Shown: positions 1 through 64,000 of the stretch, piece by piece
How positions within the stretch are numbered: position 1 is the first letter of the stretch
How the letters are laid out: the number at the start of each line of letters is the position of its first letter
Assembly (NCBI RefSeq): GCF_013410745.1
Contig: NZ_JACCFY010000001.1
Location: 2,046,001 to 2,110,000, forward strand
DNA: 64,000 nucleotides
Origin: Nesterenkonia xinjiangensis
GTDB lineage: Bacteria > Actinomycetota > Actinomycetes > Actinomycetales > Micrococcaceae
Direction: 5' to 3'
Program-made: the position numbers and the translations under genes
Notes under the pieces: generated by a model
What the model saw: only the letters and a program-made list of their open reading frames with translations
What the model was told of the DNA's origin: nothing
Databases searched by the model: none

Positions 1-1
1 C

Positions 2-583
2 ACCCGGGTGCTGGTCCACGAGTCCATCCATGACGAGTTCCTCGCCGCGCTGAAGCAGCAGGCCGAGAGCACCACCGTCGGCGGCCCCGATGACGAGAGC
101 GCCGACGTCTGCCCGCTGAACAACGCGGACCAGCTGGCCAAGGTCACCGAGAAGGTCGCCTCCCTCCCGGAGCACGTGCAGCTGGTCACCGGCGGACACC
201 GGGTGGGGGAGGTCGGCTACTTCTACGCCCCCACCGTCCTGGCCGGGCTCGCGCAGGACGACGAGCTCATCCAGGAGGAGGTCTTCGGGCCGGTGATCAC
301 CGTCCAGAGCTTCTCGACGGAGAAGGAGGCGCTGGCCATGGCCAACGACGTCAAGTACGGCCTCGCCTCCAGCGTGTGGACCAGCGACCACGGCCGCGCC
401 ATGCGCGCCTCCCGGGAGCTGGACTTCGGCTGCGTGTGGATCAACACCCACATCCCCTACCTCTCCGAGATGCCCCACGGCGGCTTCAAACACTCGGGCT
501 ACGGCAAGGACCTCTCGATGTACGGCCTGGAGGACTACACGCGGATCAAACACGTCATGAGCTTCATCGGAGACGGTGAGTAG
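2..583 (+). CDS. patD: Aldehyde dehydrogenase, C-terminal part (gamma-aminobutyraldehyde dehydrogenase-like)
   Basis: This is the C-terminal ~193 residues of an NAD(P)-dependent aldehyde dehydrogenase; the frame is open from the first bases, so the start and the catalytic cysteine lie outside the window. The segment TRVLVHESIHDEF normally follows the catalytic cysteine directly. The motif EEVFGPV and the tail MPHGGFKHSGYGKDLSMYG closely match the aminobutyraldehyde dehydrogenases that oxidise 4-aminobutanal to GABA in putrescine breakdown. The next gene, an FAD amine oxidase, overlaps it by 8 bp, and a polyamine-type ABC importer follows, which supports this substrate. Family assignment is secure; the substrate is inferred from the C-terminal signature and context. 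Confidence 0.88.
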   Translation, partial: TRVLVHESIHDEFLAALKQQAESTTVGGPDDESADVCPLNNADQLAKVTEKVASLPEHVQLVTGGHRVGEVGYFYAPTVLAGLAQDDELIQEEVFGPVITVQSFSTEKEALAMANDVKYGLASSVWTSDHGRAMRASRELDFGCVWINTHIPYLSEMPHGGFKHSGYGKDLSMYGLEDYTRIKHVMSFIGDGE

Positions 584-2021
584 GACGGGGAACGCCGTGG
601 AGACCACGACGACCGGATGGGGACGTCAGGCGCTGGAGGGCGCGAAGCTGGCCCCGCTCTGGCTGGACACCGAGCGGCGCCCGGCGCCCCGCCCTGCTGC
701 CCAGGACGGCGCGCAGGTCGACCTGCTCGTCGTCGGTGGGGGCTTCACCGGGCTGTGGACCGCACTCCGGGCGGTGGAGCGTTCGCCGGGCACTCGAGTT
801 CTGCTGGTCGAGGCGGATCGCCTCGCCGAGCACGCCACCGGCCGCAACGGCGGGTTCTGCGAGGCGAGCCTGACCCACGGCGAGGAGAACGGGCGCAGCC
901 GCTGGCCCCAGGAGTACGAGACCCTGGAGCGGCTGGGCCTCGAGAACCTCGACGAGATCCAGGAGACGGTCGAGCGCTACGGGATCGACTGCGGCTTCCT
1001 CCGTGGAGGAGCGCTCAGCGTGGCCACCCGCCCCCATGAGGTCGAGGCCTTCGAACCCGGCACACCGGGATTCCTCGACGCCGACGCCGTCCGTCAGCAC
1101 GTGGACTCTCCCACCTATCTGGCCGGCCGCCTCGATCCCGACGCCTGTGCGGTCGTGGACCCCGCCCGGCTGGCCTGGGGACTGGCCGAGGCGGCGGAGT
1201 CGCACGGCGTGACGATCAGTGAGCACAGCCGTCTGGAGTCGATCCGCCGCTCCTCGGCCGCGACTCGGGGCGGGGTCGCGGTGCGCCTGAGCACGCCGCA
1301 GGGGGAGGCCACGGTCACCGCGGGACGCGTGGTGCTGGCGACCAACGCCTTCCCGAATCCCCTGGGCCGTTCGTGGAGACATCTGCGGACCCGGTGGGAG
1401 ACGGTGCCCGTCTATGACTATGTGCTGGCCACGGAGCCGCTCACCGATGAGCAGCTGGCCGCGATCCGCTGGGATCCTGCGGTCGGTGTGGCCGATGCGG
1501 GCAACCAGTTCCACTACTACCGCATCACGCCGGACCGCAGGATCCTCTGGGGCGGCTATGACGTGATCTATCACTTCGGGCGCTCGATCCAGCAGGAGCA
1601 CCTCGACAGGCCCAGGACCTACCAGAAGCTCGCCGACCACTTCGCCCAGACGTTCCCGCAGCTCGAGGGGATCCGCTTCACCCACCGGTGGGCCGGGGTG
1701 ATCGACACCTCCACTCAGTTCTGTGCGCTGTTCGGGCGTGCGCACGGGGGTCGGACCGTCTACGCCACCGGGTTCACCGGTCTCGGCGTCGGCGCCTCTC
1801 GATTCGCTGCAGAGGTGATGCTGGACCTCCTGGAGAGGCGTCGGACGGAGCGCACCCAGCTGGAGATGGTCCGGAGGCGGCCGCTCCCGTTCCCGCCGGA
1901 GCCGCTGGCCTGGATCGGCATCAGGATCACCACCTGGGCCCGGGTCCGCGAGGACCGGACAGGTCGGAAGAATCTCTGGCTCCGGGCCCTGGACCGCCTG
2001 GGGCTGGGCTTCGACTCGTGA
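576..2021 (+). CDS. FAD-dependent oxidoreductase (DAO family, PuuB-like)
   Basis: A 481-residue flavoprotein of the D-amino-acid oxidase fold, probably an amine or gamma-glutamylputrescine oxidase. The FAD-binding dinucleotide motif VVGGGFTGLWTAL lies near residue 51, followed by the typical ATGRNGGFCE segment; the C-terminal YATGFTGLGVG is the second FAD-contact motif of this family. The GTG start at 576 overlaps the end of the aldehyde dehydrogenase, so the two are translationally coupled: the oxidase would make the aldehyde that the dehydrogenase consumes. The polyamine importer genes begin about 100 bp downstream. Exact substrate (putrescine, glutamylputrescine or another amine) cannot be decided from sequence alone. 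Confidence 0.85.
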   Translation: MSRTGNAVETTTTGWGRQALEGAKLAPLWLDTERRPAPRPAAQDGAQVDLLVVGGGFTGLWTALRAVERSPGTRVLLVEADRLAEHATGRNGGFCEASLTHGEENGRSRWPQEYETLERLGLENLDEIQETVERYGIDCGFLRGGALSVATRPHEVEAFEPGTPGFLDADAVRQHVDSPTYLAGRLDPDACAVVDPARLAWGLAEAAESHGVTISEHSRLESIRRSSAATRGGVAVRLSTPQGEATVTAGRVVLATNAFPNPLGRSWRHLRTRWETVPVYDYVLATEPLTDEQLAAIRWDPAVGVADAGNQFHYYRITPDRRILWGGYDVIYHFGRSIQQEHLDRPRTYQKLADHFAQTFPQLEGIRFTHRWAGVIDTSTQFCALFGRAHGGRTVYATGFTGLGVGASRFAAEVMLDLLERRRTERTQLEMVRRRPLPFPPEPLAWIGIRITTWARVREDRTGRKNLWLRALDRLGLGFDS

Positions 2022-2124
2022 GCCGCCGCGACATCGTCACCACCACAGCAGGTCGACCCCGCATCGTCACACCACATCACCGCATTGCACCGCACCGCTG
2101 CACCACCACCCTGAGGAGGACCCC

Positions 2125-3351
2125 ATGACCCGTCGTCAGACGCCCCTTCCCCCGGATCCGATGATCCGGTCACTGGTCCGCTCCCAGCTGGCCAGCCGCC
2201 GGATGTCCCGCCGCCACCTGATGGCCGGCGCCGGCGCCGCCGGGCTGCTGGGGGCGCTGACTGCCTGCGGCACCGGCGGCACCACGACGACGGACGACGG
2301 GCCCGCAGAGGACCTCTCCGAGGAGACCATGGAGCTCTTCTGGGCGAACTGGAGCCTCTACCTGGACTACGACGGCGACTCCGGCAGCTACCCCACCCTG
2401 GACAGGTTCCAGGAGGAGACCGGGATCAGCGTCACCTACGCTGAGGACATCGACGGCAACGAGAGCTACTACGGGACCATCCAGAACCAGCTCCGTCAGG
2501 GCCAGAACTTCGGTCAGGACCTCATCACCTTCACCGACTGGATGGCCGGCAGGGTCATCGCCGCCGGCCAGGTCCGAGAGCTGGACCACGGCAACATCCC
2601 TCATCTGGAGAACCTGCTCCCGGGTCTGCAGGACGTCGGCTTCGACCCGGAGCGTCGGCATTCGATCACCTGGCAGTCCGGGATGACCGGCCTCGCCTGG
2701 AACAGGGAGGCCGTCCCGGACGGAGTGCACACGGTCACGGACCTGCTCACGAATCCGGACCTGCGCGGACGTGTGGTGGTCCTCGACGAATGGCGCGACA
2801 CCATGTCGCTGATCATGCTCGACCAAGGCGCCGACATCACCAGCTTCGACGCCGCCGACTTCGAGTCCGCGCTGGAGGTCCTGGAGGAGGGCATCAGCAG
2901 CGGGCAGATCAGGCAGGTGCGGGGCAACGCCTACATGGAGGACCTGGTCTCCGGGGACGCGCTGGCCGTGATGGGCTGGTCCGGGGACATCACTCAGCTG
3001 AACCTGGAGGAGGGCGACCGCTGGGACTTCGCCCTCCCCGAGGCCGGCGGCACGCTGTGGTCGGACAACCTGCTCATCCCCAACGGGGCCGAGCACAAGT
3101 CCAACGCCGAGCGGCTGATGAACTTCTACCTCGATCCCGAGATCGCCGCCGAGGTGGCGGCCTATGTCAACTTCGTCTGCCCGGTCCAGGGGGCCCAGGA
3201 GGCGATGGAGGCCATCGACCCGGAGCTGGCCGAGGACCCGCTGATCTTCCCCACCGAGGAGATGCAGGAGAACCTCCACATCATCCGCGGCATGGACACG
3301 GATGAGGAAGCCGAGTTCACCGACATGTTCCAGGCGGTGATCGGAAACTGA
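2125..3351 (+). CDS. potD: Polyamine ABC transporter substrate-binding lipoprotein
   Basis: A 408-residue extracellular solute-binding protein of the PotD/PotF type. The N terminus carries a twin-arginine motif (SRRHLMAG, about residues 28-35), a hydrophobic stretch and a lipobox ending at Cys48 (ALTAC), so it is probably Tat-exported and lipid-anchored. The sequence around WANWSLYLDYD and the late DNLLIPNGAEH segment resemble spermidine/putrescine-binding proteins. The ATG is preceded by a strong GAGGAGG site. Its stop codon overlaps the start of potA (TGATG). It delivers polyamine to the PotABC complex encoded next and fits the upstream amine-oxidation genes. Confidence 0.9.
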   Translation: MTRRQTPLPPDPMIRSLVRSQLASRRMSRRHLMAGAGAAGLLGALTACGTGGTTTTDDGPAEDLSEETMELFWANWSLYLDYDGDSGSYPTLDRFQEETGISVTYAEDIDGNESYYGTIQNQLRQGQNFGQDLITFTDWMAGRVIAAGQVRELDHGNIPHLENLLPGLQDVGFDPERRHSITWQSGMTGLAWNREAVPDGVHTVTDLLTNPDLRGRVVVLDEWRDTMSLIMLDQGADITSFDAADFESALEVLEEGISSGQIRQVRGNAYMEDLVSGDALAVMGWSGDITQLNLEEGDRWDFALPEAGGTLWSDNLLIPNGAEHKSNAERLMNFYLDPEIAAEVAAYVNFVCPVQGAQEAMEAIDPELAEDPLIFPTEEMQENLHIIRGMDTDEEAEFTDMFQAVIGN

Positions 3352-4484
3352 TGACTCCCACCGGCAAAGACCTCGATCTCCGAGGGATCACCAAGCTGTT
3401 CGGCGGATACACCGCTGTCGAGGATCTCGCGCTGCACGTCCCGGCGGGGAGCTTCTTCGCCCTGCTGGGCCCCAGCGGCTGCGGCAAGTCCACCACACTG
3501 CGGATGATCGCCGGCCTGGAGCACCCCACCCGCGGGAAGGTCCTCATCGGGGAGGAGGATGTCACCGGCACGAAGGCCCATCAGCGGGAGGTCAACACCG
3601 TCTTCCAGAGCTACGCGCTGTTCCCCCACCTGAGCGTCCTGGAGAACGTCGCTTTCGGGCCCAAGCGCAAGAAGGTCCCTGACGCGCTCGACCGCGCCCG
3701 GAAGGTCCTCGACCTGGTCGAGCTGGGGCACCTGGCCCAGCGACGTCCGGCGCAGCTCTCCGGAGGCCAGCAGCAGCGCGTCGCCCTGGCCCGGGCGGTC
3801 GTCAATCGGCCCCACGTCCTGCTCCTGGACGAACCGCTGGGTGCCCTGGACATGAAGCTGCGTCGGCAGATGCAGATCGAGCTGAAGCACATCCAGGAGG
3901 AGGTCGGGATCACCTTCATCCACGTCACGCACGACCAGGAGGAGGCCCTGACCATGGCCGACACCGTGGCCGTGATGAACGCGGGGCGCATCGAGCAGAT
4001 CGGACCTCCGGGCGAGCTCTATGACCTGCCGCGGACCGCGTTCGTGGCGAACTTCCTGGGCAAGTCCAACCTTTTCGAGGCCGAGGTGTTGGGTGGCTCC
4101 GCCTCCTCCGGTGACCTGACCATCCGGTTCGGAGACACCTCCTGCAGCCTGGCCGCCGAGCGCGCCGTCCAGCACGAGGGAAGCATCATCGTGGGGATCC
4201 GTCCGGAGAAGATCGTCCTCTCCCGGGCAGGGGAGCAGCCCTCCGGAGACCGGGCCGGCTGGACCTGTGTCACCGGGGGACGCGTGAACGCCACCTCCTA
4301 CACCGGGGTCTCCACGGAGTACGAGGTGAAGCTGCCCGGAGCCGGGCCCCTGACCGTCTTCTCGCAGAACCTGCGGACGGAGGTGCTCGCGGCAGGGACC
4401 TCGGTCGACCTGTGGTGGGACGACGCCAACCTCTTCGGCCTGGCCGGGGGCTCCGACACGGGCGCCGGAGTCGAGGAGCTGTGA
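3351..4484 (+). CDS. potA: Polyamine ABC transporter ATP-binding protein
   Basis: A 377-residue ABC ATPase of the spermidine/putrescine (CUT1-like) group. Walker A GPSGCGKST is near residue 40, the signature LSGGQQQR near 137, Walker B LLLDEPLGALD near 157, and a switch histidine in HVTHDQEEA. After the nucleotide-binding domain a TOBE domain (about residues 240-370) is present, as usual for PotA. The start overlaps the potD stop by one base and its own stop overlaps potB the same way, indicating one operon. The protein energises import through PotB and PotC. Confidence 0.93.
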   Translation: MTPTGKDLDLRGITKLFGGYTAVEDLALHVPAGSFFALLGPSGCGKSTTLRMIAGLEHPTRGKVLIGEEDVTGTKAHQREVNTVFQSYALFPHLSVLENVAFGPKRKKVPDALDRARKVLDLVELGHLAQRRPAQLSGGQQQRVALARAVVNRPHVLLLDEPLGALDMKLRRQMQIELKHIQEEVGITFIHVTHDQEEALTMADTVAVMNAGRIEQIGPPGELYDLPRTAFVANFLGKSNLFEAEVLGGSASSGDLTIRFGDTSCSLAAERAVQHEGSIIVGIRPEKIVLSRAGEQPSGDRAGWTCVTGGRVNATSYTGVSTEYEVKLPGAGPLTVFSQNLRTEVLAAGTSVDLWWDDANLFGLAGGSDTGAGVEEL

Positions 4485-5440
4485 TGAGCCTGAAGGCGGC
4501 AGAGGAGCTCACCACGCCGCAGGAGCATGTCGATCCAGCATCGATTCCTGAACGGTCCGCCGAGGAGCAGCGCACCTGGCGGACACGGGGCCGGCTCGGC
4601 ATGCTGCTGGTCATTCCCGGGTTCGCCTTCATCGCGATCTTCTTCGTGGTGCCGGTCTTCTCCATGCTGGCGATGTCCCTCTACACTCAGCCCGAGGGCG
4701 CAGTCGCCGGGGAGTTCGTGCCCGGATTCAACGTGGCCACCTATGCCCAGGTGATGAGCACCTATGGGGACACCTTCGTGCGCTCCTTCGCCTTCGCGCT
4801 GATCGCCACCGTCGCCGCGCTGTGCATCGGCTACCCCATGGCCTATCTGGTGGCGGTTCGGCTGCGCGGCCGTCCCCTGCTCCAGGGGCTGCTGCTGGTG
4901 GTCATCATCGCGCCCTTCTTCTCCAGCTTCATCCTGCGGGTGCAGTCCTGGCGATTCATCCTCTCTGACGAGAGTTGGGTGGTCGGGTTCCTCAAGGCGA
5001 TCTCCGTGCTCCCTGAAGACGGGCGGCTCACCGCCACGGCGCTCGCCGTCGTCGCCGGCATGACCTATCTGTACCTGCCGCTGATGACGCTGCCGATCTA
5101 CGCCAACCTGGAACGGCTGGACACCCGGCTCATCGAGGCGGGCGGAGACCTCTACGCCGGCGGGTTCCAGACCTTTCTGCGCGTGACCCTGCCGCTGTCC
5201 ATGCCCGGGGTGATGGCTGGGACCATCCTGACCTTCATCCCTGCCTCCGGCGATTATGTGAACGCGGTGATGCTGGGCAACAACGTGGACACCACCACCG
5301 TGGGTCAGATCGTCGATTCGCGGTTCTTCCACGCGGCGGACTATCCCTCGGCCGCCGCGCTCTCGGCAGTGCTGATGGGGATCATCCTGATCCTGGTCAC
5401 GCTGTACGTGCGCCGCTTCGGGACGAAGGAGATCGTATGA
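4484..5440 (+). CDS. potB: Polyamine ABC transporter permease PotB
   Basis: A 318-residue inner-membrane permease with about six membrane segments and the cytoplasmic EAA loop (EAGGDLYAGGFQTFLRVTLP, near residue 220) that docks onto the ATPase. The first hydrophobic helix begins around residue 42 (GMLLVIPGFAFIAIFFVVPV). The ATG at 4484 is chosen because it overlaps the potA stop as TGATG; the frame is open 72 bases further upstream inside potA, but that extension is not hydrophobic and is the weaker start. It pairs with PotC to form the channel. Confidence 0.92.
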   Translation: MSLKAAEELTTPQEHVDPASIPERSAEEQRTWRTRGRLGMLLVIPGFAFIAIFFVVPVFSMLAMSLYTQPEGAVAGEFVPGFNVATYAQVMSTYGDTFVRSFAFALIATVAALCIGYPMAYLVAVRLRGRPLLQGLLLVVIIAPFFSSFILRVQSWRFILSDESWVVGFLKAISVLPEDGRLTATALAVVAGMTYLYLPLMTLPIYANLERLDTRLIEAGGDLYAGGFQTFLRVTLPLSMPGVMAGTILTFIPASGDYVNAVMLGNNVDTTTVGQIVDSRFFHAADYPSAAALSAVLMGIILILVTLYVRRFGTKEIV

Positions 5441-6309
5441 GCACCCAGCAGTCCGGGAGCACCGAGGCGCCGGTGAGCATCGATCAGGCCGGGCCCACCC
5501 CACGGAGCAGGCGCGGGCTCGACGTCGGCAGGTGGTTCGTGCCGGTCATCGGCGGGCTGGCCTTCCTCTACCTGCTGGTCCCGATCGCCTACATCTTCGT
5601 GTTCTCCTTCAACGACGCCGGCCGGACCAACCTGACCTGGCGAGGCTTCACCCTCGCCAACTGGCAGGACCCGTGCCGGCCCTCCCAGCTGTGCGAGGCG
5701 TTCGTGAACTCGCTCAACGTCGCGGTCATCGCCACGGTGGTGGCCACCGTGCTGGGGACCATGATCGCCTTCGGGCTGGAGCGCTACCGGTTCCGCTTCG
5801 CCGGTTCGGCGAACCTGCTGATCTTCCTGCCGCTGGCCACTCCGGAGGTCGTGCTGGGAGCCTCGCTGCTCTCGCAGTTCCTCAACCTGGGGGTCCAGCT
5901 GGGCATGGGCACCACGGTGCTGTCGCACATCATGTTCTGCATCTCCTTCGTGGTGGTGGCCATCCGGGCGCGGATCGCGACCTTGGACCCGGCTCTGGAG
6001 GAAGCGGCCGCGGACCTCTACGCCTCCGGACGCACCGCATTCTGGCGGGTCACGTTCCCGCTGCTGATCCCCGGGATCGCGGCGGCGGCGCTGCTGAGCT
6101 TCGCGATCAGCTTCGATGACTTCATCGTGGCGAACTTCAACTCCGGGGCGTTCACCACGTTCCCGCAGTATGCCTACGTCGCCGCCCGGCGCGGCATCCC
6201 GGCGGAGGTGAACGTGCTCGGCTCGGCGATGTTCTTCGGAGCCATCGCCCTGGTCCTCGGCGTCCAACTGTGGCGCTACTGGCGGAACAGGCGATGGGCG
6301 ACGCTGTGA
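5437..6309 (+). CDS. potC: Polyamine ABC transporter permease PotC
   Basis: A 290-residue permease, the second half of the polyamine channel. It has a first membrane helix at about residues 34-56 (VIGGLAFLYLLVPIAYIFVF), the conserved FSFN element after it, and an EAA loop (EEAAADLYASGRTAFWRVTF) near residue 187. The motif SFDDFIVANF is typical of PotC. It starts in a four-base ATGA overlap with potB, completing the D-A-B-C order. The divergence between PotB and PotC is normal for this family. Confidence 0.92.
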   Translation: MSTQQSGSTEAPVSIDQAGPTPRSRRGLDVGRWFVPVIGGLAFLYLLVPIAYIFVFSFNDAGRTNLTWRGFTLANWQDPCRPSQLCEAFVNSLNVAVIATVVATVLGTMIAFGLERYRFRFAGSANLLIFLPLATPEVVLGASLLSQFLNLGVQLGMGTTVLSHIMFCISFVVVAIRARIATLDPALEEAAADLYASGRTAFWRVTFPLLIPGIAAAALLSFAISFDDFIVANFNSGAFTTFPQYAYVAARRGIPAEVNVLGSAMFFGAIALVLGVQLWRYWRNRRWATL

Positions 6310-6321
6310 AAGGCTTGGCAC

Positions 6322-6792
6322 ATGTCCAGGAACAAGACTCGCGCGGCTGAGATCGACGACGTGAACAAGTCCATCATCGAGCTGCTGCAGCAGGACGGCC
6401 GACGTTCCTTCGCCTCCATCGGGAAAGCGGTGGGCCTCTCAGAGGCCGCCGTGCGCCACCGGGTGCACCGTCTGCAGGATCTGGGTGTCATCCAGATCGT
6501 GGCGGTGACGAACCCCCTGGAGCTGGGCTTCCCCCGGCAGGCGATGATCGGCATCAAGGTGGCGGGCGAGCTCGAACCCGTGGCGGAGGAGCTCGGGTCC
6601 TATGACGAGGTCGACTACGTGGTGATCACCGCCGGCGGCTTCGACCTGCTGGTGGAGGTCGTCTGCGAGGACGATGACCATCTGCTGGAGATCGTCTCCC
6701 AGCGGATCCGCGCCATCGACGGTGTGGTGGGCACGGAGACGTTCATGTACCTGAGTCTGCGCAAGCAGACCTACACCTGGGGAGTGCGCTGA
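6322..6792 (+). CDS. Lrp/AsnC family transcriptional regulator
   Basis: A 156-residue regulator with an N-terminal AsnC-type helix-turn-helix (about residues 12-60: NKSIIELLQQDGRRSFASIG, then LSEAAVRHRVHRL) and a C-terminal RAM/ligand-binding domain (about 68-150). It follows potC by 12 bp in the same direction and is likely cotranscribed with the polyamine genes. Lrp proteins next to amine or amino-acid catabolic operons usually control them and sense a pathway metabolite; here that would be a polyamine or product, but this is inferred from position only. Confidence 0.88.
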   Translation: MSRNKTRAAEIDDVNKSIIELLQQDGRRSFASIGKAVGLSEAAVRHRVHRLQDLGVIQIVAVTNPLELGFPRQAMIGIKVAGELEPVAEELGSYDEVDYVVITAGGFDLLVEVVCEDDDHLLEIVSQRIRAIDGVVGTETFMYLSLRKQTYTWGVR

Positions 6793-6945
6793 GCCGCCGT
6801 CGCGCTGGGGGTGCTGCGGCGGCCGCGGCATGTGCGGAGCATCTCCTCCTCTGGGCTGAGGGCAGGTGCGGGTGCCGCCCCTAGAATGGGCCGAGGCATC
6901 CCGGCTCCGGGGGCCTCCCGCACCACCTCGACAAGGACGGAGCAC

Positions 6946-9507
6946 GTGGCCGCTGAGAAGACCGACGTCCGCGCCCGCGCGGAACTCCGGTCCGCCGTCG
7001 ACCCTGCTGTCCTGGAGGAACAGGGTCTGAGCTCGATGCAGGTGGCCGAACGTCAGCGCCTCCAGCTGTCCAACGTCCAGCCGCACACCACCTCACGCTC
7101 CATCGCGGAGATCCTCCGCACCCACCTGATGACCCTGTTCAACCTGATCATCGGGGTCTGCGCCCTGGTGATCATCATCCTGGGCCGCTGGCTGGACCTG
7201 CTGTTCGCCATCGCCGCCGTCGCCAACGTCATCATCGGTCTGGTCCAGGAGTACTCGGCCAAGCGGAAGCTGGACGCCATCGCCCTGCTGCACCAGGACA
7301 GCGTCCGGGTGCTGCGTGACAGGCTCCTGGTGGAGATCCACCGCGAGCAGATCGTCCTCGACGACGTCGTCGAGCTTCGCCGCGGCGATCAGGTGCCGGC
7401 CGACGGGGTGGTGATCTCCTCCTCCGGGCTGGATGTGGACGAGTCCATGCTCACCGGGGAGTCGGACGCGGTCCCCAAACGCCGGGACGACATCGTGCTC
7501 TCCGGCACCGCGGTGCTGGCCGGCACGTGCCGCTTCGTGGTCACCGCCGTGGGCGACGACGCCCACGCGGTGAAGCTGGCCACCGAGGCGAAGCGGTACC
7601 AGAAGATCAACTCGGAGCTGCGCCGGGCCCTGGAGAAGGTCGCGTTCTGGCTCTCCATGGTGCTGCTGCCGATCACCGCGATCGTCTTCAACGGTCAGAT
7701 GCAGGCGTTCGGCGGATGGAGCGAGGCCTGGCGCACCGGGGAGTGGCGCGAGGCCATGGTCACCGCCGTGTCCTCGGTGACCGCGATGATCCCGCAGGGC
7801 CTGGCGCTGATGACCACGATCGCCTTCGCCGTCGCGGCGCTGAGGCTCGCTCAGGACAAGGTCCTCATCCAGGAGCAGCCGGCCGTGGAGATCCTCGCCC
7901 GGGTGGACGTCGTCTGCCTGGACAAGACCGGCACGCTGACGGACGGCAGCATCGTCTTCCACGGCGCCGCACCGCTGGACGCCCGTGGCCTGCCCACCGT
8001 CGCTCAGCAGGACCCGTCCTCCACCGCTCTGGAGGGCACCGCCCCGTGGCAGCAGGTGCTCGCCTGGTACGGGGCGGACCAGTACGCCAACCCGACGGCG
8101 GCGGCGCTGAAGGTGCCGTTCTCCGCACTTCCGCGCCATCACGCCGCCTTCCAGGTCCAGTTCTCCTCGGCTCGGCGCTGGTCCGCGGTGACCTTCGCCG
8201 ACGACGCCGGCGAGCTCGCCGGGCACTGGGTGCTCGGCGCCCCGGACATCCTGCTCTCCCCGCATGTGGCCGCGTCGGTGCGGGCGGAGCAGCTGCTCAG
8301 CCACACCGAGGCCATCGCCGCCGGCGGGCTGCGCACCATGGTCCTGGCCCGCGCACCGCTGGACGGGCCGATCCTCGACGGCGCCACCGGGCCGCTGGGC
8401 CGTGGGGAGAGGCTGCCGGACGGGCTCGTTCCGGTCACTCTGCTGACGTTCAAGGAGAGCGTCCGGGCGGACGCCCGCGCCACCTTGGAGTTCTTCGGTG
8501 AGCAGAACGTGGCGCTGAAGGTCATCTCCGGGGACAGCCCGCGCACCGTCTCGGCCGTGGCTCGTGAGGTGGGCATGCGGGTGGACGGCGACGGCGTCGA
8601 CGCCTCCCGACTGCCCGAGGGGCCGGAGGCCATGCGTTCGGCGTTGGCCACCCACTCCGTGTTCGGCAGGGTCTCCCCGGAGCAGAAGCGCACGATGGTG
8701 GAGGCGCTCCAGGCCAACGGCCACGTGGTGGCGATGACCGGGGACGGCATCAACGACGCCCTGGCGATGAAGAAGGCCGATCTCGGCATCGCCATGGGCA
8801 ACGGCGCCCCGGCCACCAAGGCGGTCTCTCGGATGGTGCTGCTCGACGGCCGGTTCGACCGTCTGCCGAAGGTGCTGGCCGAGGGGCGCAAGGTCATCGC
8901 CAACACCGAACGGGTGGCGCACCTGTTCCTCACCAAGACCGCCTACGCGATCATCCTGGGGCTCTTCTTCGGGCTGATGTTCTGGCAGTTCCCGTTCCTG
9001 CCGCGTCAGTTCTCCACCGTGGACTTCCTGATGATCGGCTGCCCGGCGTTCTTCCTGGCGCTGCTGCCCAATGCGCGCCGCTACCGCCCCGGGTTCCTGC
9101 GGCGATCCGTGCTGTTCTCCATCCCCGCCTCGGTGGGGATATGCCTGGCGGTGGTCGCGGTCAGCGCGGCGGGCCGGCACCTGGACGAGCCGGCCGCGGG
9201 GGTGCAGACGGCGTCCACCCTGTGCCTGACGGCGGTGGGGCTCTGGGTGCTCACCGTGGCGCTGCGTCCGCTGACCGCCCCGCGGACCATCCTCATCGCC
9301 TCGATGTATGTGTTGCTGGCCGCGGCCCTGCTGGTGCCGATCTCCCAGCAGTACCACCTGTTCGCCATGCCCAGCGCGGAGCTGCTGGCGGTGGCGTTCG
9401 TGGCCGCGGTGGTCGGTTCCGGGCTGATCGAGCTGGGGCACCGGTGGCATGAGAAGAAGGTGGATCTGGACCCGCTGGATCCGGTGCACTCGGAGAACCC
9501 CGCCTGA
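6946..9507 (+). CDS. Cation-transporting P-type ATPase, CtpE-like
   Basis: An integral membrane cation pump of about 853 residues. The phosphorylation site DKTGTLTDG has its aspartate near residue 326; the actuator motif is present as LTGESD, and the hinge as MTGDGINDALAMKKADLGIA. The fourth membrane segment carries IPQGLALMTTIAFAVAALRL, a form shared with mycobacterial CtpE-like ATPases (calcium and possibly magnesium), and there is no N-terminal heavy-metal-binding domain. The frame is open to 6811, but GTG 6946 follows an AAGGACGG site and begins the recognisable sequence, so I prefer it. A hairpin just past the stop (9508-9529) probably ends transcription. Ion specificity is inferred. Confidence 0.85.
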   Translation: MAAEKTDVRARAELRSAVDPAVLEEQGLSSMQVAERQRLQLSNVQPHTTSRSIAEILRTHLMTLFNLIIGVCALVIIILGRWLDLLFAIAAVANVIIGLVQEYSAKRKLDAIALLHQDSVRVLRDRLLVEIHREQIVLDDVVELRRGDQVPADGVVISSSGLDVDESMLTGESDAVPKRRDDIVLSGTAVLAGTCRFVVTAVGDDAHAVKLATEAKRYQKINSELRRALEKVAFWLSMVLLPITAIVFNGQMQAFGGWSEAWRTGEWREAMVTAVSSVTAMIPQGLALMTTIAFAVAALRLAQDKVLIQEQPAVEILARVDVVCLDKTGTLTDGSIVFHGAAPLDARGLPTVAQQDPSSTALEGTAPWQQVLAWYGADQYANPTAAALKVPFSALPRHHAAFQVQFSSARRWSAVTFADDAGELAGHWVLGAPDILLSPHVAASVRAEQLLSHTEAIAAGGLRTMVLARAPLDGPILDGATGPLGRGERLPDGLVPVTLLTFKESVRADARATLEFFGEQNVALKVISGDSPRTVSAVAREVGMRVDGDGVDASRLPEGPEAMRSALATHSVFGRVSPEQKRTMVEALQANGHVVAMTGDGINDALAMKKADLGIAMGNGAPATKAVSRMVLLDGRFDRLPKVLAEGRKVIANTERVAHLFLTKTAYAIILGLFFGLMFWQFPFLPRQFSTVDFLMIGCPAFFLALLPNARRYRPGFLRRSVLFSIPASVGICLAVVAVSAAGRHLDEPAAGVQTASTLCLTAVGLWVLTVALRPLTAPRTILIASMYVLLAAALLVPISQQYHLFAMPSAELLAVAFVAAVVGSGLIELGHRWHEKKVDLDPLDPVHSENPA

Positions 9508-9529
9508 GGCGGACCGACTGTCGTCCGCC
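9508..9529. terminator. Short hairpin between convergent genes
   Basis: GGCGGAC and GTCCGCC pair around an 8-base loop immediately after the P-type ATPase stop codon and before the end of the opposing gene. It has no T-run. Position in a 35-bp convergent gap suggests a terminator usable from both sides. Confidence 0.5.
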
Positions 9530-9542
9530 GGAGGGGCTGCGG

Positions 9543-11330
9543 TCAGTCGCCGATGACGGAGACCACCAGGTCCTCGCCGCTGGCGCTGACCTGGATGTCC
9601 AGGCCGAAGCTGATGTCGTGGCTCTCATCGAGCTCGTCACCGTCGAAGTGGTCCAGTGATTCGAAGGTCACCGTGGCGCTGAGGCTCGAGGCCCCGGTGA
9701 CCGACCAGCCGTCGTCGTCGAAGGTCAGCGCGATGTCCGCGGGGTCGGGCATCTCCCAGGAGATGGTGCTCGCGTCCACGGAGTTGGGTGTCTGCACGCC
9801 CATGGGGCAGCCGCTGGGCATGAGCACCTGCTGGTCCGCGCAGCTGGTGAGGTACTCCTCGACCTCGTCGTGCAGCAGCTGGGCGGCGGTCTCGGAGGCC
9901 TCCAGATCGATCTCCACGCTGTGCTCGCCGTCGGCGACGACCACCTCGCGGGCGGAACCGCTGAGCCAGTCGCTGTCGATGTCGACGTCGATGACGCTGG
10001 GCACGAAGGCGGCCAAGGTGGCGCCGTCCTCATGCAGGTTGACCGGCTGCTCGTTGACCTCGATCTGCCCGATGCCCCCGAGCTCGGCGGCCGGCACGGA
10101 GAGCTGCACTTCGGTCAGCGCCTCGGGTTCGAGCTTCCAGTCGTCGAAGAAGAGCCAGCTGCTGCCCTCCCGGCTCATCGGGACGTGGGACTCGTGGGGC
10201 TCGCCGTCCACCGTGAAGGCGAGGTCCGCGCCGTCGCTGCGCTCGGTGATCGAGAGGCCCTCGAGCTGCCCCGCGGAGTGGCGGAGAGCCTCCCCGTCGA
10301 GCAGCACCGAGTCCACGGAGCCCAGTGCGAGCCGGTCCTCGTCAGGGACCTCGTCGGTGTCGGCGTCTTCTTCGGTGTCCTCGTCGGTGTCGCCGGCCTC
10401 ATCCTCGGTGGCGGGCTCGTCCGAGTCATCGCCTGTGTCCTCGTCAGGGCTTTCGCCAGGATCTTCGTCTGCGGGGTCCTCGTCTGCGGGGTCCTCGTCC
10501 TCGTCAGCGGCAGAGAGCACGACGCTCTGGGCCTGGGGCACGGCGGCGTTGAGCTCGGGCAGCGAGGAGAACATCCCGACGGCGGCGGAGCCGTCGCCGG
10601 CGCGCAGGGCCTCCCAATAGTTCTCGGCGATGGCCTCGGTGGAGTAGACATGCTCGTCCACCTGCCAGATGCCGATGCCGCTGGCGACCACTGCGAGCAC
10701 CAGTCCCGTGCTCCAGCCGGCCCAGGCGCCACCGCCCTTCCGCTTCGCCTGCGCGGGGGCGCCCGGCTGGCCGGGGCCGTGGTGCGCCGGGTGGGCGCCG
10801 GGCTGGCCGGGGATGAAGCCGGGGTACGGGCCCCCCTGATGGGCCTGGCCGTGCGGAGGCTGGCCGTGGGGAGCCTGGCCGTGCGGGGGTGGGCTGTGTG
10901 GAGGCTGGCCGGGCTCGCCGCTCCAGCGAGGTCCGGATCCCTGCGGGCCAGGGTGGAAGGGAGCCGGCGGATACGGCTGTCCGGGACGGCTCTGCGGGGG
11001 TCCGCCCTGATGCGGCCCGACCGGCCCGGGTGCACCGTGTCCGGGCGCACTATGTCCGGAATTTCCCTGTCCGGGACCTCCCTGCCCGGCGCCTCCCTGC
11101 TGGGGGCCGGCCGCGCGGGGAGCGCCGACGCCCGGGGTCGGGCCGGCAGATCCTGGGCTGGGTGTGTCGGGAGCGGGTCTGCCGCCACGCTGCACGGCGC
11201 CGAAGCTCTCGGGCCCGGCGGGGGTCGCCGGCGAGCTGGCCGAGGTCCCGCTGCTGTCCTGGTCGGGGCTTCTCGGATGATCGCGGCGCCCGCCGGGGTG
11301 GGCGCCGTCGTCGTGTCCCTGCTGGCTCAT
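9543..11330 (-). CDS. Pro/Gly-rich single-pass membrane protein with acidic extracytoplasmic domain
   Basis: A 595-residue protein I cannot assign to a function. Residues 1-200 are a low-complexity Pro/Gly/His/Gln-rich cytoplasmic tail with repeated PHGQ-type units. One membrane helix follows at about 204-222 (GWSTGLVLAVVASGIGIW), preceded by lysine/arginine, so the remainder faces outward. After YWEALRAGDG (about 239) comes a very acidic Asp/Glu-rich linker (about 275-330) and then a beta-rich C-terminal region. The layout of tail, helix and extracellular YWxAL/GD domain resembles other actinobacterial surface or envelope-stress proteins, but no catalytic motif is visible. It is convergent with the ATPase gene. 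Confidence 0.75.
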   Translation of the reverse strand: MSQQGHDDGAHPGGRRDHPRSPDQDSSGTSASSPATPAGPESFGAVQRGGRPAPDTPSPGSAGPTPGVGAPRAAGPQQGGAGQGGPGQGNSGHSAPGHGAPGPVGPHQGGPPQSRPGQPYPPAPFHPGPQGSGPRWSGEPGQPPHSPPPHGQAPHGQPPHGQAHQGGPYPGFIPGQPGAHPAHHGPGQPGAPAQAKRKGGGAWAGWSTGLVLAVVASGIGIWQVDEHVYSTEAIAENYWEALRAGDGSAAVGMFSSLPELNAAVPQAQSVVLSAADEDEDPADEDPADEDPGESPDEDTGDDSDEPATEDEAGDTDEDTEEDADTDEVPDEDRLALGSVDSVLLDGEALRHSAGQLEGLSITERSDGADLAFTVDGEPHESHVPMSREGSSWLFFDDWKLEPEALTEVQLSVPAAELGGIGQIEVNEQPVNLHEDGATLAAFVPSVIDVDIDSDWLSGSAREVVVADGEHSVEIDLEASETAAQLLHDEVEEYLTSCADQQVLMPSGCPMGVQTPNSVDASTISWEMPDPADIALTFDDDGWSVTGASSLSATVTFESLDHFDGDELDESHDISFGLDIQVSASGEDLVVSVIGD

Positions 11331-11446
11331 GGAATGCTGCCCCTCGTCGTTCGACTCGTCATTCGGGCTGCTGGCACGGCCCGCTCCCGGCGTCTGCCTC
11401 AGCCTAGCAACCGGACCTCACCGTGATCACCGTGATCGCCGTCCGC

Positions 11447-11529
11447 TCCGCCTGATCTGCACCGGGTTTGTGAGATCGCACCGCGTACGTTCAGGGTGCG
11501 ATCTCACAAACCCGGTGCAGATCGGCGGA
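11447..11529. repeat. Long inverted repeat, 35-nt arms
   Basis: The arms at 11447-11482 and 11495-11529 are complementary over 35 positions with a single bulged T at 11453, separated by a 12-base loop. The repeat lies just past the stop of the minus-strand AEC carrier gene and upstream of the start of the next minus-strand gene. It could fold into a very stable RNA hairpin on either strand and may terminate the AEC transcript, although no T-tract follows. Confidence 0.85.
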
Positions 11530-11541
11530 GCACGAGGACGG

Positions 11542-12501
11542 TCACATCAGGATCAGCGAGACGGCGATCATCGCGGGGATCGCCAGGATCGTGGTCACCA
11601 GGACGGTGTCACGGGCGATCACTTCACCGGACTCATAGCGGATGGCGCTGACCAGGACGTTCTGCGCGGTCGGGAGGGAGGCCATGACCACGGCCGCCAG
11701 CAGCTGGTGGCCGGACATGCCGAACAGGACGGCGGCGAAGAGCCACGCGAGCACCGGGTGCAGCACCAGCTTCAGTGAGGAGGCCATGAGCACGTCGCCG
11801 CGCCTTCCGGCCTTCTTGTCCAACGGCCGGCTGCCCACCAGGGAGAGACCGAAGGAGAGCAGCATCAGCGGGATGGAGGCCCCGGCGATCAGCTCCACGG
11901 ACTCGAGCATCGGTCCGGGCAGCACCCAGCCCTGCCAGGAGAACAGCAGCCCCAGCGCCGCGCCGATGATCATCGGGTTCACGGCCGACTGGCCCAGGCT
12001 GCGCAGCGTGGAGGTGTGCTTCGCAGGGCGCACCTTCGTGGTGGTGCCCTGGCCTCGGGTCAGCCAGTCCATCGCGGTCACATAGACCGGGGTGTAGAAC
12101 GCCAGCTGGAACATGATGATCGGGGCGGCGAAGGCGACGTCGCCCAGCACATAGGCCGCGATCGGGAATCCGAGGTTCGCCGAGTTCACCAGCGAGGCGC
12201 TCATCCCGCCGATCATTCGTTCCGATCCGGGGCGACGCTTCATCATCAGCCGGGCCAGGACCAGGTAGATCAGCAGAGTAGAGAAGGCCCCCAGGCCGGC
12301 GATCGCGAACTGGGGGCCCAGCACCTCGGCCAGCGAGGCATCGGAGACGGTGAGGAAGAGCAGGCAGGGGGAGGCGACGAAGAAGGCCACCCGGCTGAGG
12401 ATCACTCGGGATTCGGGGCCGAGCAGCCCCAGCTTCCCGATGATGAAGCCCACGCCGATGATGATCCAGATGACGGAGAAGCCTGAGAAGACCGCCTCCA
12501 T
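11542..12501 (-). CDS. AEC family transporter (auxin efflux carrier-like)
   Basis: A 319-residue integral membrane protein with about ten predicted membrane segments in two homologous halves, starting with VIWIIIGVGFIIGKLGLLG, the usual opening of AEC/malate-permease carriers. Residues NSANLGFPIAAYVLGD in the first half correspond to the conserved NxxNxGxP-type crossing segment, and PTAQNVLVSA occupies the equivalent place in the second half. Family members move organic acids or amino acids; the substrate here is unknown. It stands alone, read leftward, with a strong inverted repeat past its end. Confidence 0.85.
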   Translation of the reverse strand: MEAVFSGFSVIWIIIGVGFIIGKLGLLGPESRVILSRVAFFVASPCLLFLTVSDASLAEVLGPQFAIAGLGAFSTLLIYLVLARLMMKRRPGSERMIGGMSASLVNSANLGFPIAAYVLGDVAFAAPIIMFQLAFYTPVYVTAMDWLTRGQGTTTKVRPAKHTSTLRSLGQSAVNPMIIGAALGLLFSWQGWVLPGPMLESVELIAGASIPLMLLSFGLSLVGSRPLDKKAGRRGDVLMASSLKLVLHPVLAWLFAAVLFGMSGHQLLAAVVMASLPTAQNVLVSAIRYESGEVIARDTVLVTTILAIPAMIAVSLILM

Positions 12502-12742
12502 GTCTCGCCCCCTGGTCGTCTGCGTGCTCGCGCCGTCCGGTCGAGCGCCGTGACAGGCGTCGCAGCCGACGTCGACGACCGCACCGTACCGAACTCGGAG
12601 ACGACTCTACTCCTGGCGGGCCGGTCATGGCAGACAGGGACGTGGAGTGACGCCGGCATGACGAAGCCGGCCTGACCGTGAGATCAGACCGGGTGGGGGC
12701 ACCGGATCAGCTCAGCGGCGGGGCCTGACCTCCGCCCGGGGG

Positions 12743-13189
12743 TCACTGCCCGTCGACGGGGCCCAGGAAGTCCTCGCGGATGCGGTCCACACCTTCGGCA
12801 GAGATCTGGAACCCGTGCTCCTGGCCGGCATCGATGATGATGCCCGCGCCGGCGAGCGACTGCACCACGGCCACGCCGGGGGCGTCCACGGCGTGAGGGG
12901 CGTGCTCGGCGTACTCGGCGGGGACCAGATCGGTTCCGGAGAACAGGGCGATCAGCGGGTTGCCCTCGCTGTCCTGCAGGGTCAGCGGGTTCACCGAACC
13001 GGTCTCCGGGGTGACCTCCTCGGCACTCAGGAAGTACACGGTGGAAGTGAGGAAGGCGCGGATGATCTCGCTGGGCTGGGCGTTGCCGTCCCTGCCGGCC
13101 ACCAGGGTGTCGCGCAGGTCGGGCAGCTGCTCGCCCTCGGGGGTCTCGTCGGGAGTCTGGGCATCGGGGTTCTGAGGAGTCTCGCTCAT
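12743..13189 (-). CDS. SseB family protein
   Basis: A 148-residue soluble protein with an acidic N-terminal ~30 residues (rich in Pro, Glu and Asp) followed by an SseB-type N-terminal domain: AFLTSTVYFLSAEE, then PLIALFSGTDLVPAEYAEHAP and a closing VVQSLAGAGIIIDAGQEHGFQI. Such small SseB proteins are widespread in Actinobacteria and their role is poorly understood. It is transcribed away from the phnDCE operon across a 286-bp spacer. Confidence 0.75.
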   Translation of the reverse strand: MSETPQNPDAQTPDETPEGEQLPDLRDTLVAGRDGNAQPSEIIRAFLTSTVYFLSAEEVTPETGSVNPLTLQDSEGNPLIALFSGTDLVPAEYAEHAPHAVDAPGVAVVQSLAGAGIIIDAGQEHGFQISAEGVDRIREDFLGPVDGQ

Positions 13190-13369
13190 CCGTCCACGCG
13201 ATCACGTCCAGCGGCGGAATGCAAGGCAGGGCCGCGGGCTCGGGCCGAGGCACCGTCGGCCTCGGTCCGAGGTCGGCCCTCCCTCCGGGCCGAGTCGGCC
13301 TGCGCCGGTCTGAGCCGGTGGGACCTGGTCCGAGCCGGTGTGAGCATCGTCATCTTCCCTTGGGCCGGT

Positions 13370-13386
13370 GTTCACCTCGACTCACC
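13370..13386 (+). promoter_or_regulatory. PHO-box-like direct repeat upstream of phnD
   Basis: GTTCACC at 13370 is followed by ACTCACC at 13380. GTTCACC units in tandem are the core of actinobacterial PhoP-binding sites, normally spaced 11 bases; here the offset is 10 and the second copy is degenerate (5 of 7). It lies about 90 bp before phnD. Treat as a candidate only. Confidence 0.3.
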
Positions 13387-13475
13387 AGGCTCGTCATGTC
13401 GGGTGACAAGAATTCACCGGGGTCGCCGGTCGGACGCCTGGCGGCACGCATCACACTCGCACACATGAGAGGACC

Positions 13476-14423
13476 GTGACACCACACGCCATGGCACGAC
13501 GACGCTCCGCAGCCACACTGACCGCTCTCCTCGCCCTGAGCCTGACATCCTTGGGGCTCACAGCCTGCGATTCGGAAGCCGAGGCCGAAGCCGGTTCCGC
13601 CGACGCCTCGGACCCCTGCCCCGACACGTTGCGCTTCTCCGACACCGGGGTGGAAGGGCTGGAGACTCTGGTCCTGGAGTTCGAGGACTTCCGGGTGGCT
13701 CTGGAGGAGGCGACCGGCAAACAGGTGGACTTCTACCCGATCTCCTCCCGCACCGCCGCCGCCACGGCCCTGGAGTTCGATGAGATCGACCTGCTGCTCA
13801 CCGGGCCCGCCGAGTACGTGGTCCTGCGGCAGGAGGCAGGGGCGCTTCCGGTGGTCGGGGTGACGCGTCCGGACTATCGGGCCATCCTCGTCGCGGGGGC
13901 GGGTCAGGGGATCGAGTCCGTCGCCGACCTCGAGGGCGGCACGGTGATCACCAAGGAGGTGGGCTCCACCTCTGGGCACCTGGGGCCACTGGAGATGCTG
14001 GTCTCCGCCGGGCTGGAACCCGGTGTCGACGTCGAGGTGGTCCCGTTGGACTCCACACGCATCGAGGCCTTCGCCAGTGGGGAGGGCGACGCCCTCGGCA
14101 CCGGGCTGAAGGACTTCGAGGAGGTCGAGGAGGAGATGGGGGAGGGCACCGTGGTGCTCCTCGAAGAGGGGCCGGACCTCCCCAATGACCTCTTCGTCGC
14201 CCGGAAAGGGCTCGGGCAGGACTGCACCGCCTGGCTCCAGGAGGAGCTGGAGGAGAATCAGGACGTCCTGCTGGAGGCGATCGTGCAGACCGGGGAGAAC
14301 GACAAGTATCTCGAGTCCGAGCTCGTGAGGGCCGAGGACGCCGACTATGACCCCACCCGGACCGCCTTCGAGGCCGCGGGCTTCGAGCAGTACTCCGACC
14401 TGCCGGATGAGGACGAGCAGTGA
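13476..14423 (+). CDS. phnD: Phosphonate/phosphite ABC transporter substrate-binding lipoprotein
   Basis: A 315-residue PhnD-type periplasmic-binding-protein homologue. The N terminus is a lipoprotein signal (arginines, hydrophobic core, LTAC with Cys31). Mature features include LRFSDTGVEGLE at the N-lobe, DLLLTGPAEYVVL, and GSTSGHLGPLEML, which corresponds to the phosphonate-contacting TSGH/STSG element of PhnD. GTG 13476 follows an AGAGGA site at a short distance; ATG 13491 is the alternative. Its stop overlaps phnC. It should bind phosphonate, phosphite or a similar phosphorus compound outside the cell. Confidence 0.88.
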   Translation: MTPHAMARRRSAATLTALLALSLTSLGLTACDSEAEAEAGSADASDPCPDTLRFSDTGVEGLETLVLEFEDFRVALEEATGKQVDFYPISSRTAAATALEFDEIDLLLTGPAEYVVLRQEAGALPVVGVTRPDYRAILVAGAGQGIESVADLEGGTVITKEVGSTSGHLGPLEMLVSAGLEPGVDVEVVPLDSTRIEAFASGEGDALGTGLKDFEEVEEEMGEGTVVLLEEGPDLPNDLFVARKGLGQDCTAWLQEELEENQDVLLEAIVQTGENDKYLESELVRAEDADYDPTRTAFEAAGFEQYSDLPDEDEQ

Positions 14424-15301
14424 GCTCGCATCAGCTCCCCGCGCCGCGTTCCGCCCCCGCACGCCCCGGTCAGGCTGTCCGGGTGAGCGGCCTGGTCAAG
14501 GAGTTCGCCACCGGCACGCGTGCCCTGGACGGTGTGGACCTGGAGATCTCTGCGGGTGAGACGGTGGTGCTGCTCGGCGCGAACGGCTCGGGCAAGTCCA
14601 CCCTGCTGAAGTGCCTCACCCGGTTGGTCGAGCCCACTGAGGGAACCTTGCACCTCCTGGGACGTGACGTCAGGGCAGCAGGTCGCGCCGAGCTGTCGGG
14701 GCTCCGGCGTGAGGTCGGCGTCGTGTTCCAGCACATCAATCTGGTGGATCAGCTCAGCGTGCTCACGAACGTCGTCCATGGGGCGCTGGGCCGCGAGCAC
14801 TCTCCCCGGACCTGGTTCGCGATGACCGCTCGGGCCGAGCTCCGAGAGGAGGCCATGGAGGCCCTGGGTCGTGTCGGGCTGGCCCATGTGGCGGGTCGCC
14901 GCGCCGAGCAGCTCTCCGGGGGTCAGCGACAGCGTGTCGCTGTGGCGCGCATGCTCATGCAGCGGCCCCGGATGGTGCTCGCCGACGAACCGGTCGCGGC
15001 CCTGGATCCGCGTGCCGGCCGCGCAGTGATGGACCTGCTGTGGGAGATCGCCGAGGAGCGCCGGCTCACCCTGGTCTGCACCCTTCACCAGCTGCCGCTG
15101 GCTCGCGACTACGCTCGCCGGGTGGTCGCACTGCGTGCTGGTCGGGTGGAGCTCGACGCCGACATCGCCGTCCTCGCCGACACCGAGCTGGACGGTCTCT
15201 ATGCCGCCGAACGAGAGGATGAGGGACTGGCCGGGGACCTCGGCACACGCACAGCCGCGCACCGGGCGACGGGGGCTCACCGTGAGGCGGTCGACGCGTG
15301 A
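14420..15301 (+). CDS. phnC: Phosphonate ABC transporter ATP-binding protein
   Basis: A 293-residue ABC ATPase. Walker A GANGSGKST (about residue 52), the family-typical GVVFQHINLVDQLSVLTNV Q-loop region, signature LSGGQRQR (about 161) and Walker B MVLADEPVAALD are all present, followed by the CTLHQLPLARDYARRVVAL switch region typical of PhnC. GTG start and phnD stop overlap as GTGA, and its own end overlaps phnE the same way. It powers PhnE-mediated import. Confidence 0.92.
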   Translation: MSSHQLPAPRSAPARPGQAVRVSGLVKEFATGTRALDGVDLEISAGETVVLLGANGSGKSTLLKCLTRLVEPTEGTLHLLGRDVRAAGRAELSGLRREVGVVFQHINLVDQLSVLTNVVHGALGREHSPRTWFAMTARAELREEAMEALGRVGLAHVAGRRAEQLSGGQRQRVAVARMLMQRPRMVLADEPVAALDPRAGRAVMDLLWEIAEERRLTLVCTLHQLPLARDYARRVVALRAGRVELDADIAVLADTELDGLYAAEREDEGLAGDLGTRTAAHRATGAHREAVDA

Positions 15302-16125
15302 GCGCCCCGCTGCTGACCCGGCCCGAGGGCGTCCAGGCACCGCCGCGCTGGAGGCGGCCTCGCTGGATGACCGTGGGGGTCCTCGTCGTGCTGCTGGTCC
15401 TGGTGGTCAATGGCCTGCTGCGTCTGGACGTGGAGTCGTCCAGGCTGTGGGGGTCTCCGGCCCGCACCTGGGACTTCATCTCGCGTGGCTTCCCTCCGAA
15501 CCTCGACCGGGCCCCGCAGCTCGGTGAAGCGATGTGGGAGACCCTGGAGATCGCCGTCATCGGCACCGTGATCGGGGTGCTGCTCAGCGTCCCGGTGTCT
15601 CTGCTGGCGGCGCGCAACATCGCGCCGAAGCCGGTGGCGGCCCTCGTGCGAGTGGTGCTGAGCACTCTGCGTGCGGTGCCTGATCTGGTGTGGGCGATGA
15701 TCTTCGTGATCTCGGTGGGGCTGGGGCCGCTGGCAGGGATCCTGGCGATCGCGGTGGATGTGCTCGGATTCGCCGGGCGGTTCTTCGCCGAACGCGTCGA
15801 GGAGGTGGACCGTGGTCCGTTGGACGCCCTGCGCTCCACGGGGGCGAAGACCTCTGCCGTGGTCGTCGGGGCGGTGCTGCCGGCCTCCCTGGCCTCTTTC
15901 ACCGGCACCAGCCTGTACTGCCTGGAGAAGTCTGTCCGCGGGGCGGTGGTGCTAGGCCTGGTCGGCGCGGGTGGCATCGGCGTCGAACTCAACGTGGCGT
16001 TTCAGATGCGGCAGTTCGACACCGCCTTCACCATCATCATCCTGATCCTGGTGGTGGTCCTGGTGGCGGAGCGTCTCAGCTCGGCGGTGCGTCGGCGGAT
16101 GATCGGTGCCGACCAGCTGGTGTGA
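15298..16125 (+). CDS. phnE: Phosphonate ABC transporter permease
   Basis: A 275-residue permease with about six membrane segments. It opens with [20 protein letters not shown] and has the PhnE-type [20 protein letters not shown] segment and an EAA loop at [20 protein letters not shown] (about residue 180). Only one PhnE copy is present, so the channel is probably a homodimer. It overlaps phnC by four bases (GTGA). No C-P lyase genes are visible in the window, so the imported compound may be phosphite, hypophosphite or a phosphonate handled elsewhere. Confidence 0.9.
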
Positions 16126-16166
16126 CATGTGCCGGCTCCCGCGCGGGTGCGCGGGGGCCGGTGCGG

Positions 16167-16179
16167 TACCTTGGCACCG
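16167..16179 (+). promoter_or_regulatory. Likely -10 element of a leaderless dcd transcript
   Basis: TACCTT at 16168-16173 sits six bases before the dcd GTG start, the spacing expected when transcription begins at the start codon. There is no recognisable ribosome-binding site in front of the GTG, which agrees with leaderless translation, common in Actinobacteria. Confidence 0.45.
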
Positions 16180-16757
16180 TGCTGCTTTCAGACCGTGACA
16201 TCCATGCCGAGCTCGACGCCGGACGCATCCAGCTGGATCCGCTCGACGAGAGCATGATCCAGCCCTCGAGCGTCGACGTGCGCCTGGAGCGTATGTTCCG
16301 GCTGTTCGACAACCACAAGTACGCGCATATCGACCCGTCGGTGGAGCAGCCCGATCTCACCCGGCTGGTGGAGGTCGACCCGGACGAGCCGTTCGTGCTG
16401 CACCCGGGGGAGTTCGTCCTGGGAGCCACCTATGAGGCCGTCTCCCTGCCCGACGACGTCGCGGCCCGCCTGGAGGGGAAGTCCTCACTGGGGCGGCTGG
16501 GTCTGCTGACCCACTCCACCGCCGGATTCATCGACCCGGGCTTCTCCGGCCAGGTGACGCTCGAGCTGTCCAACATGGCGACCCTGCCCATCAAGCTGTG
16601 GCCGGGCTCGAAGATCGGACAGCTGTGCTTCTTCCGCCTGACCTCGGCGGCCACCCACGGCTACGGCAGCGGCGCACACCAGTCCCGCTATCAGGGCCAG
16701 CGGGGCCCGACGGCGTCGCGGTCGCATGAGAACTTCCACCGCACGATCATCCGCTGA
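16179..16757 (+). CDS. dcd: dCTP deaminase
   Basis: A 192-residue trimeric nucleotide deaminase that converts dCTP to dUTP (in several Actinobacteria directly to dUMP). The signature blocks are all present: LLSDRDI at the start, [31 protein letters not shown] and [12 protein letters not shown], the last containing the catalytic glutamate, and the C-terminal [12 protein letters not shown] lid. Its sequence is close to the bifunctional mycobacterial enzyme. The frame is open far upstream, but homology begins exactly at GTG 16179 and a -10-like element lies directly before it. Stop is followed by an inverted repeat shared with the convergent MFS gene. Confidence 0.93.
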
Positions 16758-16792
16758 GGCGAGTGTCCCGCACGCCCTCCGCACCTACCTCT

Positions 16793-16869
16793 CCGTCGAG
16801 TGGGGGATCTGTGTACACCTACCGGCCGGTTCGGGCGAGTTAGCTGCACACAGATCCCCCACTCGACGG
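16793..16869. repeat. Long inverted repeat between convergent genes, 22-nt perfect arms
   Basis: The arms 16793-16814 and 16848-16869 are perfectly complementary and enclose 33 bases. The repeat fills most of the gap between the dcd stop (16757) and the end of the opposing MFS gene (16887), so it is well placed to act as a two-way terminator. There is no T-tract on either side. Confidence 0.85.
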
Positions 16870-16886
16870 GACGGGTCCGCTTCGAG

Positions 16887-18278
16887 TCAGCTCCGGATGC
16901 GGTGCTCACGCATCTTTGCTGGGCCGGTGGGGTTCTTCACCAGCAGCATCGCGGCCAGCCCCATCAGCAGGATCGTCACGACGCCGAGGATGATCGCCTT
17001 GTCTCCGCGTTGCACGTCGGTGTCTTCGGCGCTGGAGATGAGCAGGATCAGCGAGATCAGCGCCGGAGTGAGGAAGCTGACGCTGCGCCCGGCGGTGGCA
17101 TAGAGGCCGAAGAGCTCGGCGGCCCGCGACGGCGGCGCCAGCCGCCCGAGGAAAGCGCGCGATGACGCCTGGGCCGGTCCCACGAACAGGCACAATCCCA
17201 GGCCGAGGATCCAGAACGCGGTGGTCGGCTCGAGCACGAAGAGCCCGACGTCGCGTTCGACGTCGAGGAAGTACATGACGCCCGCGATGAGCACCAGGGC
17301 GGTCACACAGGTCATGATCACCTGCCGGGGGCCGATCCGATCGTCGAACCACCCGCCGGCGAAGGCGCCCAGCGCTGCGGCGATGTTGCCGGCGATGCCG
17401 AACAGCAGGATGTCCCCGGTGGTGAAGCCGAAGACCGTCACGCCCAGGATCGCTCCGTAGGTGAACACCGCGGAGAGGCCGTCGCGGTAGATCGCTGAGG
17501 CGAGCAGGAACCACAGGGTGTTGCGGTCCTCCTTCCAGAGGCCGACGATCACGTGGATCAGCCGACGGTAGGACTCGGCGATGGAGACTTTGTCCTGGAC
17601 CACCTCGGTGTCGGCGGTCTTGACGTTGGTGAACAGCAGCGGCAGGGCCCACAGCAGGAACCACGCCGCGGCGACGACGGCGACCATGCGGATGTTGATG
17701 GCCTCCTCGTCACCCAGCCCGAACCAGTAGGGCGGATCCCCGGCGACCAGCCCGAAGTAGACGATGGCGAGGATGACGATTCCGCCCAGGTAGCCTGCGC
17801 CCCAGCCGATCCCGGAGACCCGGCCCATGCGCTCGTGATCGGCGATGTCGGTGATCATTGCGTTGTAGTTCAGGTTGGCGAGCTCGTCGAACAGCGTCAT
17901 GGTGGCCATCAGCGTGACCCCGAGGACCAGGTACCCCTGTTCCGGCTTGATGAAGAAGCAGGCCGCCACGAGCCCGACGACGATGAACGTGTTGATCGTC
18001 AGCCACAGCCGACGGCGCCCGGCCCGGTCCGCGCGCTGGCCGATCACCGGGGCGGTCACCGCGATGATGCCGCCGGCGATCGCGTTGGCGGTGGTCAGGT
18101 ACTGGGTGCCCTGTCCGCCGGGGCCGACGGCGTCAGCGATGTAGGTGCCGAAGACGAAGGTCACCATCACTGCGCTCACGGTGGCGTTGCCCCAGCTCCA
18201 CAGGCTCCAGGCCGCGATCACCCGCTTGTGCAGCGGCTGGCCGGAGGCGGGGTCATCAGCGTGGACGGCAGAGGTCAT
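16887..18278 (-). CDS. MFS transporter, UMF1/Atg22-like
   Basis: A 463-residue major-facilitator protein with about twelve membrane helices. The opening AAWSLWSWGNATVSAVMVTF and the loop GQRADRAGRRRLWL (between helices 2 and 3) match the UMF1 family, whose eukaryotic relative Atg22 exports amino acids from the vacuole. The later FVGPAQASSRAFLGRLAPP is also typical of that group. The start ATG at 18278 faces the Mrp operon across a 236-bp spacer. Substrate is unknown; no neighbouring gene clarifies it. Confidence 0.82.
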   Translation of the reverse strand: MTSAVHADDPASGQPLHKRVIAAWSLWSWGNATVSAVMVTFVFGTYIADAVGPGGQGTQYLTTANAIAGGIIAVTAPVIGQRADRAGRRRLWLTINTFIVVGLVAACFFIKPEQGYLVLGVTLMATMTLFDELANLNYNAMITDIADHERMGRVSGIGWGAGYLGGIVILAIVYFGLVAGDPPYWFGLGDEEAINIRMVAVVAAAWFLLWALPLLFTNVKTADTEVVQDKVSIAESYRRLIHVIVGLWKEDRNTLWFLLASAIYRDGLSAVFTYGAILGVTVFGFTTGDILLFGIAGNIAAALGAFAGGWFDDRIGPRQVIMTCVTALVLIAGVMYFLDVERDVGLFVLEPTTAFWILGLGLCLFVGPAQASSRAFLGRLAPPSRAAELFGLYATAGRSVSFLTPALISLILLISSAEDTDVQRGDKAIILGVVTILLMGLAAMLLVKNPTGPAKMREHRIRS

Positions 18279-18350
18279 AGCCGCATCGTATCGCTGGTCG
18301 GGTCGGCGTCCGGGGAGGCCGCCGGTGGACGAATGGCAGATGACTGCGCG

Positions 18351-18400
18351 ATGAATAGTTCAATATTCTCGAAATGATTAAATATTCTTTGAATGAATCA
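18351..18400. promoter_or_regulatory. AT-rich direct-repeat tract upstream of the Mrp operon
   Basis: In otherwise GC-rich DNA, this tract is mostly A and T. A 19-base unit beginning AATATTCTCGAA at 18362 recurs in similar form at 18381 (AATATTCTTTGAA). A palindromic GAATA/TATTC pair overlaps its left part. It lies between the divergent MFS and mrpA genes and looks like a regulator-binding region or curved upstream promoter DNA. Confidence 0.4.
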
Positions 18401-18514
18401 CGTTGTTTCGGGGGTAAAGGACAACCGTGTTAACATGGGACGACTCCTCCTCAGTGCGGCTGACGTGGAGCATCCCGCGCCGCACAGCCTGGTCCTCGAC
18501 GCGGAAGGACACCT

Positions 18515-21500
18515 ATGCTGCTGGTGCTCGCTGTGCTCTTCGCAGTGAGCCTCGCGGCGCCCTGGCTGTTCCGCCGATTCGGACGGTCCTCCTTCCATAT
18601 CCTCGCCGCCATCAGCGCACTGGCCATGGTGTGGGTGCTGACCTATCTCCCGCAGGTGCTGCGCGCCGATCAGGGGGCTCCCTCCGGGGCGCCGAACGCG
18701 CCGCCGTCGGAGATCACCGAGTGGATCCCGGAGCTGGGGGTGGAGATCGCCTTCCGGATCGACGCGCTCGCGCTGATCATGTCCCTGCTGATCCTCGGGG
18801 TCGGTGCGCTGGTGCTGCTCTACTGCGCCCGCTACTTCCGATCCTCGGAGGCCTCTGCCGGACCCTTCGCGGGCCAGCTCTTCGCCTTCGCCGCGGCGAT
18901 GCTCGGCCTGGTGCTCAGCGACGACCTGGTGATGCTCTTCATCTTCTGGGAGCTCACGACCGTCCTGTCCTTCCTGCTGATCGGCTATTCGGCGCATCGC
19001 CTCCTGGCGCGCCGCTCGGCGATCCAGGCGCTCGTCGTGACCACCTTCGGCGGCCTGGCCATGCTGGTCGGGCTGCTGTGGCTGGGCGAGCTCGCCGGCA
19101 GCTACCGGCTCTCCGAGATCCTCGCCTCGGCCGACCAGCTGCAGGGCACGGCGGTCGACGTCGCCCTGTTTCTGATCCTCATCGGTGCGCTCTCGAAGTC
19201 TGCGCTGGTGCCCTTCCACTTCTGGCTGCCGGCTGCGATGGCCGCTCCCACCCCGGTCTCGGCCTACCTGCACGCCGCCGCCATGGTGAAGGCCGGGGTC
19301 TACCTGGTGGCCCGCATGGCCCCAGGTTTCCACGAGACCGCCCTGTGGATGCCCACAGTGCTCGGCGTCGGGCTGGCCACCATGCTGGTGGGAGCCTGGC
19401 GGGCGCTGCGGCAGACCGACATCAAACTCGTGCTGGCCTACGGCACCGTCTCCCAGCTGGGCTTCCTGGTGATGATCAACGGCCTGGGCACCGAGGACGC
19501 CGCCCTGGCCGGGCTGGCCATGCTGCTGGCCCACGGGCTGTTCAAGGCGGCCCTGTTCATGGTGGTCGGCATCATCGACCATGAGACCGGCACCCGTGAC
19601 CTCACCCGCCTCTCCGGGCTGGGACGCACCCAGCGCGCGCTGTTCTGGATCTCCGCCGTCTCAGTCGCCTCCATGGCGGGCCTGCCCCCGCTGTTCGGCT
19701 TCGTGGCCAAGGAGGTCGTCTTCGAATCCTTCTACGGCTACGCAGAGGTCCACCCGGGCTGGGGCTGGGTGGTCATGGTCGGCGTCGTCGTCGCCTCCGC
19801 GCTCACCGTGGCCTATTCGGCACGCTTCCTGTGGGGCGCCTTCGGCACGAAACGCGGAGCCACCGGCGAACCGCTGGAGACCACGCACTTCCACGCGCCG
19901 GCCGGGGCCGTGTTCCTCGCCGCCCCGGCGCTGCTGGCCGTCGCCACTGTGCTGCTGGCGCTGTGGCCGGCTCCGGTGCAGCGGCTCATCGACCCGTTCG
20001 TCTCGCTCTTCCACCCGGTCTCGGAGGGTGCCCCCGGCACCTACCTGGCGCTGTGGCACGGCCTGACTCCCGTGCTGGGCCTCTCGGTGCTGGCCTGGGG
20101 GCTCGGCCTGGGGCTGTTCGCGGTGCGGGAGCGCTTCGGCCGCCTGCAGCAGCGCACTCCCGCCGTGTTCGACGCCGAACGCGGCTACCGCTCCTCGGTG
20201 AAGGTGCTCGACGTCGTCGCCGTCTGGCTGACCTCGGTGACCCAGCGGGGATCGCTCGCCTGGTATCTGTTCATCATCATCGCGGTCGCCACCGGGGTGG
20301 TCTCCGGAGTGCTGCTGTTCACCGCCCACCAGGTGCCGCAGAGCTGGATCATCGCCGAGCAGCCGCTGCAGCTGGTGCTCGCCGTGGTCATCGTCGCCGG
20401 CGCGATCGGTGCGGTCTGGGCGCCCAAGCGTTTCATGGCGGTGCTGATGGTCTCCCTGTGCGGCTACGGCATCGCCGGGCTGTTCGCTTTGCAGGGCGCT
20501 CCGGACCTCGCGCTGACCGTGCTGCTGGTGGAGTCCATCGTGCTGGTGGTCTTCGTCCTCGCGCTGCGCAACCTGCCGGCGGGGATCTGGACCCAGAATC
20601 CGGCACGGTTCAAGATCGGCCGTGTGGTGCTCGGCATCGGCTTCGGGCTGGCCATGATGGGCGCGCTCGCGGTCGGCATGGATTCGCGGGTGGCGGTACC
20701 GATCTCCGAGGAGTTCCCCTGGATGGCCTACGAGGTCGGTCAGGGCGCCAACATCGTCAACGTCACACTGGTGGACATCCGCGTCTGGGACACCTTCGGG
20801 GAGATCACCGTGCTGGCGGTCGCGGCCACCGGGGTGGCCTCGCTGATCTTCGTCAAGCGCCGGGACGCACGACGCCGCAGCCTCCACGAGGTGCCCACCG
20901 GCTCGGTGGGCCGGGTGCTCAACGAGGACAACCTGACCCCGCGGCAGGCCAAGGAGATCCGGGTGGCCCGGAGCTTCTCCACAGTGGCCCGTGAGGCCTG
21001 GCTCGTGGCAGGACGCACGGTGGCCCCTGAGCACCGCTCGATCATCTTCGAAGTGGTGACCCGGCTGATGTTCCACGCGATCATCCTGCTCTCGCTGTAT
21101 CTGCTCCTGGCGGGGCACAACCTGCCCGGAGGAGGCTTCGCCGGCGGTCTGCTGGCGGGCCTGGCCCTGACTCTGCGCTACCTGGCCGGAGGGCGCTACG
21201 AGCTGGAGGCGGCAGTGCCGTTCAGCGCCTCCTCCCTGATGGGCTGGGGTCTCGCGCTGGCCTGCTCCACCGGACTGGTGTCCCTGCTGGCGGGCGGGCA
21301 CATCTTCCAGTCCGCCATGCTGGACGTGGACCTGCCGGTGTTCGGTGAGCATCACGTCGGCTCGGCGATCATGTTCGACGTGGGCGTCTATCTGGTGGTG
21401 GTCGGACTGATCCTGGACATCCTGCGCAGCCTCGGCTCCGAGATCGACGTGCGCTCCGAGATGGAGAACCGCGCCGCCGAGCGGGGCGACCCCTACCACG

Positions 21501-21544
21501 GGCACGGGCTCCACTCCGAGACGACCATGGGGGTGGCCCGGTGA
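18515..21544 (+). CDS. mrpA: Mrp Na+/H+ antiporter subunit A fused to subunit B
   Basis: A 1009-residue membrane protein, the largest subunit of the Mrp (Mnh) cation/proton antiporter. Residues 1-~790 are MrpA: the NuoL-like helices with the MVKAGVYLVARM lysine-containing segment, KLVLAYGTVSQLGFL, and an MrpA C-terminal extension. Residues ~840-970 (HAIILLSLYLLLAGHNLPGG and LAGLALTLRYLAGG) form an MnhB domain, which is a separate gene in Bacillus and Staphylococcus; no separate mrpB is present here. The ATG follows a GGAAGGA site. It starts a six-gene overlapping operon for sodium exclusion and pH homeostasis. Confidence 0.93.
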   Translation: MLLVLAVLFAVSLAAPWLFRRFGRSSFHILAAISALAMVWVLTYLPQVLRADQGAPSGAPNAPPSEITEWIPELGVEIAFRIDALALIMSLLILGVGALVLLYCARYFRSSEASAGPFAGQLFAFAAAMLGLVLSDDLVMLFIFWELTTVLSFLLIGYSAHRLLARRSAIQALVVTTFGGLAMLVGLLWLGELAGSYRLSEILASADQLQGTAVDVALFLILIGALSKSALVPFHFWLPAAMAAPTPVSAYLHAAAMVKAGVYLVARMAPGFHETALWMPTVLGVGLATMLVGAWRALRQTDIKLVLAYGTVSQLGFLVMINGLGTEDAALAGLAMLLAHGLFKAALFMVVGIIDHETGTRDLTRLSGLGRTQRALFWISAVSVASMAGLPPLFGFVAKEVVFESFYGYAEVHPGWGWVVMVGVVVASALTVAYSARFLWGAFGTKRGATGEPLETTHFHAPAGAVFLAAPALLAVATVLLALWPAPVQRLIDPFVSLFHPVSEGAPGTYLALWHGLTPVLGLSVLAWGLGLGLFAVRERFGRLQQRTPAVFDAERGYRSSVKVLDVVAVWLTSVTQRGSLAWYLFIIIAVATGVVSGVLLFTAHQVPQSWIIAEQPLQLVLAVVIVAGAIGAVWAPKRFMAVLMVSLCGYGIAGLFALQGAPDLALTVLLVESIVLVVFVLALRNLPAGIWTQNPARFKIGRVVLGIGFGLAMMGALAVGMDSRVAVPISEEFPWMAYEVGQGANIVNVTLVDIRVWDTFGEITVLAVAATGVASLIFVKRRDARRRSLHEVPTGSVGRVLNEDNLTPRQAKEIRVARSFSTVAREAWLVAGRTVAPEHRSIIFEVVTRLMFHAIILLSLYLLLAGHNLPGGGFAGGLLAGLALTLRYLAGGRYELEAAVPFSASSLMGWGLALACSTGLVSLLAGGHIFQSAMLDVDLPVFGEHHVGSAIMFDVGVYLVVVGLILDILRSLGSEIDVRSEMENRAAERGDPYHGHGLHSETTMGVAR

Positions 21545-22080
21545 CGCTGAACCTGACTCTGCTGATCCTGATGGGCGTGATGTTCGCCGTCGGGATCTAC
21601 CTGCTGCTGGAACGCTCGCTGACCCGCGTGCTGCTGGGCATCATCCTGATCTCCAACGGCGTGAACCTGCTGCTGCTGCAGACCGGCGGCCGGGCGGGGG
21701 ACTCTCCGTTGGTGGTCGACGGCGACGTCGACGCCCCCTTCTTCGATCCGTTGCCGCAGGCGCTGCTGCTCACGGCGATCGTGATCGCCTTCGCCCTGGT
21801 CAGCCTGATGCTCGCGCTGATCTACCGGTCCTGGGTGCTGGCCCGTCAGGATGAGCTCTCCGATGACGAGGAGGACCGGCGGGTGGCCTCCCAGCCCATC
21901 TATGACCCGGAGGAGGACTCCGAAGTGCCCACCGAGACCACCGAGTTCGCGGTCGAGGACCTGGAGTCGTCCCGGCTGCTCAACCCGCGCACGGGGCGGG
22001 ACGAGGACCTTCCGGTGGCCTCCGCGCACACACCTGAGGACGACGGCGACGGCCGCCCCGATCACGGGACGGGGCGCTGA
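21541..22080 (+). CDS. mrpC: Mrp Na+/H+ antiporter subunit C
   Basis: A 179-residue NuoK-like subunit with three membrane helices in the first ~105 residues (GVMFAVGIYLLLERSLTRVL, ILISNGVNLLLL, and TAIVIAFALVSLMLALIYR). The C-terminal ~70 residues are a hydrophilic acidic extension not found in the ~113-residue Bacillus and Staphylococcus subunits. It starts with GTG in a four-base overlap with mrpA. NuoK-type transmembrane glutamate GIYLLLE is retained, supporting a role in proton or sodium coupling. Confidence 0.92.
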   Translation: MTLNLTLLILMGVMFAVGIYLLLERSLTRVLLGIILISNGVNLLLLQTGGRAGDSPLVVDGDVDAPFFDPLPQALLLTAIVIAFALVSLMLALIYRSWVLARQDELSDDEEDRRVASQPIYDPEEDSEVPTETTEFAVEDLESSRLLNPRTGRDEDLPVASAHTPEDDGDGRPDHGTGR

Positions 22081-22083
22081 CCC

Positions 22084-23790
22084 ATGCAGACCAACTTCGT
22101 GGAGCTGCTGCCCCTGGCGGTGCTCCTGCCGTTCTTCGGCGCCGGCCTCGCCTTCGCCTTCTTCCGGCAGCGGACCACCCAGCGGGCGATCACCATCGGC
22201 ACGCTGGTGCTCACCGTGGTCCTGGAGATCACCCTGTTGGCGGAGACCTGGGACGGCGGGGCCCATGCGGTGCATCTGGCCGGCTGGCCGGCGCCCTTCG
22301 GCATCTCGATGGTGATCGACCGGTTCTCCGCGCTGATGCTGGTGGTCTCCTCGATCATCACCCTGGCGGTCCTGCTCTACGCGGTCGGCCAGGGCGCCGC
22401 GGAGGAGGGCGACGACGCCGGCCCGGTCTCGATCTTCTACCCCACCTACCTGATCCTGGTGGCCGGGGTGTCCAACGCGTTCCTGGCCGGGGACCTGTTC
22501 AACCTGTACGTCGGCTTCGAGATCTTCCTGACGGCGTCCTATGTGCTGCTGACCCTCGGGGGAGGGGAGTCTCGCATCCGGGCGGGGGTGACCTATGTGG
22601 TCGTCTCGGTCATCTCCTCGATGCTGTTCCTGATCACCATCGGTGTGGTCTATGCGGCCACCGGCACCGTGAACATGGCGGACCTCGCGCTGAAGCTGGG
22701 CGATCTGGACGGCGACATGCAGCTGCTGCTGCACGTGATGCTGCTGGTGGCCTTCGGCATCAAGGCGGCGGTCTTCCCGCTGGCGTTCTGGCTGCCGGAC
22801 TCCTACCCGACTGCCCCCGCCCCGGTGACGGCGGTCTTCGCGGGCCTGCTGACCAAGGTCGGCATCTACGCGATGATCCGCACCGAGACGCTGCTCTTCC
22901 CGGGGGAGCGGATCAACACCGCGCTGATGATCGTCGCGCTGCTGACGATGATCGTGGGCATCCTGGGTGCGCTCGCCCAGGGCGACATCAAACGGATGCT
23001 CTCCTTCACCCTGATCAGCCACATCGGCTATCTGGTGTTCGGACTCTCGCTGGTCTCGATCGTGGGCATGTCGGCCACGATCTACTACGTGGCCCACCAC
23101 ATCACCATTCAGACCACGCTGTTCCTGGTCACCGGACTGATCGAGCGCAGAGGCGGGTCCTCCAACGTGGATCGGCTGGGGGGCTTGGCGAAGATCTCCC
23201 CCGCTCTGGCCGTCCTCTTCTTCATCCCGGCGATGAACCTGGCGGGGATTCCGCCGTTCTCCGGATTCATCGGCAAGCTGGGGATGATCCAGGGCGGGAT
23301 CGCGGAGGGCACCTGGATCACCTGGACCCTGGTGGTCGGCTCTGTGGTGACCTCGCTGCTGACTCTGCTGGCCGTGGCCCGGATCTGGGCGCGCGCGTTC
23401 TGGCGCAAGGCCGAGGACGCAGACTCCCCGGACCGGCTGCTGATGTCGAAGACGTTGGCGCACGCGCGGGCGGCGAACAAGCGGCTGCTGCCGATGTCGG
23501 TGGTGGCGCCGACCGCCCTGCTGGTGACGATGTCCCTGGCGTTCACCGTGTTCGCCGGGCCCCTGATGTCCTTCTCCCGAGCGGCCGCCCAGGACATGTA
23601 CGAGCGCACCCCCTACCTTGAGGCGGTGCTGGGGGAGGAGCGCGTGGACGGGGTCCGCGAGGAGCTGGAGGACCTGGCCTCGCAGATCCCTGACCTGGAC
23701 ACCGGCGACGGCGGCTCGGACGAGTTCGCCCCGGTGCGGACCTCCCTGGAGCCCGAGGACGAGTCCGTGCAGGAGGCTGATGACCGATGA
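22084..23790 (+). CDS. mrpD: Mrp Na+/H+ antiporter subunit D
   Basis: A 568-residue NuoN/NuoM-like antiporter subunit with about fourteen membrane helices. The conserved elements NLYVGFEIFLTASYVLLTLG (with the key glutamate), FGIKAAVFPLAFWLPDSYPT and DIKRMLSFTLISHIGY are intact. The last ~60 residues form a hydrophilic acidic tail. It begins three bases after the mrpC stop and ends in a four-base ATGA overlap with mrpE. Confidence 0.93.
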   Translation: MQTNFVELLPLAVLLPFFGAGLAFAFFRQRTTQRAITIGTLVLTVVLEITLLAETWDGGAHAVHLAGWPAPFGISMVIDRFSALMLVVSSIITLAVLLYAVGQGAAEEGDDAGPVSIFYPTYLILVAGVSNAFLAGDLFNLYVGFEIFLTASYVLLTLGGGESRIRAGVTYVVVSVISSMLFLITIGVVYAATGTVNMADLALKLGDLDGDMQLLLHVMLLVAFGIKAAVFPLAFWLPDSYPTAPAPVTAVFAGLLTKVGIYAMIRTETLLFPGERINTALMIVALLTMIVGILGALAQGDIKRMLSFTLISHIGYLVFGLSLVSIVGMSATIYYVAHHITIQTTLFLVTGLIERRGGSSNVDRLGGLAKISPALAVLFFIPAMNLAGIPPFSGFIGKLGMIQGGIAEGTWITWTLVVGSVVTSLLTLLAVARIWARAFWRKAEDADSPDRLLMSKTLAHARAANKRLLPMSVVAPTALLVTMSLAFTVFAGPLMSFSRAAAQDMYERTPYLEAVLGEERVDGVREELEDLASQIPDLDTGDGGSDEFAPVRTSLEPEDESVQEADDR

Positions 23791-24452
23791 AGCGACCCCG
23801 GACCCCGCTGCCGCTCGAGCTGCCGCTGATCGCCTTCCTCAGCTTCCTCTGGATGGCGCTGTGGCAGGACTTCACCCTGGGCACCCTGATCGTCGGGGCC
23901 GTGTTGGGCACTGCCGTGGTGCGGCTGTTCTACCTGCCGCCGCTGCGCGGCTCGGGTCGGATCAACATCTGGTGGGTGCTGGTCTTCACTCTCCGTTTCC
24001 TGGCGAAGATGGTGGCGGCCTCCTTCCAGGTGGCCTGGATCGCCGTCGTGCGCGGACCTAAGGTGCGCAACTCGATCATCTCGGTGCAGCTGCGCAGCCA
24101 TGACGACTTCATCGTCACGGTGACAGGCCACGCGCTGGCACTGGTGCCCGGTTCGCTGGTGATCGATGTGGACCGCACTACGGCGACCCTGTACCTGCAC
24201 TGCCTCAACGTCACCGATGACCACGACGCCGAGCGTATCCGGCAGGATGCCCTGCACACCGAGGCCTTGGTGCTCCGCAGCTGCGGGAACCGATCGGACC
24301 TGGCGGTGGTGAAGGCCGAGAAGCGGCTGGGGCGGGTCAGCGGCTTCTCCAAGACGGAGCGCGACCAGGCGATCCCGACGCGTTCCGCGGCTCCGGCGTC
24401 GGCGAGGCAACGTCGCGGCCCCGCCGGCGTCTCAGAGGAGGGAGGACGGTGA
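23787..24452 (+). CDS. mrpE: Mrp Na+/H+ antiporter subunit E
   Basis: A 221-residue subunit with two to three N-terminal membrane helices and the family motif for MrpE: FLWMALWQDFTLGTLIVGAV, then FLAKMVAASFQVAWIAV and the cytoplasmic block around TVTGHALALVPGSLVIDVD, which is the usual TxxPGT-like region. The final ~45 residues are a basic tail. It overlaps both mrpD and mrpF by four bases, so expression is tightly coupled. Confidence 0.92.
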   Translation: MKRPRTPLPLELPLIAFLSFLWMALWQDFTLGTLIVGAVLGTAVVRLFYLPPLRGSGRINIWWVLVFTLRFLAKMVAASFQVAWIAVVRGPKVRNSIISVQLRSHDDFIVTVTGHALALVPGSLVIDVDRTTATLYLHCLNVTDDHDAERIRQDALHTEALVLRSCGNRSDLAVVKAEKRLGRVSGFSKTERDQAIPTRSAAPASARQRRGPAGVSEEGGR

Positions 24453-25144
24453 TGCTGACCTACGCCTACTGGATCACCCAGGCGCTGCTGACGGTGGCCG
24501 TTTTCTGCTCCGTCTTCCGCGTGTTCCGAGGGCCTTCGGTGCTGGACCGGGTGATCAGTGTGGACGTCATCCTGATCATCGTCTCCTCGATGCTGATCAC
24601 GGACATGGTCGCCCGAGGGCACCAGGACTTCATCCTCTTCGTCGTGGCCACCGCTGTGATCGGTTTCCTCGGGGCCGTGGCGATCGCTCGGTACGTGGCG
24701 GTGCGTCGGCCGGAGGACTCCGGGGTGAGCGTGCTCACCGGGGCGCTGCCGCAGGTGGCCACGAGCTCCGGCGACCCTTCGGGCGCACCGGACGGTGCGG
24801 ATGCCGGGCCCCGAAGCGGTGGAAGCCCCGCCGGCCCCGGCATGTCGGGCGCCGCCCCCGCCGGTGATGGTGGCGCCATGGACGGGGGGCGGGCCCCGTA
24901 TGCGGCCAGCCCTTCACGGCTCGGCGGGATGGATCCGGTGGATCCCCACGGCGGCACTCTCGCTCCCCGCGGCTACGGGGAGGACGAGGACCCGGCCACC
25001 TCGTGGTTCCGCGAGCTGACCCGCTCCGGCTTCACCACGCGTCGTCGCCGTGCGGCGGAAGAGGCGGAGGAAGAGGCTCAGCACGAGGCTGAGGAGCCCT
25101 CCGGAGAGACTCCCGACCAGGAGCCGGGGGAGGGGACACGATGA
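24449..25144 (+). CDS. mrpF: Mrp Na+/H+ antiporter subunit F with long C-terminal extension
   Basis: A 231-residue protein. Only the first ~90 residues are the normal MrpF (three helices; VFRGPSVLDRVISVDVILI and VATAVIGFLGAVAIARYV are the hallmark segments). The remaining ~140 residues are Gly/Pro/Ala-rich and then highly acidic, with no resemblance to MrpF from other phyla. Start is either GTG 24449, overlapping mrpE, or the adjacent in-frame ATG 24452. The extension is probably cytoplasmic or interface-exposed; its role is unknown. Confidence 0.9.
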   Translation: MMLTYAYWITQALLTVAVFCSVFRVFRGPSVLDRVISVDVILIIVSSMLITDMVARGHQDFILFVVATAVIGFLGAVAIARYVAVRRPEDSGVSVLTGALPQVATSSGDPSGAPDGADAGPRSGGSPAGPGMSGAAPAGDGGAMDGGRAPYAASPSRLGGMDPVDPHGGTLAPRGYGEDEDPATSWFRELTRSGFTTRRRRAAEEAEEEAQHEAEEPSGETPDQEPGEGTR

Positions 25145-25548
25145 TGGACCTTGTGGACGTGGAGCTGATGGATCAGATCCTCGACGCCGTGGCCGCCGTC
25201 TTCCTGGTGATCGGTGGGCTGATGTCGCTGGCGGCCGGAATCGGACTCGTGCGGCTGCCGGATCTGCACTCACGGATGCATGCGGCCACGAAACCTCAGG
25301 TTCTCGGCCTGCTGAGCCTGCTGCTGGCCGCGGCGATCACCTGGCGCAGCTGGAGCGGCCTCGTGCTCGTCCTGCTCGCCTGGGGTCTGCAGATCCTCAC
25401 CGCCCCGGCGAGCGCCCATGTGGTGGGGCGCGCCGGGTACCGGACGAAGCACTTCAAGTCCGAGCAGCTGGCGCAGGACGAGCTGGCCCGGGCAGTGGAC
25501 CGGATCTCGCACGGCCATGGAGCCCGCCGAGAGATCGACGGTGGCTGA
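25141..25548 (+). CDS. mrpG: Mrp Na+/H+ antiporter subunit G
   Basis: A 135-residue subunit that closes the operon. It has three membrane helices and the diagnostic GIGLVRLPDLHSRMHAATK segment of MrpG, followed by LGLLSLLLAAAI. Start overlaps mrpF by ATGA. The complete set A(B)-C-D-E-F-G is therefore present and should form a functional Mrp complex exporting sodium in exchange for protons. Confidence 0.92.
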   Translation: MMDLVDVELMDQILDAVAAVFLVIGGLMSLAAGIGLVRLPDLHSRMHAATKPQVLGLLSLLLAAAITWRSWSGLVLVLLAWGLQILTAPASAHVVGRAGYRTKHFKSEQLAQDELARAVDRISHGHGARREIDGG

Positions 25549-25596
25549 AACCCTCGACGGGGGTCCGCGGTGTCGTGCTGTTGTGCTGCGCGCCGC

Positions 25597-25875
25597 TCAG
25601 ACCTCGGCCTTGTTCGCGTAGGCGGCCTTGATCTTCTTCACCGAGGCCTTGGCTCCGCGCTGGGAGAGCACCTGGACGCCTGCGGAGATCGCGGCGGAGG
25701 AGATGGCGAACACCAGGGCCTTCTGCAGCGAGATGTCCTCTTCCTCGCTGGCCCGGGGAGTGTCCTCGCCGGTGGCCTGCCGCCAGGCGAACTCGAAGGC
25801 TTTGGTGGCGGCGTACCCGCCGGCCAGGGAGATTCCGGTGGTCAGCAGCTTGTCCATGATCTTGTCCATCGGCAC
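25597..25875 (-). CDS. DUF4235 domain-containing small membrane protein
   Basis: A 92-residue protein of the actinobacterial DUF4235 family, with two short hydrophobic helices (LLTTGISLAGGYAATKAFEF and ALVFAISSAAISAGVQVL) separated by an acidic stretch, and a basic C terminus. Function of the family is unknown. It is convergent with mrpG. The ATG at 25875 follows a CAGGAGTGCC stretch on its strand, giving a good ribosome-binding site. Confidence 0.8.
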   Translation of the reverse strand: MPMDKIMDKLLTTGISLAGGYAATKAFEFAWRQATGEDTPRASEEEDISLQKALVFAISSAAISAGVQVLSQRGAKASVKKIKAAYANKAEV

Positions 25876-26055
25876 TCCTGGGGATTCGGATGTGGGATTC
25901 GGATGTCGGGGTTCTCACGCGAGTCTGGCACAGGGGCGACGTCGGCGTCCCACTCGAGGGCGGGGATCATCGGTCACCTGCTCAGCCTCCAGCCTAACGG
26001 GCCGGGCCGCCAGGAGGGAGGGGATGCGCTACTGTGGGGCACGTCATTCGAGACA

Positions 26056-26196
26056 CGACAGGGGAGCGCTCCCCGTCGCCCCCTGCGGGAGACGGAATGC
26101 GCTGAGAGTGGGCTGACGGCCCAGACCCTCGAACCTGATCAGGACAACCCGGGCGCGATGCCGCCCGATCAACGCCTGCGAAGGAAGTCGAGCTGT
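26056..26196 (+). ncRNA. TPP riboswitch (thi-box) controlling ykoE-ykoD
   Basis: The element carries the TPP aptamer core: GCTGAGAG at 26101, then ACCCTCGAACCTGATCAGG at 26124-26142 and CCTGCGAAGGAAG at 26175-26187. Compared with the usual short form, it has an extra GC-rich hairpin inserted between the two last blocks (about 26148-26168). A closing stem can form between GACAG at 26057 and CTGTC at 26192. It ends about 100 bases before the ykoE ATG and would lower expression when thiamine diphosphate is plentiful. The rest of the 424-bp gap (25876-26299) shows nothing else convincing. Confidence 0.93.
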
Positions 26197-26299
26197 CCTC
26201 GGATGCCGGACCTGCACGCCGTCATCGGCTGTCCGCGGCGGCAGGTACGGCTCCCTCCCTGCGTGCTCGTGGTCCACGCTCGTCACACGAGGGAGCATC

Positions 26300-26953
26300 A
26301 TGAGCAGCACGCACCGCACCACTGCACCGGCACGCGCGGGGACCCGGCCGCGGACCTTCCGCTGGTCGGTCTCCGACATCGTCGTCGCCTCCACTCTGGC
26401 GGTGGCCTCCGGGGTCATCTTCTGGGGATGGAACCTCAGCTACCACGTCGTCGGCGGGCTCTTCGCCGCCTACCCGCCGGCCGCGACGCTGGTCCACGGC
26501 ATGTGGCTCTTCCCCGCCGTGCTGGGGATGCTGATCATCCGCAAACCCGGTGCCGCGATCTACTGCGAGATGGTCGCCGCCGTGGTCTCCGCCCTGCTGG
26601 GCTCCCAGTGGGGACTGACCGTGCTGTCCTCCGGCTTCGTGCAGGGGCTCGGCGCGGAGCTGATCTTCCTGGCCTTCCTGTACCGCCGGTACACGCTGGA
26701 GGTCGCGATGCTCGCCGGCGCGCTCTCCGGGTTCTTCGGCGGAGCGACCTATCACTGGATCATCCCCATGTACGCCTACGCGCCGCTGGAGACCTTCATC
26801 CACATCGGCTGCTTCACGCTCTCCGGGGCGATCATCGCCGGGCTGCTGTCCTGGCTGGCCACCCGCGGGCTGGCGGCCACCTCGGTGCTGGGTCCACTGG
26901 CCTCCCGCCGGGCGCATCAGGAGCCGGTGCTGCGCCGTCGTCGTGAGGGCTGA
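26300..26953 (+). CDS. ykoE: ECF transporter S component, thiamine-precursor type (YkoE)
   Basis: A 217-residue membrane protein of the YkoE family with about five to six helices; it is the substrate-binding subunit of the YkoEDC transporter for hydroxymethylpyrimidine or thiamine. Family-typical segments are GVIFWGWNLSYHV, PAATLVHGMWLFPAVLGMLI and SALLGSQWGLTVLSSGFVQG. It sits behind a TPP riboswitch and overlaps or abuts the fused ATPase/T-component gene, which confirms the thiamine-precursor role. A GAGGGAG stretch precedes the ATG at good distance. Confidence 0.93.
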   Translation: MSSTHRTTAPARAGTRPRTFRWSVSDIVVASTLAVASGVIFWGWNLSYHVVGGLFAAYPPAATLVHGMWLFPAVLGMLIIRKPGAAIYCEMVAAVVSALLGSQWGLTVLSSGFVQGLGAELIFLAFLYRRYTLEVAMLAGALSGFFGGATYHWIIPMYAYAPLETFIHIGCFTLSGAIIAGLLSWLATRGLAATSVLGPLASRRAHQEPVLRRRREG

Positions 26954-26957
26954 GCCG

Positions 26958-29501
26958 ATGGCGCAGGACCGCATGACGACGTCGGCGCGCCCTCCCGGGA
27001 GACTCACCGGCGGTGCCGCCGTCGAGGTCCGGGGCTGGCGCTACCAGCACGCCGACCGGTCCGCCCCCGCCGTGGACGGGCTCGACCTCCACCTGGACCC
27101 GGGGGAGAAGGTGCTCCTGGTGGGGGCCTCCGGGGCCGGGAAGTCCACCCTGCTCCACGGCCTGGCCGGAGTGCTCCATGATGAGGAGGCCGTCTCCTCC
27201 GGTGAGCTGCTGATCGACGGACTCACCCCGGAGCAGGCCCGTGGCCGGATGGGCCTGATGCAGCAGGACCCGGAGTCCCAGGTGGTGCTCTCTCGGATGG
27301 GTGACGACGTCGCCTTCGCCCCGGAGAACCTCGCGGTGCCTGCGGACCAGATCTGGGACCGGGTGCGACAGGTGCTGGTGGAGACCGGCCTGGCCGGCTC
27401 GGGGGAGCAGGCCCACGCACTGCTGGACCATCCCACCGCGCGGCTCTCCGGCGGGCAGAAGCAGCGGCTGGCGCTGGCCGGGATCCTGGCCATGCGCCCG
27501 GCCCTGCTGCTCCTCGACGAGCCCACCGCCAACCTGGACCCCGAAGGCACCCGAAGAGTGCGGGACGCGGTCATCGAGGCTTCCGTGCGCCACGGATCCA
27601 CCCTGCTGGTGGTGGAGCACCGGCTGTCCACCTGGGCGGACCATGTGGACACTCTGATCGTGCTCGACACCGCCGGAGGCGTGCGCCACCGGGTACCCGC
27701 CGGGCGGATCCATGACGACGCCGATCTGCGGGCGGATCTGGTGGAGCTCGGACTCTGGGTGCCGGGCCATGATCCGGTCCCGGACCTGCTTCTGGACACC
27801 GATGCCGGTGCCCAGCCTGAGGGCGCCACTGCGGGGCCCGAGGCCCCGAGGCCCCGGGTCCTGCTGACCGGACGGGAGCTCGCCGTCTCCCGGGAGAGGC
27901 CGCGGCGCCGTCAGTCCCGTCGTCCGGCACCGGTGCTTCAGGGGATCGACGTCGACCTCCCCGCCGGCCGGGCGCTGGGCATCACCGGACGCAACGGGGC
28001 GGGGAAGTCGACCCTGCTGCTGAGCCTGGCCGGGCTGATCCCCGTCCACGAGGGCGAGCTCGTCGCCACCGGACAGCTCAAAGGGCCGCGTGGCGAGGCG
28101 TTGACGGATGACCCGCACCGCTGGCGCTCGGCGGATCTGGTGGCTCGGATCGGGATGGTGTTCCAGGAGCCGGAGCATCAGTTCGTCCGGCCCACGGTCC
28201 GCGAGGAGCTTGCGCTCGGCGCCCGGCAGGCGCGGCAGCCCGGCGAGGACGCGCCGCTGTTCACCTCAGAGGACGTCGAGCACCGCGTGGATCGGCTGCT
28301 CACCCGGCTGGGACTGGCGCATCTGGCGGAGGTCAACCCGTTCACCCTCTCCGGTGGGGAGAAGCGCCGGCTCTCCGTGGGCACGGTGCTCGCCGCCGGG
28401 CCGGAGGTCCTCATGCTGGACGAGCCGACGTTCGGGCAGGACGCCCACACCTTCGCTGCACTGATCCGGCTGCTGCGCGAGCACCTCGACGACGGCGGCA
28501 CCGTGGTCGCGGTGACCCACGACGAGGCGTTCCTGCGTGCCCTGCAGGCCGAGGAGATGCCGCTGCGTCCGGAGGCGACCGGGCAGGCCGCCGCGGAGGA
28601 CGCGCTCGAGGAGGACGACTGCGCTGACGGGCGGACGCGGCGTGACGGCGTCGTCGACCACCGGGCCTCCCGCCCGCGCGGCACCGCCGCCCCGATGCTG
28701 ACCGGGGTGCGCTCCGAGTCTCGGCTCGGGGGCGCCAACGCGCTGGCGAAGCTGCTCGCGGTGCTGCTGGTGACGGCCGCGCTGGTCTCCACCATGGACT
28801 GGGTCAGCTCCTCGGTGGTGATCGCGGCCAGCTTCCTGCTCCTGCCGCTGGCCGGTCTGCGGCTGGGCCAGTTCCTGCTGCGGATCTGGCCCTTCGCGAT
28901 CGGATCCGTGGTGGCCGTCTGGGGCACGGCGATCGCTGCTGAGGAGTCCGGGGCGGTGCTGCTGGACTTCGGATTCACCACGGTCAGCGAGGGATCGGTG
29001 GAGCTGGGCATCGCGATGGGGGCCCGCGCGCTCGCCGTGGTGCTGCCCTCGGTGATCATCTTCTCCACCACCGATCCCACCGATCTGGCCGACGCGCTGG
29101 CCCAGCAGATGCGCCTGCCCGCGCGGTTCGTGCTCGGGGCGCTGGCGGCGATGCGGCTGCTGGGGCTGCTCGCCGAGCACTGGACCACCATCGGGCTGGC
29201 GCGGCGGGCGCGCGGCGTGGGCACGCAGGGCGGGCTCCTGGGCAAGGTCCGGGCGACCTGCTCACAGGCCTTCGGGCTGCTGGTGCAGGCGATCCGGGTG
29301 GCCACCCGGCTGGCGGTGACCATGGAGTCCCGCGGCTTCGGCGCGTCCTCAGGTGCCTCCGGGCCTGCGCCGGCCCGGACCTGGGCCCGCCCGGCGAGCT
29401 TCAGCGTCGTCGACATCCCTGTGGTGCTGGGCGGCGCGCTGCTGGCCGTCGGTGCGCTGGCGGCTGCGGTGCTCAGCGGCCACTGGAACCCAGCCTGGTG
29501 A
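26958..29501 (+). CDS. ykoD: Fused ECF energy-coupling module: two ATPases plus T component (YkoD-YkoC)
   Basis: An ~847-residue fusion that supplies all of the energy module for YkoE. Residues ~15-235 are the first ATPase (GASGAGKST, LSGGQKQR, LLLLDEPTANLD); ~290-540 the second (GRNGAGKST, LSGGEKRR, VLMLDEPTFGQD). After an acidic linker, ~585-847 form the membrane T component with about five helices and the coupling motif ARRARGVG. In Bacillus YkoD (two ATPases) and YkoC (T component) are separate, so this is a D-C fusion. ATG 26958 is preferred over GTG 26943 because GAGGG lies eight bases before it. Confidence 0.9.
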   Translation: MAQDRMTTSARPPGRLTGGAAVEVRGWRYQHADRSAPAVDGLDLHLDPGEKVLLVGASGAGKSTLLHGLAGVLHDEEAVSSGELLIDGLTPEQARGRMGLMQQDPESQVVLSRMGDDVAFAPENLAVPADQIWDRVRQVLVETGLAGSGEQAHALLDHPTARLSGGQKQRLALAGILAMRPALLLLDEPTANLDPEGTRRVRDAVIEASVRHGSTLLVVEHRLSTWADHVDTLIVLDTAGGVRHRVPAGRIHDDADLRADLVELGLWVPGHDPVPDLLLDTDAGAQPEGATAGPEAPRPRVLLTGRELAVSRERPRRRQSRRPAPVLQGIDVDLPAGRALGITGRNGAGKSTLLLSLAGLIPVHEGELVATGQLKGPRGEALTDDPHRWRSADLVARIGMVFQEPEHQFVRPTVREELALGARQARQPGEDAPLFTSEDVEHRVDRLLTRLGLAHLAEVNPFTLSGGEKRRLSVGTVLAAGPEVLMLDEPTFGQDAHTFAALIRLLREHLDDGGTVVAVTHDEAFLRALQAEEMPLRPEATGQAAAEDALEEDDCADGRTRRDGVVDHRASRPRGTAAPMLTGVRSESRLGGANALAKLLAVLLVTAALVSTMDWVSSSVVIAASFLLLPLAGLRLGQFLLRIWPFAIGSVVAVWGTAIAAEESGAVLLDFGFTTVSEGSVELGIAMGARALAVVLPSVIIFSTTDPTDLADALAQQMRLPARFVLGALAAMRLLGLLAEHWTTIGLARRARGVGTQGGLLGKVRATCSQAFGLLVQAIRVATRLAVTMESRGFGASSGASGPAPARTWARPASFSVVDIPVVLGGALLAVGALAAAVLSGHWNPAW

Positions 29502-30215
29502 TCGCCGATCGACAGGTCACCGCCGGGGCGCGATCGTCACATTGTGTCTTTTTTCTCGGGCCCGCCCTGCGTGCCGGGGTGGGGAGGCGACGTCTCGCCA
29601 TGTGACGCTCGCGTCACCAGCGTGTGACGGCCCGCCCCCTGCCCGGGGCGCCCACCATCGCCGGGCCACCTCTGATCGGTGCTTCTCGACCCCAGAATCA
29701 CGCGGAACTTTGAAAGATGTGTTGCAGGTCTCCGATGATGCTGGCATGTTTCACACAGGGTGACTCCTGAGTCGTGACAGCAGATGGGGAATCGGTATGG
29801 ATGACACTCCTGCGTCCTCCATCGCCGAAGCTCATGCGGCTGACCCCCGTCATCCCTGCTCAGACGGGCTCGTCCACGCGTAGGGTGGGCATCACCTTGT
29901 TCAGATGTTAGATACGTCACTTGAGCTGATCGCACCGGCGCCGAGACGACATCACGAGATTCACCGTCCGATGGCCTGGCCCGTCCCCTGGGATGTCCGG
30001 GTCGGGCGCCGGAGCCTTCTGCTCGAGCGACGACGAATCGCCGCCGCCGGATGGCGGACTGCGTCATGTGAGGAACGCCCGTCCGTGAGTACGTCGACCA
30101 TCAGCCCCCGGGGCGCCCCGGCTGAGCGAACTGCCCAGCCCGCCGCCCCAGCCGCGCCGGGACTCGCCCGTCGTCCCTGCCGCCGCCACGGGGGCCCACC
30201 GCAGGAGGGATGCCT
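29502..30215. other. Long intergenic region between ykoDC and the peptide ABC operon
   Basis: This ~710-bp stretch has no convincing gene; the open frames on both strands lack family-like sequence. A T6 run at about 29548 follows the ykoDC end and may mark termination, but the hairpin before it is weak. GTGACGCTCGCGTCAC at 29602-29617 is a palindrome with 7-base arms, followed by another GTGTGACGG, and could be a regulator site. A TTAGAT at about 29907 could be a -10. Promoters of the downstream operon must lie here, but I cannot fix them. Confidence 0.5.
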
Positions 30216-31211
30216 GTGCTGAAGTTTCTCTCCTTGCGCCTGGTGCGCTACGCCGTGATGACCTTCGCGGTGACCTCGCTGTCCTATCTGATGGCCGTCA
30301 GCTTCTTCAATCCCGAGGCGCAGCTCATGGACATCATGGGCGGAGGCCTGGACCCGGAGGCCAGCCGGGCGAACGCCCAAGAGTCGCTGCGCCGTCTCGA
30401 CCTTGATCCCGAGCAGAACATGCTCCAGAGGTACTGGGTGTGGATCACCGGCATCATCACCGCCTGGGACTGGGGTCGGATGCCCAACGGCGGCTTCGTC
30501 AACGACGAGTTCGCCATCCGCGTCTGGATCTCCACCCAGCTGACCCTGCTGGCGACCGTGCTGACGATGGTCATCGGCATCATCCTGGGCGTCTACGCCG
30601 CGGCCCGCCAGTATCGGATGGGGGACCGGGTGACCACCTGGTACTCCTACTTCACGATGATCGTGCCCGTCCCGGTGGCCTACCTGCTGGTCCAACGGGG
30701 CGCCATCTGGGTCAACGAGCTGACCGGCCGACAGATCTTCTACGTCACGGGGTTCCGGAGCATCGGCGTGGAGGGCACCTGGAACCAGTTCGTGGACATG
30801 GCCGCCCACTACACGGTGCCCACTGTCGCGATGACGCTGTTCGGCTGGGCTGCGATGCAGATCTCGCAGCGGCAGTATCTGCTGGACTTCGTCAACGCGG
30901 ACTTCGTCCGGACGGCACGAGCCACCGGTCTGACCCGGAACCAGGCGATCCGGAAGCACGCCCTGCGGGTGTCCTTCGTGCCCACCGCCCAGTCGATCGC
31001 CTTCACCATTCCGGCGCTGTTCACCGGCACGGTCATGGCCGAGATGGTCTTCAACTGGGACGGCCTCGGTTCCTGGGCACTGCGCGCGCTGCACGCCCAC
31101 GACGTCAACTCCACCGTGATCATCGTCTTCTATGGCTGCATCATCTTCGCCATCGGTGCGATCCTCGCGGACTTCTTCACCTCCCTGGTCGACCCGAGAG
31201 TGAGGCTGTGA
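30216..31211 (+). CDS. Peptide/nickel-type ABC transporter permease (DppB-like)
   Basis: A 331-residue permease of the dipeptide/oligopeptide (PepT) family with about six helices. It starts with a helix around VRYAVMTFAVTSLSYLMAV, has ISTQLTLLATVLTMVIGIIL in the middle, and the binding-protein-dependent EAA-type loop at DFVRTARATGLTRNQAIRKH. GTG 30216 is preferred because AGGAGG lies exactly seven bases before it; the in-frame ATG at 30210 would sit on the ribosome-binding site. It heads a four-gene operon: two permeases, a fused ATPase, and a binding protein. Confidence 0.88.
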   Translation: MLKFLSLRLVRYAVMTFAVTSLSYLMAVSFFNPEAQLMDIMGGGLDPEASRANAQESLRRLDLDPEQNMLQRYWVWITGIITAWDWGRMPNGGFVNDEFAIRVWISTQLTLLATVLTMVIGIILGVYAAARQYRMGDRVTTWYSYFTMIVPVPVAYLLVQRGAIWVNELTGRQIFYVTGFRSIGVEGTWNQFVDMAAHYTVPTVAMTLFGWAAMQISQRQYLLDFVNADFVRTARATGLTRNQAIRKHALRVSFVPTAQSIAFTIPALFTGTVMAEMVFNWDGLGSWALRALHAHDVNSTVIIVFYGCIIFAIGAILADFFTSLVDPRVRL

Positions 31212-31215
31212 TCCC

Positions 31216-32160
31216 ATGTCCATCACTCCGCTCAGCACTGTGCAGAACACCCGTGCCTCCGCTGAGGAGATGCCCGGCCAGTCGGTGAGATTCCGACCGA
31301 TGGGCAAGAAGCGGCTGATCCTCACCCGCTTCCTGCGCAACCGCCTGGCTGTGTTCGGCGTCTTCCTGCTGGCCCTGCTCAGTGCCTTCGCGCTCTTCGG
31401 GCACCACCTGACCCCCTGGCAGTACACGGAGCAGGACTTCCTCAACCTCGGCACCGGGCCCAGCGCGGAGCACTGGCTGGGCACCAACTCGGCCGGGGTG
31501 GACATGGTCGCCCTGCTCGCCCAGGGCACCCGGACCTCGTTGATGATCGGGCTGATCGTCGGCGTCCTGACCCCGCTGATGTCTCTGCTCGCCGGCTGTG
31601 CGATGGCGTATTTCGGCAAGTGGGTGGACCGCACCCTGATGTGGCTCATCGAGGCGCTGATCATGTTCCCGCAGATCATCCTGATCGGCATCATCATGAC
31701 CGGGCGCGACGGCGGGCCGGTCACCCTGGCGTTCATCATGGTCTTCTTCGGCTGGATGGCCTCCGCCCGACTCATCCGAGGCATGTCGCTGTCCTTCGTG
31801 GATCGGGACTTCGTCAAGGCGGCCCGGTTCATGGGGGTCCACCCGCTGCGGATCGTCTGGCGGCACCTGGCGCCCAACTTGGCCTCGCTGGCGATCATCA
31901 ACGCCACCACCAGCGTGTGGGGCGCGATCCTCGCGGAGATCTCACTGTCCTTCCTGGGCATCGGCGTCTCCGTGCCGGAGACCTCGCTGGGTCTGCTGAT
32001 CTTCCAGGCGCGCAGCTACGTGTTCGGCCAGCAGCCGTGGATGTTCTGGGCGCCGGTGATCGCCTTCGGCCTCATCGTCGCGGCCCTGATGCTCATCAAT
32101 GACGGGCTGCGCGACGCCCTCGACCCCGAGTCGCGTGCAGGAGGGAGGGCCACGGCATGA
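31216..32160 (+). CDS. Peptide/nickel-type ABC transporter permease (DppC-like)
   Basis: A 314-residue permease pairing with the previous gene. The N-terminal cytoplasmic tail is followed by a helix at about residues 44-66 (LAVFGVFLLALLSAFALFGH), the DppC-type HWLGTNSAGVDMVALL segment after it, and the coupling loop DFVKAARFMGVHPLRIVWRH. The near-terminal LSFLGIGVSVPETSLGLLI is diagnostic of DppC/OppC permeases. It starts 4 bp after the first permease and overlaps the ATPase gene by four bases. Confidence 0.9.
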   Translation: MSITPLSTVQNTRASAEEMPGQSVRFRPMGKKRLILTRFLRNRLAVFGVFLLALLSAFALFGHHLTPWQYTEQDFLNLGTGPSAEHWLGTNSAGVDMVALLAQGTRTSLMIGLIVGVLTPLMSLLAGCAMAYFGKWVDRTLMWLIEALIMFPQIILIGIIMTGRDGGPVTLAFIMVFFGWMASARLIRGMSLSFVDRDFVKAARFMGVHPLRIVWRHLAPNLASLAIINATTSVWGAILAEISLSFLGIGVSVPETSLGLLIFQARSYVFGQQPWMFWAPVIAFGLIVAALMLINDGLRDALDPESRAGGRATA

Positions 32161-34316
32161 GCACCACATCAGTCGACGCCTCACCGCGCCCCCCGGGCGA
32201 GCAGTCCGAGGTCGTGCTCTCCGTGCGGGACCTCAACGTCCGTTTCCCGTCGGAGGCGGGCACCGTGCATGCGGTGCGCGGGATGGACTTCGACCTGCGG
32301 GCCGGGCAGGTCCTCGGGATCGTCGGCGAGTCCGGCTCCGGGAAGTCCGTGACCTCGATGGCCATCATGGGGCTGCTTCCGCAGAACGCTCGCATCGACG
32401 GGGAGATCCGCCTGGGCGGGGAGTCCCTGCTGGGACTCAGCGACAAGGAGATGAGCCGGCACCGGGGCAACACGATCTCCATGGTCTTCCAAGATCCGCT
32501 GAGCTCGCTGACCCCGGTACTGTCCGTCGGGCAGCAGATCACCGACGCCATCGGCAACCACAACCCGCAGATGACCCGGGAGCAGAAGGAGGCGCGCGCG
32601 GCCGAGCTGCTCGACAAGGTCGGTATCCCCTCCCCGGCGGAGCGGCTGAAGAACTTTCCGCACGAGTTCTCCGGAGGCATGCGGCAGCGGGTGATGATCG
32701 CCATCGCGATGGCCAATGACCCCGCGGTGATCATCTGCGACGAGCCGACGACGGCTCTGGACGTCACCGTGCAGGCCCAGGTGCTGGAGCTGCTGAAGGT
32801 GGCACAGCGGGAGACCGGGGCGGCGATCATCATGATCACCCACGATCTGGGCGTCGTCGCCGGTCTGGCCGACGATCTCATCGTCATGTACGCAGGGCGT
32901 CCGGTGGAGAAGGGGACGACCCGAGAGGTCTTCGCACGCCCGTCGATGCCCTACACCATGGGGCTGCTGGCGGCCGTCCCGCGTCTGGACGTCCACGCGG
33001 AGCATGCGCTGGCGACGATCCCGGGCCGGCCGCCGAATCTCACCGATCCGCCCAGCGGCTGCCCCTTCGCGCCGCGCTGTCCGATGGCCACCGGTCTCTG
33101 TGAGGAGGGCGAACCGGTGCTGCGGCCGGTGCCCATGCCGGGCGCGGACGGCGTCGGGCCGGTGCACAGCGCCGCCTGTGTGCGGCTCGAGGAGACGCAT
33201 CTGTCCGACCCCCGGGTGGTCTACGGGGTGGAGAAGGTCGCCCCGTCGGCCATCGAGCTGACTCCACGGGAGTCGCGCCCGACGGTGCTGGAGGTCGCGC
33301 ATCTGAGCCGGCGCTTCGAGCTGCGATCCCGGCTGCTGAAGCGCCGGCTGGGCACGATCCAGGCAGTGGATGACGTCAGCTTCGAGGTGCGGGAGGCCGA
33401 ATGCTTCTCCATCGTGGGGGAGTCCGGCTCGGGGAAGAGCACCACGCTGCTGGAGATCATGGAGCTGGACCCGCCCGAGGGCTCCACGATCCATCTCGCA
33501 GGAACGGAGATCCTCGGCTCGAGGAAGAAGCACCGGGCGTCCAAAGAGCAGCGTGCCGGGATCCAGATGGTCTTCCAGGACCCCACCGGAGCTCTCTCCC
33601 CACGGCAGACCGTCTACGAGCTGCTCGCCGAGCCGATGCAGGCCCAGGGGTGGAAGCCGGAGCGCATCACCGCCCGGGTCTTCGAGCTGGTCGAGATCGT
33701 GGGCCTGCAGCCGGATCACCTGGACCGGTTCCCCAACGCCTTCTCCGGAGGGCAGCGGCAGCGCATCGGCATCGCCCGGGCGCTGGCCCTGGACCCGGAG
33801 GTCATCGTCCTCGACGAGCCGGTCTCCGCCCTGGACGTGTCCATCCAGGCCGGGGTCATCAATCTGCTGCAGCGGCTGAAGTCAGAGCTGGGGCTCTCCT
33901 ACGTGATGGTCGCCCATGATCTCTCGGTGGTGCGCCACATCTCGGACCGGGTGGCGGTCATGTACCTGGGACGCCTGGTGGAGATCGGTGACGTCGAGCA
34001 GATCTATGAGAACCCGCGGCACCCCTACACGCAGGCTCTGCTCGCGGCGATCCCGGTGCCCGACCCTGAGGTCGAGACCCGCAGGAGACATCTCGTGCTG
34101 GAGGGCGATCTGCCTTCGCCCACGGACGTGCCGGTCGGCTGCAGCTTCCGTCCCCGGTGTCCTCTCTACGCGATGCTGCCGAAGGACAGGCAGACCGTGT
34201 GCGAGGAGGTCGAGCCCGAGCTGGAGCATCTGGACGGCAGAGGCGATGTCGACCAACGGGTGGCCTGCCACCATCCGACCGATCTGCTCGGTGTCCAGCA
34301 GACCTCGCTGAGCTGA
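32157..34316 (+). CDS. Fused peptide ABC transporter ATPase (DppD-DppF)
   Basis: A 719-residue protein carrying two ABC ATPase domains that are usually separate subunits. Domain 1 (about 20-330) has [20 protein letters not shown] and [14 protein letters not shown] and ends with the oligopeptide-ATPase C-terminal cysteine motif ([19 protein letters not shown]). Domain 2 (about 370-710) has [35 protein letters not shown] and its own [12 protein letters not shown] cysteine motif. Both cysteine regions are typical of DppD/OppD-type ATPases. It overlaps the upstream permease by ATGA. Fusion ensures equal amounts of the two ATPases. Confidence 0.92.
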
Positions 34317-34458
34317 GCGGCGATGTGCTGAAGAGTCTCCGGCCGGGGAGCCCGCCCGCCCCGACCGGTCAGTGGCCCTGAGACGGCGAAGCCTCGTCGG
34401 TCAGGGAGGGAAGAGCGGAGCTTGGGCGTCCGTGCATTCGTACTGGAGGAGAGGACAG

Positions 34459-36321
34459 ATGACATTTCCGAAGAGAAGGACCCTGCGACGCAGGGCAGCG
34501 CTGCCCGGTGCCGTGCTGGCGATCGGCGCGCTGACCCTGTCGGCCTGCGGTGACGGTGACGGGGGAGGCGGTGGATCTGCTCCCGATGAGGCCTCACTGA
34601 GCGGCGACCTCGAGGAGGTCTATGACATCAACGCCCAGCCTGCCGACGCCCTCCAGGAGGGCGGCCAGCTCACCCTGCCGATCGGTCACTTGGGTCCGAA
34701 CTTCAACGGTCTGACCAATGCGGGCAACGCGCAGGACACCCGGCAGATCCTCAGCGCCGTCCACACCGCCAGCGCCTGGAGGTTGGACCCGGAGGGCGAC
34801 TACGTCCTGAACGAGGACTACTTCCTCTCCGCAGAGCAGGAGATCACCGACGACGGCGTCCAGCTGCTCCACTATGAGCTCAATCCGGAGGCCGTCTGGA
34901 ACGACGGCACGCCGATCGACTTCGAGACCTATGAGCACACCCTCGCCATCCGTTCGGGGGACGAGGAGGGCTACGACCTGGTGAGCACCACGGCCTATGA
35001 CCAGGTCGAGAGTGTCGAGCAGGGTGAGGATGAGTGGCACTTCACCATCACCATGGAGGAGATGTATCAGCCTTGGCAGAGCATCTTCAACGGGGGCAGT
35101 CAGGGGGACAGCCCCATCATCCACCCGGACGTTGACACTCCGGAGGAGTTCAACGACGGATTCGTGAACGACGTCCGTCCCGAGTTCCTCGCGGGCCCCT
35201 TCACCGTGGACACCATGGATCTGGCCGCCAATGTCATCTCGCTGGTGCCCAACGAGAACTGGTGGGGTGAGGCGCCGGTGCTCGATCGGCTGAACTTCGC
35301 CACCTATGAGACCAGTGCGACCATCCCGGCGTTCCAGAACGGCGAGATCGACGCCACCAGCGTCGCGACCCGGCCCCGCTACGAGGAGCTCACCGAGTGG
35401 TCCGAGGACGGTTACGACATCCGTCGGGGCCAGCGCATGGCCACCTGTGGCTTCGTGCTCAACGGGGACGCCACCAACCTCGACGACGTGGCGGTGCGTG
35501 AGGCGATCTTCCGCGTCCTGGACCGCGGGCAGCTCGCCGCCATCCAGTTCGAAGGCATCAACTGGGACGAGGAGACTCCCGGGTCCTGGCTGATGATGCC
35601 CTTCGATGAGCGCTATGAGGACGCCTACCCGGTCGAGGACGACGACCCGGAGGGTGCCGAGGAGGTGCTCGAGGAGGCCGGCTGGACCTTCGAGAGCGAC
35701 GACGACGAGTTCCGCAGCCGCGACGGTGAGGAGCTCCGCGTCGTCTTCAACACCTTCGGGGATGACCCGATCAACCAGGCCATGGTCCAGGCCGCGCAGA
35801 GCATGGCGGCCGGTGCCGGGATGAACCTGGACGTCAACAACCAGGGGTCGGGGCAGTTCGGCGAGGTCGTCGGCGGACGTGACTTCGGCCTGGTCAACAT
35901 GTGCTACGGCAAGGCCGGGGCGGACCCGACCAGTGCCCCCAACCAGTTCTACTCCACTGGTGACGGAAACCTGACCGGGCTGGGGAACGAGGAGCTCGAC
36001 GACCGGATCAGCGAGCTGTTCGGCATCGAGGACGACGATGAGCGCTTTGCCGAAGCGCAGGCCCTGGAGCAGGAGGCGCTCAGCGAGTACTTCCACTACC
36101 TCGCCTACGCCAACGGTCCGGTGATCACCGCCTTCCGGGAGGGGCTCGCGAACTACGGTCCGAGCCTCTTCGAGACCACGGATTGGACTCAGGTCGGCTG
36201 GGAGGACGACGCCGGCCACGACGGCACCGACACCGGCGTCGACGTCGAGGAGCTCGAGGACACGGATCCCGAGGACGCGGACGAGGATGCTGACGAGGAA
36301 GACGCGGACGAGGAGGACTGA
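34459..36321 (+). CDS. Peptide-type ABC transporter substrate-binding lipoprotein
   Basis: A 620-residue family 5 extracellular solute-binding protein. The signal has arginines, a hydrophobic core and a lipobox ending at Cys30 (LTLSAC), then a short Gly/acidic linker. Family 5 features include EAVWNDGTPIDFETYEHTLA (about residue 145) and the later VRPEFLAGPFTV. The protein ends in an Asp/Glu tail of roughly 30 residues, unusual for the family and consistent with a salt-adapted surface. ATG 34459 follows GGAGGAGAGG; the frame is open to 34372 but lacks a signal there. Ligand is unknown (peptides, or another solute). Confidence 0.9.
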   Translation: MTFPKRRTLRRRAALPGAVLAIGALTLSACGDGDGGGGGSAPDEASLSGDLEEVYDINAQPADALQEGGQLTLPIGHLGPNFNGLTNAGNAQDTRQILSAVHTASAWRLDPEGDYVLNEDYFLSAEQEITDDGVQLLHYELNPEAVWNDGTPIDFETYEHTLAIRSGDEEGYDLVSTTAYDQVESVEQGEDEWHFTITMEEMYQPWQSIFNGGSQGDSPIIHPDVDTPEEFNDGFVNDVRPEFLAGPFTVDTMDLAANVISLVPNENWWGEAPVLDRLNFATYETSATIPAFQNGEIDATSVATRPRYEELTEWSEDGYDIRRGQRMATCGFVLNGDATNLDDVAVREAIFRVLDRGQLAAIQFEGINWDEETPGSWLMMPFDERYEDAYPVEDDDPEGAEEVLEEAGWTFESDDDEFRSRDGEELRVVFNTFGDDPINQAMVQAAQSMAAGAGMNLDVNNQGSGQFGEVVGGRDFGLVNMCYGKAGADPTSAPNQFYSTGDGNLTGLGNEELDDRISELFGIEDDDERFAEAQALEQEALSEYFHYLAYANGPVITAFREGLANYGPSLFETTDWTQVGWEDDAGHDGTDTGVDVEELEDTDPEDADEDADEEDADEED

Positions 36322-36349
36322 GGCTCTCCGGCCCCCGCGACGCGTCATG

Positions 36350-36413
36350 TGTCCCCGTCTTGTTCGTTCGTCCCCGTGCAATTCCACGGGGACGAACGAA
36401 CAGGGCGGGGACA
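36350..36413. repeat. Long inverted repeat, 29-nt arms with 6-base loop
   Basis: The arms 36350-36378 and 36385-36413 pair over all 29 positions (two are G-U pairs) around CAATTC. It lies about 30 bp past the end of the binding-protein gene and before the DinB gene, both read rightward. It is well placed to terminate the peptide-transporter operon, though no T-tract follows. Confidence 0.85.
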
Positions 36414-36509
36414 AGACGCAGAGCAGAGAGAGCCCGCCATGTGCGGGTGGTGTCAGGGTGCGGCCGGGGAACGGTGCCGTGGGAATGAGGCAGCTCTTAC
36501 AGTTCCCCC

Positions 36510-37094
36510 ATGAGCGATGATGATGCTGAGCCAGAGATGCTGCTGCGCTACCTGCAGGGGCTCCGTGAGGCCCTGCTGTGGAAGCTCGACGGCGTCCCGG
36601 AGCATGACGTCCGCCGGCCGCTGACGGCGACCGGGACGAACCTGCTGGGCCTGGTCAAACATGTGGCCAGCATGGAGATGGGCTACTTCACCGCACCGCT
36701 GGGCCGTCCCAGTCCGGTGCCGATGCCGTGGCTGGAGGCCGGCGCCGCCCTCAACGCGGACCTCTACGCGACTCAGGAGGAGAGCCGCGAGTGGGTGCGG
36801 GACTTCTACCGCACCTCCTGGCGGACCACCGACGACGCCGTCGCCGAGCTGGGCCTGGGTGCGCCCGCCCAGGTGCCCTGGTGGGGAGAGAACGGGCGCA
36901 CCACTCTGGGGCGGCTGCTGGTCCACCTGATCGCTGAGACCGCACGGCACGCGGGTCATGCCGACATCCTGCGTGAGCAGCTCGACGGCGCCGTGGGCAT
37001 GCAGGACGGCAATGACAACATGCCCCCGGCCGAGGATGCCGAGTGGCAGGACCATGTGGTGGAGCTGCAGCGCATCGCTGACGAATTCCTCTGA
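36510..37094 (+). CDS. DinB/DUF664 family protein
   Basis: A 194-residue soluble protein of the DinB-like four-helix bundle superfamily (DUF664 branch), which includes thiol-dependent S-transferases using mycothiol or bacillithiol. Candidate metal-binding histidines occur at the expected places: KHVASMEMGYF near residue 51, and HLIAETARHAGHADILREQ near residues 140-155. The start is the ATG at 36510. It is a single gene with no obvious operon partner; the substrate is unknown. Confidence 0.8.
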   Translation: MSDDDAEPEMLLRYLQGLREALLWKLDGVPEHDVRRPLTATGTNLLGLVKHVASMEMGYFTAPLGRPSPVPMPWLEAGAALNADLYATQEESREWVRDFYRTSWRTTDDAVAELGLGAPAQVPWWGENGRTTLGRLLVHLIAETARHAGHADILREQLDGAVGMQDGNDNMPPAEDAEWQDHVVELQRIADEFL

Positions 37095-37172
37095 GCTTGA
37101 GGCGTCTGCGGAACCAGGGGAGGGATTCGGCCCGCGCTCCCGGGACGCGGCGCTGCGACGTAGGCTGGGCCC

Positions 37173-38012
37173 ATGCGTATCGCAGCAGCACAGATCGTCA
37201 CCGGTGAGGACCCGCAGCAGAACCTGGCGCTCGTGGAGAAGTGGACGGCGCAGGCCGCTGAGGCCGGCGCCCGTCTGGTGGTGTTCCCCGAGGCCGTGCA
37301 GCGCGCTTTCGGACACTCGCTGACGCCCATCGCCGAGCCTGTCGACGGAGCCTGGGGCACCGAACTGCGTCGGATCGCGGAGCGCCACGGGGTCGCGATC
37401 GTCGCGGGCATGTTCACCCCCGCACAGCCGGGGGAGCAGGGCCGCGAGCGGGTGACGAACACCCTGCTCGTGGTGGACGGCGCAGTGGACGGCACCGGAA
37501 ACGGCGTGCTGGCCGCCTACGACAAGATCCACCTCTACGACGCCTTCGGCTTCCAGGAGTCCAAGACCGTGGCTCCCGGCGAGGCCCCGGCCCGGTTCGC
37601 TCTGGACGGGCAGACGCTGGGGCTGGCGACCTGCTATGACATCCGCTTCCCGAACCTGTTCACCGCCCACGCCCGGGCCGGCGCGCTCGCCACCATCCTG
37701 CCGGCGTCGTGGGGTGCCGGGCCGGGCAAGGTGGACCAGTGGCGGCTGCTGGCTCGTGCCCGGGCGCTGGACTCCACGCAGTACGTGATCGCCTGCGGCC
37801 AGGGCCTGCCCTCGGCCGCCGGCGTCGAGGCGGTGGAAGGGGCGCCCACCGGGGTGGGTCACTCGATGATCGTCTCGCCCACGGGAGAGATGCTCGCCGA
37901 GGCTGGCGAGGCCCCGGAGCTGCTGGTGGCCGACCTCGACGCCGACGTCGTCACCGCTGCCCGGCAGAGGCTCCCGGTGCTGGCCAACGCCCGGGAGATC
38001 CCGCAGGGCTAA
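37173..38012 (+). CDS. Carbon-nitrogen hydrolase (nitrilase family amidase)
   Basis: A 279-residue nitrilase-superfamily enzyme with the full catalytic triad: Glu40 in VVFPEAV, Lys118 in YDKIHLYDAFG and Cys154 in LATCYDIRFP. The DKIHLYDAFGFQES and CYDIRFPNL sequences place it in the branch containing deaminated-glutathione amidase (Nit1/YafV-like) and other omega-amidases. It could serve in metabolite repair. It lies just before a TPP riboswitch, but there is no sign that it belongs to the thiamine regulon because the switch is downstream of its stop. Confidence 0.85.
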   Translation: MRIAAAQIVTGEDPQQNLALVEKWTAQAAEAGARLVVFPEAVQRAFGHSLTPIAEPVDGAWGTELRRIAERHGVAIVAGMFTPAQPGEQGRERVTNTLLVVDGAVDGTGNGVLAAYDKIHLYDAFGFQESKTVAPGEAPARFALDGQTLGLATCYDIRFPNLFTAHARAGALATILPASWGAGPGKVDQWRLLARARALDSTQYVIACGQGLPSAAGVEAVEGAPTGVGHSMIVSPTGEMLAEAGEAPELLVADLDADVVTAARQRLPVLANAREIPQG

Positions 38013-38117
38013 CGTTCACGGAGCCCAGAGGGCTCAGGAGTCTGCGGGACGCCGGCTGACGGCCCGTCCTGTCATCGACTGGCTGTGACGCCCGCCATGT
38101 GATGAGATGAAGGCTGT

Positions 38118-38195
38118 GACACGGGGTGCCGCGCACTGCGGCTGAGATGACACCCGTCGAACCTGATCCAGTTAGCACTGGCGAAGGGATCGTCC
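38118..38195 (+). ncRNA. TPP riboswitch (thi-box) controlling the SDR-LLM operon
   Basis: This is a near-consensus TPP aptamer: ACGGGGTGCC at 38121, GGCTGAGATGACACCCG at 38140-38156, GAACCTGATCCAGTTAGCAC at 38159-38178 and GGCGAAGGGATCGT at 38180-38193. It ends about 115 bases before the SDR gene start. Downstream, two hairpins are possible (about 38201-38220, and GTGAGC/GCTCAC at about 38227-38260), either of which might form the expression switch. No T-tract is seen, so control may act on translation. Confidence 0.95.
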
Positions 38196-38308
38196 GGCTG
38201 GTGCGGCGTTTGGCCGCATCGCGGCGGTGAGCATCGGTCCGCAGATGGCCGCAGGCTCACGTCGCACATCGCCTGCGGGCTGCCTTCGCCTCGAGACGAG
38301 AGGCACGC

Positions 38309-39124
38309 ATGAGCACCGCCACCATCACCACAGAAGTCACCTCCCAGCACGACGACGGCGCGCTGCCGCTGAGCGAACAGGTCGTCGTCGTCACCGGCGG
38401 CGCCCGCGGCCTGGGCGCGGCGATCACCCGCGCCTTCCTCAGCGAAGGCGCCCGGGTGGTGGTCAACTACCACTCCTCGCAGGCCGCCGCCGAGGAGATC
38501 GCCGCCGCCCACCCGGAGCGGGCGCTCGCGGTGCAGGCCGACGTCCGCGACGCGGAGCAGGTCCGCAGCCTGATCAGCACCGCGAGGGAGCATTTCGAGC
38601 GTCCGGTGACCACGGTGGTGAACAACGCCCTGGTGGACTTCGCTTTCACCGGCGACGCCCGCTCCAAGGCCGATGCGATCACCGCCGAGGAGTTCGAGGC
38701 CCAGTTCGCCGGCTCCGTGACCGGTCCGCTGAACCTCATCCAAGCGGCACTGCCCGGGATGCGCGAAGCCGGCCAGGGCCGAGTCATCACCATCGGCACC
38801 AACCTCTTCCAGCACCCGGTGGTGCCCTACCACGACTACACCGCCGCCAAAGCGGCCCTGCTCTCGCTGACCCGCACCTTCGCCGACGACCTCGGCCCCG
38901 AGGGCATCACCGTCAACATGGTCTCCGGTGGGCTGCTGCGCACCACCGACGCCTCCGCCGCCACTCCGGAGGCGGTCTTCGACGCCATCGCCGCCGGCAC
39001 TCCGCTGCGCACGGTCACCACTCCGGAGCAGCTGGCTGACGCCGCGCTGTTCTTCGCCTGCCCGTGGTCCCGCGGGGTCACCGGACAGAACCTCATCGTC
39101 GATGGCGGGCTGGTGAAGGGCTGA
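38309..39124 (+). CDS. SDR family oxidoreductase under TPP-riboswitch control
   Basis: A 271-residue short-chain dehydrogenase/reductase. The cofactor motif TGGARGLG lies at about residues 30-37, NNALVDF stands for the NNAG element, and the active site is YTAAK. The usual catalytic serine 13 residues before the tyrosine is replaced by threonine (TIGTNLF), which may alter activity or substrate. It is annotated loosely as a 3-oxoacyl-ACP reductase-like protein, but its place behind a TPP riboswitch and next to a flavin monooxygenase suggests a role with thiamine or its pyrimidine or thiazole parts. ATG 38309 follows GAGAGG. Function is inferred. Confidence 0.88.
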   Translation: MSTATITTEVTSQHDDGALPLSEQVVVVTGGARGLGAAITRAFLSEGARVVVNYHSSQAAAEEIAAAHPERALAVQADVRDAEQVRSLISTAREHFERPVTTVVNNALVDFAFTGDARSKADAITAEEFEAQFAGSVTGPLNLIQAALPGMREAGQGRVITIGTNLFQHPVVPYHDYTAAKAALLSLTRTFADDLGPEGITVNMVSGGLLRTTDASAATPEAVFDAIAAGTPLRTVTTPEQLADAALFFACPWSRGVTGQNLIVDGGLVKG

Positions 39125-39126
39125 GC

Positions 39127-40485
39127 ATGGGAGCGGTCGCACCGGAGGTCAAGCTCAACCTGTTCCTCTTCGGCGTCGGGCACCACAAGGCCGCCTGGCG
39201 CGCCCCGGACTCCGCTGTCGAGCGCCTCGGCGACGTCGACTATTACATCGACCTGGCCCGCACCGCCGAGCGGGGGAAGCTGGATGCGGTGTTCTTCGCC
39301 GACGGCCACTCGCTGGGCATCGGCGCTGTCGAGGACGGCCCCACCTGGTTCCTGGAGCCGCTGACGCTGCTCTCCGCCATGAGTCAGCACACCGAACGGA
39401 TTGGGCTGGTCAGCACGGTCTCCTCCACGTTCTGGACCCCGTTCCACGCGGCCCGGCTGCTCGCCGGCCTGGACCATATTACCGGCGGGCGCATCGGCTG
39501 GAACGTGGTGACCTCCATGTTCGACGCCGAGGCGCAGAACCACTCCTATCCGTCCATGCCTGCCCATGCAGAACGCTACGCCAGGGCCGAGGAGTTCATC
39601 GACGCCGTCATCCGGCTCTGGGACTCCTGGCCGCAGGAGTCCCTGCTGCACGAGCGGGACGGCCGCTACGCCGACGGTGGCATGATCGCGCCCATCGACC
39701 ACCAAGGCGAGCACTTCCAGGTCGCGGGGCCGCTCAACGTGCCCCGCCCGCCGCAGGGCCGGCCGGTGCTCTTCCAGGCCGGGGCCTCGGAGCAGGGCAG
39801 GGACCTCGCCGCACGTCACGCGGAGGCGATCTACGCCGTCGCCTACGACGCCGAGGCCGCACTGGACTACAGCACCGACGTACGACGTCGGCTCGCCACC
39901 GTCGGCCGTGAGCCCCGCGGCACCGCGATCATGCCCGGGCTGGTCACCTACGTGGGCTCGACCATAGCTGAGGCGCGGGCCAAGCAGGCCGCTCTGGACG
40001 AGCTGCTGCCCACCGAAGCCTCGTTGCGCCAGCTGAGCGTGTTCATCGGTCAGGACGCCTCGGGCTGGGAGCTGGACGCGCCGGTCCCGGATCTGCCCCC
40101 GTTGGAGGAGTTCACCGGGCCCAAGGGCCGCTACGCGACGATCCTGCGGATCATCGCCACCGAACAGCCCACGGTCCGGCAGCTGCTGGGACGGCTCGCC
40201 GCCGGGGGAGGGCACTGCACCATGGTCGGCACCCCGGAGTCCGTCGCAGACGAGATCGAACGCTGGGTCGACTCCGGCGCCGCCGACGGCTTCAACCTCA
40301 TGCCGCCCACCCTGCCGGGAGGGATCGAGGACTTCGTGGAGCACGTGGTCCCGGAGCTGCAGCGCCGTGGCCGGTTCCGGAGCGAATACACCGGCACCAC
40401 GCTGCGCGACCACCTCGGCCTGCAGATCCCGGAGCGGCGCGGCTCCGAGGTGCAGGAGTCCGCGCTCAGTCCAGCGGGTGGTTGA
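39127..40485 (+). CDS. LLM class flavin-dependent monooxygenase (NtaA/SnaA/DszA type)
   Basis: A 452-residue flavin-dependent monooxygenase of the NtaA/SnaA/DszA group of luciferase-like enzymes, which use FMNH2 from a separate reductase to attack C-N or C-S bonds. Typical blocks are DYYIDLARTAERGKLDAVFF near the N terminus, GRIGWNVVTS and QGRPVLFQAGASEQGRDLAA. It starts two bases after the SDR stop, so it is cotranscribed and under the same TPP riboswitch. A C-N or C-S cleaving enzyme under thiamine control could act in breakdown or salvage of thiamine degradation products. Its 3' end overlaps that of the convergent pabC by 20 bp. Confidence 0.9.
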   Translation: MGAVAPEVKLNLFLFGVGHHKAAWRAPDSAVERLGDVDYYIDLARTAERGKLDAVFFADGHSLGIGAVEDGPTWFLEPLTLLSAMSQHTERIGLVSTVSSTFWTPFHAARLLAGLDHITGGRIGWNVVTSMFDAEAQNHSYPSMPAHAERYARAEEFIDAVIRLWDSWPQESLLHERDGRYADGGMIAPIDHQGEHFQVAGPLNVPRPPQGRPVLFQAGASEQGRDLAARHAEAIYAVAYDAEAALDYSTDVRRRLATVGREPRGTAIMPGLVTYVGSTIAEARAKQAALDELLPTEASLRQLSVFIGQDASGWELDAPVPDLPPLEEFTGPKGRYATILRIIATEQPTVRQLLGRLAAGGGHCTMVGTPESVADEIERWVDSGAADGFNLMPPTLPGGIEDFVEHVVPELQRRGRFRSEYTGTTLRDHLGLQIPERRGSEVQESALSPAGG

Positions 40486-41419
40486 CAGGGAGGTCCTCGG
40501 CGAGCAGATCGATCAGCTCAGCGGTGAGCTCGTCGTCCACGGCCAGTTCGGCGTCGTCGAGGCGGGCCACCGGGGAGACCAGGCGCACGGAGGAGGCCAG
40601 GAAGAGATGGTCGGCGTCGAGCAGGTCCTGCGGAGTCAGCGGCCCGTAGCCCAGCTCCCACCCGGCCTTCTCGGCGGCGGTGAAGATCGCGCCCTGGGTG
40701 GTGCCGGGCAGGATGCCGGTCTCCAGCACCGGGGTGGTGAGTCGGCGGGCGCCGTTCGCCCCGCGGGTGACGATCAGCACCGTGGAGGTGGGTCCTTCCA
40801 GGACCTGCCCGTCGGAGGTGGTGTAGATGACGTCGTCGAAGCCATGCTGCCTCGCCCAGCGCAGCGAGGCCATGTTGACCGCGTAGCTCAGCGACTTCGC
40901 CCCCAGCAGCAGCCAGGGTGCGCGTTCGGCGGCGGTGGAGTCATAGCCGCGGTCCAGGAGGGTCACGCCCACCGGCTGGCCCCGGGTGGCGCGCATCGCC
41001 TCGGTCACCGGGCTCAGCAGCGCCCAGTACGTCCCGGCAAAGGCAGGATCGTCGGAGGCCGGCTCGCCCTCCACCCCGCGGGTGGCGACGAGCTTGATGG
41101 TCAGCTCATCCGGCAGGGCGCCGCGGGTGCGGTACTCCTCGAAGCCCAGTTCGACGGCCGCCCGCCAGCTCTGCGCCGGAGGGATGCTGATGTCCAGGAT
41201 GTCCGCAGAGCGGGCCAACCGCTCCAGGTGGGCCTCGATCTTGCGGACCCGGCCCTCCACCGCGTACATGGTCTCGAAGACCCCGTCGCCGCGCACGGCA
41301 CCGAGATCCGTGACCCGCAGCTGCGGCTGGTGCGGGTCAAAGATCAGTCCGTCAGGGTGCTCGACGTCGATCCGCACGGCGACGGCGGCGACGGAGTCCT
41401 CGTGGAAGTGCTCAGCCAT
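40466..41419 (-). CDS. pabC: Class IV aminotransferase, aminodeoxychorismate lyase-like
   Basis: A 317-residue fold-type IV PLP enzyme. The PLP lysine is in LLGAKSLSYAVNMASLRWA, and the region SDGQVLEGPTSTVLIV matches the phosphate-binding EGxxxN-type loop with threonine in place of asparagine. VTDLGAVRGDGVFETM is the conserved N-terminal motif. The best match is 4-amino-4-deoxychorismate lyase (folate p-aminobenzoate branch), in keeping with pabB at 46656-48317, although branched-chain or D-amino-acid aminotransferase cannot be excluded. The start at 41419 has a GAGGGAC site in front; the frame stays open to 41548. Confidence 0.8.
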   Translation of the reverse strand: MAEHFHEDSVAAVAVRIDVEHPDGLIFDPHQPQLRVTDLGAVRGDGVFETMYAVEGRVRKIEAHLERLARSADILDISIPPAQSWRAAVELGFEEYRTRGALPDELTIKLVATRGVEGEPASDDPAFAGTYWALLSPVTEAMRATRGQPVGVTLLDRGYDSTAAERAPWLLLGAKSLSYAVNMASLRWARQHGFDDVIYTTSDGQVLEGPTSTVLIVTRGANGARRLTTPVLETGILPGTTQGAIFTAAEKAGWELGYGPLTPQDLLDADHLFLASSVRLVSPVARLDDAELAVDDELTAELIDLLAEDLPVNHPLD

Positions 41420-41535
41420 GTCCCTCAGCATAGGCCGCTCAGAGGGCCGGAGAGAACACCTGACACCGTAGGATGGTGAGCCGTATGCGGCGCTGATCAG
41501 GGCGGAGCGACGATGAGAGACGGACGGAGCTGACG

Positions 41536-43029
41536 ATGCTGTGGCCACTGAGCGGGCTGGGGATCGAGGGACTCCCTGAGTGGATCCTGCTGATCATCCT
41601 CGTGCTCGAGGTCGGTGTGCGACTCGCCGTGCTCGGCATCATCCCTGACAACCGCCGGCCCAACACCGCCATGGCCTGGCTGCTGGCGATCTTCTTCATC
41701 CCGATCGTCGCCCTGCCGCTGTTCCTGCTGATCGGCCGCAACAAGCTCTCCGCACGGCGTCAGGAGCGTCAGCGCAGCATCAACGAGTCCCTGCTGGAGG
41801 CGACCAGCCACATGGACCTGTCTGACCAGCTGCGGGACAAGGACGAGCAGTTGGGCGCCACTGCCGCGCTGAACCGCAAGCTCGGTGCCTTCCCCATCCA
41901 GGAGGGCAACCGCATCGAGCTGATCTCGGACTACAAGAAGTCCTTCGAGTGGATGGTCGAAGCCATCGACGGGGCCGAGGACTACGTCCATGTGCTCTTC
42001 TACATCGTCGGTGACGACTCCGAGTATGCCGGCCCGGTGTTGGACGCCATGGAGCGCGCCGCCGAGCGCGGGGTCCAGGTGCGGTTCCTCTATGACCATC
42101 TGGGCACGATGCGAGTCAAGGGATACCACCGCCTCAAACGCAGGCTTAAGCGTTCCAGCATCGAATGGCACCGGGTGCTGCCTGTCCGGCCGCTGCGCCG
42201 CCGGTTCTCCCGGCTGGACCTGCGCAACCACCGCAAGATCGTCGTGGTGGACGGGGAGAAGGCGTTGACGGGGTCCACCAACCTCATCGAGCCGCACTAT
42301 CAGCGCCCCTCGGCCTTCCGGATGGGGCGCCGCTGGGTGGAGCTGAATGTGGTCCTCGCCGGACCTGCCGTCACAGGCCTGGACATCGTCTTCGCCTCGG
42401 ACTGGTACGCCGAGACCGGGGAGAACCTGGGTGAGGAGCTGCTGGTGGACACTGAGGCCGACGAGGCGGCCGCAGGCGGGGCGTTGGCCCAGGTGGTCCC
42501 CTCGGGCCCCGGTTTCACCGATGAGAACAATCTTCGCCTGTTCAACGACCTCATCTATCAGGCCACCGATCGACTGGTCATCTGCACCCCCTATCTGGTG
42601 CCCGACGACTCGCTGCTCTACGCGGTCACCAATGCTGCGCACCGGAATGTGGAGGTCATCCTGCTCGTCTCGAAGAAGGCCGATCAGTTCACCGTCCAGC
42701 ACGCCCAGCAGTCCTACTATGAGGCGCTGCTGGCCGCTGGGGTCCGGATCTTCCGCTACCCGGACCCGGACGTGCTCCACGCGAAGTTCATGATCATCGA
42801 CGACGACGTCATGGTCATCGGGTCCTCCAACATGGACATGCGCTCCTTCTCGCTGAACTTGGAGGTCACGCTGATGGTGGCCGACGAGCAGAAGGTCCTG
42901 GAGGTGGAGGAGGTGTTCGCCGGCTACATGGCGATCTCGACGGAGCTGCATCTGGAGGAGTGGAGGCAGCGTCCCTGGCACGTGCGATACCTGGACAACG
43001 TCTTCCGGCTCACCGCCGCCCTGCAGTGA
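41536..43029 (+). CDS. cls: Cardiolipin synthase
   Basis: A 497-residue phospholipase-D superfamily enzyme that joins phosphatidylglycerol molecules to make cardiolipin. Two N-terminal membrane helices (about residues 13-35 and 44-64, the second ending in LLIGRNKL) anchor it. Two HKD motifs are present: HRKIVVVDGEKALTGSTN near residue 233 and HAKFMIIDDDVMVIGSSNMD near residue 415. The length is normal. It is divergent from pabC across a 116-bp gap. Confidence 0.92.
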   Translation: MLWPLSGLGIEGLPEWILLIILVLEVGVRLAVLGIIPDNRRPNTAMAWLLAIFFIPIVALPLFLLIGRNKLSARRQERQRSINESLLEATSHMDLSDQLRDKDEQLGATAALNRKLGAFPIQEGNRIELISDYKKSFEWMVEAIDGAEDYVHVLFYIVGDDSEYAGPVLDAMERAAERGVQVRFLYDHLGTMRVKGYHRLKRRLKRSSIEWHRVLPVRPLRRRFSRLDLRNHRKIVVVDGEKALTGSTNLIEPHYQRPSAFRMGRRWVELNVVLAGPAVTGLDIVFASDWYAETGENLGEELLVDTEADEAAAGGALAQVVPSGPGFTDENNLRLFNDLIYQATDRLVICTPYLVPDDSLLYAVTNAAHRNVEVILLVSKKADQFTVQHAQQSYYEALLAAGVRIFRYPDPDVLHAKFMIIDDDVMVIGSSNMDMRSFSLNLEVTLMVADEQKVLEVEEVFAGYMAISTELHLEEWRQRPWHVRYLDNVFRLTAALQ

Positions 43030-43158
43030 CACCATCGCGGGCCCTCCACGGATGAGGTACTGTCAGAGGTTGTCTGCGCCATGCTGAGCTGATGTTCGAC
43101 GCTGAGGCGCGCTCGCACGCAGGACAGACACCCAGGTGAGGCCACCAGTGGAGGGGCG

Positions 43159-44007
43159 ATGAGCCGAGATCGCATGGTGCCGCCGGCAATGATGTCCGGC
43201 GCACGGAGATCCGCCGTGCCTGCAGCACTGCTGTCCGGCCTGCTCGCGCTCACCGGGTGCGCCGCGGGGGAGGAGGCCTCGGGGCCGCGGGACACGTTGG
43301 CCGCAGTCTCGTCCGCCGAGTCCGGGCCGCAGGAGGATGCGGATCAGGGTGACGAGATCCAGGACGCCACTCTCGAGGCTGACGACACCCCTGTCGAGGC
43401 TGCTGCCGGTCTGGGTCCTCTGCTGGAGGAGGAGATCTCCACGCTGCTGCTGGAGGAGGATGAGTTCCCCTTCGATCCCGACTCCTTCCTCGAGGAGAGC
43501 GGGGTCGACTACTTCCACGAGCACATCGGCGTCGTCGGAGACACCTACGTGAGTGGCTTCGGGGAAGACGAGTGCGCTCGCCAGATGGACGGGATCAACG
43601 AGCACCTGGTCGGCGACGATCCCCAGGACGGCGTGATCCGACAGGCGCTTCGCGACCGGCCCGCCGGCGAGGCGCGGGTCTACCTGTGGATGCTCAGCTT
43701 CACGAACCCCGTGGACAGTGCTCAGATCTGGGACGAGGTGCTCGACGCCTGTGAAGGACGACGCCTCGAGGACGGTGCGGACACCATCGACTTCGACGCC
43801 TTCTCCGCAGGGGGATTCCGCGGGCTCACCATGGAGATGGGAGTGGAGTCCGACGGCTCGACTGTCGAGATAGAAGGATTTTCCGCTACCCGTGACCTCG
43901 GCAGCAATCTGCTGATGATCAGTGCGGTCAACGTCGACGCCGCCACCTTCGACGAGGTCGTCGAGGCGCAGTCCGCCAAGATCGACGCACGCCTCGGCAC
44001 CGGCTGA
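43159..44007 (+). CDS. Putative acidic lipoprotein
   Basis: A 282-residue secreted protein of unknown function. The N terminus is a lipoprotein signal (arginines, LLSGLLALTGC, Cys34), followed by a low-complexity acidic segment of about 60 residues and a folded region with two further cysteines (DECARQMDG and LDACEGRRL) that may form a disulfide. The pattern of a lipid anchor, acidic linker and small extracellular domain recurs in this window. ATG 43159 follows a GAGGGG site. Confidence 0.75.
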   Translation: MSRDRMVPPAMMSGARRSAVPAALLSGLLALTGCAAGEEASGPRDTLAAVSSAESGPQEDADQGDEIQDATLEADDTPVEAAAGLGPLLEEEISTLLLEEDEFPFDPDSFLEESGVDYFHEHIGVVGDTYVSGFGEDECARQMDGINEHLVGDDPQDGVIRQALRDRPAGEARVYLWMLSFTNPVDSAQIWDEVLDACEGRRLEDGADTIDFDAFSAGGFRGLTMEMGVESDGSTVEIEGFSATRDLGSNLLMISAVNVDAATFDEVVEAQSAKIDARLGTG

Positions 44008-44154
44008 GCAGCCGCCGGGCGCAGCTCCGGGACGCTCGGGATGTCGACGGTGTGCAGCTGAAGACCTCTATGGCGCTGACCCGCTATGCTGAGATCGTCT
44101 CTCCCGACCACCGACGAAAGGGCCCGAGTCCCCCGTGGATCACGATCAACTCCT

Positions 44155-44230
44155 GGTCGTTCGTCCCCGAGGACGGACGGCCGAAATCTCCGCTGATCGT
44201 CCCGGCAGCCTCATCCACGGTGCCGGTCTC
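44155..44230 (+). promoter_or_regulatory. Structured 5' leader of the CNNM/CorC operon
   Basis: Two hairpins lie in the 267-bp gap before the CNNM gene. At 44155-44182 twelve pairs close a CCGA loop; at about 44205-44230 CCGGCA pairs with TGCCGG. A TATGCT at about 44092 could be a -10, giving a ~170-base leader. Leaders of this sort upstream of metal-transport genes are often riboswitches, but I do not recognise any known class here. Confidence 0.4.
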
Positions 44231-44274
44231 CCGCAGGCCGGATTCCTCGACGCGGCCCAGGAGAGGGCCCGTAT

Positions 44275-45627
44275 ATGACGGCCATCCTGCTCCTCGCGCT
44301 GGGCTGTTTCGTGATCCTGCTGATCATCGCGGCAAACGCGTACTTCGTGGCCCAGGAGTTCGCCTACATGTCCGTGGATCGGACTCAGCTGCGTACCCGT
44401 GCGGCTTCCGGGGATGTTGCCGCGTCACGGGCTCTTGAAGTCACAGATCGCACGTCCTTCATGCTCTCCGGTGCCCAGCTGGGTATCACGGTCACCGGGC
44501 TGCTCGTGGGCTACGTGGCTGAGCCGTTGGTCGGGGAGGCGCTGGGGGACCTGCTCAGCATGGCTGACGTCCCCCGCGCCGCGGCCGTCGGTGTCGGTAC
44601 GGTCGTCGCGCTTGCCGTCTCTACCGTGGTGCAGATGATCTTCGGGGAGCTCTTCCCCAAGAACTACGCGATCGCGAACCCCACGGTGCTCGCCCTGCGG
44701 TTGGCGGGATCGACGCGAATGTATCTTGCGGTGTTCGGGTGGCTCATCATGTTCTTCGACCGATCTGCCAACGCCCTGCTCAGACTGCTCCGCATCGAGC
44801 CGGTCCACGACGTCAACTCCACGGCCGACGTACATGACTTGGAGCATATCGTGGACGAATCCCGGCAGAGCGGAGAATTGCCCGAGGATCTCTTCCTGGT
44901 GCTCGACCGGGTGCTCGACTTCCCTGACCACGATGTGGAGCACGCCATGATTCCACGCACCCAGGCCGGAATCGTGGCTCCGGATACGACCATCGGCGAG
45001 GTGCGGGAGCTCATGGCCGATGAGCACACCCGGTACCCGATCATTGACGCCGCGGACGCTCCCGTCGGCGTCGTGCACCTCCTCGATGTCCTGGCCACGT
45101 CACACCCGCGCAGCGCTCCAGTCACTGAGCTGATGCGACCGCCCGTGATTCTGCCGACCCTGATGCCGATGCCCGAAGCCGTGGAGGAGCTCCGCTGCCA
45201 CCGGTCCCAGTTCGCCTGTGTGATCGACGAGTACGGAGGGTTCGCCGGGGTGATCTCCCTGGAGGACCTCGCCGAGGAGATCCTGGGGGAGCTCACGGAC
45301 GAGCACGACGAGGAGATACCGCTCGCCATCGTCCCGATCGGTGGCTGTGCATGGCAGATGGAGGGCGCAGTCCACGTCGACGAGGTTGAGCGCGCTGTCG
45401 GTCACGATCTGCCGCGCGGGGACTTCGAGACCCTGTCAGGGCTCATCATCCATGAGGCCGGAGGGCTTCCCAGCCCCGGAGACCGGATCTGCATCGACCT
45501 TCCCTGGGCCGGAGTGCCGATGGCCGATGAGCCTCCCCTGCACCGCTGGCTCGATGTCGAGGTATGTACGGTGCAACGCCATGTGCCGCACACTGTGACA
45601 GTGGAGCTGAAGGAGGCTGAGCTGTGA
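44275..45627 (+). CDS. CNNM/CorC family protein (DUF21-CBS-CorC_HlyC)
   Basis: A 450-residue membrane protein. The DUF21 (CNNM) domain with three to four helices covers about residues 1-200 (FVILLIIAANAYFVAQEFAY, GAQLGITVTGLLVGY, and FGELFPKNYAIANP). A CBS pair spans about 205-335 (MIPRTQAGIVAP, VIDEYGGFAGVISLEDLAEE), and the C-terminal CorC_HlyC domain 350-440. Such proteins are thought to export Mg2+ or Co2+ or to regulate metal flux; many are still labelled hemolysin C. An AGGAGAGGG site precedes the ATG. It overlaps a second CNNM gene by GTGA. Confidence 0.9.
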   Translation: MTAILLLALGCFVILLIIAANAYFVAQEFAYMSVDRTQLRTRAASGDVAASRALEVTDRTSFMLSGAQLGITVTGLLVGYVAEPLVGEALGDLLSMADVPRAAAVGVGTVVALAVSTVVQMIFGELFPKNYAIANPTVLALRLAGSTRMYLAVFGWLIMFFDRSANALLRLLRIEPVHDVNSTADVHDLEHIVDESRQSGELPEDLFLVLDRVLDFPDHDVEHAMIPRTQAGIVAPDTTIGEVRELMADEHTRYPIIDAADAPVGVVHLLDVLATSHPRSAPVTELMRPPVILPTLMPMPEAVEELRCHRSQFACVIDEYGGFAGVISLEDLAEEILGELTDEHDEEIPLAIVPIGGCAWQMEGAVHVDEVERAVGHDLPRGDFETLSGLIIHEAGGLPSPGDRICIDLPWAGVPMADEPPLHRWLDVEVCTVQRHVPHTVTVELKEAEL

Positions 45628-46640
45628 GCGAATGGCTGCTCCCGTTGCTGGGCACGGCGGTGATCATCGCCCTCTCCGCGTTCTTCGTGGTCGTCGAATT
45701 CTCCTTGCTGGCCGCCCGTCGGCATCGTCTCGAGGACAAGGCGCAGCGCAGCGCCTCCGCTCGAGCTGCGGTCCGCGGGCTCGACCAGCTGACGGTCATG
45801 CTCGCTGCCGCGCAGCTTGGCATCACGGCATGCACATTCGCGCTCGGTGCGATCACCAAGCCGGCCGTGCACCACCTGCTCATGCCTCTCCTTGCGTTCC
45901 TGCCTGTGTGGGTCGCCGACGTCGTGGCCTTCACCCTGGCGCTGCTGATCGTCACGTTCCTCCACCTAGTGGTCGGGGAGATGGCGCCCAAGTCCTGGGC
46001 GATCGCCGATCCGGAACGATCAGCCACTCTCATCGCGTTGCCTGCTCAGCTGTTGGTCAGGCTGTTGGGGCCGGCTCTCCGGCTGATCAACGCCCTGGCC
46101 AACCGGCTCGTGAAAGCTGCGGGAGTAGAGCCGGTGGACCGAGCCGCGGCGGCCGGGTACGACTCGGAGACGATCCGCACTCTCGTGGAACACTCCACCG
46201 AAGCCGGTACTCTCGATGCTGAGTCCGGGCGGCAGATATCCGATCTTCTGGGCCTGGGTGTCAGGTCTGTGGACGAGATCGTCGAGGCGCACGCCCGGGA
46301 GGTGCCGCTCCTGCCGGCCGGTTCGACGGCCGGAGACGTGCAGGAGGCCTGCCGACAGTCTCGCCGCCTGCGAGTGTTGATCGAGGTGCCTTCCCCATCC
46401 CGCCTTCAGGTGGTCCACGTCCGAGACACCCTCCGGGCTGACCCTGACGACCTCGTGCAGGGCGTGGCACGCGCAGTCCTGGTCATCGCCTCGGGGACGA
46501 CCGTCTACGACGCGCTGCAGGAAATGCGGGCCGCTGGTGAGCAGCTGGCCGTCATCAAAGCCCCTGGACGGATCGTGGGGATCATCACGTGGAAGGACAT
46601 CCTCGACGAGCTCTGGCCGGGAGTCTCGAGGATTCAGTGA
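45624..46640 (+). CDS. CNNM family protein, second copy (DUF21-CBS)
   Basis: A 338-residue paralogue of the previous protein, with the DUF21 domain (AFFVVVEFSLLAARRHRLED, LAAAQLGITACTFALGAITK, VVGEMAPKSWAIADPERSA) and CBS-like sequence (about 210-335, closing with GRIVGIITWKDILDELW) but no CorC_HlyC domain. Tandem long-plus-short CNNM pairs are common in Actinobacteria and probably form heteromers. GTG start, four-base overlap with the upstream gene. It ends 15 bp before the convergent pabB. Confidence 0.9.
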   Translation: MSEWLLPLLGTAVIIALSAFFVVVEFSLLAARRHRLEDKAQRSASARAAVRGLDQLTVMLAAAQLGITACTFALGAITKPAVHHLLMPLLAFLPVWVADVVAFTLALLIVTFLHLVVGEMAPKSWAIADPERSATLIALPAQLLVRLLGPALRLINALANRLVKAAGVEPVDRAAAAGYDSETIRTLVEHSTEAGTLDAESGRQISDLLGLGVRSVDEIVEAHAREVPLLPAGSTAGDVQEACRQSRRLRVLIEVPSPSRLQVVHVRDTLRADPDDLVQGVARAVLVIASGTTVYDALQEMRAAGEQLAVIKAPGRIVGIITWKDILDELWPGVSRIQ

Positions 46641-46655
46641 GCTGCCGACTCCAGC

Positions 46656-48317
46656 TCAGCGGTGCGGGAACTCCGTGCCCAGGGCGCCGAGCACTCCGGC
46701 GGACTTGGTGACCACCTCGTCCCATTCGGCCTCCGGGTCTGAATCCGCCACGATCGCCCCGCCCAGGCCCAGATGGAGGCCGACGACGTCGTCCTGCGCC
46801 TGGGCCGAGATCACCAGTGTGCGGATCAGCACTGACAGGTCCGCCGATCCGGTGGTGCTGAAATAGCCGGCGACCCCGGAGTAGGGGCCGCGTCGTCCGG
46901 TCTCCAGTCGCTGCAGGATGTCCATGGTGGAGATCTTCGGCGCCCCCGTCATCGAACCGGGTGGGAACGCGGCGGCGACGACGTCGGCGCGGGCCGTCTC
47001 CGGGCTGATCCGGGCGCTGACCGTGGAGACCATCTGATGGACCGTCGGGTAGGACTCCACGGCGCAGAGCCGTTCGGTCCGCAGTGTGCCGGGGATCGCA
47101 TGGATCGAGAGGTCGTTGCGCACCAGGTCTGTGATCATCACGTTCTCCGCACGGTCCTTCGGGTGCGCGGCCAGATCCTCGCGCAGAGCGACGTCGGTCT
47201 CTGGGTCCTCACCGCGCGGCCGGGTGCCCTTGATGGGCTCGGAGCGCACGGTGCCGGCGACGTCGATGCTCAGGTAGCGCTCCGGCGAGGTGGAGACGAC
47301 GTCGAACCCCTGCCGTCCCGCCTGCGGCCGGCCCTCGCCCGCAGGCGCCGGATCTCGGCGGCCGGGGCCCAGGCGCAGCAGCTGGGTGAACGGGGCGCGG
47401 TTGGCGGCCCGGAGCCGCCGGAACAGCGCCACTGGATCGGCCTCGTCCGCCGCGGCGAGCCCGGTGACCGCCGTGGTCAGACAGGCTTCGTAGGTGTTGC
47501 CGTCATAGATCTCTCGCTGCGTCTCCGCGATCGCCGCCAGGTGCTCCCGGCGGGTGTCCCGCACGCGCATCTCCCGCAGGTGAGGAGCTGGGGATGCGGG
47601 GGCGACGGCGTCCTCGGTGGTGATGGCCGCGACCAGCCGCGCCACGTGATCCCGCCACTCGGGGTCTGCACCCAGCGACTGAATCTCCACCTGGTCGGCC
47701 GCGTGGTCGATCACCACCGCATGGGTGGCGCGGAAGAGGTGGGCGTCGTCGTCGGGGGTCTCCGAGGGGGCACCGGCGTCCTGAACGTTGTGGCCGCGGG
47801 GGTGCGGTCCGGGGGAGGCTGGTTCCGGGGAGGCCGGTTCCGGGGAGGGTAGATCAGGGGAGCCGACCTCGCGACGGAGCTCATAGCCCAGCCAGCCCAG
47901 CCAGCCCAGTTGGAAGGGCTCAGCAGGGCCTTCTCCGGAGCCCTGGGCTTCGGCCCGGCCTGCGGGCGAACCTTTGTGTGGCCAGGCCTGGCGCAGCCAG
48001 GAGAAGAACGGGCCCTCGGTGCGGCGCAGAGGCTGCTGGGAGTGGTCCGGATGGTGCTCCACCGTGACCCCGTCGTGGTGGCGCACCTCCAGGGCGCACG
48101 GTCCGGCGGAGAAGGCCAGGATGCTGCGCCGACTGCGCTCGAGGGCCGCGGTGCGGGCATGGTCGCTGGAGTCCAGCAGAGCCGCAGGTGCCGTGGGCAT
48201 GGCGGCGGACAGACGTTCGAAGAGCAGGATCGCGGCGTCCTCCGGCAGAGCGGCGGCCAACCGGTGGCGGTGCACCGTCGGCAGATCTCCGACGCCGGCG
48301 TGCTGAGACTCGTCCAT
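46656..48317 (-). CDS. pabB: Aminodeoxychorismate synthase component I
   Basis: A 553-residue chorismate-binding enzyme. The motif PIKGTRPR (with the catalytic lysine of PabB where anthranilate synthase has alanine) supports p-aminobenzoate rather than tryptophan synthesis. Other core blocks are ENVMITDLVRNDL, GSMTGAPKISTM and YSGVAGYFS. The N-terminal region is variable and includes a proline-rich insert (about residues 155-180) built of repeated PEPASP units. No glutamine amidotransferase (PabA) domain or gene is adjacent. With pabC at 40.5 kb it would supply folate precursor. Confidence 0.88.
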   Translation of the reverse strand: MDESQHAGVGDLPTVHRHRLAAALPEDAAILLFERLSAAMPTAPAALLDSSDHARTAALERSRRSILAFSAGPCALEVRHHDGVTVEHHPDHSQQPLRRTEGPFFSWLRQAWPHKGSPAGRAEAQGSGEGPAEPFQLGWLGWLGYELRREVGSPDLPSPEPASPEPASPGPHPRGHNVQDAGAPSETPDDDAHLFRATHAVVIDHAADQVEIQSLGADPEWRDHVARLVAAITTEDAVAPASPAPHLREMRVRDTRREHLAAIAETQREIYDGNTYEACLTTAVTGLAAADEADPVALFRRLRAANRAPFTQLLRLGPGRRDPAPAGEGRPQAGRQGFDVVSTSPERYLSIDVAGTVRSEPIKGTRPRGEDPETDVALREDLAAHPKDRAENVMITDLVRNDLSIHAIPGTLRTERLCAVESYPTVHQMVSTVSARISPETARADVVAAAFPPGSMTGAPKISTMDILQRLETGRRGPYSGVAGYFSTTGSADLSVLIRTLVISAQAQDDVVGLHLGLGGAIVADSDPEAEWDEVVTKSAGVLGALGTEFPHR

Positions 48318-48326
48318 GGACGTGCG

Positions 48327-48581
48327 TCAGCCGTCCCTGCCGAGGAGGCGTCGGCGTCGCAGCAGATGGCGGCCGCCGTCGCCGATCATCCAGATCCCCA
48401 CGGCGACCTGCAGCACCGAGAACCACGTCCAGTCATGCCCGATCCAGAGGAAGTAGGCGCCGGTGGCGGCGATGCAGAAGCCCGCGATCAGCGTGAACCA
48501 GGACAGGCGGCTGGTCTGGACGGATCGGGCGGGCCCTGGGTCTGGCTCCGAGCCGGGGCGGCGCGAGGGGTCGGCGGGCAT
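48327..48581 (-). CDS. Small two-helix membrane protein
   Basis: An 84-residue protein of unknown function with a Pro/Arg-rich N terminus and two hydrophobic helices (LSWFTLIAGFCIAATGAYFLW and FSVLQVAVGIWMIGDGG), then an arginine-rich tail. ATG 48581 is chosen because a TAGACT element lies seven bases before it on the minus strand, consistent with a leaderless transcript; the frame is also open to GTG 48602. It is next to pabB (10 bp away) and divergent from the TetR gene. Confidence 0.6.
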   Translation of the reverse strand: MPADPSRRPGSEPDPGPARSVQTSRLSWFTLIAGFCIAATGAYFLWIGHDWTWFSVLQVAVGIWMIGDGGRHLLRRRRLLGRDG

Positions 48582-48619
48582 GGGCACCAGTCTACTGGGC
48601 ACCCGATACGATGACGGGC
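48582..48619. promoter_or_regulatory. Compact divergent promoter for two leaderless genes
   Basis: Between the small membrane protein start (48581, minus) and the TetR start (48620, plus) there are 38 bases. On the minus strand TAGACT (plus 48589-48594) is seven bases from its ATG; on the plus strand TACGAT (48607-48612) is seven bases from the GTG. Neither gene has a ribosome-binding site. The arrangement suggests both transcripts start at their start codons. Confidence 0.45.
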
Positions 48620-49231
48620 GTGACTGAGGACGTGCCCATCGCAGAGACCCGCCGCGGCCGGCCGCGTAGCGCTGCCGCGCACCAGGCGGTGCTGGCCGCC
48701 ACTGCCCGGCTGCTGACCTGCGGAGATCTGGAGTATGACGATCTCACGGTGGAGGGCATCGCCGCCGAGGCGGGGGTGGGTAAGCAGACGATCTACCGCT
48801 GGTGGCCCCAGAAGGCCGCCGTGGTGCTGGAGGCCCTGCTCACCGGGCACCTGCAGCTTGACTTCGCGCAGGTCCCTGACACCGGCGACCTGCGCGCCGA
48901 CCTGCACACGTGGGTGGACCAGACCCTCGACGAGGCCTTCACCGAAGGGTATCGGTCCATGGCTCGCAGCCTGATCTCCGCGCTGCTGGCCGGAGCCGCG
49001 CACAATGAGGGGTTCCAGGCCGTCACCCGCATCTGGGAGGACTCGCCGGTGGCGGACCGGCTCCGCCAGGAGAGGGAGGCCGGGCACCTGCGTGCCGACC
49101 TCGACGCCAGCTCCGCCGCCGCGGCGATCGCCTCTCCGCTGGTGCTGCGCCTCCTCACCAGCGGTCGGCCGGAGGCCGCCTGGGCTCATGCGTTGGTCGA
49201 CACCGCCTTGGACGGTGCCCGCACGCGGTGA
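48620..49231 (+). CDS. TetR family transcriptional regulator
   Basis: A ~203-residue TetR-type repressor. The DNA-binding domain occupies about residues 10-60 (AETRRGRPRSAAAHQAVLAA, then TVEGIAAEAGVGKQTIYRWW), ending in WWPQKAAVV, and the C-terminal domain is of the TetR_C group seen in AcrR-like drug-efflux repressors. GTG 48620 is preferred because of a -10-like TACGAT seven bases before it; ATG 48611 would overlap that element. It lies 220 bp upstream of the MMPL exporter gene in the same direction and probably represses it. Confidence 0.85.
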   Translation: MTEDVPIAETRRGRPRSAAAHQAVLAATARLLTCGDLEYDDLTVEGIAAEAGVGKQTIYRWWPQKAAVVLEALLTGHLQLDFAQVPDTGDLRADLHTWVDQTLDEAFTEGYRSMARSLISALLAGAAHNEGFQAVTRIWEDSPVADRLRQEREAGHLRADLDASSAAAAIASPLVLRLLTSGRPEAAWAHALVDTALDGARTR

Positions 49232-49307
49232 TCCAGGGTGGCGCCTGCCGCACCGAAGCGCTGAAGTGATCTTGCTCGCATTTCAGTCCTGGATCATCTC
49301 GACGTAT

Positions 49308-49335
49308 TTGTGAGACGGCTCGTTCCGTTTATCCT
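49308..49335 (+). promoter_or_regulatory. Promoter of the MMPL exporter with possible TetR operator
   Basis: TTGTGA at 49308-49313 and TATCCT at 49330-49335 are separated by 16 bases, a good sigma-70-like promoter. Inside the spacer, ACGG and CCGT form an inverted repeat with six bases between them (about 49315-49328), just where a TetR dimer would block polymerase. It lies about 115 bases before the MMPL start. Confidence 0.45.
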
Positions 49336-49450
49336 AGGAGAGTGCGGCGAGCCTGCCGGGGTTTCGCGCACCCTGCGTGCTGAGTGTCGCTGAAGCGCGT
49401 CATCTTCCTCATCATTTCCTGCCATTCTCGACGGAGACGGACACCACCCC

Positions 49451-52087
49451 ATGGCCAGACTCCTCCACCGACTCGGACTCTTCGCCGCCCGCCGGGCCAA
49501 GACGGTCATCGCCGCCTGGTTCGCCGTGCTGGCCATCGCCGTCACCTCCTTCCTGTCCTTCGGCGGTCAGCTCACCGACCAGATCACGCTGCCTGACCTG
49601 GAGACCACCCGCGTGGCGGACAGGCTCGCCGAGGAGCTCCCCGACGCCGGCGGCGGCAGCGCGATCGCCGTGCTGCAGACCGAGGACGGCGGGTCCTTCA
49701 CTGAGGGGCAGCGCGACGCGGTCGCCGGCCTGACTGAGGACCTCGAGGCCCTGGACCCGGTCAACAGCGTGACCGACCCGTTCGTCAGCGCCCAGGAGCG
49801 CGCCGAGGGCGAGGAGGAGCTCACCGAGGCCCGCCAGGAGCTCGTCACCGGACAGGAGGAGCTGGAGGCCGGTCGTGAAGAGGTCGAGGACGGCTACGCC
49901 GAGCTCGACTCCGGCCAGCAGCAGCTCGATGAGGCCCAGGAGGAGCTCGACGACGCCTTCGCCCAGGCTCCGCCCGGCGGCCACGACGAGGCCACGCAGG
50001 CCCAGCTTGATGCGACACAGGCCGAGCTCGACGCCCAGCAGGCCGAGCTCGACGCCGGCCGTGAGGAGCTCGACGCTGCTCAAGACGAGCTGGAGTCCGG
50101 GGAGGAGGAGATGGCGACCGGCGAGCGGGAGCTTGAGCGCGGCGAGCAGATGATGGAGCTCACCGACGCCGTGCAGACCGTCTCCGCCGACGAGGACGTC
50201 GCCATCCTCACAGTGAACTTCCACGAGGAGCTGCAGTCCGTGGGCACCGGGGACCTCACCCTCGTCTCCGACGAGCTCGCCGACACACAGATCGACGGCG
50301 TGGAGATCCTGCCCTCCAGCGACCTCGCCTTCGAGATGCCGCACCTGTTCAGCACTGCTGAGGTCATCGGGCTGATGATCGCCGCGGTCGTGCTGCTGGT
50401 CATGCTCGGCACCTTCATCGGTGCGGGCCTGCCGCTGCTCAATGCGTTGATCGGCGTGGGCATCGGCGTCGCCGGCGCGATGTCGCTGTCCGGGTTCGTG
50501 GACATGATGAGTGTGACGCCGATCCTGGGGCTGATGCTCGGCCTCGCCGTCGGCATCGACTACGCCCTGTTCATCCTGCACCGGCACCGGAACCAGATGA
50601 AGGACGGCATGGAGCTGCGCGCCTCCATCGCCCTGGCCAACGGCACCGCCGGCAATGCCGTCGTCTTCGCCGGCGCGACGGTGATCATCGCCCTGCTCGC
50701 CCTCAACGTCACGGGCATCGGGTTCCTGGGGCTGATGGGCTCCATCGCCGCAGTCTGCGTGTTCATCGCCGTGCTGATGGCGGTCACCATGACTCCTGCG
50801 ACGCTCTCACTGACCGGCCGACGCATCCTCGCCCGCAGGGAGCGCCGGTACATCGGGCTGCGGAAGGCCCGTCGCATCACCGAGCCGATGAAGACCCCGC
50901 GGGCGCTCGGCATCGCCGCGCTGGCCCTCGTGGGACTGGCCGTGCTGGCGATTCCAACCTTCTCCATGCGCCTGGGTCTGCCTGACGCGAGCTCAGAGTC
51001 CGCCGACTCCTCCTCCTACCAGGCTTATGTGGCCACGGAAGAGGCCTTCGGCGCCGGTCAGAACGGACCGCTGCTGATGGTCGCTGACCTGCCTGAGGGG
51101 CTCAGCGCGGGGCAGGCGACCGATCTCCGGATCGCCGTAGCTCAGGAGCTGGATCAGCGCGACGACGTCGCTGCCGTCGTCCCCGCCGCGATCAACGAGA
51201 GTGACGACGTCGCCGTCTTCCAGGTCATCCCGGAGGAGGGGCCCGCCTCGGAGTCAGTGGAGCAGCTGGTTCATGACCTGCGTGGCGATGAGGTGCTCAC
51301 CGGCGAGGAGTTCGCCGACGTGGAGGTCTCCGTGGCCGGCATGACGGCGGCCAACATCGACATCTCCGAGGTCATCGCCGATGCGCTGCCGCTCTACCTG
51401 GTGGTCGTGGTCGGGCTGTCCCTGCTGCTGATGATCATGGTCTTCCGGTCCATTCTGCTGCCGGTGGTCGCCACCCTGGGCTTCGTCGGCTCCTTCGCCG
51501 CGGGGTTGGGCGGCGTGGTCGCCGTGTTCCAGTGGGGATGGCTGGGAGAGCTGTTCGGCATCACCGAGCCGGGGCCGATCCTGACCTTCCTGCCGATCAT
51601 CATGGTGGGCATCCTCTTCGGGCTGGCGATGGACTATCAGCTCTTCACCGGCTCCGGTATGCGGGAGGCGTACGCGCACGGGGACTCGGCGCGGCTGGCG
51701 GTCCGCAAGGGCCTGCATGCTGGGCGCTCCGTGGTCACCGCAGCGGCGCTGATCATGGGCTCGGTGTTCGCCGGATTCATCTTCACTGACGATCCGATGG
51801 TGACCTCCATCGGTCTGGCGCTGGCTCTGGGCGTGCTGCTCGATGCCTTCGTGGTGCGCCTGGTGCTGGTGCCGGCCCTGCTGCACCTGGCCGGCCCCGC
51901 CGCATGGTGGCTGCCGAAGTGGCTGGACCGCCTCCTGCCCGATGTCGACGTCGAGGGCTCGGCGCTGGAGCGTCAGGTCATGGAGGTCGAGGACTGGGAC
52001 GGCGCCGACTCGGCGGAGCAGGATTCGGCGGAGCAGGACTCGGCCCGGGTCGCGGAACCGGTCGACGCCGGCCCCGATAGGCGCTGA
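49451..52087 (+). CDS. MMPL family transporter with periplasmic coiled coil
   Basis: An 878-residue RND-superfamily exporter. Helix 1 (about residues 18-38) is followed by an extracytoplasmic region containing a ~120-residue heptad-like Glu/Leu-rich stretch (about 115-235) predicted to be a coiled coil, then helices 2-6 (about 300-460), a second extracytoplasmic domain, and a final bundle of helices (about 640-800). GLAVGIDYALFILHRHR and the matching GLAMDYQLFTGSGMREA carry the transmembrane proton-relay aspartates of MMPL proteins. The coiled-coil insert is like those in Gram-positive MMPL/YhgE-type proteins. Controlled probably by the adjacent TetR; cargo (lipid or drug) is unknown. Confidence 0.88.
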   Translation: MARLLHRLGLFAARRAKTVIAAWFAVLAIAVTSFLSFGGQLTDQITLPDLETTRVADRLAEELPDAGGGSAIAVLQTEDGGSFTEGQRDAVAGLTEDLEALDPVNSVTDPFVSAQERAEGEEELTEARQELVTGQEELEAGREEVEDGYAELDSGQQQLDEAQEELDDAFAQAPPGGHDEATQAQLDATQAELDAQQAELDAGREELDAAQDELESGEEEMATGERELERGEQMMELTDAVQTVSADEDVAILTVNFHEELQSVGTGDLTLVSDELADTQIDGVEILPSSDLAFEMPHLFSTAEVIGLMIAAVVLLVMLGTFIGAGLPLLNALIGVGIGVAGAMSLSGFVDMMSVTPILGLMLGLAVGIDYALFILHRHRNQMKDGMELRASIALANGTAGNAVVFAGATVIIALLALNVTGIGFLGLMGSIAAVCVFIAVLMAVTMTPATLSLTGRRILARRERRYIGLRKARRITEPMKTPRALGIAALALVGLAVLAIPTFSMRLGLPDASSESADSSSYQAYVATEEAFGAGQNGPLLMVADLPEGLSAGQATDLRIAVAQELDQRDDVAAVVPAAINESDDVAVFQVIPEEGPASESVEQLVHDLRGDEVLTGEEFADVEVSVAGMTAANIDISEVIADALPLYLVVVVGLSLLLMIMVFRSILLPVVATLGFVGSFAAGLGGVVAVFQWGWLGELFGITEPGPILTFLPIIMVGILFGLAMDYQLFTGSGMREAYAHGDSARLAVRKGLHAGRSVVTAAALIMGSVFAGFIFTDDPMVTSIGLALALGVLLDAFVVRLVLVPALLHLAGPAAWWLPKWLDRLLPDVDVEGSALERQVMEVEDWDGADSAEQDSAEQDSARVAEPVDAGPDRR

Positions 52088-52108
52088 GGCCGGACTGCCG
52101 ACCCAACG

Positions 52109-52192
52109 CATCGAGTGGCCGAGAATCACCCCACGTCCCCGACGACACGCCGCGTCGCGGGGTCAGGTGTCGGGATTCTCGGCCACTCGATG
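52109..52192. repeat. Long inverted repeat between convergent genes, 19-nt perfect arms
   Basis: Arms 52109-52127 and 52174-52192 are perfectly complementary. The 46 bases between them can form a second hairpin (CCCCGACG with CGTCG and GGGG, one bulge). It lies between the MMPL stop (52087) and the end of the opposing HAD gene (52209) and can serve as a two-way terminator. The arm contains AGTGGCCGAGAAT, which recurs in the repeat at 62222. Confidence 0.85.
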
Positions 52193-52208
52193 TGCTTCTG
52201 GGTCCGTC

Positions 52209-53039
52209 TCAGGCGGAGCCGCGCACGTCGACGTCGGCGTCGCCGATGAGCGGCTCGTCGAGCAGCTCGAAGACCCCGTCGATGATGCGGTTGGGGCGGA
52301 ACGGGAAGTCCGCGATGTCCGCCCGGCTGGAGAGTCCGGAGAGCACCAGGATGGTGTGCATGCCGGCCTCCATCCCGGCCACGATGTCGGTGTCCATGCG
52401 GTCACCGATCATGGCCGTCTGCATCGAGTGGGCCCCCAGGTGGTTCAGGGCGGAGCGGAACATCATCGGATTCGGCTTGCCCACCACGTAGGGGTCGCGC
52501 CCAGTGGCCTTGGTGATCAGTGAGGCGATCGCGCCGGTGGCCGGGAGCACGCCCTCCGAGCTGGGGCCCGTGGCGTCCGGGTTGGTCACGATGAACCGGG
52601 CACCGTCGTTGATCAGCCGCACGGCCTTGGTGATCGCCTCGAAGGAGTAGTTGCGCGTCTCGCCGACGACCACGTAGTCAGGATTGGTCTCGGTCATGAT
52701 GAATCCGGCCTCATGCAGCGCGGTGGTCAGGCCCGCTTCGCCCACCACATAGCAGCTGCCCTGTGCGTTCGACTCCGGCGAGATCTGGTTGGCCAGGAAG
52801 GTCGACGTGGCCAGTGCGGAGGTCCAGATGCGGTTCTCCGGGACCACCAGGCCAGAGTGGCGCAGTCGGGCGCTGAGATCTCGGGCGGTGAAGATCGAGT
52901 TGTTCGTCAGGACCAGGTAGGGGAGGTCCTTGCGGCGCCACTGCTCCAGCAGCTCCGCGGCCCCCGGGAGGGCCTCGTGCTCACGGACGAGCACGCCGTC
53001 CATATCGGTCAGCCAGCATTCCACAGAGTCACCGTTCAT
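52209..53039 (-). CDS. HAD-IIA family hydrolase (NagD-like)
   Basis: A 276-residue HAD phosphatase of subfamily IIA. The nucleophile motif is LTDMDGVL (Asp12, Asp14); motif II is VLTNNS; the C2 cap carries CYVVGEAGL and YVVVGETRNYSFE; the late VVGKPNPMMF supplies the lysine and MIGDRMDTDIVAGMEAGM the acidic metal ligands. Relatives dephosphorylate sugar phosphates, p-nitrophenyl phosphate or nucleotides, so the substrate is not defined. Single gene, convergent with the MMPL gene. Confidence 0.88.
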   Translation of the reverse strand: MNGDSVECWLTDMDGVLVREHEALPGAAELLEQWRRKDLPYLVLTNNSIFTARDLSARLRHSGLVVPENRIWTSALATSTFLANQISPESNAQGSCYVVGEAGLTTALHEAGFIMTETNPDYVVVGETRNYSFEAITKAVRLINDGARFIVTNPDATGPSSEGVLPATGAIASLITKATGRDPYVVGKPNPMMFRSALNHLGAHSMQTAMIGDRMDTDIVAGMEAGMHTILVLSGLSSRADIADFPFRPNRIIDGVFELLDEPLIGDADVDVRGSA

Positions 53040-53085
53040 GACTTCATCCTATGCAGTCCCTGCCGCGCTGCCCATGCCCGTCCTC

Positions 53086-53157
53086 GTTGAGCTGGTGTGT
53101 TTCCGCCCAAATGCGGCGATCCCCAGGTCGATTCCGGCGGAAACTCACCAGCTCAAC
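53086..53157. repeat. Imperfect long inverted repeat in a divergent spacer, 27-nt arms
   Basis: Arms 53086-53112 and 53131-53157 pair at 24 of 27 positions around 18 bases. Unlike the other long repeats here it lies upstream of two divergently read genes (HAD-IIA and GntR), not after a gene end, so it is not easily explained as a terminator of an annotated gene. Confidence 0.75.
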
Positions 53158-53170
53158 CTCGCGGGGGCCC

Positions 53171-53223
53171 TTGACGGGATCCTCGCCTCTGTGGTTAATT
53201 AGTGGAGTAATGAACCACAGAGG
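53171..53223 (+). promoter_or_regulatory. Promoter and palindromic operator of the GntR-ABC operon
   Basis: TTGACG at 53171-53176 and GTTAAT at 53194-53199 are 17 bases apart. Overlapping the -10 and extending past the start point is a 38-bp inverted repeat (53186-53223): the outer 11 bases CCTCTGTGGTT/AACCACAGAGG are perfect, and ATTA/TAAT pair inside. This is the expected place and size for autoregulation by the YtrA-type GntR protein encoded next. Confidence 0.7.
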
Positions 53224-53270
53224 TGGTGAACTGGAATATGCTGGGTGAACTCCTGAAGGAAGGTGAGGCA

Positions 53271-53627
53271 GTGGAAGAAGGCCGTGCACTCTTCGTGCAG
53301 ATCGCCGAGCACGTCGAGGCATCTGTGCTCGACGGCGCGCTCGCCGAAGGTGAGCGCGCGCCGTCAACCAATGAGCTCGCGGCGTTCCATCGCATCAACC
53401 CGGCTACCGCGGCCAAGGGGGTCAACCTGCTGGTAGACCGCGGGATCCTCATCAAGCGGCGCGGTCTGGGTATGTTCGTCGCCGAGGGTGCCCGTGAGGT
53501 CCTTCGAGCCGAACGGCGTCAGCAGTTCGCCGATCACTACCTCGACCCGATGCTCACCGAGGCCCGCGCAGTCGGGCTCACCACTGAGGCCGTCATCGAG
53601 ATGATCCGCAGCCGCGCAGATCGCTGA
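53271..53627 (+). CDS. GntR family (YtrA subfamily) transcriptional regulator
   Basis: A 118-residue regulator with only the GntR winged helix (about residues 5-72: ALFVQIAEHVEASVLDGAL, APSTNELAAFHRINPATAAK, GILIKRRGLGMFVAEGAR) and a short YtrA-type dimerisation tail. GTG 53271 is preferred: it follows GGAAGGTGAGG, and homologues usually begin with a similar EEGRxLFxQIAE. Upstream in-frame starts at 53238 (ATG) and 53223 (GTG, within the operator) are possible. YtrA-type repressors characteristically control their own operon with an ABC transporter, as here. Confidence 0.85.
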   Translation: MEEGRALFVQIAEHVEASVLDGALAEGERAPSTNELAAFHRINPATAAKGVNLLVDRGILIKRRGLGMFVAEGAREVLRAERRQQFADHYLDPMLTEARAVGLTTEAVIEMIRSRADR

Positions 53628-53659
53628 GCGGCATCCCGTCACCAGGAGAGGAGGCGTCC

Positions 53660-54547
53660 ATGAGCACCGCGATCGAAGTCAGCGGAGTCACGCGACGCTA
53701 CAAGAACACGATGGCGCTGGACCAGGTGTCCGTCGCTTTCGAGAAGAACATGATCCATGGGCTGCTGGGCCGCAACGGAGCCGGCAAGACCACGCTGATG
53801 TCCCTGATCACCGCGCAGGACTGGCCCACTGCCGGAGACATCCGCGTCTTCGGCAAGAGCCCGCACGAGAACGAACAGATCCTGCCGCACATCTGCTTCG
53901 TGCGTGAAGAGCAGCAGTACATGGACGACGCCAAGGCGCACCACGCCTTCCGGGCGGCCGCGCTCTCGTTCCCGCAGTGGGATCAGGAGCTCTGCGACCG
54001 CCTGATCCGGGACTTCAAGGTTCCGCCCAAGACACGGATCAAGAAGATGTCCCGCGGCCAGCGTTCCGCGGTCGGCGTCATCATCGGTCTGGCCAGCCGA
54101 GCAGAGGTCACGTTCTTCGACGAGCCCTACATGGGCCTCGACGCCGTGGCGCGGCAGCTCTTCTACGACCGGCTGCTGGAGGACTACGCTCAGCACCCCC
54201 GCACCATCGTGCTCTCCTCGCACCTGATCGACGAGGTCGCTCATCTCATCGAGAACGTGGTGCTCATCGATCAGGGGCGGATCATCCTCGACGAACCGGT
54301 CGAGGACCTGCGCGACCGGGCGGTGACGCTGGTCGGTCGAGCTGAGGCCGTCGCGGAGATTGCGGCCGGCCGGGAGGTCCTGCACGAGGAGACCATGGGC
54401 CGCATGGCACGCACCACGGTGCTGGGAGCCCTCGACGACGGCGATCGCCGTCGGGTCGAGGTGCTGGACCTCGACGTCGTGCCGGTCTCCCTGCAGCAGC
54501 TGGTCGTCCGGCTCACCGAACGGGAGCAGAAGGAGGTCGCACGATGA
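53660..54547 (+). CDS. ABC transporter ATP-binding protein (YtrB-like)
   Basis: A 295-residue ABC ATPase of the drug/bacteriocin type. Walker A is GRNGAGKTT near residue 36. The signature is unusual, MSRGQRSAVG rather than LSGGQ, as seen in YtrB-type ATPases next to GntR genes. Walker B is VTFFDEPYMGLDA, then SSHLIDEVAHLIENVVLID. A ~70-residue C-terminal extension follows. It lies 32 bp after the regulator and overlaps the membrane-protein gene by ATGA. Likely role: export or envelope-stress response in one operon with its regulator. Confidence 0.88.
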   Translation: MSTAIEVSGVTRRYKNTMALDQVSVAFEKNMIHGLLGRNGAGKTTLMSLITAQDWPTAGDIRVFGKSPHENEQILPHICFVREEQQYMDDAKAHHAFRAAALSFPQWDQELCDRLIRDFKVPPKTRIKKMSRGQRSAVGVIIGLASRAEVTFFDEPYMGLDAVARQLFYDRLLEDYAQHPRTIVLSSHLIDEVAHLIENVVLIDQGRIILDEPVEDLRDRAVTLVGRAEAVAEIAAGREVLHEETMGRMARTTVLGALDDGDRRRVEVLDLDVVPVSLQQLVVRLTEREQKEVAR

Positions 54548-55359
54548 GTCTCGAGATCAAGGAGCAGAGGATGCAGGCCGGAACATCGAGGATCGACGAT
54601 CGAGCACCGACCGCTGATGCGCGTGAGGTCATGCCGGGGTCGCGCTCCAGCTACGCGCGCATCCCGGCCGCCTTCCGCCTGCAGTTCATCGTCCCGACCC
54701 TCATCTGGGTGCCGCTGCTGGTGTTCATGGCCTCGTGGGCGATCGCTCTGGTGATCGGATTCTGGGGTGACGCGATATCGGATGACCGGATCGCGGCCCA
54801 GGACCCCATCTACACGGGCGCTTCCCAGGCGGCGCTCTGGTGCCTGCTGTTCATGGCGGCGTACGCGGGGACGCACAACTTCCCGTTCTCGCTGGCGCTG
54901 AGCTACAGCCGGCGCGTCTACGTGATCGGCACCTTCCTCGCCTTCCTCGCCGTCTCGGTGGGGTTCGGCATCGCCTTCGGCCTGGTCGCCGCCATCGAGC
55001 AGTGGACCGACGGGTACGGCATCCATCTGTACAACTTCGCCCTGCCCTACCTGATCGGCGACGGTCTGTGGGCCGGTGGCCTGTTGGCGGCGACGGTCAG
55101 CCTGCTGCTGATGCTCGTCGGCTTTGCCTCGGTGATGTTGTACAAGCGGTTCAGCGTCGCGGTGCTGTGGGCGCTCATTCTGGGCCTGGTGGCGGTGCTC
55201 GCCGTGGCGGCGATGCTGATCACCCAGTCCCAAGGCTGGACGACGGTCTGGCAGTGGATGACCGAGCAGACAGCGCTGAGCTGGACGGCCTGGCTGGTTC
55301 TGCCGATCGCCGTGCTTACCGGTGGCAGCTACTGGATGATCCGCCGCGCGACTGCGTGA
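54544..55359 (+). CDS. Membrane subunit of the GntR-linked ABC transporter
   Basis: A 271-residue membrane protein with about six hydrophobic helices (for example PTLIWVPLLVFMASWAIALV, TFLAFLAVSVGFGIAFGLV, LLLMLVGFASVML, and LWALILGLVAVLAVAAML). There is no similarity I can name, but its overlap with the ATPase gene and helix pattern fit an ABC-2-like permease. The hydrophilic N terminus is about 40 residues. A strong hairpin terminator follows the stop. Confidence 0.75.
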   Translation: MSLEIKEQRMQAGTSRIDDRAPTADAREVMPGSRSSYARIPAAFRLQFIVPTLIWVPLLVFMASWAIALVIGFWGDAISDDRIAAQDPIYTGASQAALWCLLFMAAYAGTHNFPFSLALSYSRRVYVIGTFLAFLAVSVGFGIAFGLVAAIEQWTDGYGIHLYNFALPYLIGDGLWAGGLLAATVSLLLMLVGFASVMLYKRFSVAVLWALILGLVAVLAVAAMLITQSQGWTTVWQWMTEQTALSWTAWLVLPIAVLTGGSYWMIRRATA

Positions 55360-55382
55360 GGAGATTCGTCGTGAACCCCCTT

Positions 55383-55413
55383 GAGGGCGTCCTTCCTTCG
55401 GGAGGGCGCCCTC
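55383..55413 (+). terminator. UUCG-tetraloop terminator of the GntR-ABC operon
   Basis: A 13-bp stem with one bulged T is closed by a C(TTCG)G tetraloop, 24 bases after the membrane-protein stop codon, followed by CTTCGGTCTG. The tetraloop and position strongly suggest an RNA hairpin terminator even though the downstream T-run is poor. Confidence 0.65.
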
Positions 55414-55462
55414 TTCGGTCTGCCAGGGCTGGGATTCAGGGCCCAGGTTGTCTTGGAAAGGG

Positions 55463-55605
55463 GAGAACCCCGAGCTGACCTGCGTGAGGGGGACGCATAT
55501 GAGCGGTCAGCTCGGGGTTCTCGTATCACTCGCACCTTGATGAGGTGATAGTTACTCTAGGGACCTATCTTGATGGTTCGCCTGATAATCCCTGGGAGTT
55601 TCCTG
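55463..55605 (-). ncRNA. Structured small-RNA-like element, copy A
   Basis: Read on the minus strand, the element has a conserved upstream block (CAGGAAACTCCCAGGGA, plus 55589-55605), a -10-like TAGAGT (plus 55554-55559), a probable start near 55548, a CACCT/AGGTG mini-hairpin, the conserved TCAAGGTGCGAGTGATAC (plus 55523-55540), and a terminal perfect 18-bp hairpin (55463-55480 with 55505-55522). The hairpin encloses an inner 5-bp stem (TGCGT/ACGCA) with the loop CCCCCTC. The predicted RNA is about 90 nt. Copy B at 56703-56842 has identical spacing. It lies between the convergent ABC membrane gene and the Rieske gene. No known family is recognised with certainty. Confidence 0.6.
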
Positions 55606-55758
55606 AAATTTGGTGACCTTCGAGGGGGATTCAGGCGAGCTGTCCATGTGAACGCGGATCCCTCCACGTCAGCGCCGCGCCCAGGAGGTCGGGGACAGTT
55701 CGGTGACCTCACGCACAAGTGGCCCGGCGTGCGGCCTGAAAGGTCTGTGGCGAGCGGT

Positions 55759-56139
55759 TCAGGACCCCTGAGCTTCGGGGCGCGGAGTGCCCGGGTGGAG
55801 CATGATGTGGTCATGCTCCACTGTGACCAGGTGGGTCTTCACCGGGGTGAGCGCCGGAGGCGTCTCTGGGACCCCGGTGCGCAGGCAGAAGGCCGAGGCG
55901 TGCATGGGGCACTCCAGGGTGTTCTCCTCCACGAATCCGTCGGCGAGCGAAACCGACTCGTGGCTGCACTCGTCATCCAGTGCGTAGAACCCGCCGTCCT
56001 CGGCGTGCACCACGGCGATGTCAGCCTCATAACCGGAGTCCTCGGCAGCCACGCGCATCACCTCACCTTCTTCGAGGGTGTCGACGGGGCCGAGGTCGAG
56101 CGCGGTGCGTGTGAGGTCGGCGTCGGGGGACTGGGTCAT
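55759..56139 (-). CDS. Rieske (2Fe-2S) domain protein, ferredoxin-like
   Basis: A 126-residue Rieske ferredoxin. The cluster ligands are Cys58/His60 (DECSHESVSL) and Cys77/His80 (LECPMHASAF), the pattern of the soluble ferredoxin component of aromatic-ring dioxygenases or of NirD-like and SufBDC-linked Rieske proteins. The acidic content is high. No oxygenase, nitrite reductase or suf gene is next to it, so its electron partner is not evident. The 365-bp gap after its stop holds structured element A. Confidence 0.88.
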   Translation of the reverse strand: MTQSPDADLTRTALDLGPVDTLEEGEVMRVAAEDSGYEADIAVVHAEDGGFYALDDECSHESVSLADGFVEENTLECPMHASAFCLRTGVPETPPALTPVKTHLVTVEHDHIMLHPGTPRPEAQGS

Positions 56140-56267
56140 CAGGACTGCCTTTCGAGTGGATGCAGCGCTGCGGCCGGCGGGTCGCAGCGCCTCTTTCGTG
56201 CAGGGTCATTCTTGCAGGATCGAGGGGGCCTCGGATCTGTGCGACTCAGTGTCGACTCAGTGTCGGC

Positions 56268-56645
56268 TCAATGGCCGCGAAGCTGCTCGAGCTGGCGGCG
56301 TTCGCGCTTGGTGGGCCGTCCGGCGCCACGCGCCCGCACCGGCAGGCCCACATCGCGCGGCCGGACGCGCTCCTCCGAGTGGTCCCGGTAGGCCTTCTGC
56401 GCCACGGGGGCGCCGACACGCTTCGACAGAGTGTGGACGACCTCGAGGACCAGCTCATGACCTGGGCGGCGCACACGAACCACGGTGCCCGGGGAGATCT
56501 TCGCGGAGGCTTTCATCGGCTCACCGTCGATCTTGACGTGGCCCGCACGGCAGGCCGTGGTGGCGGCCGAGCGTGTCTTGAAGATGCGCACCGACCAGAG
56601 CCACGCGTCGACGCGGACCGGAACTGTCGGGGCGTTCGCAGGCAT
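56268..56645 (-). CDS. S4 domain RNA-binding protein (Hsp15-like)
   Basis: A 125-residue basic protein with an N-terminal S4 RNA-binding domain (VRVDAWLWSVRIFKTRSAAT, then AGHVKIDGEPMKAS and ISPGTVVRV) and a basic C-terminal tail ending in RRQLEQLRGH. It resembles the heat-shock protein Hsp15/HslR, which recycles stalled 50S ribosomal subunits carrying peptidyl-tRNA. Single gene, read leftward, about 130 bp upstream of the Rieske gene. Confidence 0.88.
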   Translation of the reverse strand: MPANAPTVPVRVDAWLWSVRIFKTRSAATTACRAGHVKIDGEPMKASAKISPGTVVRVRRPGHELVLEVVHTLSKRVGAPVAQKAYRDHSEERVRPRDVGLPVRARGAGRPTKRERRQLEQLRGH

Positions 56646-56702
56646 GCCTCCAGTCTACGGTGCCGGGCTGGACGGGTGCAGCGGGCGGTCCGGACAGAGA
56701 AA

Positions 56703-56842
56703 CAGGCCCCGTGCTGGGAGCGTAGAGGGGGGACGCTGCTTCCCAGCACGGGGCCTGCTGTATCACTCGCACCTTGAAGAGGCACTACCTACAGTACGGA
56801 CCCATCGTGAACACTCAATGGGTGCTCCCTGGGAGTCTCCTG
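56703..56842 (-). ncRNA. Structured small-RNA-like element, copy B
   Basis: The second copy of the element at 55463-55605, in the same orientation. On the minus strand: upstream block CAGGAGACTCCCAGGGA (plus 56826-56842), TTGAGT and TACTGT as -35 and -10 (the latter plus 56791-56796), probable start near 56785, the conserved TCAAGGTGCGAGTGATAC (plus 56760-56777), and a perfect 17-bp hairpin (56703-56719 with 56741-56757) enclosing an inner GCGT/ACGC stem with a loop of six Cs. TTTCTCTG follows, which fits termination. Hairpin arm sequences are unrelated to those of copy A. It lies past the stop of the acidic lipoprotein gene and upstream of the S4 gene. Confidence 0.6.
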
Positions 56843-56884
56843 GGATTCTCTGAGCACGGCGCGTTCCATGGGTGCGGCAGGAGC

Positions 56885-57625
56885 TCAGCCCTCGCCGTCG
56901 TCAGCGGCAGAGGCATCGGCGTCCTCCTCGTGCTCCGGGGAGTCCTGCTGGTGATACTGGCCGTCGCAGGTCTCCAGCATCCAGGTGTCCAGCGGTTCGA
57001 GCTCGGTCAGGACGGACTCAGTGTCGACGGCGTCGTGGTCTGCTTCGAGCAGGCTCGCGATGCTCTCGAACGGGGCGCGAAGGTCCTCGGGCACGAGCAG
57101 GTATGTCTGCTCCACGGCCTCGTAGGCGCCGTCGGCGTCCTGCTCGGTCTCCAGCCCGTTCTCCATGTCATCGCGCAGCCCGTCCACGGTGGAGCCGACC
57201 GTCATACAGGCCTCCTCCTCTGAGAAGAAGGCCCCCAGCTCCTCGGTGCGCTCGACGTCGAGGGTGGTCTCGGGGTCGGGGAGCCCGTCACGGGTGATCG
57301 CCTCCTGGGAATCGTCGGCCCCATCCTGACTCTCGACGTCCTGAGCGCCGTCCTCGGAGGCGTCACCGTCGTCGTGAGGGTTGTCGTCGTCGGGGCTGGG
57401 GTCCTCAGCGGGCTCCGAGGTCGCCTCATCCCCATCCGCCTCCGCGGGACGGTCGTCGTCCCCGGTGTCAGCGGCACAGCCCATGAGCAGCAGCGGCGCG
57501 ATCAGGGCGACGGCGGCTGCTGAAGGCCAGTGTCGACGCGAGGGGCGGGTGCCCTCGGCCTGGTGGAGCAGGACGGCGGTGGAAGGGGTCCGGGCGCTCT
57601 TCTCAGCGAGGATCTCGAAGTCCAT
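56885..57625 (-). CDS. Acidic putative lipoprotein
   Basis: A 246-residue protein of unknown function. A ~34-residue hydrophilic N terminus precedes a hydrophobic segment and lipobox (IAPLLLMGC, Cys50), then a very acidic Asp/Glu-rich linker (about 53-115) and a helical C-terminal region with two cysteines (EEACMTVGS, LETCDGQY). The long N-terminal region suggests either a signal anchor or an internal true start. Composition resembles the other acidic surface proteins here. It is read leftward, with structured element B 43 bp past its stop. Confidence 0.65.
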   Translation of the reverse strand: MDFEILAEKSARTPSTAVLLHQAEGTRPSRRHWPSAAAVALIAPLLLMGCAADTGDDDRPAEADGDEATSEPAEDPSPDDDNPHDDGDASEDGAQDVESQDGADDSQEAITRDGLPDPETTLDVERTEELGAFFSEEEACMTVGSTVDGLRDDMENGLETEQDADGAYEAVEQTYLLVPEDLRAPFESIASLLEADHDAVDTESVLTELEPLDTWMLETCDGQYHQQDSPEHEEDADASAADDGEG

Positions 57626-58289
57626 GGAGATCAGTCTTGCATGCCTGAGGACTTCTGGGTCACGTTCTTATTACGATGTCACCTGAGGTTCCTGTCTGGC
57701 TCCCCCGCTCGCCAGGGAGGATGGAATAGTGGAGCAGGAAGAGGGCAGTGCGGCGACCCTGACGAGTGTCCTGCGGTAGTGGCATTCGACATGCCGCGCT
57801 GCCCTCCTCTCTCTTATCGCCGGAGGTTCCGCAGCGAGGCGATCGGACCCCGTCATTCCTTGTGAGCGCCAGTGATTCCCGCAGTGCGGGCCTCGGATGC
57901 TCCCGGTCTGCGCGAAGACGTTCCCGGCCCGGCAGATCACCGTCGGGCGACAGGACCATCACAGAATGGTTGAAGCTGAGGTCGAAGCTTTCTGAATCTT
58001 TCCTTGCTTTCCGCTGTGCATGCCGGGTTACAGTGGTGCCGACTTCTGATATGTCCGCTGAGACGCTTCCCATCGTGATCAGGTGCGGGCATGTTGGTTC
58101 CCCAGGTCGCATGTCAGCCTGCGAAGCGAGGGCTCTTCACTTCGAAGGACGGCGTGCTGATGCGTCGTGCCACGGCGTCCGGTGCTCCCATCACCGGGCG
58201 GAGATCCGTGACCGAAGCGGCAGCGCGACCGTGGTGCCTTCACAGCTTCAAGGGGACGGTTCTGCGCGAACGTCTAGTGAGGTAAAGCT
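57626..58289. other. Long intergenic region and 5' leader of the M23-Rpf gene
   Basis: No gene is convincing; the minus-strand frame at 57660-58112 lacks recognisable sequence. A 14-bp hairpin with one wobble (57741-57754 with 57793-57806) is followed by CTCTCTCTTATC and could be a terminator on the plus strand. TTGAAG at about 57971, or TTGCTT at 58002 with TACAGT at 58035, could be promoter elements, leaving a leader of roughly 240 bases before the GTG. Long leaders before rpf genes are often riboswitches, but I could not match the known c-di-AMP consensus. Confidence 0.5.
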
Positions 58290-61994
<3,705 letters not shown>

Positions 61995-61997
61995 GAT

Positions 61998-62048
61998 GGC
62001 TGACGATGTACGCTGAGGGGCGCTGATCTCTCGGCGTCATCGTCAGCC
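61998..62048 (+). terminator. Hairpin terminator of the M23-Rpf gene
   Basis: GGCTGACGATG at 61998-62008 pairs with CATCGTCAGCC at 62038-62048, and the bases inside extend the stem to about 21 bp with one bulge. It is directly followed by a second small hairpin with a TTTC loop. The stem begins four bases after the stop codon. Confidence 0.75.
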
Positions 62049-62145
62049 CTTTCGGGCTCCACACACTCCGTCGGCGGCTTCTCTCATGCCGCTGGCCGGT
62101 TGCGGATCGCTGCCCATCCATGTCGGGTGGCTCGCCGTGCGGCGG

Positions 62146-62196
62146 ACGGCGCCGGTGCAGTTCTTCCGTTCGCGGGAAGAGCCGCACCGGCGCCGT
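62146..62196. repeat. Inverted repeat with nested stem
   Basis: ACGGCGCCGGTGC at 62146-62158 pairs perfectly with 62184-62196, and TCTTCC/GGAAGA pair inside around 62168-62174. It is a second strong hairpin in the convergent gap, usable on either strand. Confidence 0.8.
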
Positions 62197-62221
62197 CGTC
62201 GTGTCAGGCCCCCCATCTGCC

Positions 62222-62301
62222 TCCAGTGGCCGAGAATTCCTGCATCCTTCCGATGGCACGCCGGTCATGGGCCTGAGATGTCGTCATTCGTGGCCACTGG
62301 A
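62222..62301. repeat. Inverted repeat sharing an arm motif with the one at 52109
   Basis: TCCAGTGGCC at 62222-62231 pairs with GGCCACTGGA at 62292-62301; pairing continues imperfectly through GAAT/ATTC. The left arm AGTGGCCGAGAAT is identical to part of the arm at 52109-52127, 10 kb away. Confidence 0.7.
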
Positions 62302-62526
62302 TCCGTCGGCCGTCGGAGGCACCGACGTCGGCGTCGGCGTCTCCTCGTGACAGGAGGATCCCCACCCTGTGGCGGGCGGCCATCACGTCGTCGTTCACGG
62401 CGAGCCGTTCCCCGGTGGCCGCGCCCTCGGTGTCCTCCAGAGTGCGCAGTCAGCCCAGCTCCTGATCGTTGCCGGTCCCTGATCCTGCGGGGCAGCTGAG
62501 GACAGCGACGCGTCCAGCGCCGTTTG
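62300..62526 (-). pseudogene. Possible decayed gene fragment
   Basis: On the minus strand one frame reads like ordinary protein (GTGNDQELG, then after a TGA stop at 62450-62452, LRTLEDTEGAATGERLAVND and MAARHRVGILLSRGDAD) before running into the inverted repeat at 62222. There is no start, no ribosome-binding site and an internal stop, so if it was a gene it is broken. I do not recognise the family. It directly follows the IclR gene. Confidence 0.25.
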
Positions 62527-62533
62527 CCTGGTC

Positions 62534-63283
62534 CTACACCTGCTGCCCGATGAGCTCGGCGGCCCGCAGCACTTCGGGGACCCGCCGTCTCAGCGCCTCG
62601 ACGCTGACGGTGTCGTCGTGGGCGACGATGTTCAAGACGCCTGCGACCTCGCCGCGTGCACTGCGTATCACGGCCGCGACGCTCACCGTCCCGAGTACGC
62701 GCTCGGAGAGGCCCAGATGGTACCCCGTCTCGCGGATCTCGCTCAGTTCGGAGCGCAGACTCTCGGCAGTCTGCTGTTCTCCCGAGGCGAGCCGGGGTCC
62801 GGAGTAGTCCTCGAAGTACTCCTGCAGCTCCTCATCCGGGAGGTGCGCGAGCAGCGGCTTGCCAGCTCCGACGTCGAGAGGGAGTCGTCGGCCGATTGGG
62901 AACTGGTAGCGCATCGGCTCCGGCGCCTCCACGCGTGCCGTCAAGATTCGATCAAAACCGGAGCGCACGAAGATCGACGCCGTCAGGCCGGTCGAGTCCG
63001 AGAGCTCGGTCAGGACGGGGCGTGCGGCCTTGACCAGTGGGTCCTGCAGCACGAAGGCGTGAGCCTGAGCCAGCGCCACGGGGCCGAGCGTGTATCCGTT
63101 CTCCGAGGTCTGTGCGTAGCCGCTGTTCACCAACGTGGCCATGATCCGCTGAGTGGTGGCGATGTGCAGCCCTGTCTCACGGGAGACCTCGCTGAGCCTG
63201 ATCGGTGACCGCGCGTTCTCCAGGCTCCGCAGCACGTCGAATGCACGCTCGAGTGTGCGTCCTTTGTTGCCCGACGTGTTCAT
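62534..63283 (-). CDS. IclR family transcriptional regulator
   Basis: A 249-residue regulator with an N-terminal winged helix (LERAFDVLRSLENARSPIRL, VSRETGLHIATTQRIMATLV) and a C-terminal IclR effector-binding domain (about 80-249, with DVGAGKPLLAHLPDEELQEY). The start at 63283 is chosen because AGGAG precedes it and it matches the usual IclR N terminus; the frame runs to 63361. It is divergent from a dehydrogenase gene, which it probably controls, as IclR proteins commonly regulate adjacent catabolic genes. Confidence 0.9.
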   Translation of the reverse strand: MNTSGNKGRTLERAFDVLRSLENARSPIRLSEVSRETGLHIATTQRIMATLVNSGYAQTSENGYTLGPVALAQAHAFVLQDPLVKAARPVLTELSDSTGLTASIFVRSGFDRILTARVEAPEPMRYQFPIGRRLPLDVGAGKPLLAHLPDEELQEYFEDYSGPRLASGEQQTAESLRSELSEIRETGYHLGLSERVLGTVSVAAVIRSARGEVAGVLNIVAHDDTVSVEALRRRVPEVLRAAELIGQQV

Positions 63284-63351
63284 AGAACTCCTGTCGTCTC
63301 GACGGTGGCACCTCTTCATTCTCCACGAGTGTGCCTCTCGCGGAGGTGTGG

Positions 63352-63402
63352 TTGACAACACGCGCGATGCCGTGTGATTGTAGGCACACTCATAAGATGA
63401 GA
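63352..63402 (+). promoter_or_regulatory. Promoter/operator region between IclR and the dehydrogenase
   Basis: TTGACA at 63352-63357 is a consensus -35 facing the dehydrogenase gene; GATTGT about 18 bases on is the best -10. CTCAT and ATGAG form a palindrome around AAG at about 63389-63401, a possible IclR site, about 30 bp before the ATG. Confidence 0.4.
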
Positions 63403-63429
63403 GTAACTATCACTCAGCGAGAGGCATTG

Positions 63430-64000
63430 ATGACTGTAGCAGTTCTGGGGCTCGGCGAGGCGGGCCAGGTCTTCGCACGGGCCTTCAACCAGGCGGGAGT
63501 ACACGTCGTGGGGTTCGACCCTGGGCCGGCCACGACTCCCGACGGCGTGCGCCGTGCAGCCACTGCAGCCGAGGCCGTCGTGGAGGCGGACTTCGTGCTG
63601 TCGCTGACCACCGCGCGCTACGCCGTCTCCGCGGCAGAGGAGTGCCGAGCGGCCCTGCGCCCCGGCGCCCTGTACCTGGACCTCAACGCTTCCTCTCCTG
63701 CAGTGAAGAAATCTGTGGCTGGAGTCCTCGACGGCGCCGCGCAGGTTGTCGACGGCGCGGTCATCGGCTCCGTGCGGGCCTTCGGAGCCACCGTTCAGGT
63801 CCTCCTCTCGGGGAAGGCGAGCGGGGAAGCCGAGCAACAGCTCAGGCGAGTCGGCACCCGCACCGAGATCCTCGGTGCGGAGGTCGGCGACGCCTCGCGG
63901 CGCAAGTTGCTGCGCAGCATCTTCATGAAGGGCCTCAGCGCGCTGGTGCAGGAGTCCCTGGAGGCCGCGGCCGGCGCCGGCGACGAACAGTGGGTGCGTC
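63430..64000 (+). CDS. NAD-binding 6-phosphogluconate-dehydrogenase-like oxidoreductase (cut by window end)
   Basis: The first ~190 residues of a beta-hydroxyacid dehydrogenase-like protein; the frame is still open at the window edge. It begins with the Rossmann motif VAVLGLGEAGQVFARAF, then LSLTTARYA and YLDLNASSPAVKK, and DGAVIGSVRAFGATVQVLLS, the substrate and cofactor regions of this superfamily; the DUF1932-containing branch looks closest. ATG 63430 follows GAGAGG. It is likely the first gene of a catabolic operon controlled by the divergent IclR gene. Substrate is unknown. Confidence 0.8.
   Translation, partial: MTVAVLGLGEAGQVFARAFNQAGVHVVGFDPGPATTPDGVRRAATAAEAVVEADFVLSLTTARYAVSAAEECRAALRPGALYLDLNASSPAVKKSVAGVLDGAAQVVDGAVIGSVRAFGATVQVLLSGKASGEAEQQLRRVGTRTEILGAEVGDASRRKLLRSIFMKGLSALVQESLEAAAGAGDEQWVR

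Follow-up and report, generated by a model that had tools for sequence, protein, structure and literature searches.

The minus strand of a 64-kb window of the Nesterenkonia xinjiangensis genome (positions 2046001-2110000 of a single contig of 3569370 bases) carries two of the four predicted genes that this genome has for a small regulatory RNA about 85-90 nt long; in all likelihood, they represent a family spread through the Micrococcaceae. The explanation favored here, to which a probability of roughly 65% is assigned as a whole, is that the RNA would be activated by the response regulator PhoP, would fold into a defined structure and would block translation through a C-rich loop. The parts of this explanation differ in strength and are graded separately below.

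Anatomy of the two copies

Copies A and B both lie on the minus strand, as read directly from the window, and share one order of parts. The promoter is followed by a 5′ hairpin, then by the stretch AGGUGCGAGUGAU and finally by a GC-rich, terminator-like hairpin, whose loop is of the CCCCCUC type. In copy A, the operator array (55569-55611, minus strand; 36.6 bits, the best site of the window) contains CAG/CAA half-sites near -60, -49, -39 and -27, counted from the CCTC in hairpin 1, and is accompanied by the -10 hexamer TAGAGT (55554-55559, minus strand) with no -35 consensus. The predicted small RNA of about 85-90 nt, both ends of which are inferred, spans 55460-55548 on the same strand. It contains hairpin 1 (CACCU-CAUCA-AGGUG, 55533-55547, minus strand), which is taken from the alignment of copies, single-sequence folding favoring a slightly different, longer helix at this site. 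The conserved stretch AGGUGCGAGUGAU (55525-55537, minus strand) makes up the 3′ side of hairpin 1 and the linker, and the terminator-like hairpin (55463-55522, minus strand) combines an outer stem of 18 bp and an inner stem UGCGU/ACGCA with the loop CCCCCUC (55486-55492, minus strand).

Copy B repeats this layout on the minus strand, with an operator array at 56806-56848 (30.0 bits), the -10 hexamer TACTGT at 56791-56796 and a predicted small RNA of about 85 nt, its ends likewise inferred, at 56700-56785. Its hairpin 1 (UGCCU-CUUCA-AGGUG, 56770-56784) is given by alignment and fold together, and its terminator-like hairpin (56703-56757) has an outer stem of 17 bp, an inner stem GCGU/ACGC and a loop of six Cs.

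An unguided repeat search recovered perfect arms of 18 nt in copy A (55463-55480 and 55505-55522) and of 17 nt in copy B (56703-56719 and 56741-56757), together with direct-repeat blocks of 51 nt (78%) and 22 nt (86%) between the copies, at a common spacing of 1237. The first-pass annotation, made from the letters alone, had described perfect 18- and 17-bp arms and copies in register with each other, and the search returned both; the -10-like hexamers at equal offset and the loops with five and six Cs were confirmed by direct reading. A further stretch that it had named as a conserved block, CTCCCAGGGA, is not a single block, consisting instead of the second half-site of an 11-nt-phased array and its neighbors. 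The minus-strand RNA of each copy folds below all of its 200 shuffles (z -7.2 for copy A and -5.6 for copy B). A terminator scan accepted the hairpin of copy B and not that of copy A, and a simple sigma-70 scan of the region found no promoter with a -35 hexamer. By eye, a CAU anti-start codon with a C-run, as in the csRNAs discussed below, is visible in copy A and absent from copy B.

Copies in the genome and spread through the family

Further copies were sought with R1, a sequence-only model of 90 positions that covers the operator, the -10 and the 5′ part, and that was built from 55 of 58 chosen sequences, some of them from genomes that it later searched. Both copies noted at first are real, and the total for the N. 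xinjiangensis genome rises to four in the R1 search (A, B, 812123-812206 and 2463550-2463634; E 3.7e-16 to 7.9e-12), a fifth match (E 0.485) being without the core. At E ≤ 1e-4, R1 finds 1-9 matches per genome in 221 of the 245 genomes searched from the Micrococcaceae, which come from 31 of the 32 genera, and all 27 matches in an order-wide sample of 347 genomes fall within the Micrococcaceae. One genus (g6) shows no RNA at this threshold and weak matches only; at one of these (L238, E 0.12), CACC...GGTGCGAGTGG and a TCCCC loop are present, and it may be a diverged copy of the element. One Nesterenkonia genome (G013) has phoP with the CAG triple described below, yet no RNA at E up to 1.

A search with the 18-nt core, allowing up to two mismatches, gave matches in 32 of 58 genomes, including 29 of the 30 Nesterenkonia genomes searched, while the reversed core pattern, used as a control, gave single matches in 9 of the 58. 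Three of the core places (L004, L040 and L048) are chance or coding matches. Among the matches listed for a set of named genomes, at least 120 stretches, the genera are Arthrobacter, Glutamicibacter, Paeniglutamicibacter, Micrococcus, Kocuria, Citricoccus, Zhihengliuella, Yaniella, Auritidibacter, Enteractinococcus, Tersicoccus and Nesterenkonia; an Ignavibacteria contig (L077), also listed, has a core match with no promoter. The analyses of individual members below use 195 distinct sequences aligned around the core, which remain of 203 core matches after removal of the non-members L004, L077 and L172, of four second registers of a duplication in Micrococcus, and of L145, which looks real and has a shifted -10. 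Because members were collected by the core, its invariance is partly by construction. Many loci hold two or three copies in tandem, each with its own array, -10 and hairpin.

Structure, covariation and strand

In the second step of the proposed mechanism, which is supported, the RNA would fold as hairpin 1 (YRCCU...AGGUG), the linker CGAGUGAU and a long GC-rich hairpin at which transcription would end. Structure was assessed on an alignment of 41 out of 49 sequences (L005, L035, two of L036, L066, L129, L156 and L158 being left out), the 49 comprising only C-loop copies of the Nesterenkonia type with near-duplicates removed. RNAalifold, run unguided on these 41 copies, returned 16 consensus pairs, which correspond to hairpin 1, the outer stem and the inner stem. 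Paired cells make up 93.6% versus 86.2% in shuffles, 8 pairs are changed on both sides versus 4.9, and the covariation score is 0.273 versus 0.144; none of 500 shuffles reaches any of five pairing measures, statistics that are inflated by the kinship of the sequences and that concern a structure derived from the same alignment. Structures slid along the 41 copies are 27-56% paired. Covarying stems had been taken from the outset as the sign of a functional RNA, and further copies of this kind had been expected in relatives; the 41 aligned copies, with no shuffle as good, and the matches in 221 of the 245 family genomes bear out both expectations.

The pairs of hairpin 1 vary only as U-G/C-G and A-U/G-U in the 41 copies, and the two pairs concerned are kept in 187 and 190 of the 195 members. 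Since these G-U pairs would be A-C and C-A mismatches on the plus strand, the RNA is assigned to the minus strand. The long hairpin has a median of 16 pairs and a median energy of -35.0 kcal/mol, with 189 of 195 members below -15, and the T-tract is weak, with an average of 3.0 T among the 8 nt that follow the hairpin in the 195 members. That the element constitutes a real small RNA family is held with high confidence.

In five of 12 Nesterenkonia genomes, the terminal hairpins of two copies are 89-98% identical, although their promoters are only 61-70% identical. Hairpins that are alike within a genome and unlike between genomes were seen at L012/L039 (G029), L013 (G009), L020 (G026), L023 (G006) and L033 (G004); as judged from these sequences, such likeness within a genome is concerted evolution of the hairpin.

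The C-rich loop and the conserved core

In the third step, the C-rich loop would pair with the G-rich Shine-Dalgarno sequence of target mRNAs and block their translation, the loops being CCCCCUC and its kin, or CACCUCCUU or GCCUCCUUG in some other genera, and several copies together would provide a dose-dependent output of one two-component system. This anti-Shine-Dalgarno action is proposed tentatively, at odds slightly short of even. CACCUCCUU and GCCUCCUUG presumably represent the anti-Shine-Dalgarno core of 16S rRNA.

CCCC occurs in the folded loop of 126 of the 195 members, CCUCC in 6 and GGG in none. On a common measure, 113 of 165 member hairpins contain CCCC versus 8 of 126 other terminator-like hairpins from the same loci with copies masked, the two measures being close and not identical in that the control needs at least three Ts after the stem and the members do not; a GGGG loop occurs in 1 of the 165. 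The C-rich loop, first described as a shared feature, is therefore usual but not universal. Indeed, 46 of the 195 hairpins have neither CCC nor CCUCC in the loop, so the C-rich loop cannot be the one common function. By eye, most of the 46 are plain hairpins from loci of Arthrobacter, Glutamicibacter, Kocuria and Micrococcus, and some of them hold CACCUCCUU in a partly paired loop. Hairpins with CACCUCCUU or GCCUCCUUG were seen at the Arthrobacter-type loci L083, L084, L090, L118, L135 and L164, as well as at L102 and L155; in those with CACCUCCUU, there is partial pairing between CUCC and GGAG.

Another possibility is that the working part is the 5′ part, in which case AGGUGCGAGUGAU would bind either a protein or a single conserved RNA partner, and the hairpins at the 3′ end would be mere exchangeable terminators. 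The core is the sole part kept across genera, hairpin arms, length and loop all being variable, and in the Micrococcus copies L079, L141, L153 and L181 it is tandemly duplicated, as 15 nt (AAGGTGCGAGTGATG) between hairpin 1 and the terminator. However, the conservation of the core is inflated by the way in which members were found, and the C-rich loops, far above control and with GGGG in a single hairpin, indicate that the loops are selected too. A purely 5′ function is thus regarded as doubtful, and AGGUGCGAGUGAU may serve for docking or as a seed. It is also conceivable, and judged unlikely, that the whole family has modular, PhoP-driven small RNAs in which a conserved 5′ module, made up of the hairpin and AGGUGCGAGUGAU, docks on a shared partner and exchangeable 3′ hairpins resemble, in their loops, the anti-Shine-Dalgarno end of the 16S rRNA (CACCUCCUU in Arthrobacter-type copies, GCCUCCUUG or CCCCCUC), so that copy number and choice of loop would tune translation, the output of a single two-component system.

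The phased promoter array and its proposed link to PhoP

Counted from the CCTC in hairpin 1, the promoters of the 195 members have peaks at -60, -49, -38 and -27, a period of 11 nt, and TANNNT at -14 to -9 without a -35 consensus. An exact CAG is present at -60, -49 and -38 in 48, 55 and 18% of members, respectively, and CA at -27 in 63%, the mean at other offsets being 1.7%. At least two exact CAGs are in phase in 95 of the 195 members and none in 56; the array is thus degenerate in many members, above all outside Nesterenkonia. The distance from the last half-site to the -10 box is 13 nt (-27 to -14). In the first step of the mechanism, PhoP would bind the direct CAG half-sites with their 11-nt period, the last of them 13 nt before the -10 box, and the bound protein would stand in for the -35 element and activate transcription, its own gene being self-activated from the same kind of array. 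As a prediction from sequence, this step is well supported.

The accessible part of one structural report gives the mycobacterial PhoP site as TCACAGC-N4-TCACAGC with an 11-nt period, lists base contacts by Asn212, Val213, Glu215, Ser216, Tyr217 and Tyr220, and describes tandem binding that can be extended to tetramers (PMC4832192). A direct repeat of this type, with 7-bp half-sites and a 4-bp spacer, is found in the RNA promoters. Nine Trans_reg_C matches occur in the N. xinjiangensis genome, with one PhoP orthologue (L187), whose closest solved protein is M. tuberculosis PhoP (286 bits, compared with 180 for PrrA, 171 for MtrA and 159 for RegX3). At the contact places listed in that part of the report, the orthologue has Ser, Ile, Glu, Ser, Tyr and Tyr, four of the six being as in mycobacterial PhoP. 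The next response regulator of the genome is only 41% identical to it. In NCBIfam, no equivalog names the orthologue PhoP, the best scores lying below cut-off, and another of the nine regulators is named MtrA. Two further OmpR-type proteins of the genome (L185 and L188) have receiver parts that look degenerate by eye.

A matrix made from the RNA promoters only scores 18.2 directly before the genome's own phoP gene, which falls within the range of the RNA promoters (median 19.6), and the best non-member site of the window, apart from an overlapping register of copy A, scores 12.4. At the other eight response-regulator loci of the genome the matrix reaches at most 9.7; MtrA and the other response regulators were rejected as drivers. 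When 27 further orthologue loci are scanned from end to end, the matrix scores highest at the phoP promoter in 24 of them, the exceptions being L218, L219 and L226. Of 28 orthologues, 21 have the triple CAG-N8-CAG-N8-CAG ahead of the gene and 26 a phased CAG pair, the numbers expected in 150 nt being 0.0033 and 0.059, respectively. Among orthologues from other families of the order, 18 of 20 have the pair and 10 of 20 the triple; overall, the pair stands before phoP in 44 of 48 orthologues, the short L255 being left out of the order-wide counts. In 39 of the 44 paired promoters NANNNT begins exactly 13 nt after the last CAG, with other offsets at 2 or fewer. The phoP start codon follows the hexamer by about 6-9 nt, so the phoP mRNA is probably leaderless, and PhoP probably activates its own gene. 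The phoP promoters L244-L264, from many families of the order, display the same succession of phased CAG, 13 nt, NANNNT and a start codon 6-9 nt on. Given that the same array and 13-nt spacing stand before phoP, and given the form of the mycobacterial site, the RNAs most likely form a PhoP-activated multi-copy regulon, and control of the RNA promoters by PhoP is considered quite likely on these sequence patterns.

Alternatively, the RNAs could be real but driven by a different regulator of the OmpR type, for which MtrA, a RegX3-like protein and a PhoP paralogue are candidates. Binding to direct repeats is common to all OmpR-type regulators, and the genome holds the nine Trans_reg_C matches given above. 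Moreover, PhoP paralogues outside the Micrococcaceae (L265-L271, 55-60% identical) are also preceded by the phased CAG pair in 6 of 7 cases and the triple in 4 of 7, and a paralogue could therefore share the site outside the family; the 13-nt spacing is present in 1 of these 7. Within the Micrococcaceae, the phased pair occurs in none of three PhoP paralogues within 230 nt upstream. Against a different driver, the phoP promoter is the only one in the N. xinjiangensis genome with a high-scoring array and a phased triple just before the gene, this genome has no close PhoP paralogue (41% at best), and the 13-nt geometry is common to the RNA and phoP promoters, which leaves such a driver decidedly improbable. 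The strict pattern of two half-sites occurs at seven places in the genome, of which copy B is the only known member and several others lie inside reading frames.

Genomic neighborhood

Between the copies there is a gene (56268-56645, minus strand) whose start lies 58 nt past the copy B hairpin and that we take to encode a small S4-type RNA-binding protein. The arrangement at 55462-57625 of the window, in which an RNA copy is followed by the S4-type gene, then by a Rieske-type gene and a second RNA copy, recurs in many Nesterenkonia loci, the names of both genes being presumed from their sequences. The S4-type gene is flanked by copies in many Nesterenkonia loci and also lies beside a copy in L035, L101, L107 and L136. 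Copy A is directed against a convergent permease gene, whose end it runs into.

Such an arrangement could be expected if each element were a cis-acting leader (attenuator) of the gene downstream of it, for example of the S4-type gene, which copy B precedes by 58 nt on the same strand; an S4 match is present in 51 of the 158 loci with members. However, copy A heads into a convergent gene, the copy is located after and not before the S4 gene in L101, L107 and L136, and the many loci with two or three copies in a row have an array, -10 and hairpin for each, which makes attenuation very improbable. Still less credence is given to a DNA element (a miniature transposon, repeat or recombination site) or a tiny coding gene: the perfect long inverted repeats in several copies would suit the former and the ATG or TTG that some members have ahead of the core would suit the latter, but the G-U pairs of hairpin 1 are strand-specific, promoter and operator are kept together with the hairpin, no exact match was found in viral contigs and none similar in plasmids, and the commonest form, CCTCATCAAGG (67 of 195 members), has no start codon before AAGGTG.

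Elsewhere in the window, a TPP riboswitch (38112-38207, plus strand; 64.7 bits) is the sole Rfam match at threshold. A large open reading frame (58290-61994, plus strand) contains a long Glu-Pro repeat and what are presumably peptidase- and SH3-like repeats, and two further stretches are identical to one of its 50-residue repeats.

Relation to known small RNAs

Rfam gives no small RNA family at gathering threshold at the element in the window, nor at the 13 examined of at least 120 loci from other genomes, in agreement with the initial description of a structured small RNA outside Rfam. 6C RNA has two hairpins, each with a run of about six Cs, and reportedly binds its targets through C-rich loops, to go by the title of work by Mai and colleagues from 2019. 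The element resembles it (RF01066) as an actinobacterial small RNA with a C-rich loop, but has one C-rich hairpin where 6C RNA has two. As a candidate, the 6C model was rejected as below gathering, with CCUC only in hairpin 1. The element region has no 6C match at E up to 5, and the separation from 6C RNA suggested at first holds; the own genome has no match either, in a search that also remained below cut-off in 14 controls (one weak match, in C. glutamicum).

Of all Rfam models, mycobacterial F6 (SfdS, RF01791), which shares a long CCCCG/CGGGG stem with the element, scores best in the region; at 29.8 bits (E 0.0066), it lies below its gathering score of 46 and was rejected. The match is strand-blind: the plus strand scores nearly as high, at 28.2 bits, which means that the model recognizes nothing but the long GC stem. 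F6 depends on SigF, according to the accessible part of its description (PMC8557902), whereas the promoter here consists of a TANNNT -10 and the phased CAG array and has no SigF-like look, as judged without a SigF motif search. The chance that the element is a member of 6C RNA or F6 is close to negligible.

In organization, the PhoP-activated RNAs proposed here recall the csRNAs of the CiaRH regulon of Streptococcus, which the accessible text presents as multi-copy RNAs preceded by TTTAAG-N5-TTTAAG with an 11-nt period, mostly with two stem-loops and a conserved stretch between them, and as able to pair with Shine-Dalgarno regions (PMC3091779). As far as that text describes them, both sets have several copies per genome, a promoter repeat of 11 nt for an OmpR-type regulator, which is a predicted one here, two stem-loops and a conserved middle. 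The likeness is one of architecture only, as phylum, regulator and half-site (CAG-centered here, TTTAAG there) differ, and as the C-rich sequence lies here in the terminal hairpin loop, with no general CAU anti-start codon. The RNAs are most likely organized like CiaR csRNAs and not homologous to them. Mcr7 of M. tuberculosis is a PhoP-activated small RNA said, in the accessible text, to block translation of tatC (PMC4038636). PhoP activation, predicted here, would be shared, but Mcr7 is about 350 nt in length, has one copy and is, by the same text, confined to the M. tuberculosis complex (PMC4038636). Together, the csRNAs and Mcr7 provide a good precedent for the proposed regulator and layout. 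The Streptomyces RNAs scr5583 and scr1434 likewise have a stable stem-loop and a C-rich loop, a comparison made by their published description and not by sequence (PMC3765725). Four small RNAs reported in Arthrobacter oxidans are not comparable with the element, because the accessible text does not give their sequences (PMC6696678). The literature searched, mostly open-access main texts, contained no RNA of this description in Micrococcaceae, and a text search with the letters of the core matched only works with titles unrelated to small RNAs of these bacteria.

Significance for the Micrococcaceae

Beyond the first-pass annotation, the analysis adds the phased operator, the predicted link to PhoP, the 5′ hairpin, the copy number and the spread of the element. 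To our knowledge, few small RNAs are known in the Micrococcaceae (Arthrobacter, Micrococcus, Glutamicibacter, Nesterenkonia and others). Judged by its sequences, the element would be a new family of a known kind of arrangement, in which multiple RNA copies answer to one two-component system. What sets it apart is a constant 5′ module, preceded by four half-sites in phase and joined to 3′ hairpins that are exchangeable. With 1-9 copies in each of 221 of 245 genomes and a predicted regulator, it offers a testable regulon outside pathogens. If PhoP control holds true, PhoP would be linked to a small RNA in actinobacteria for a second time, Mcr7 being the other case, and the CiaR csRNAs would have an independent counterpart. 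Furthermore, the phased array with its fixed 13-nt spacing would provide a usable rule for finding PhoP promoters, in other families of the order as well.
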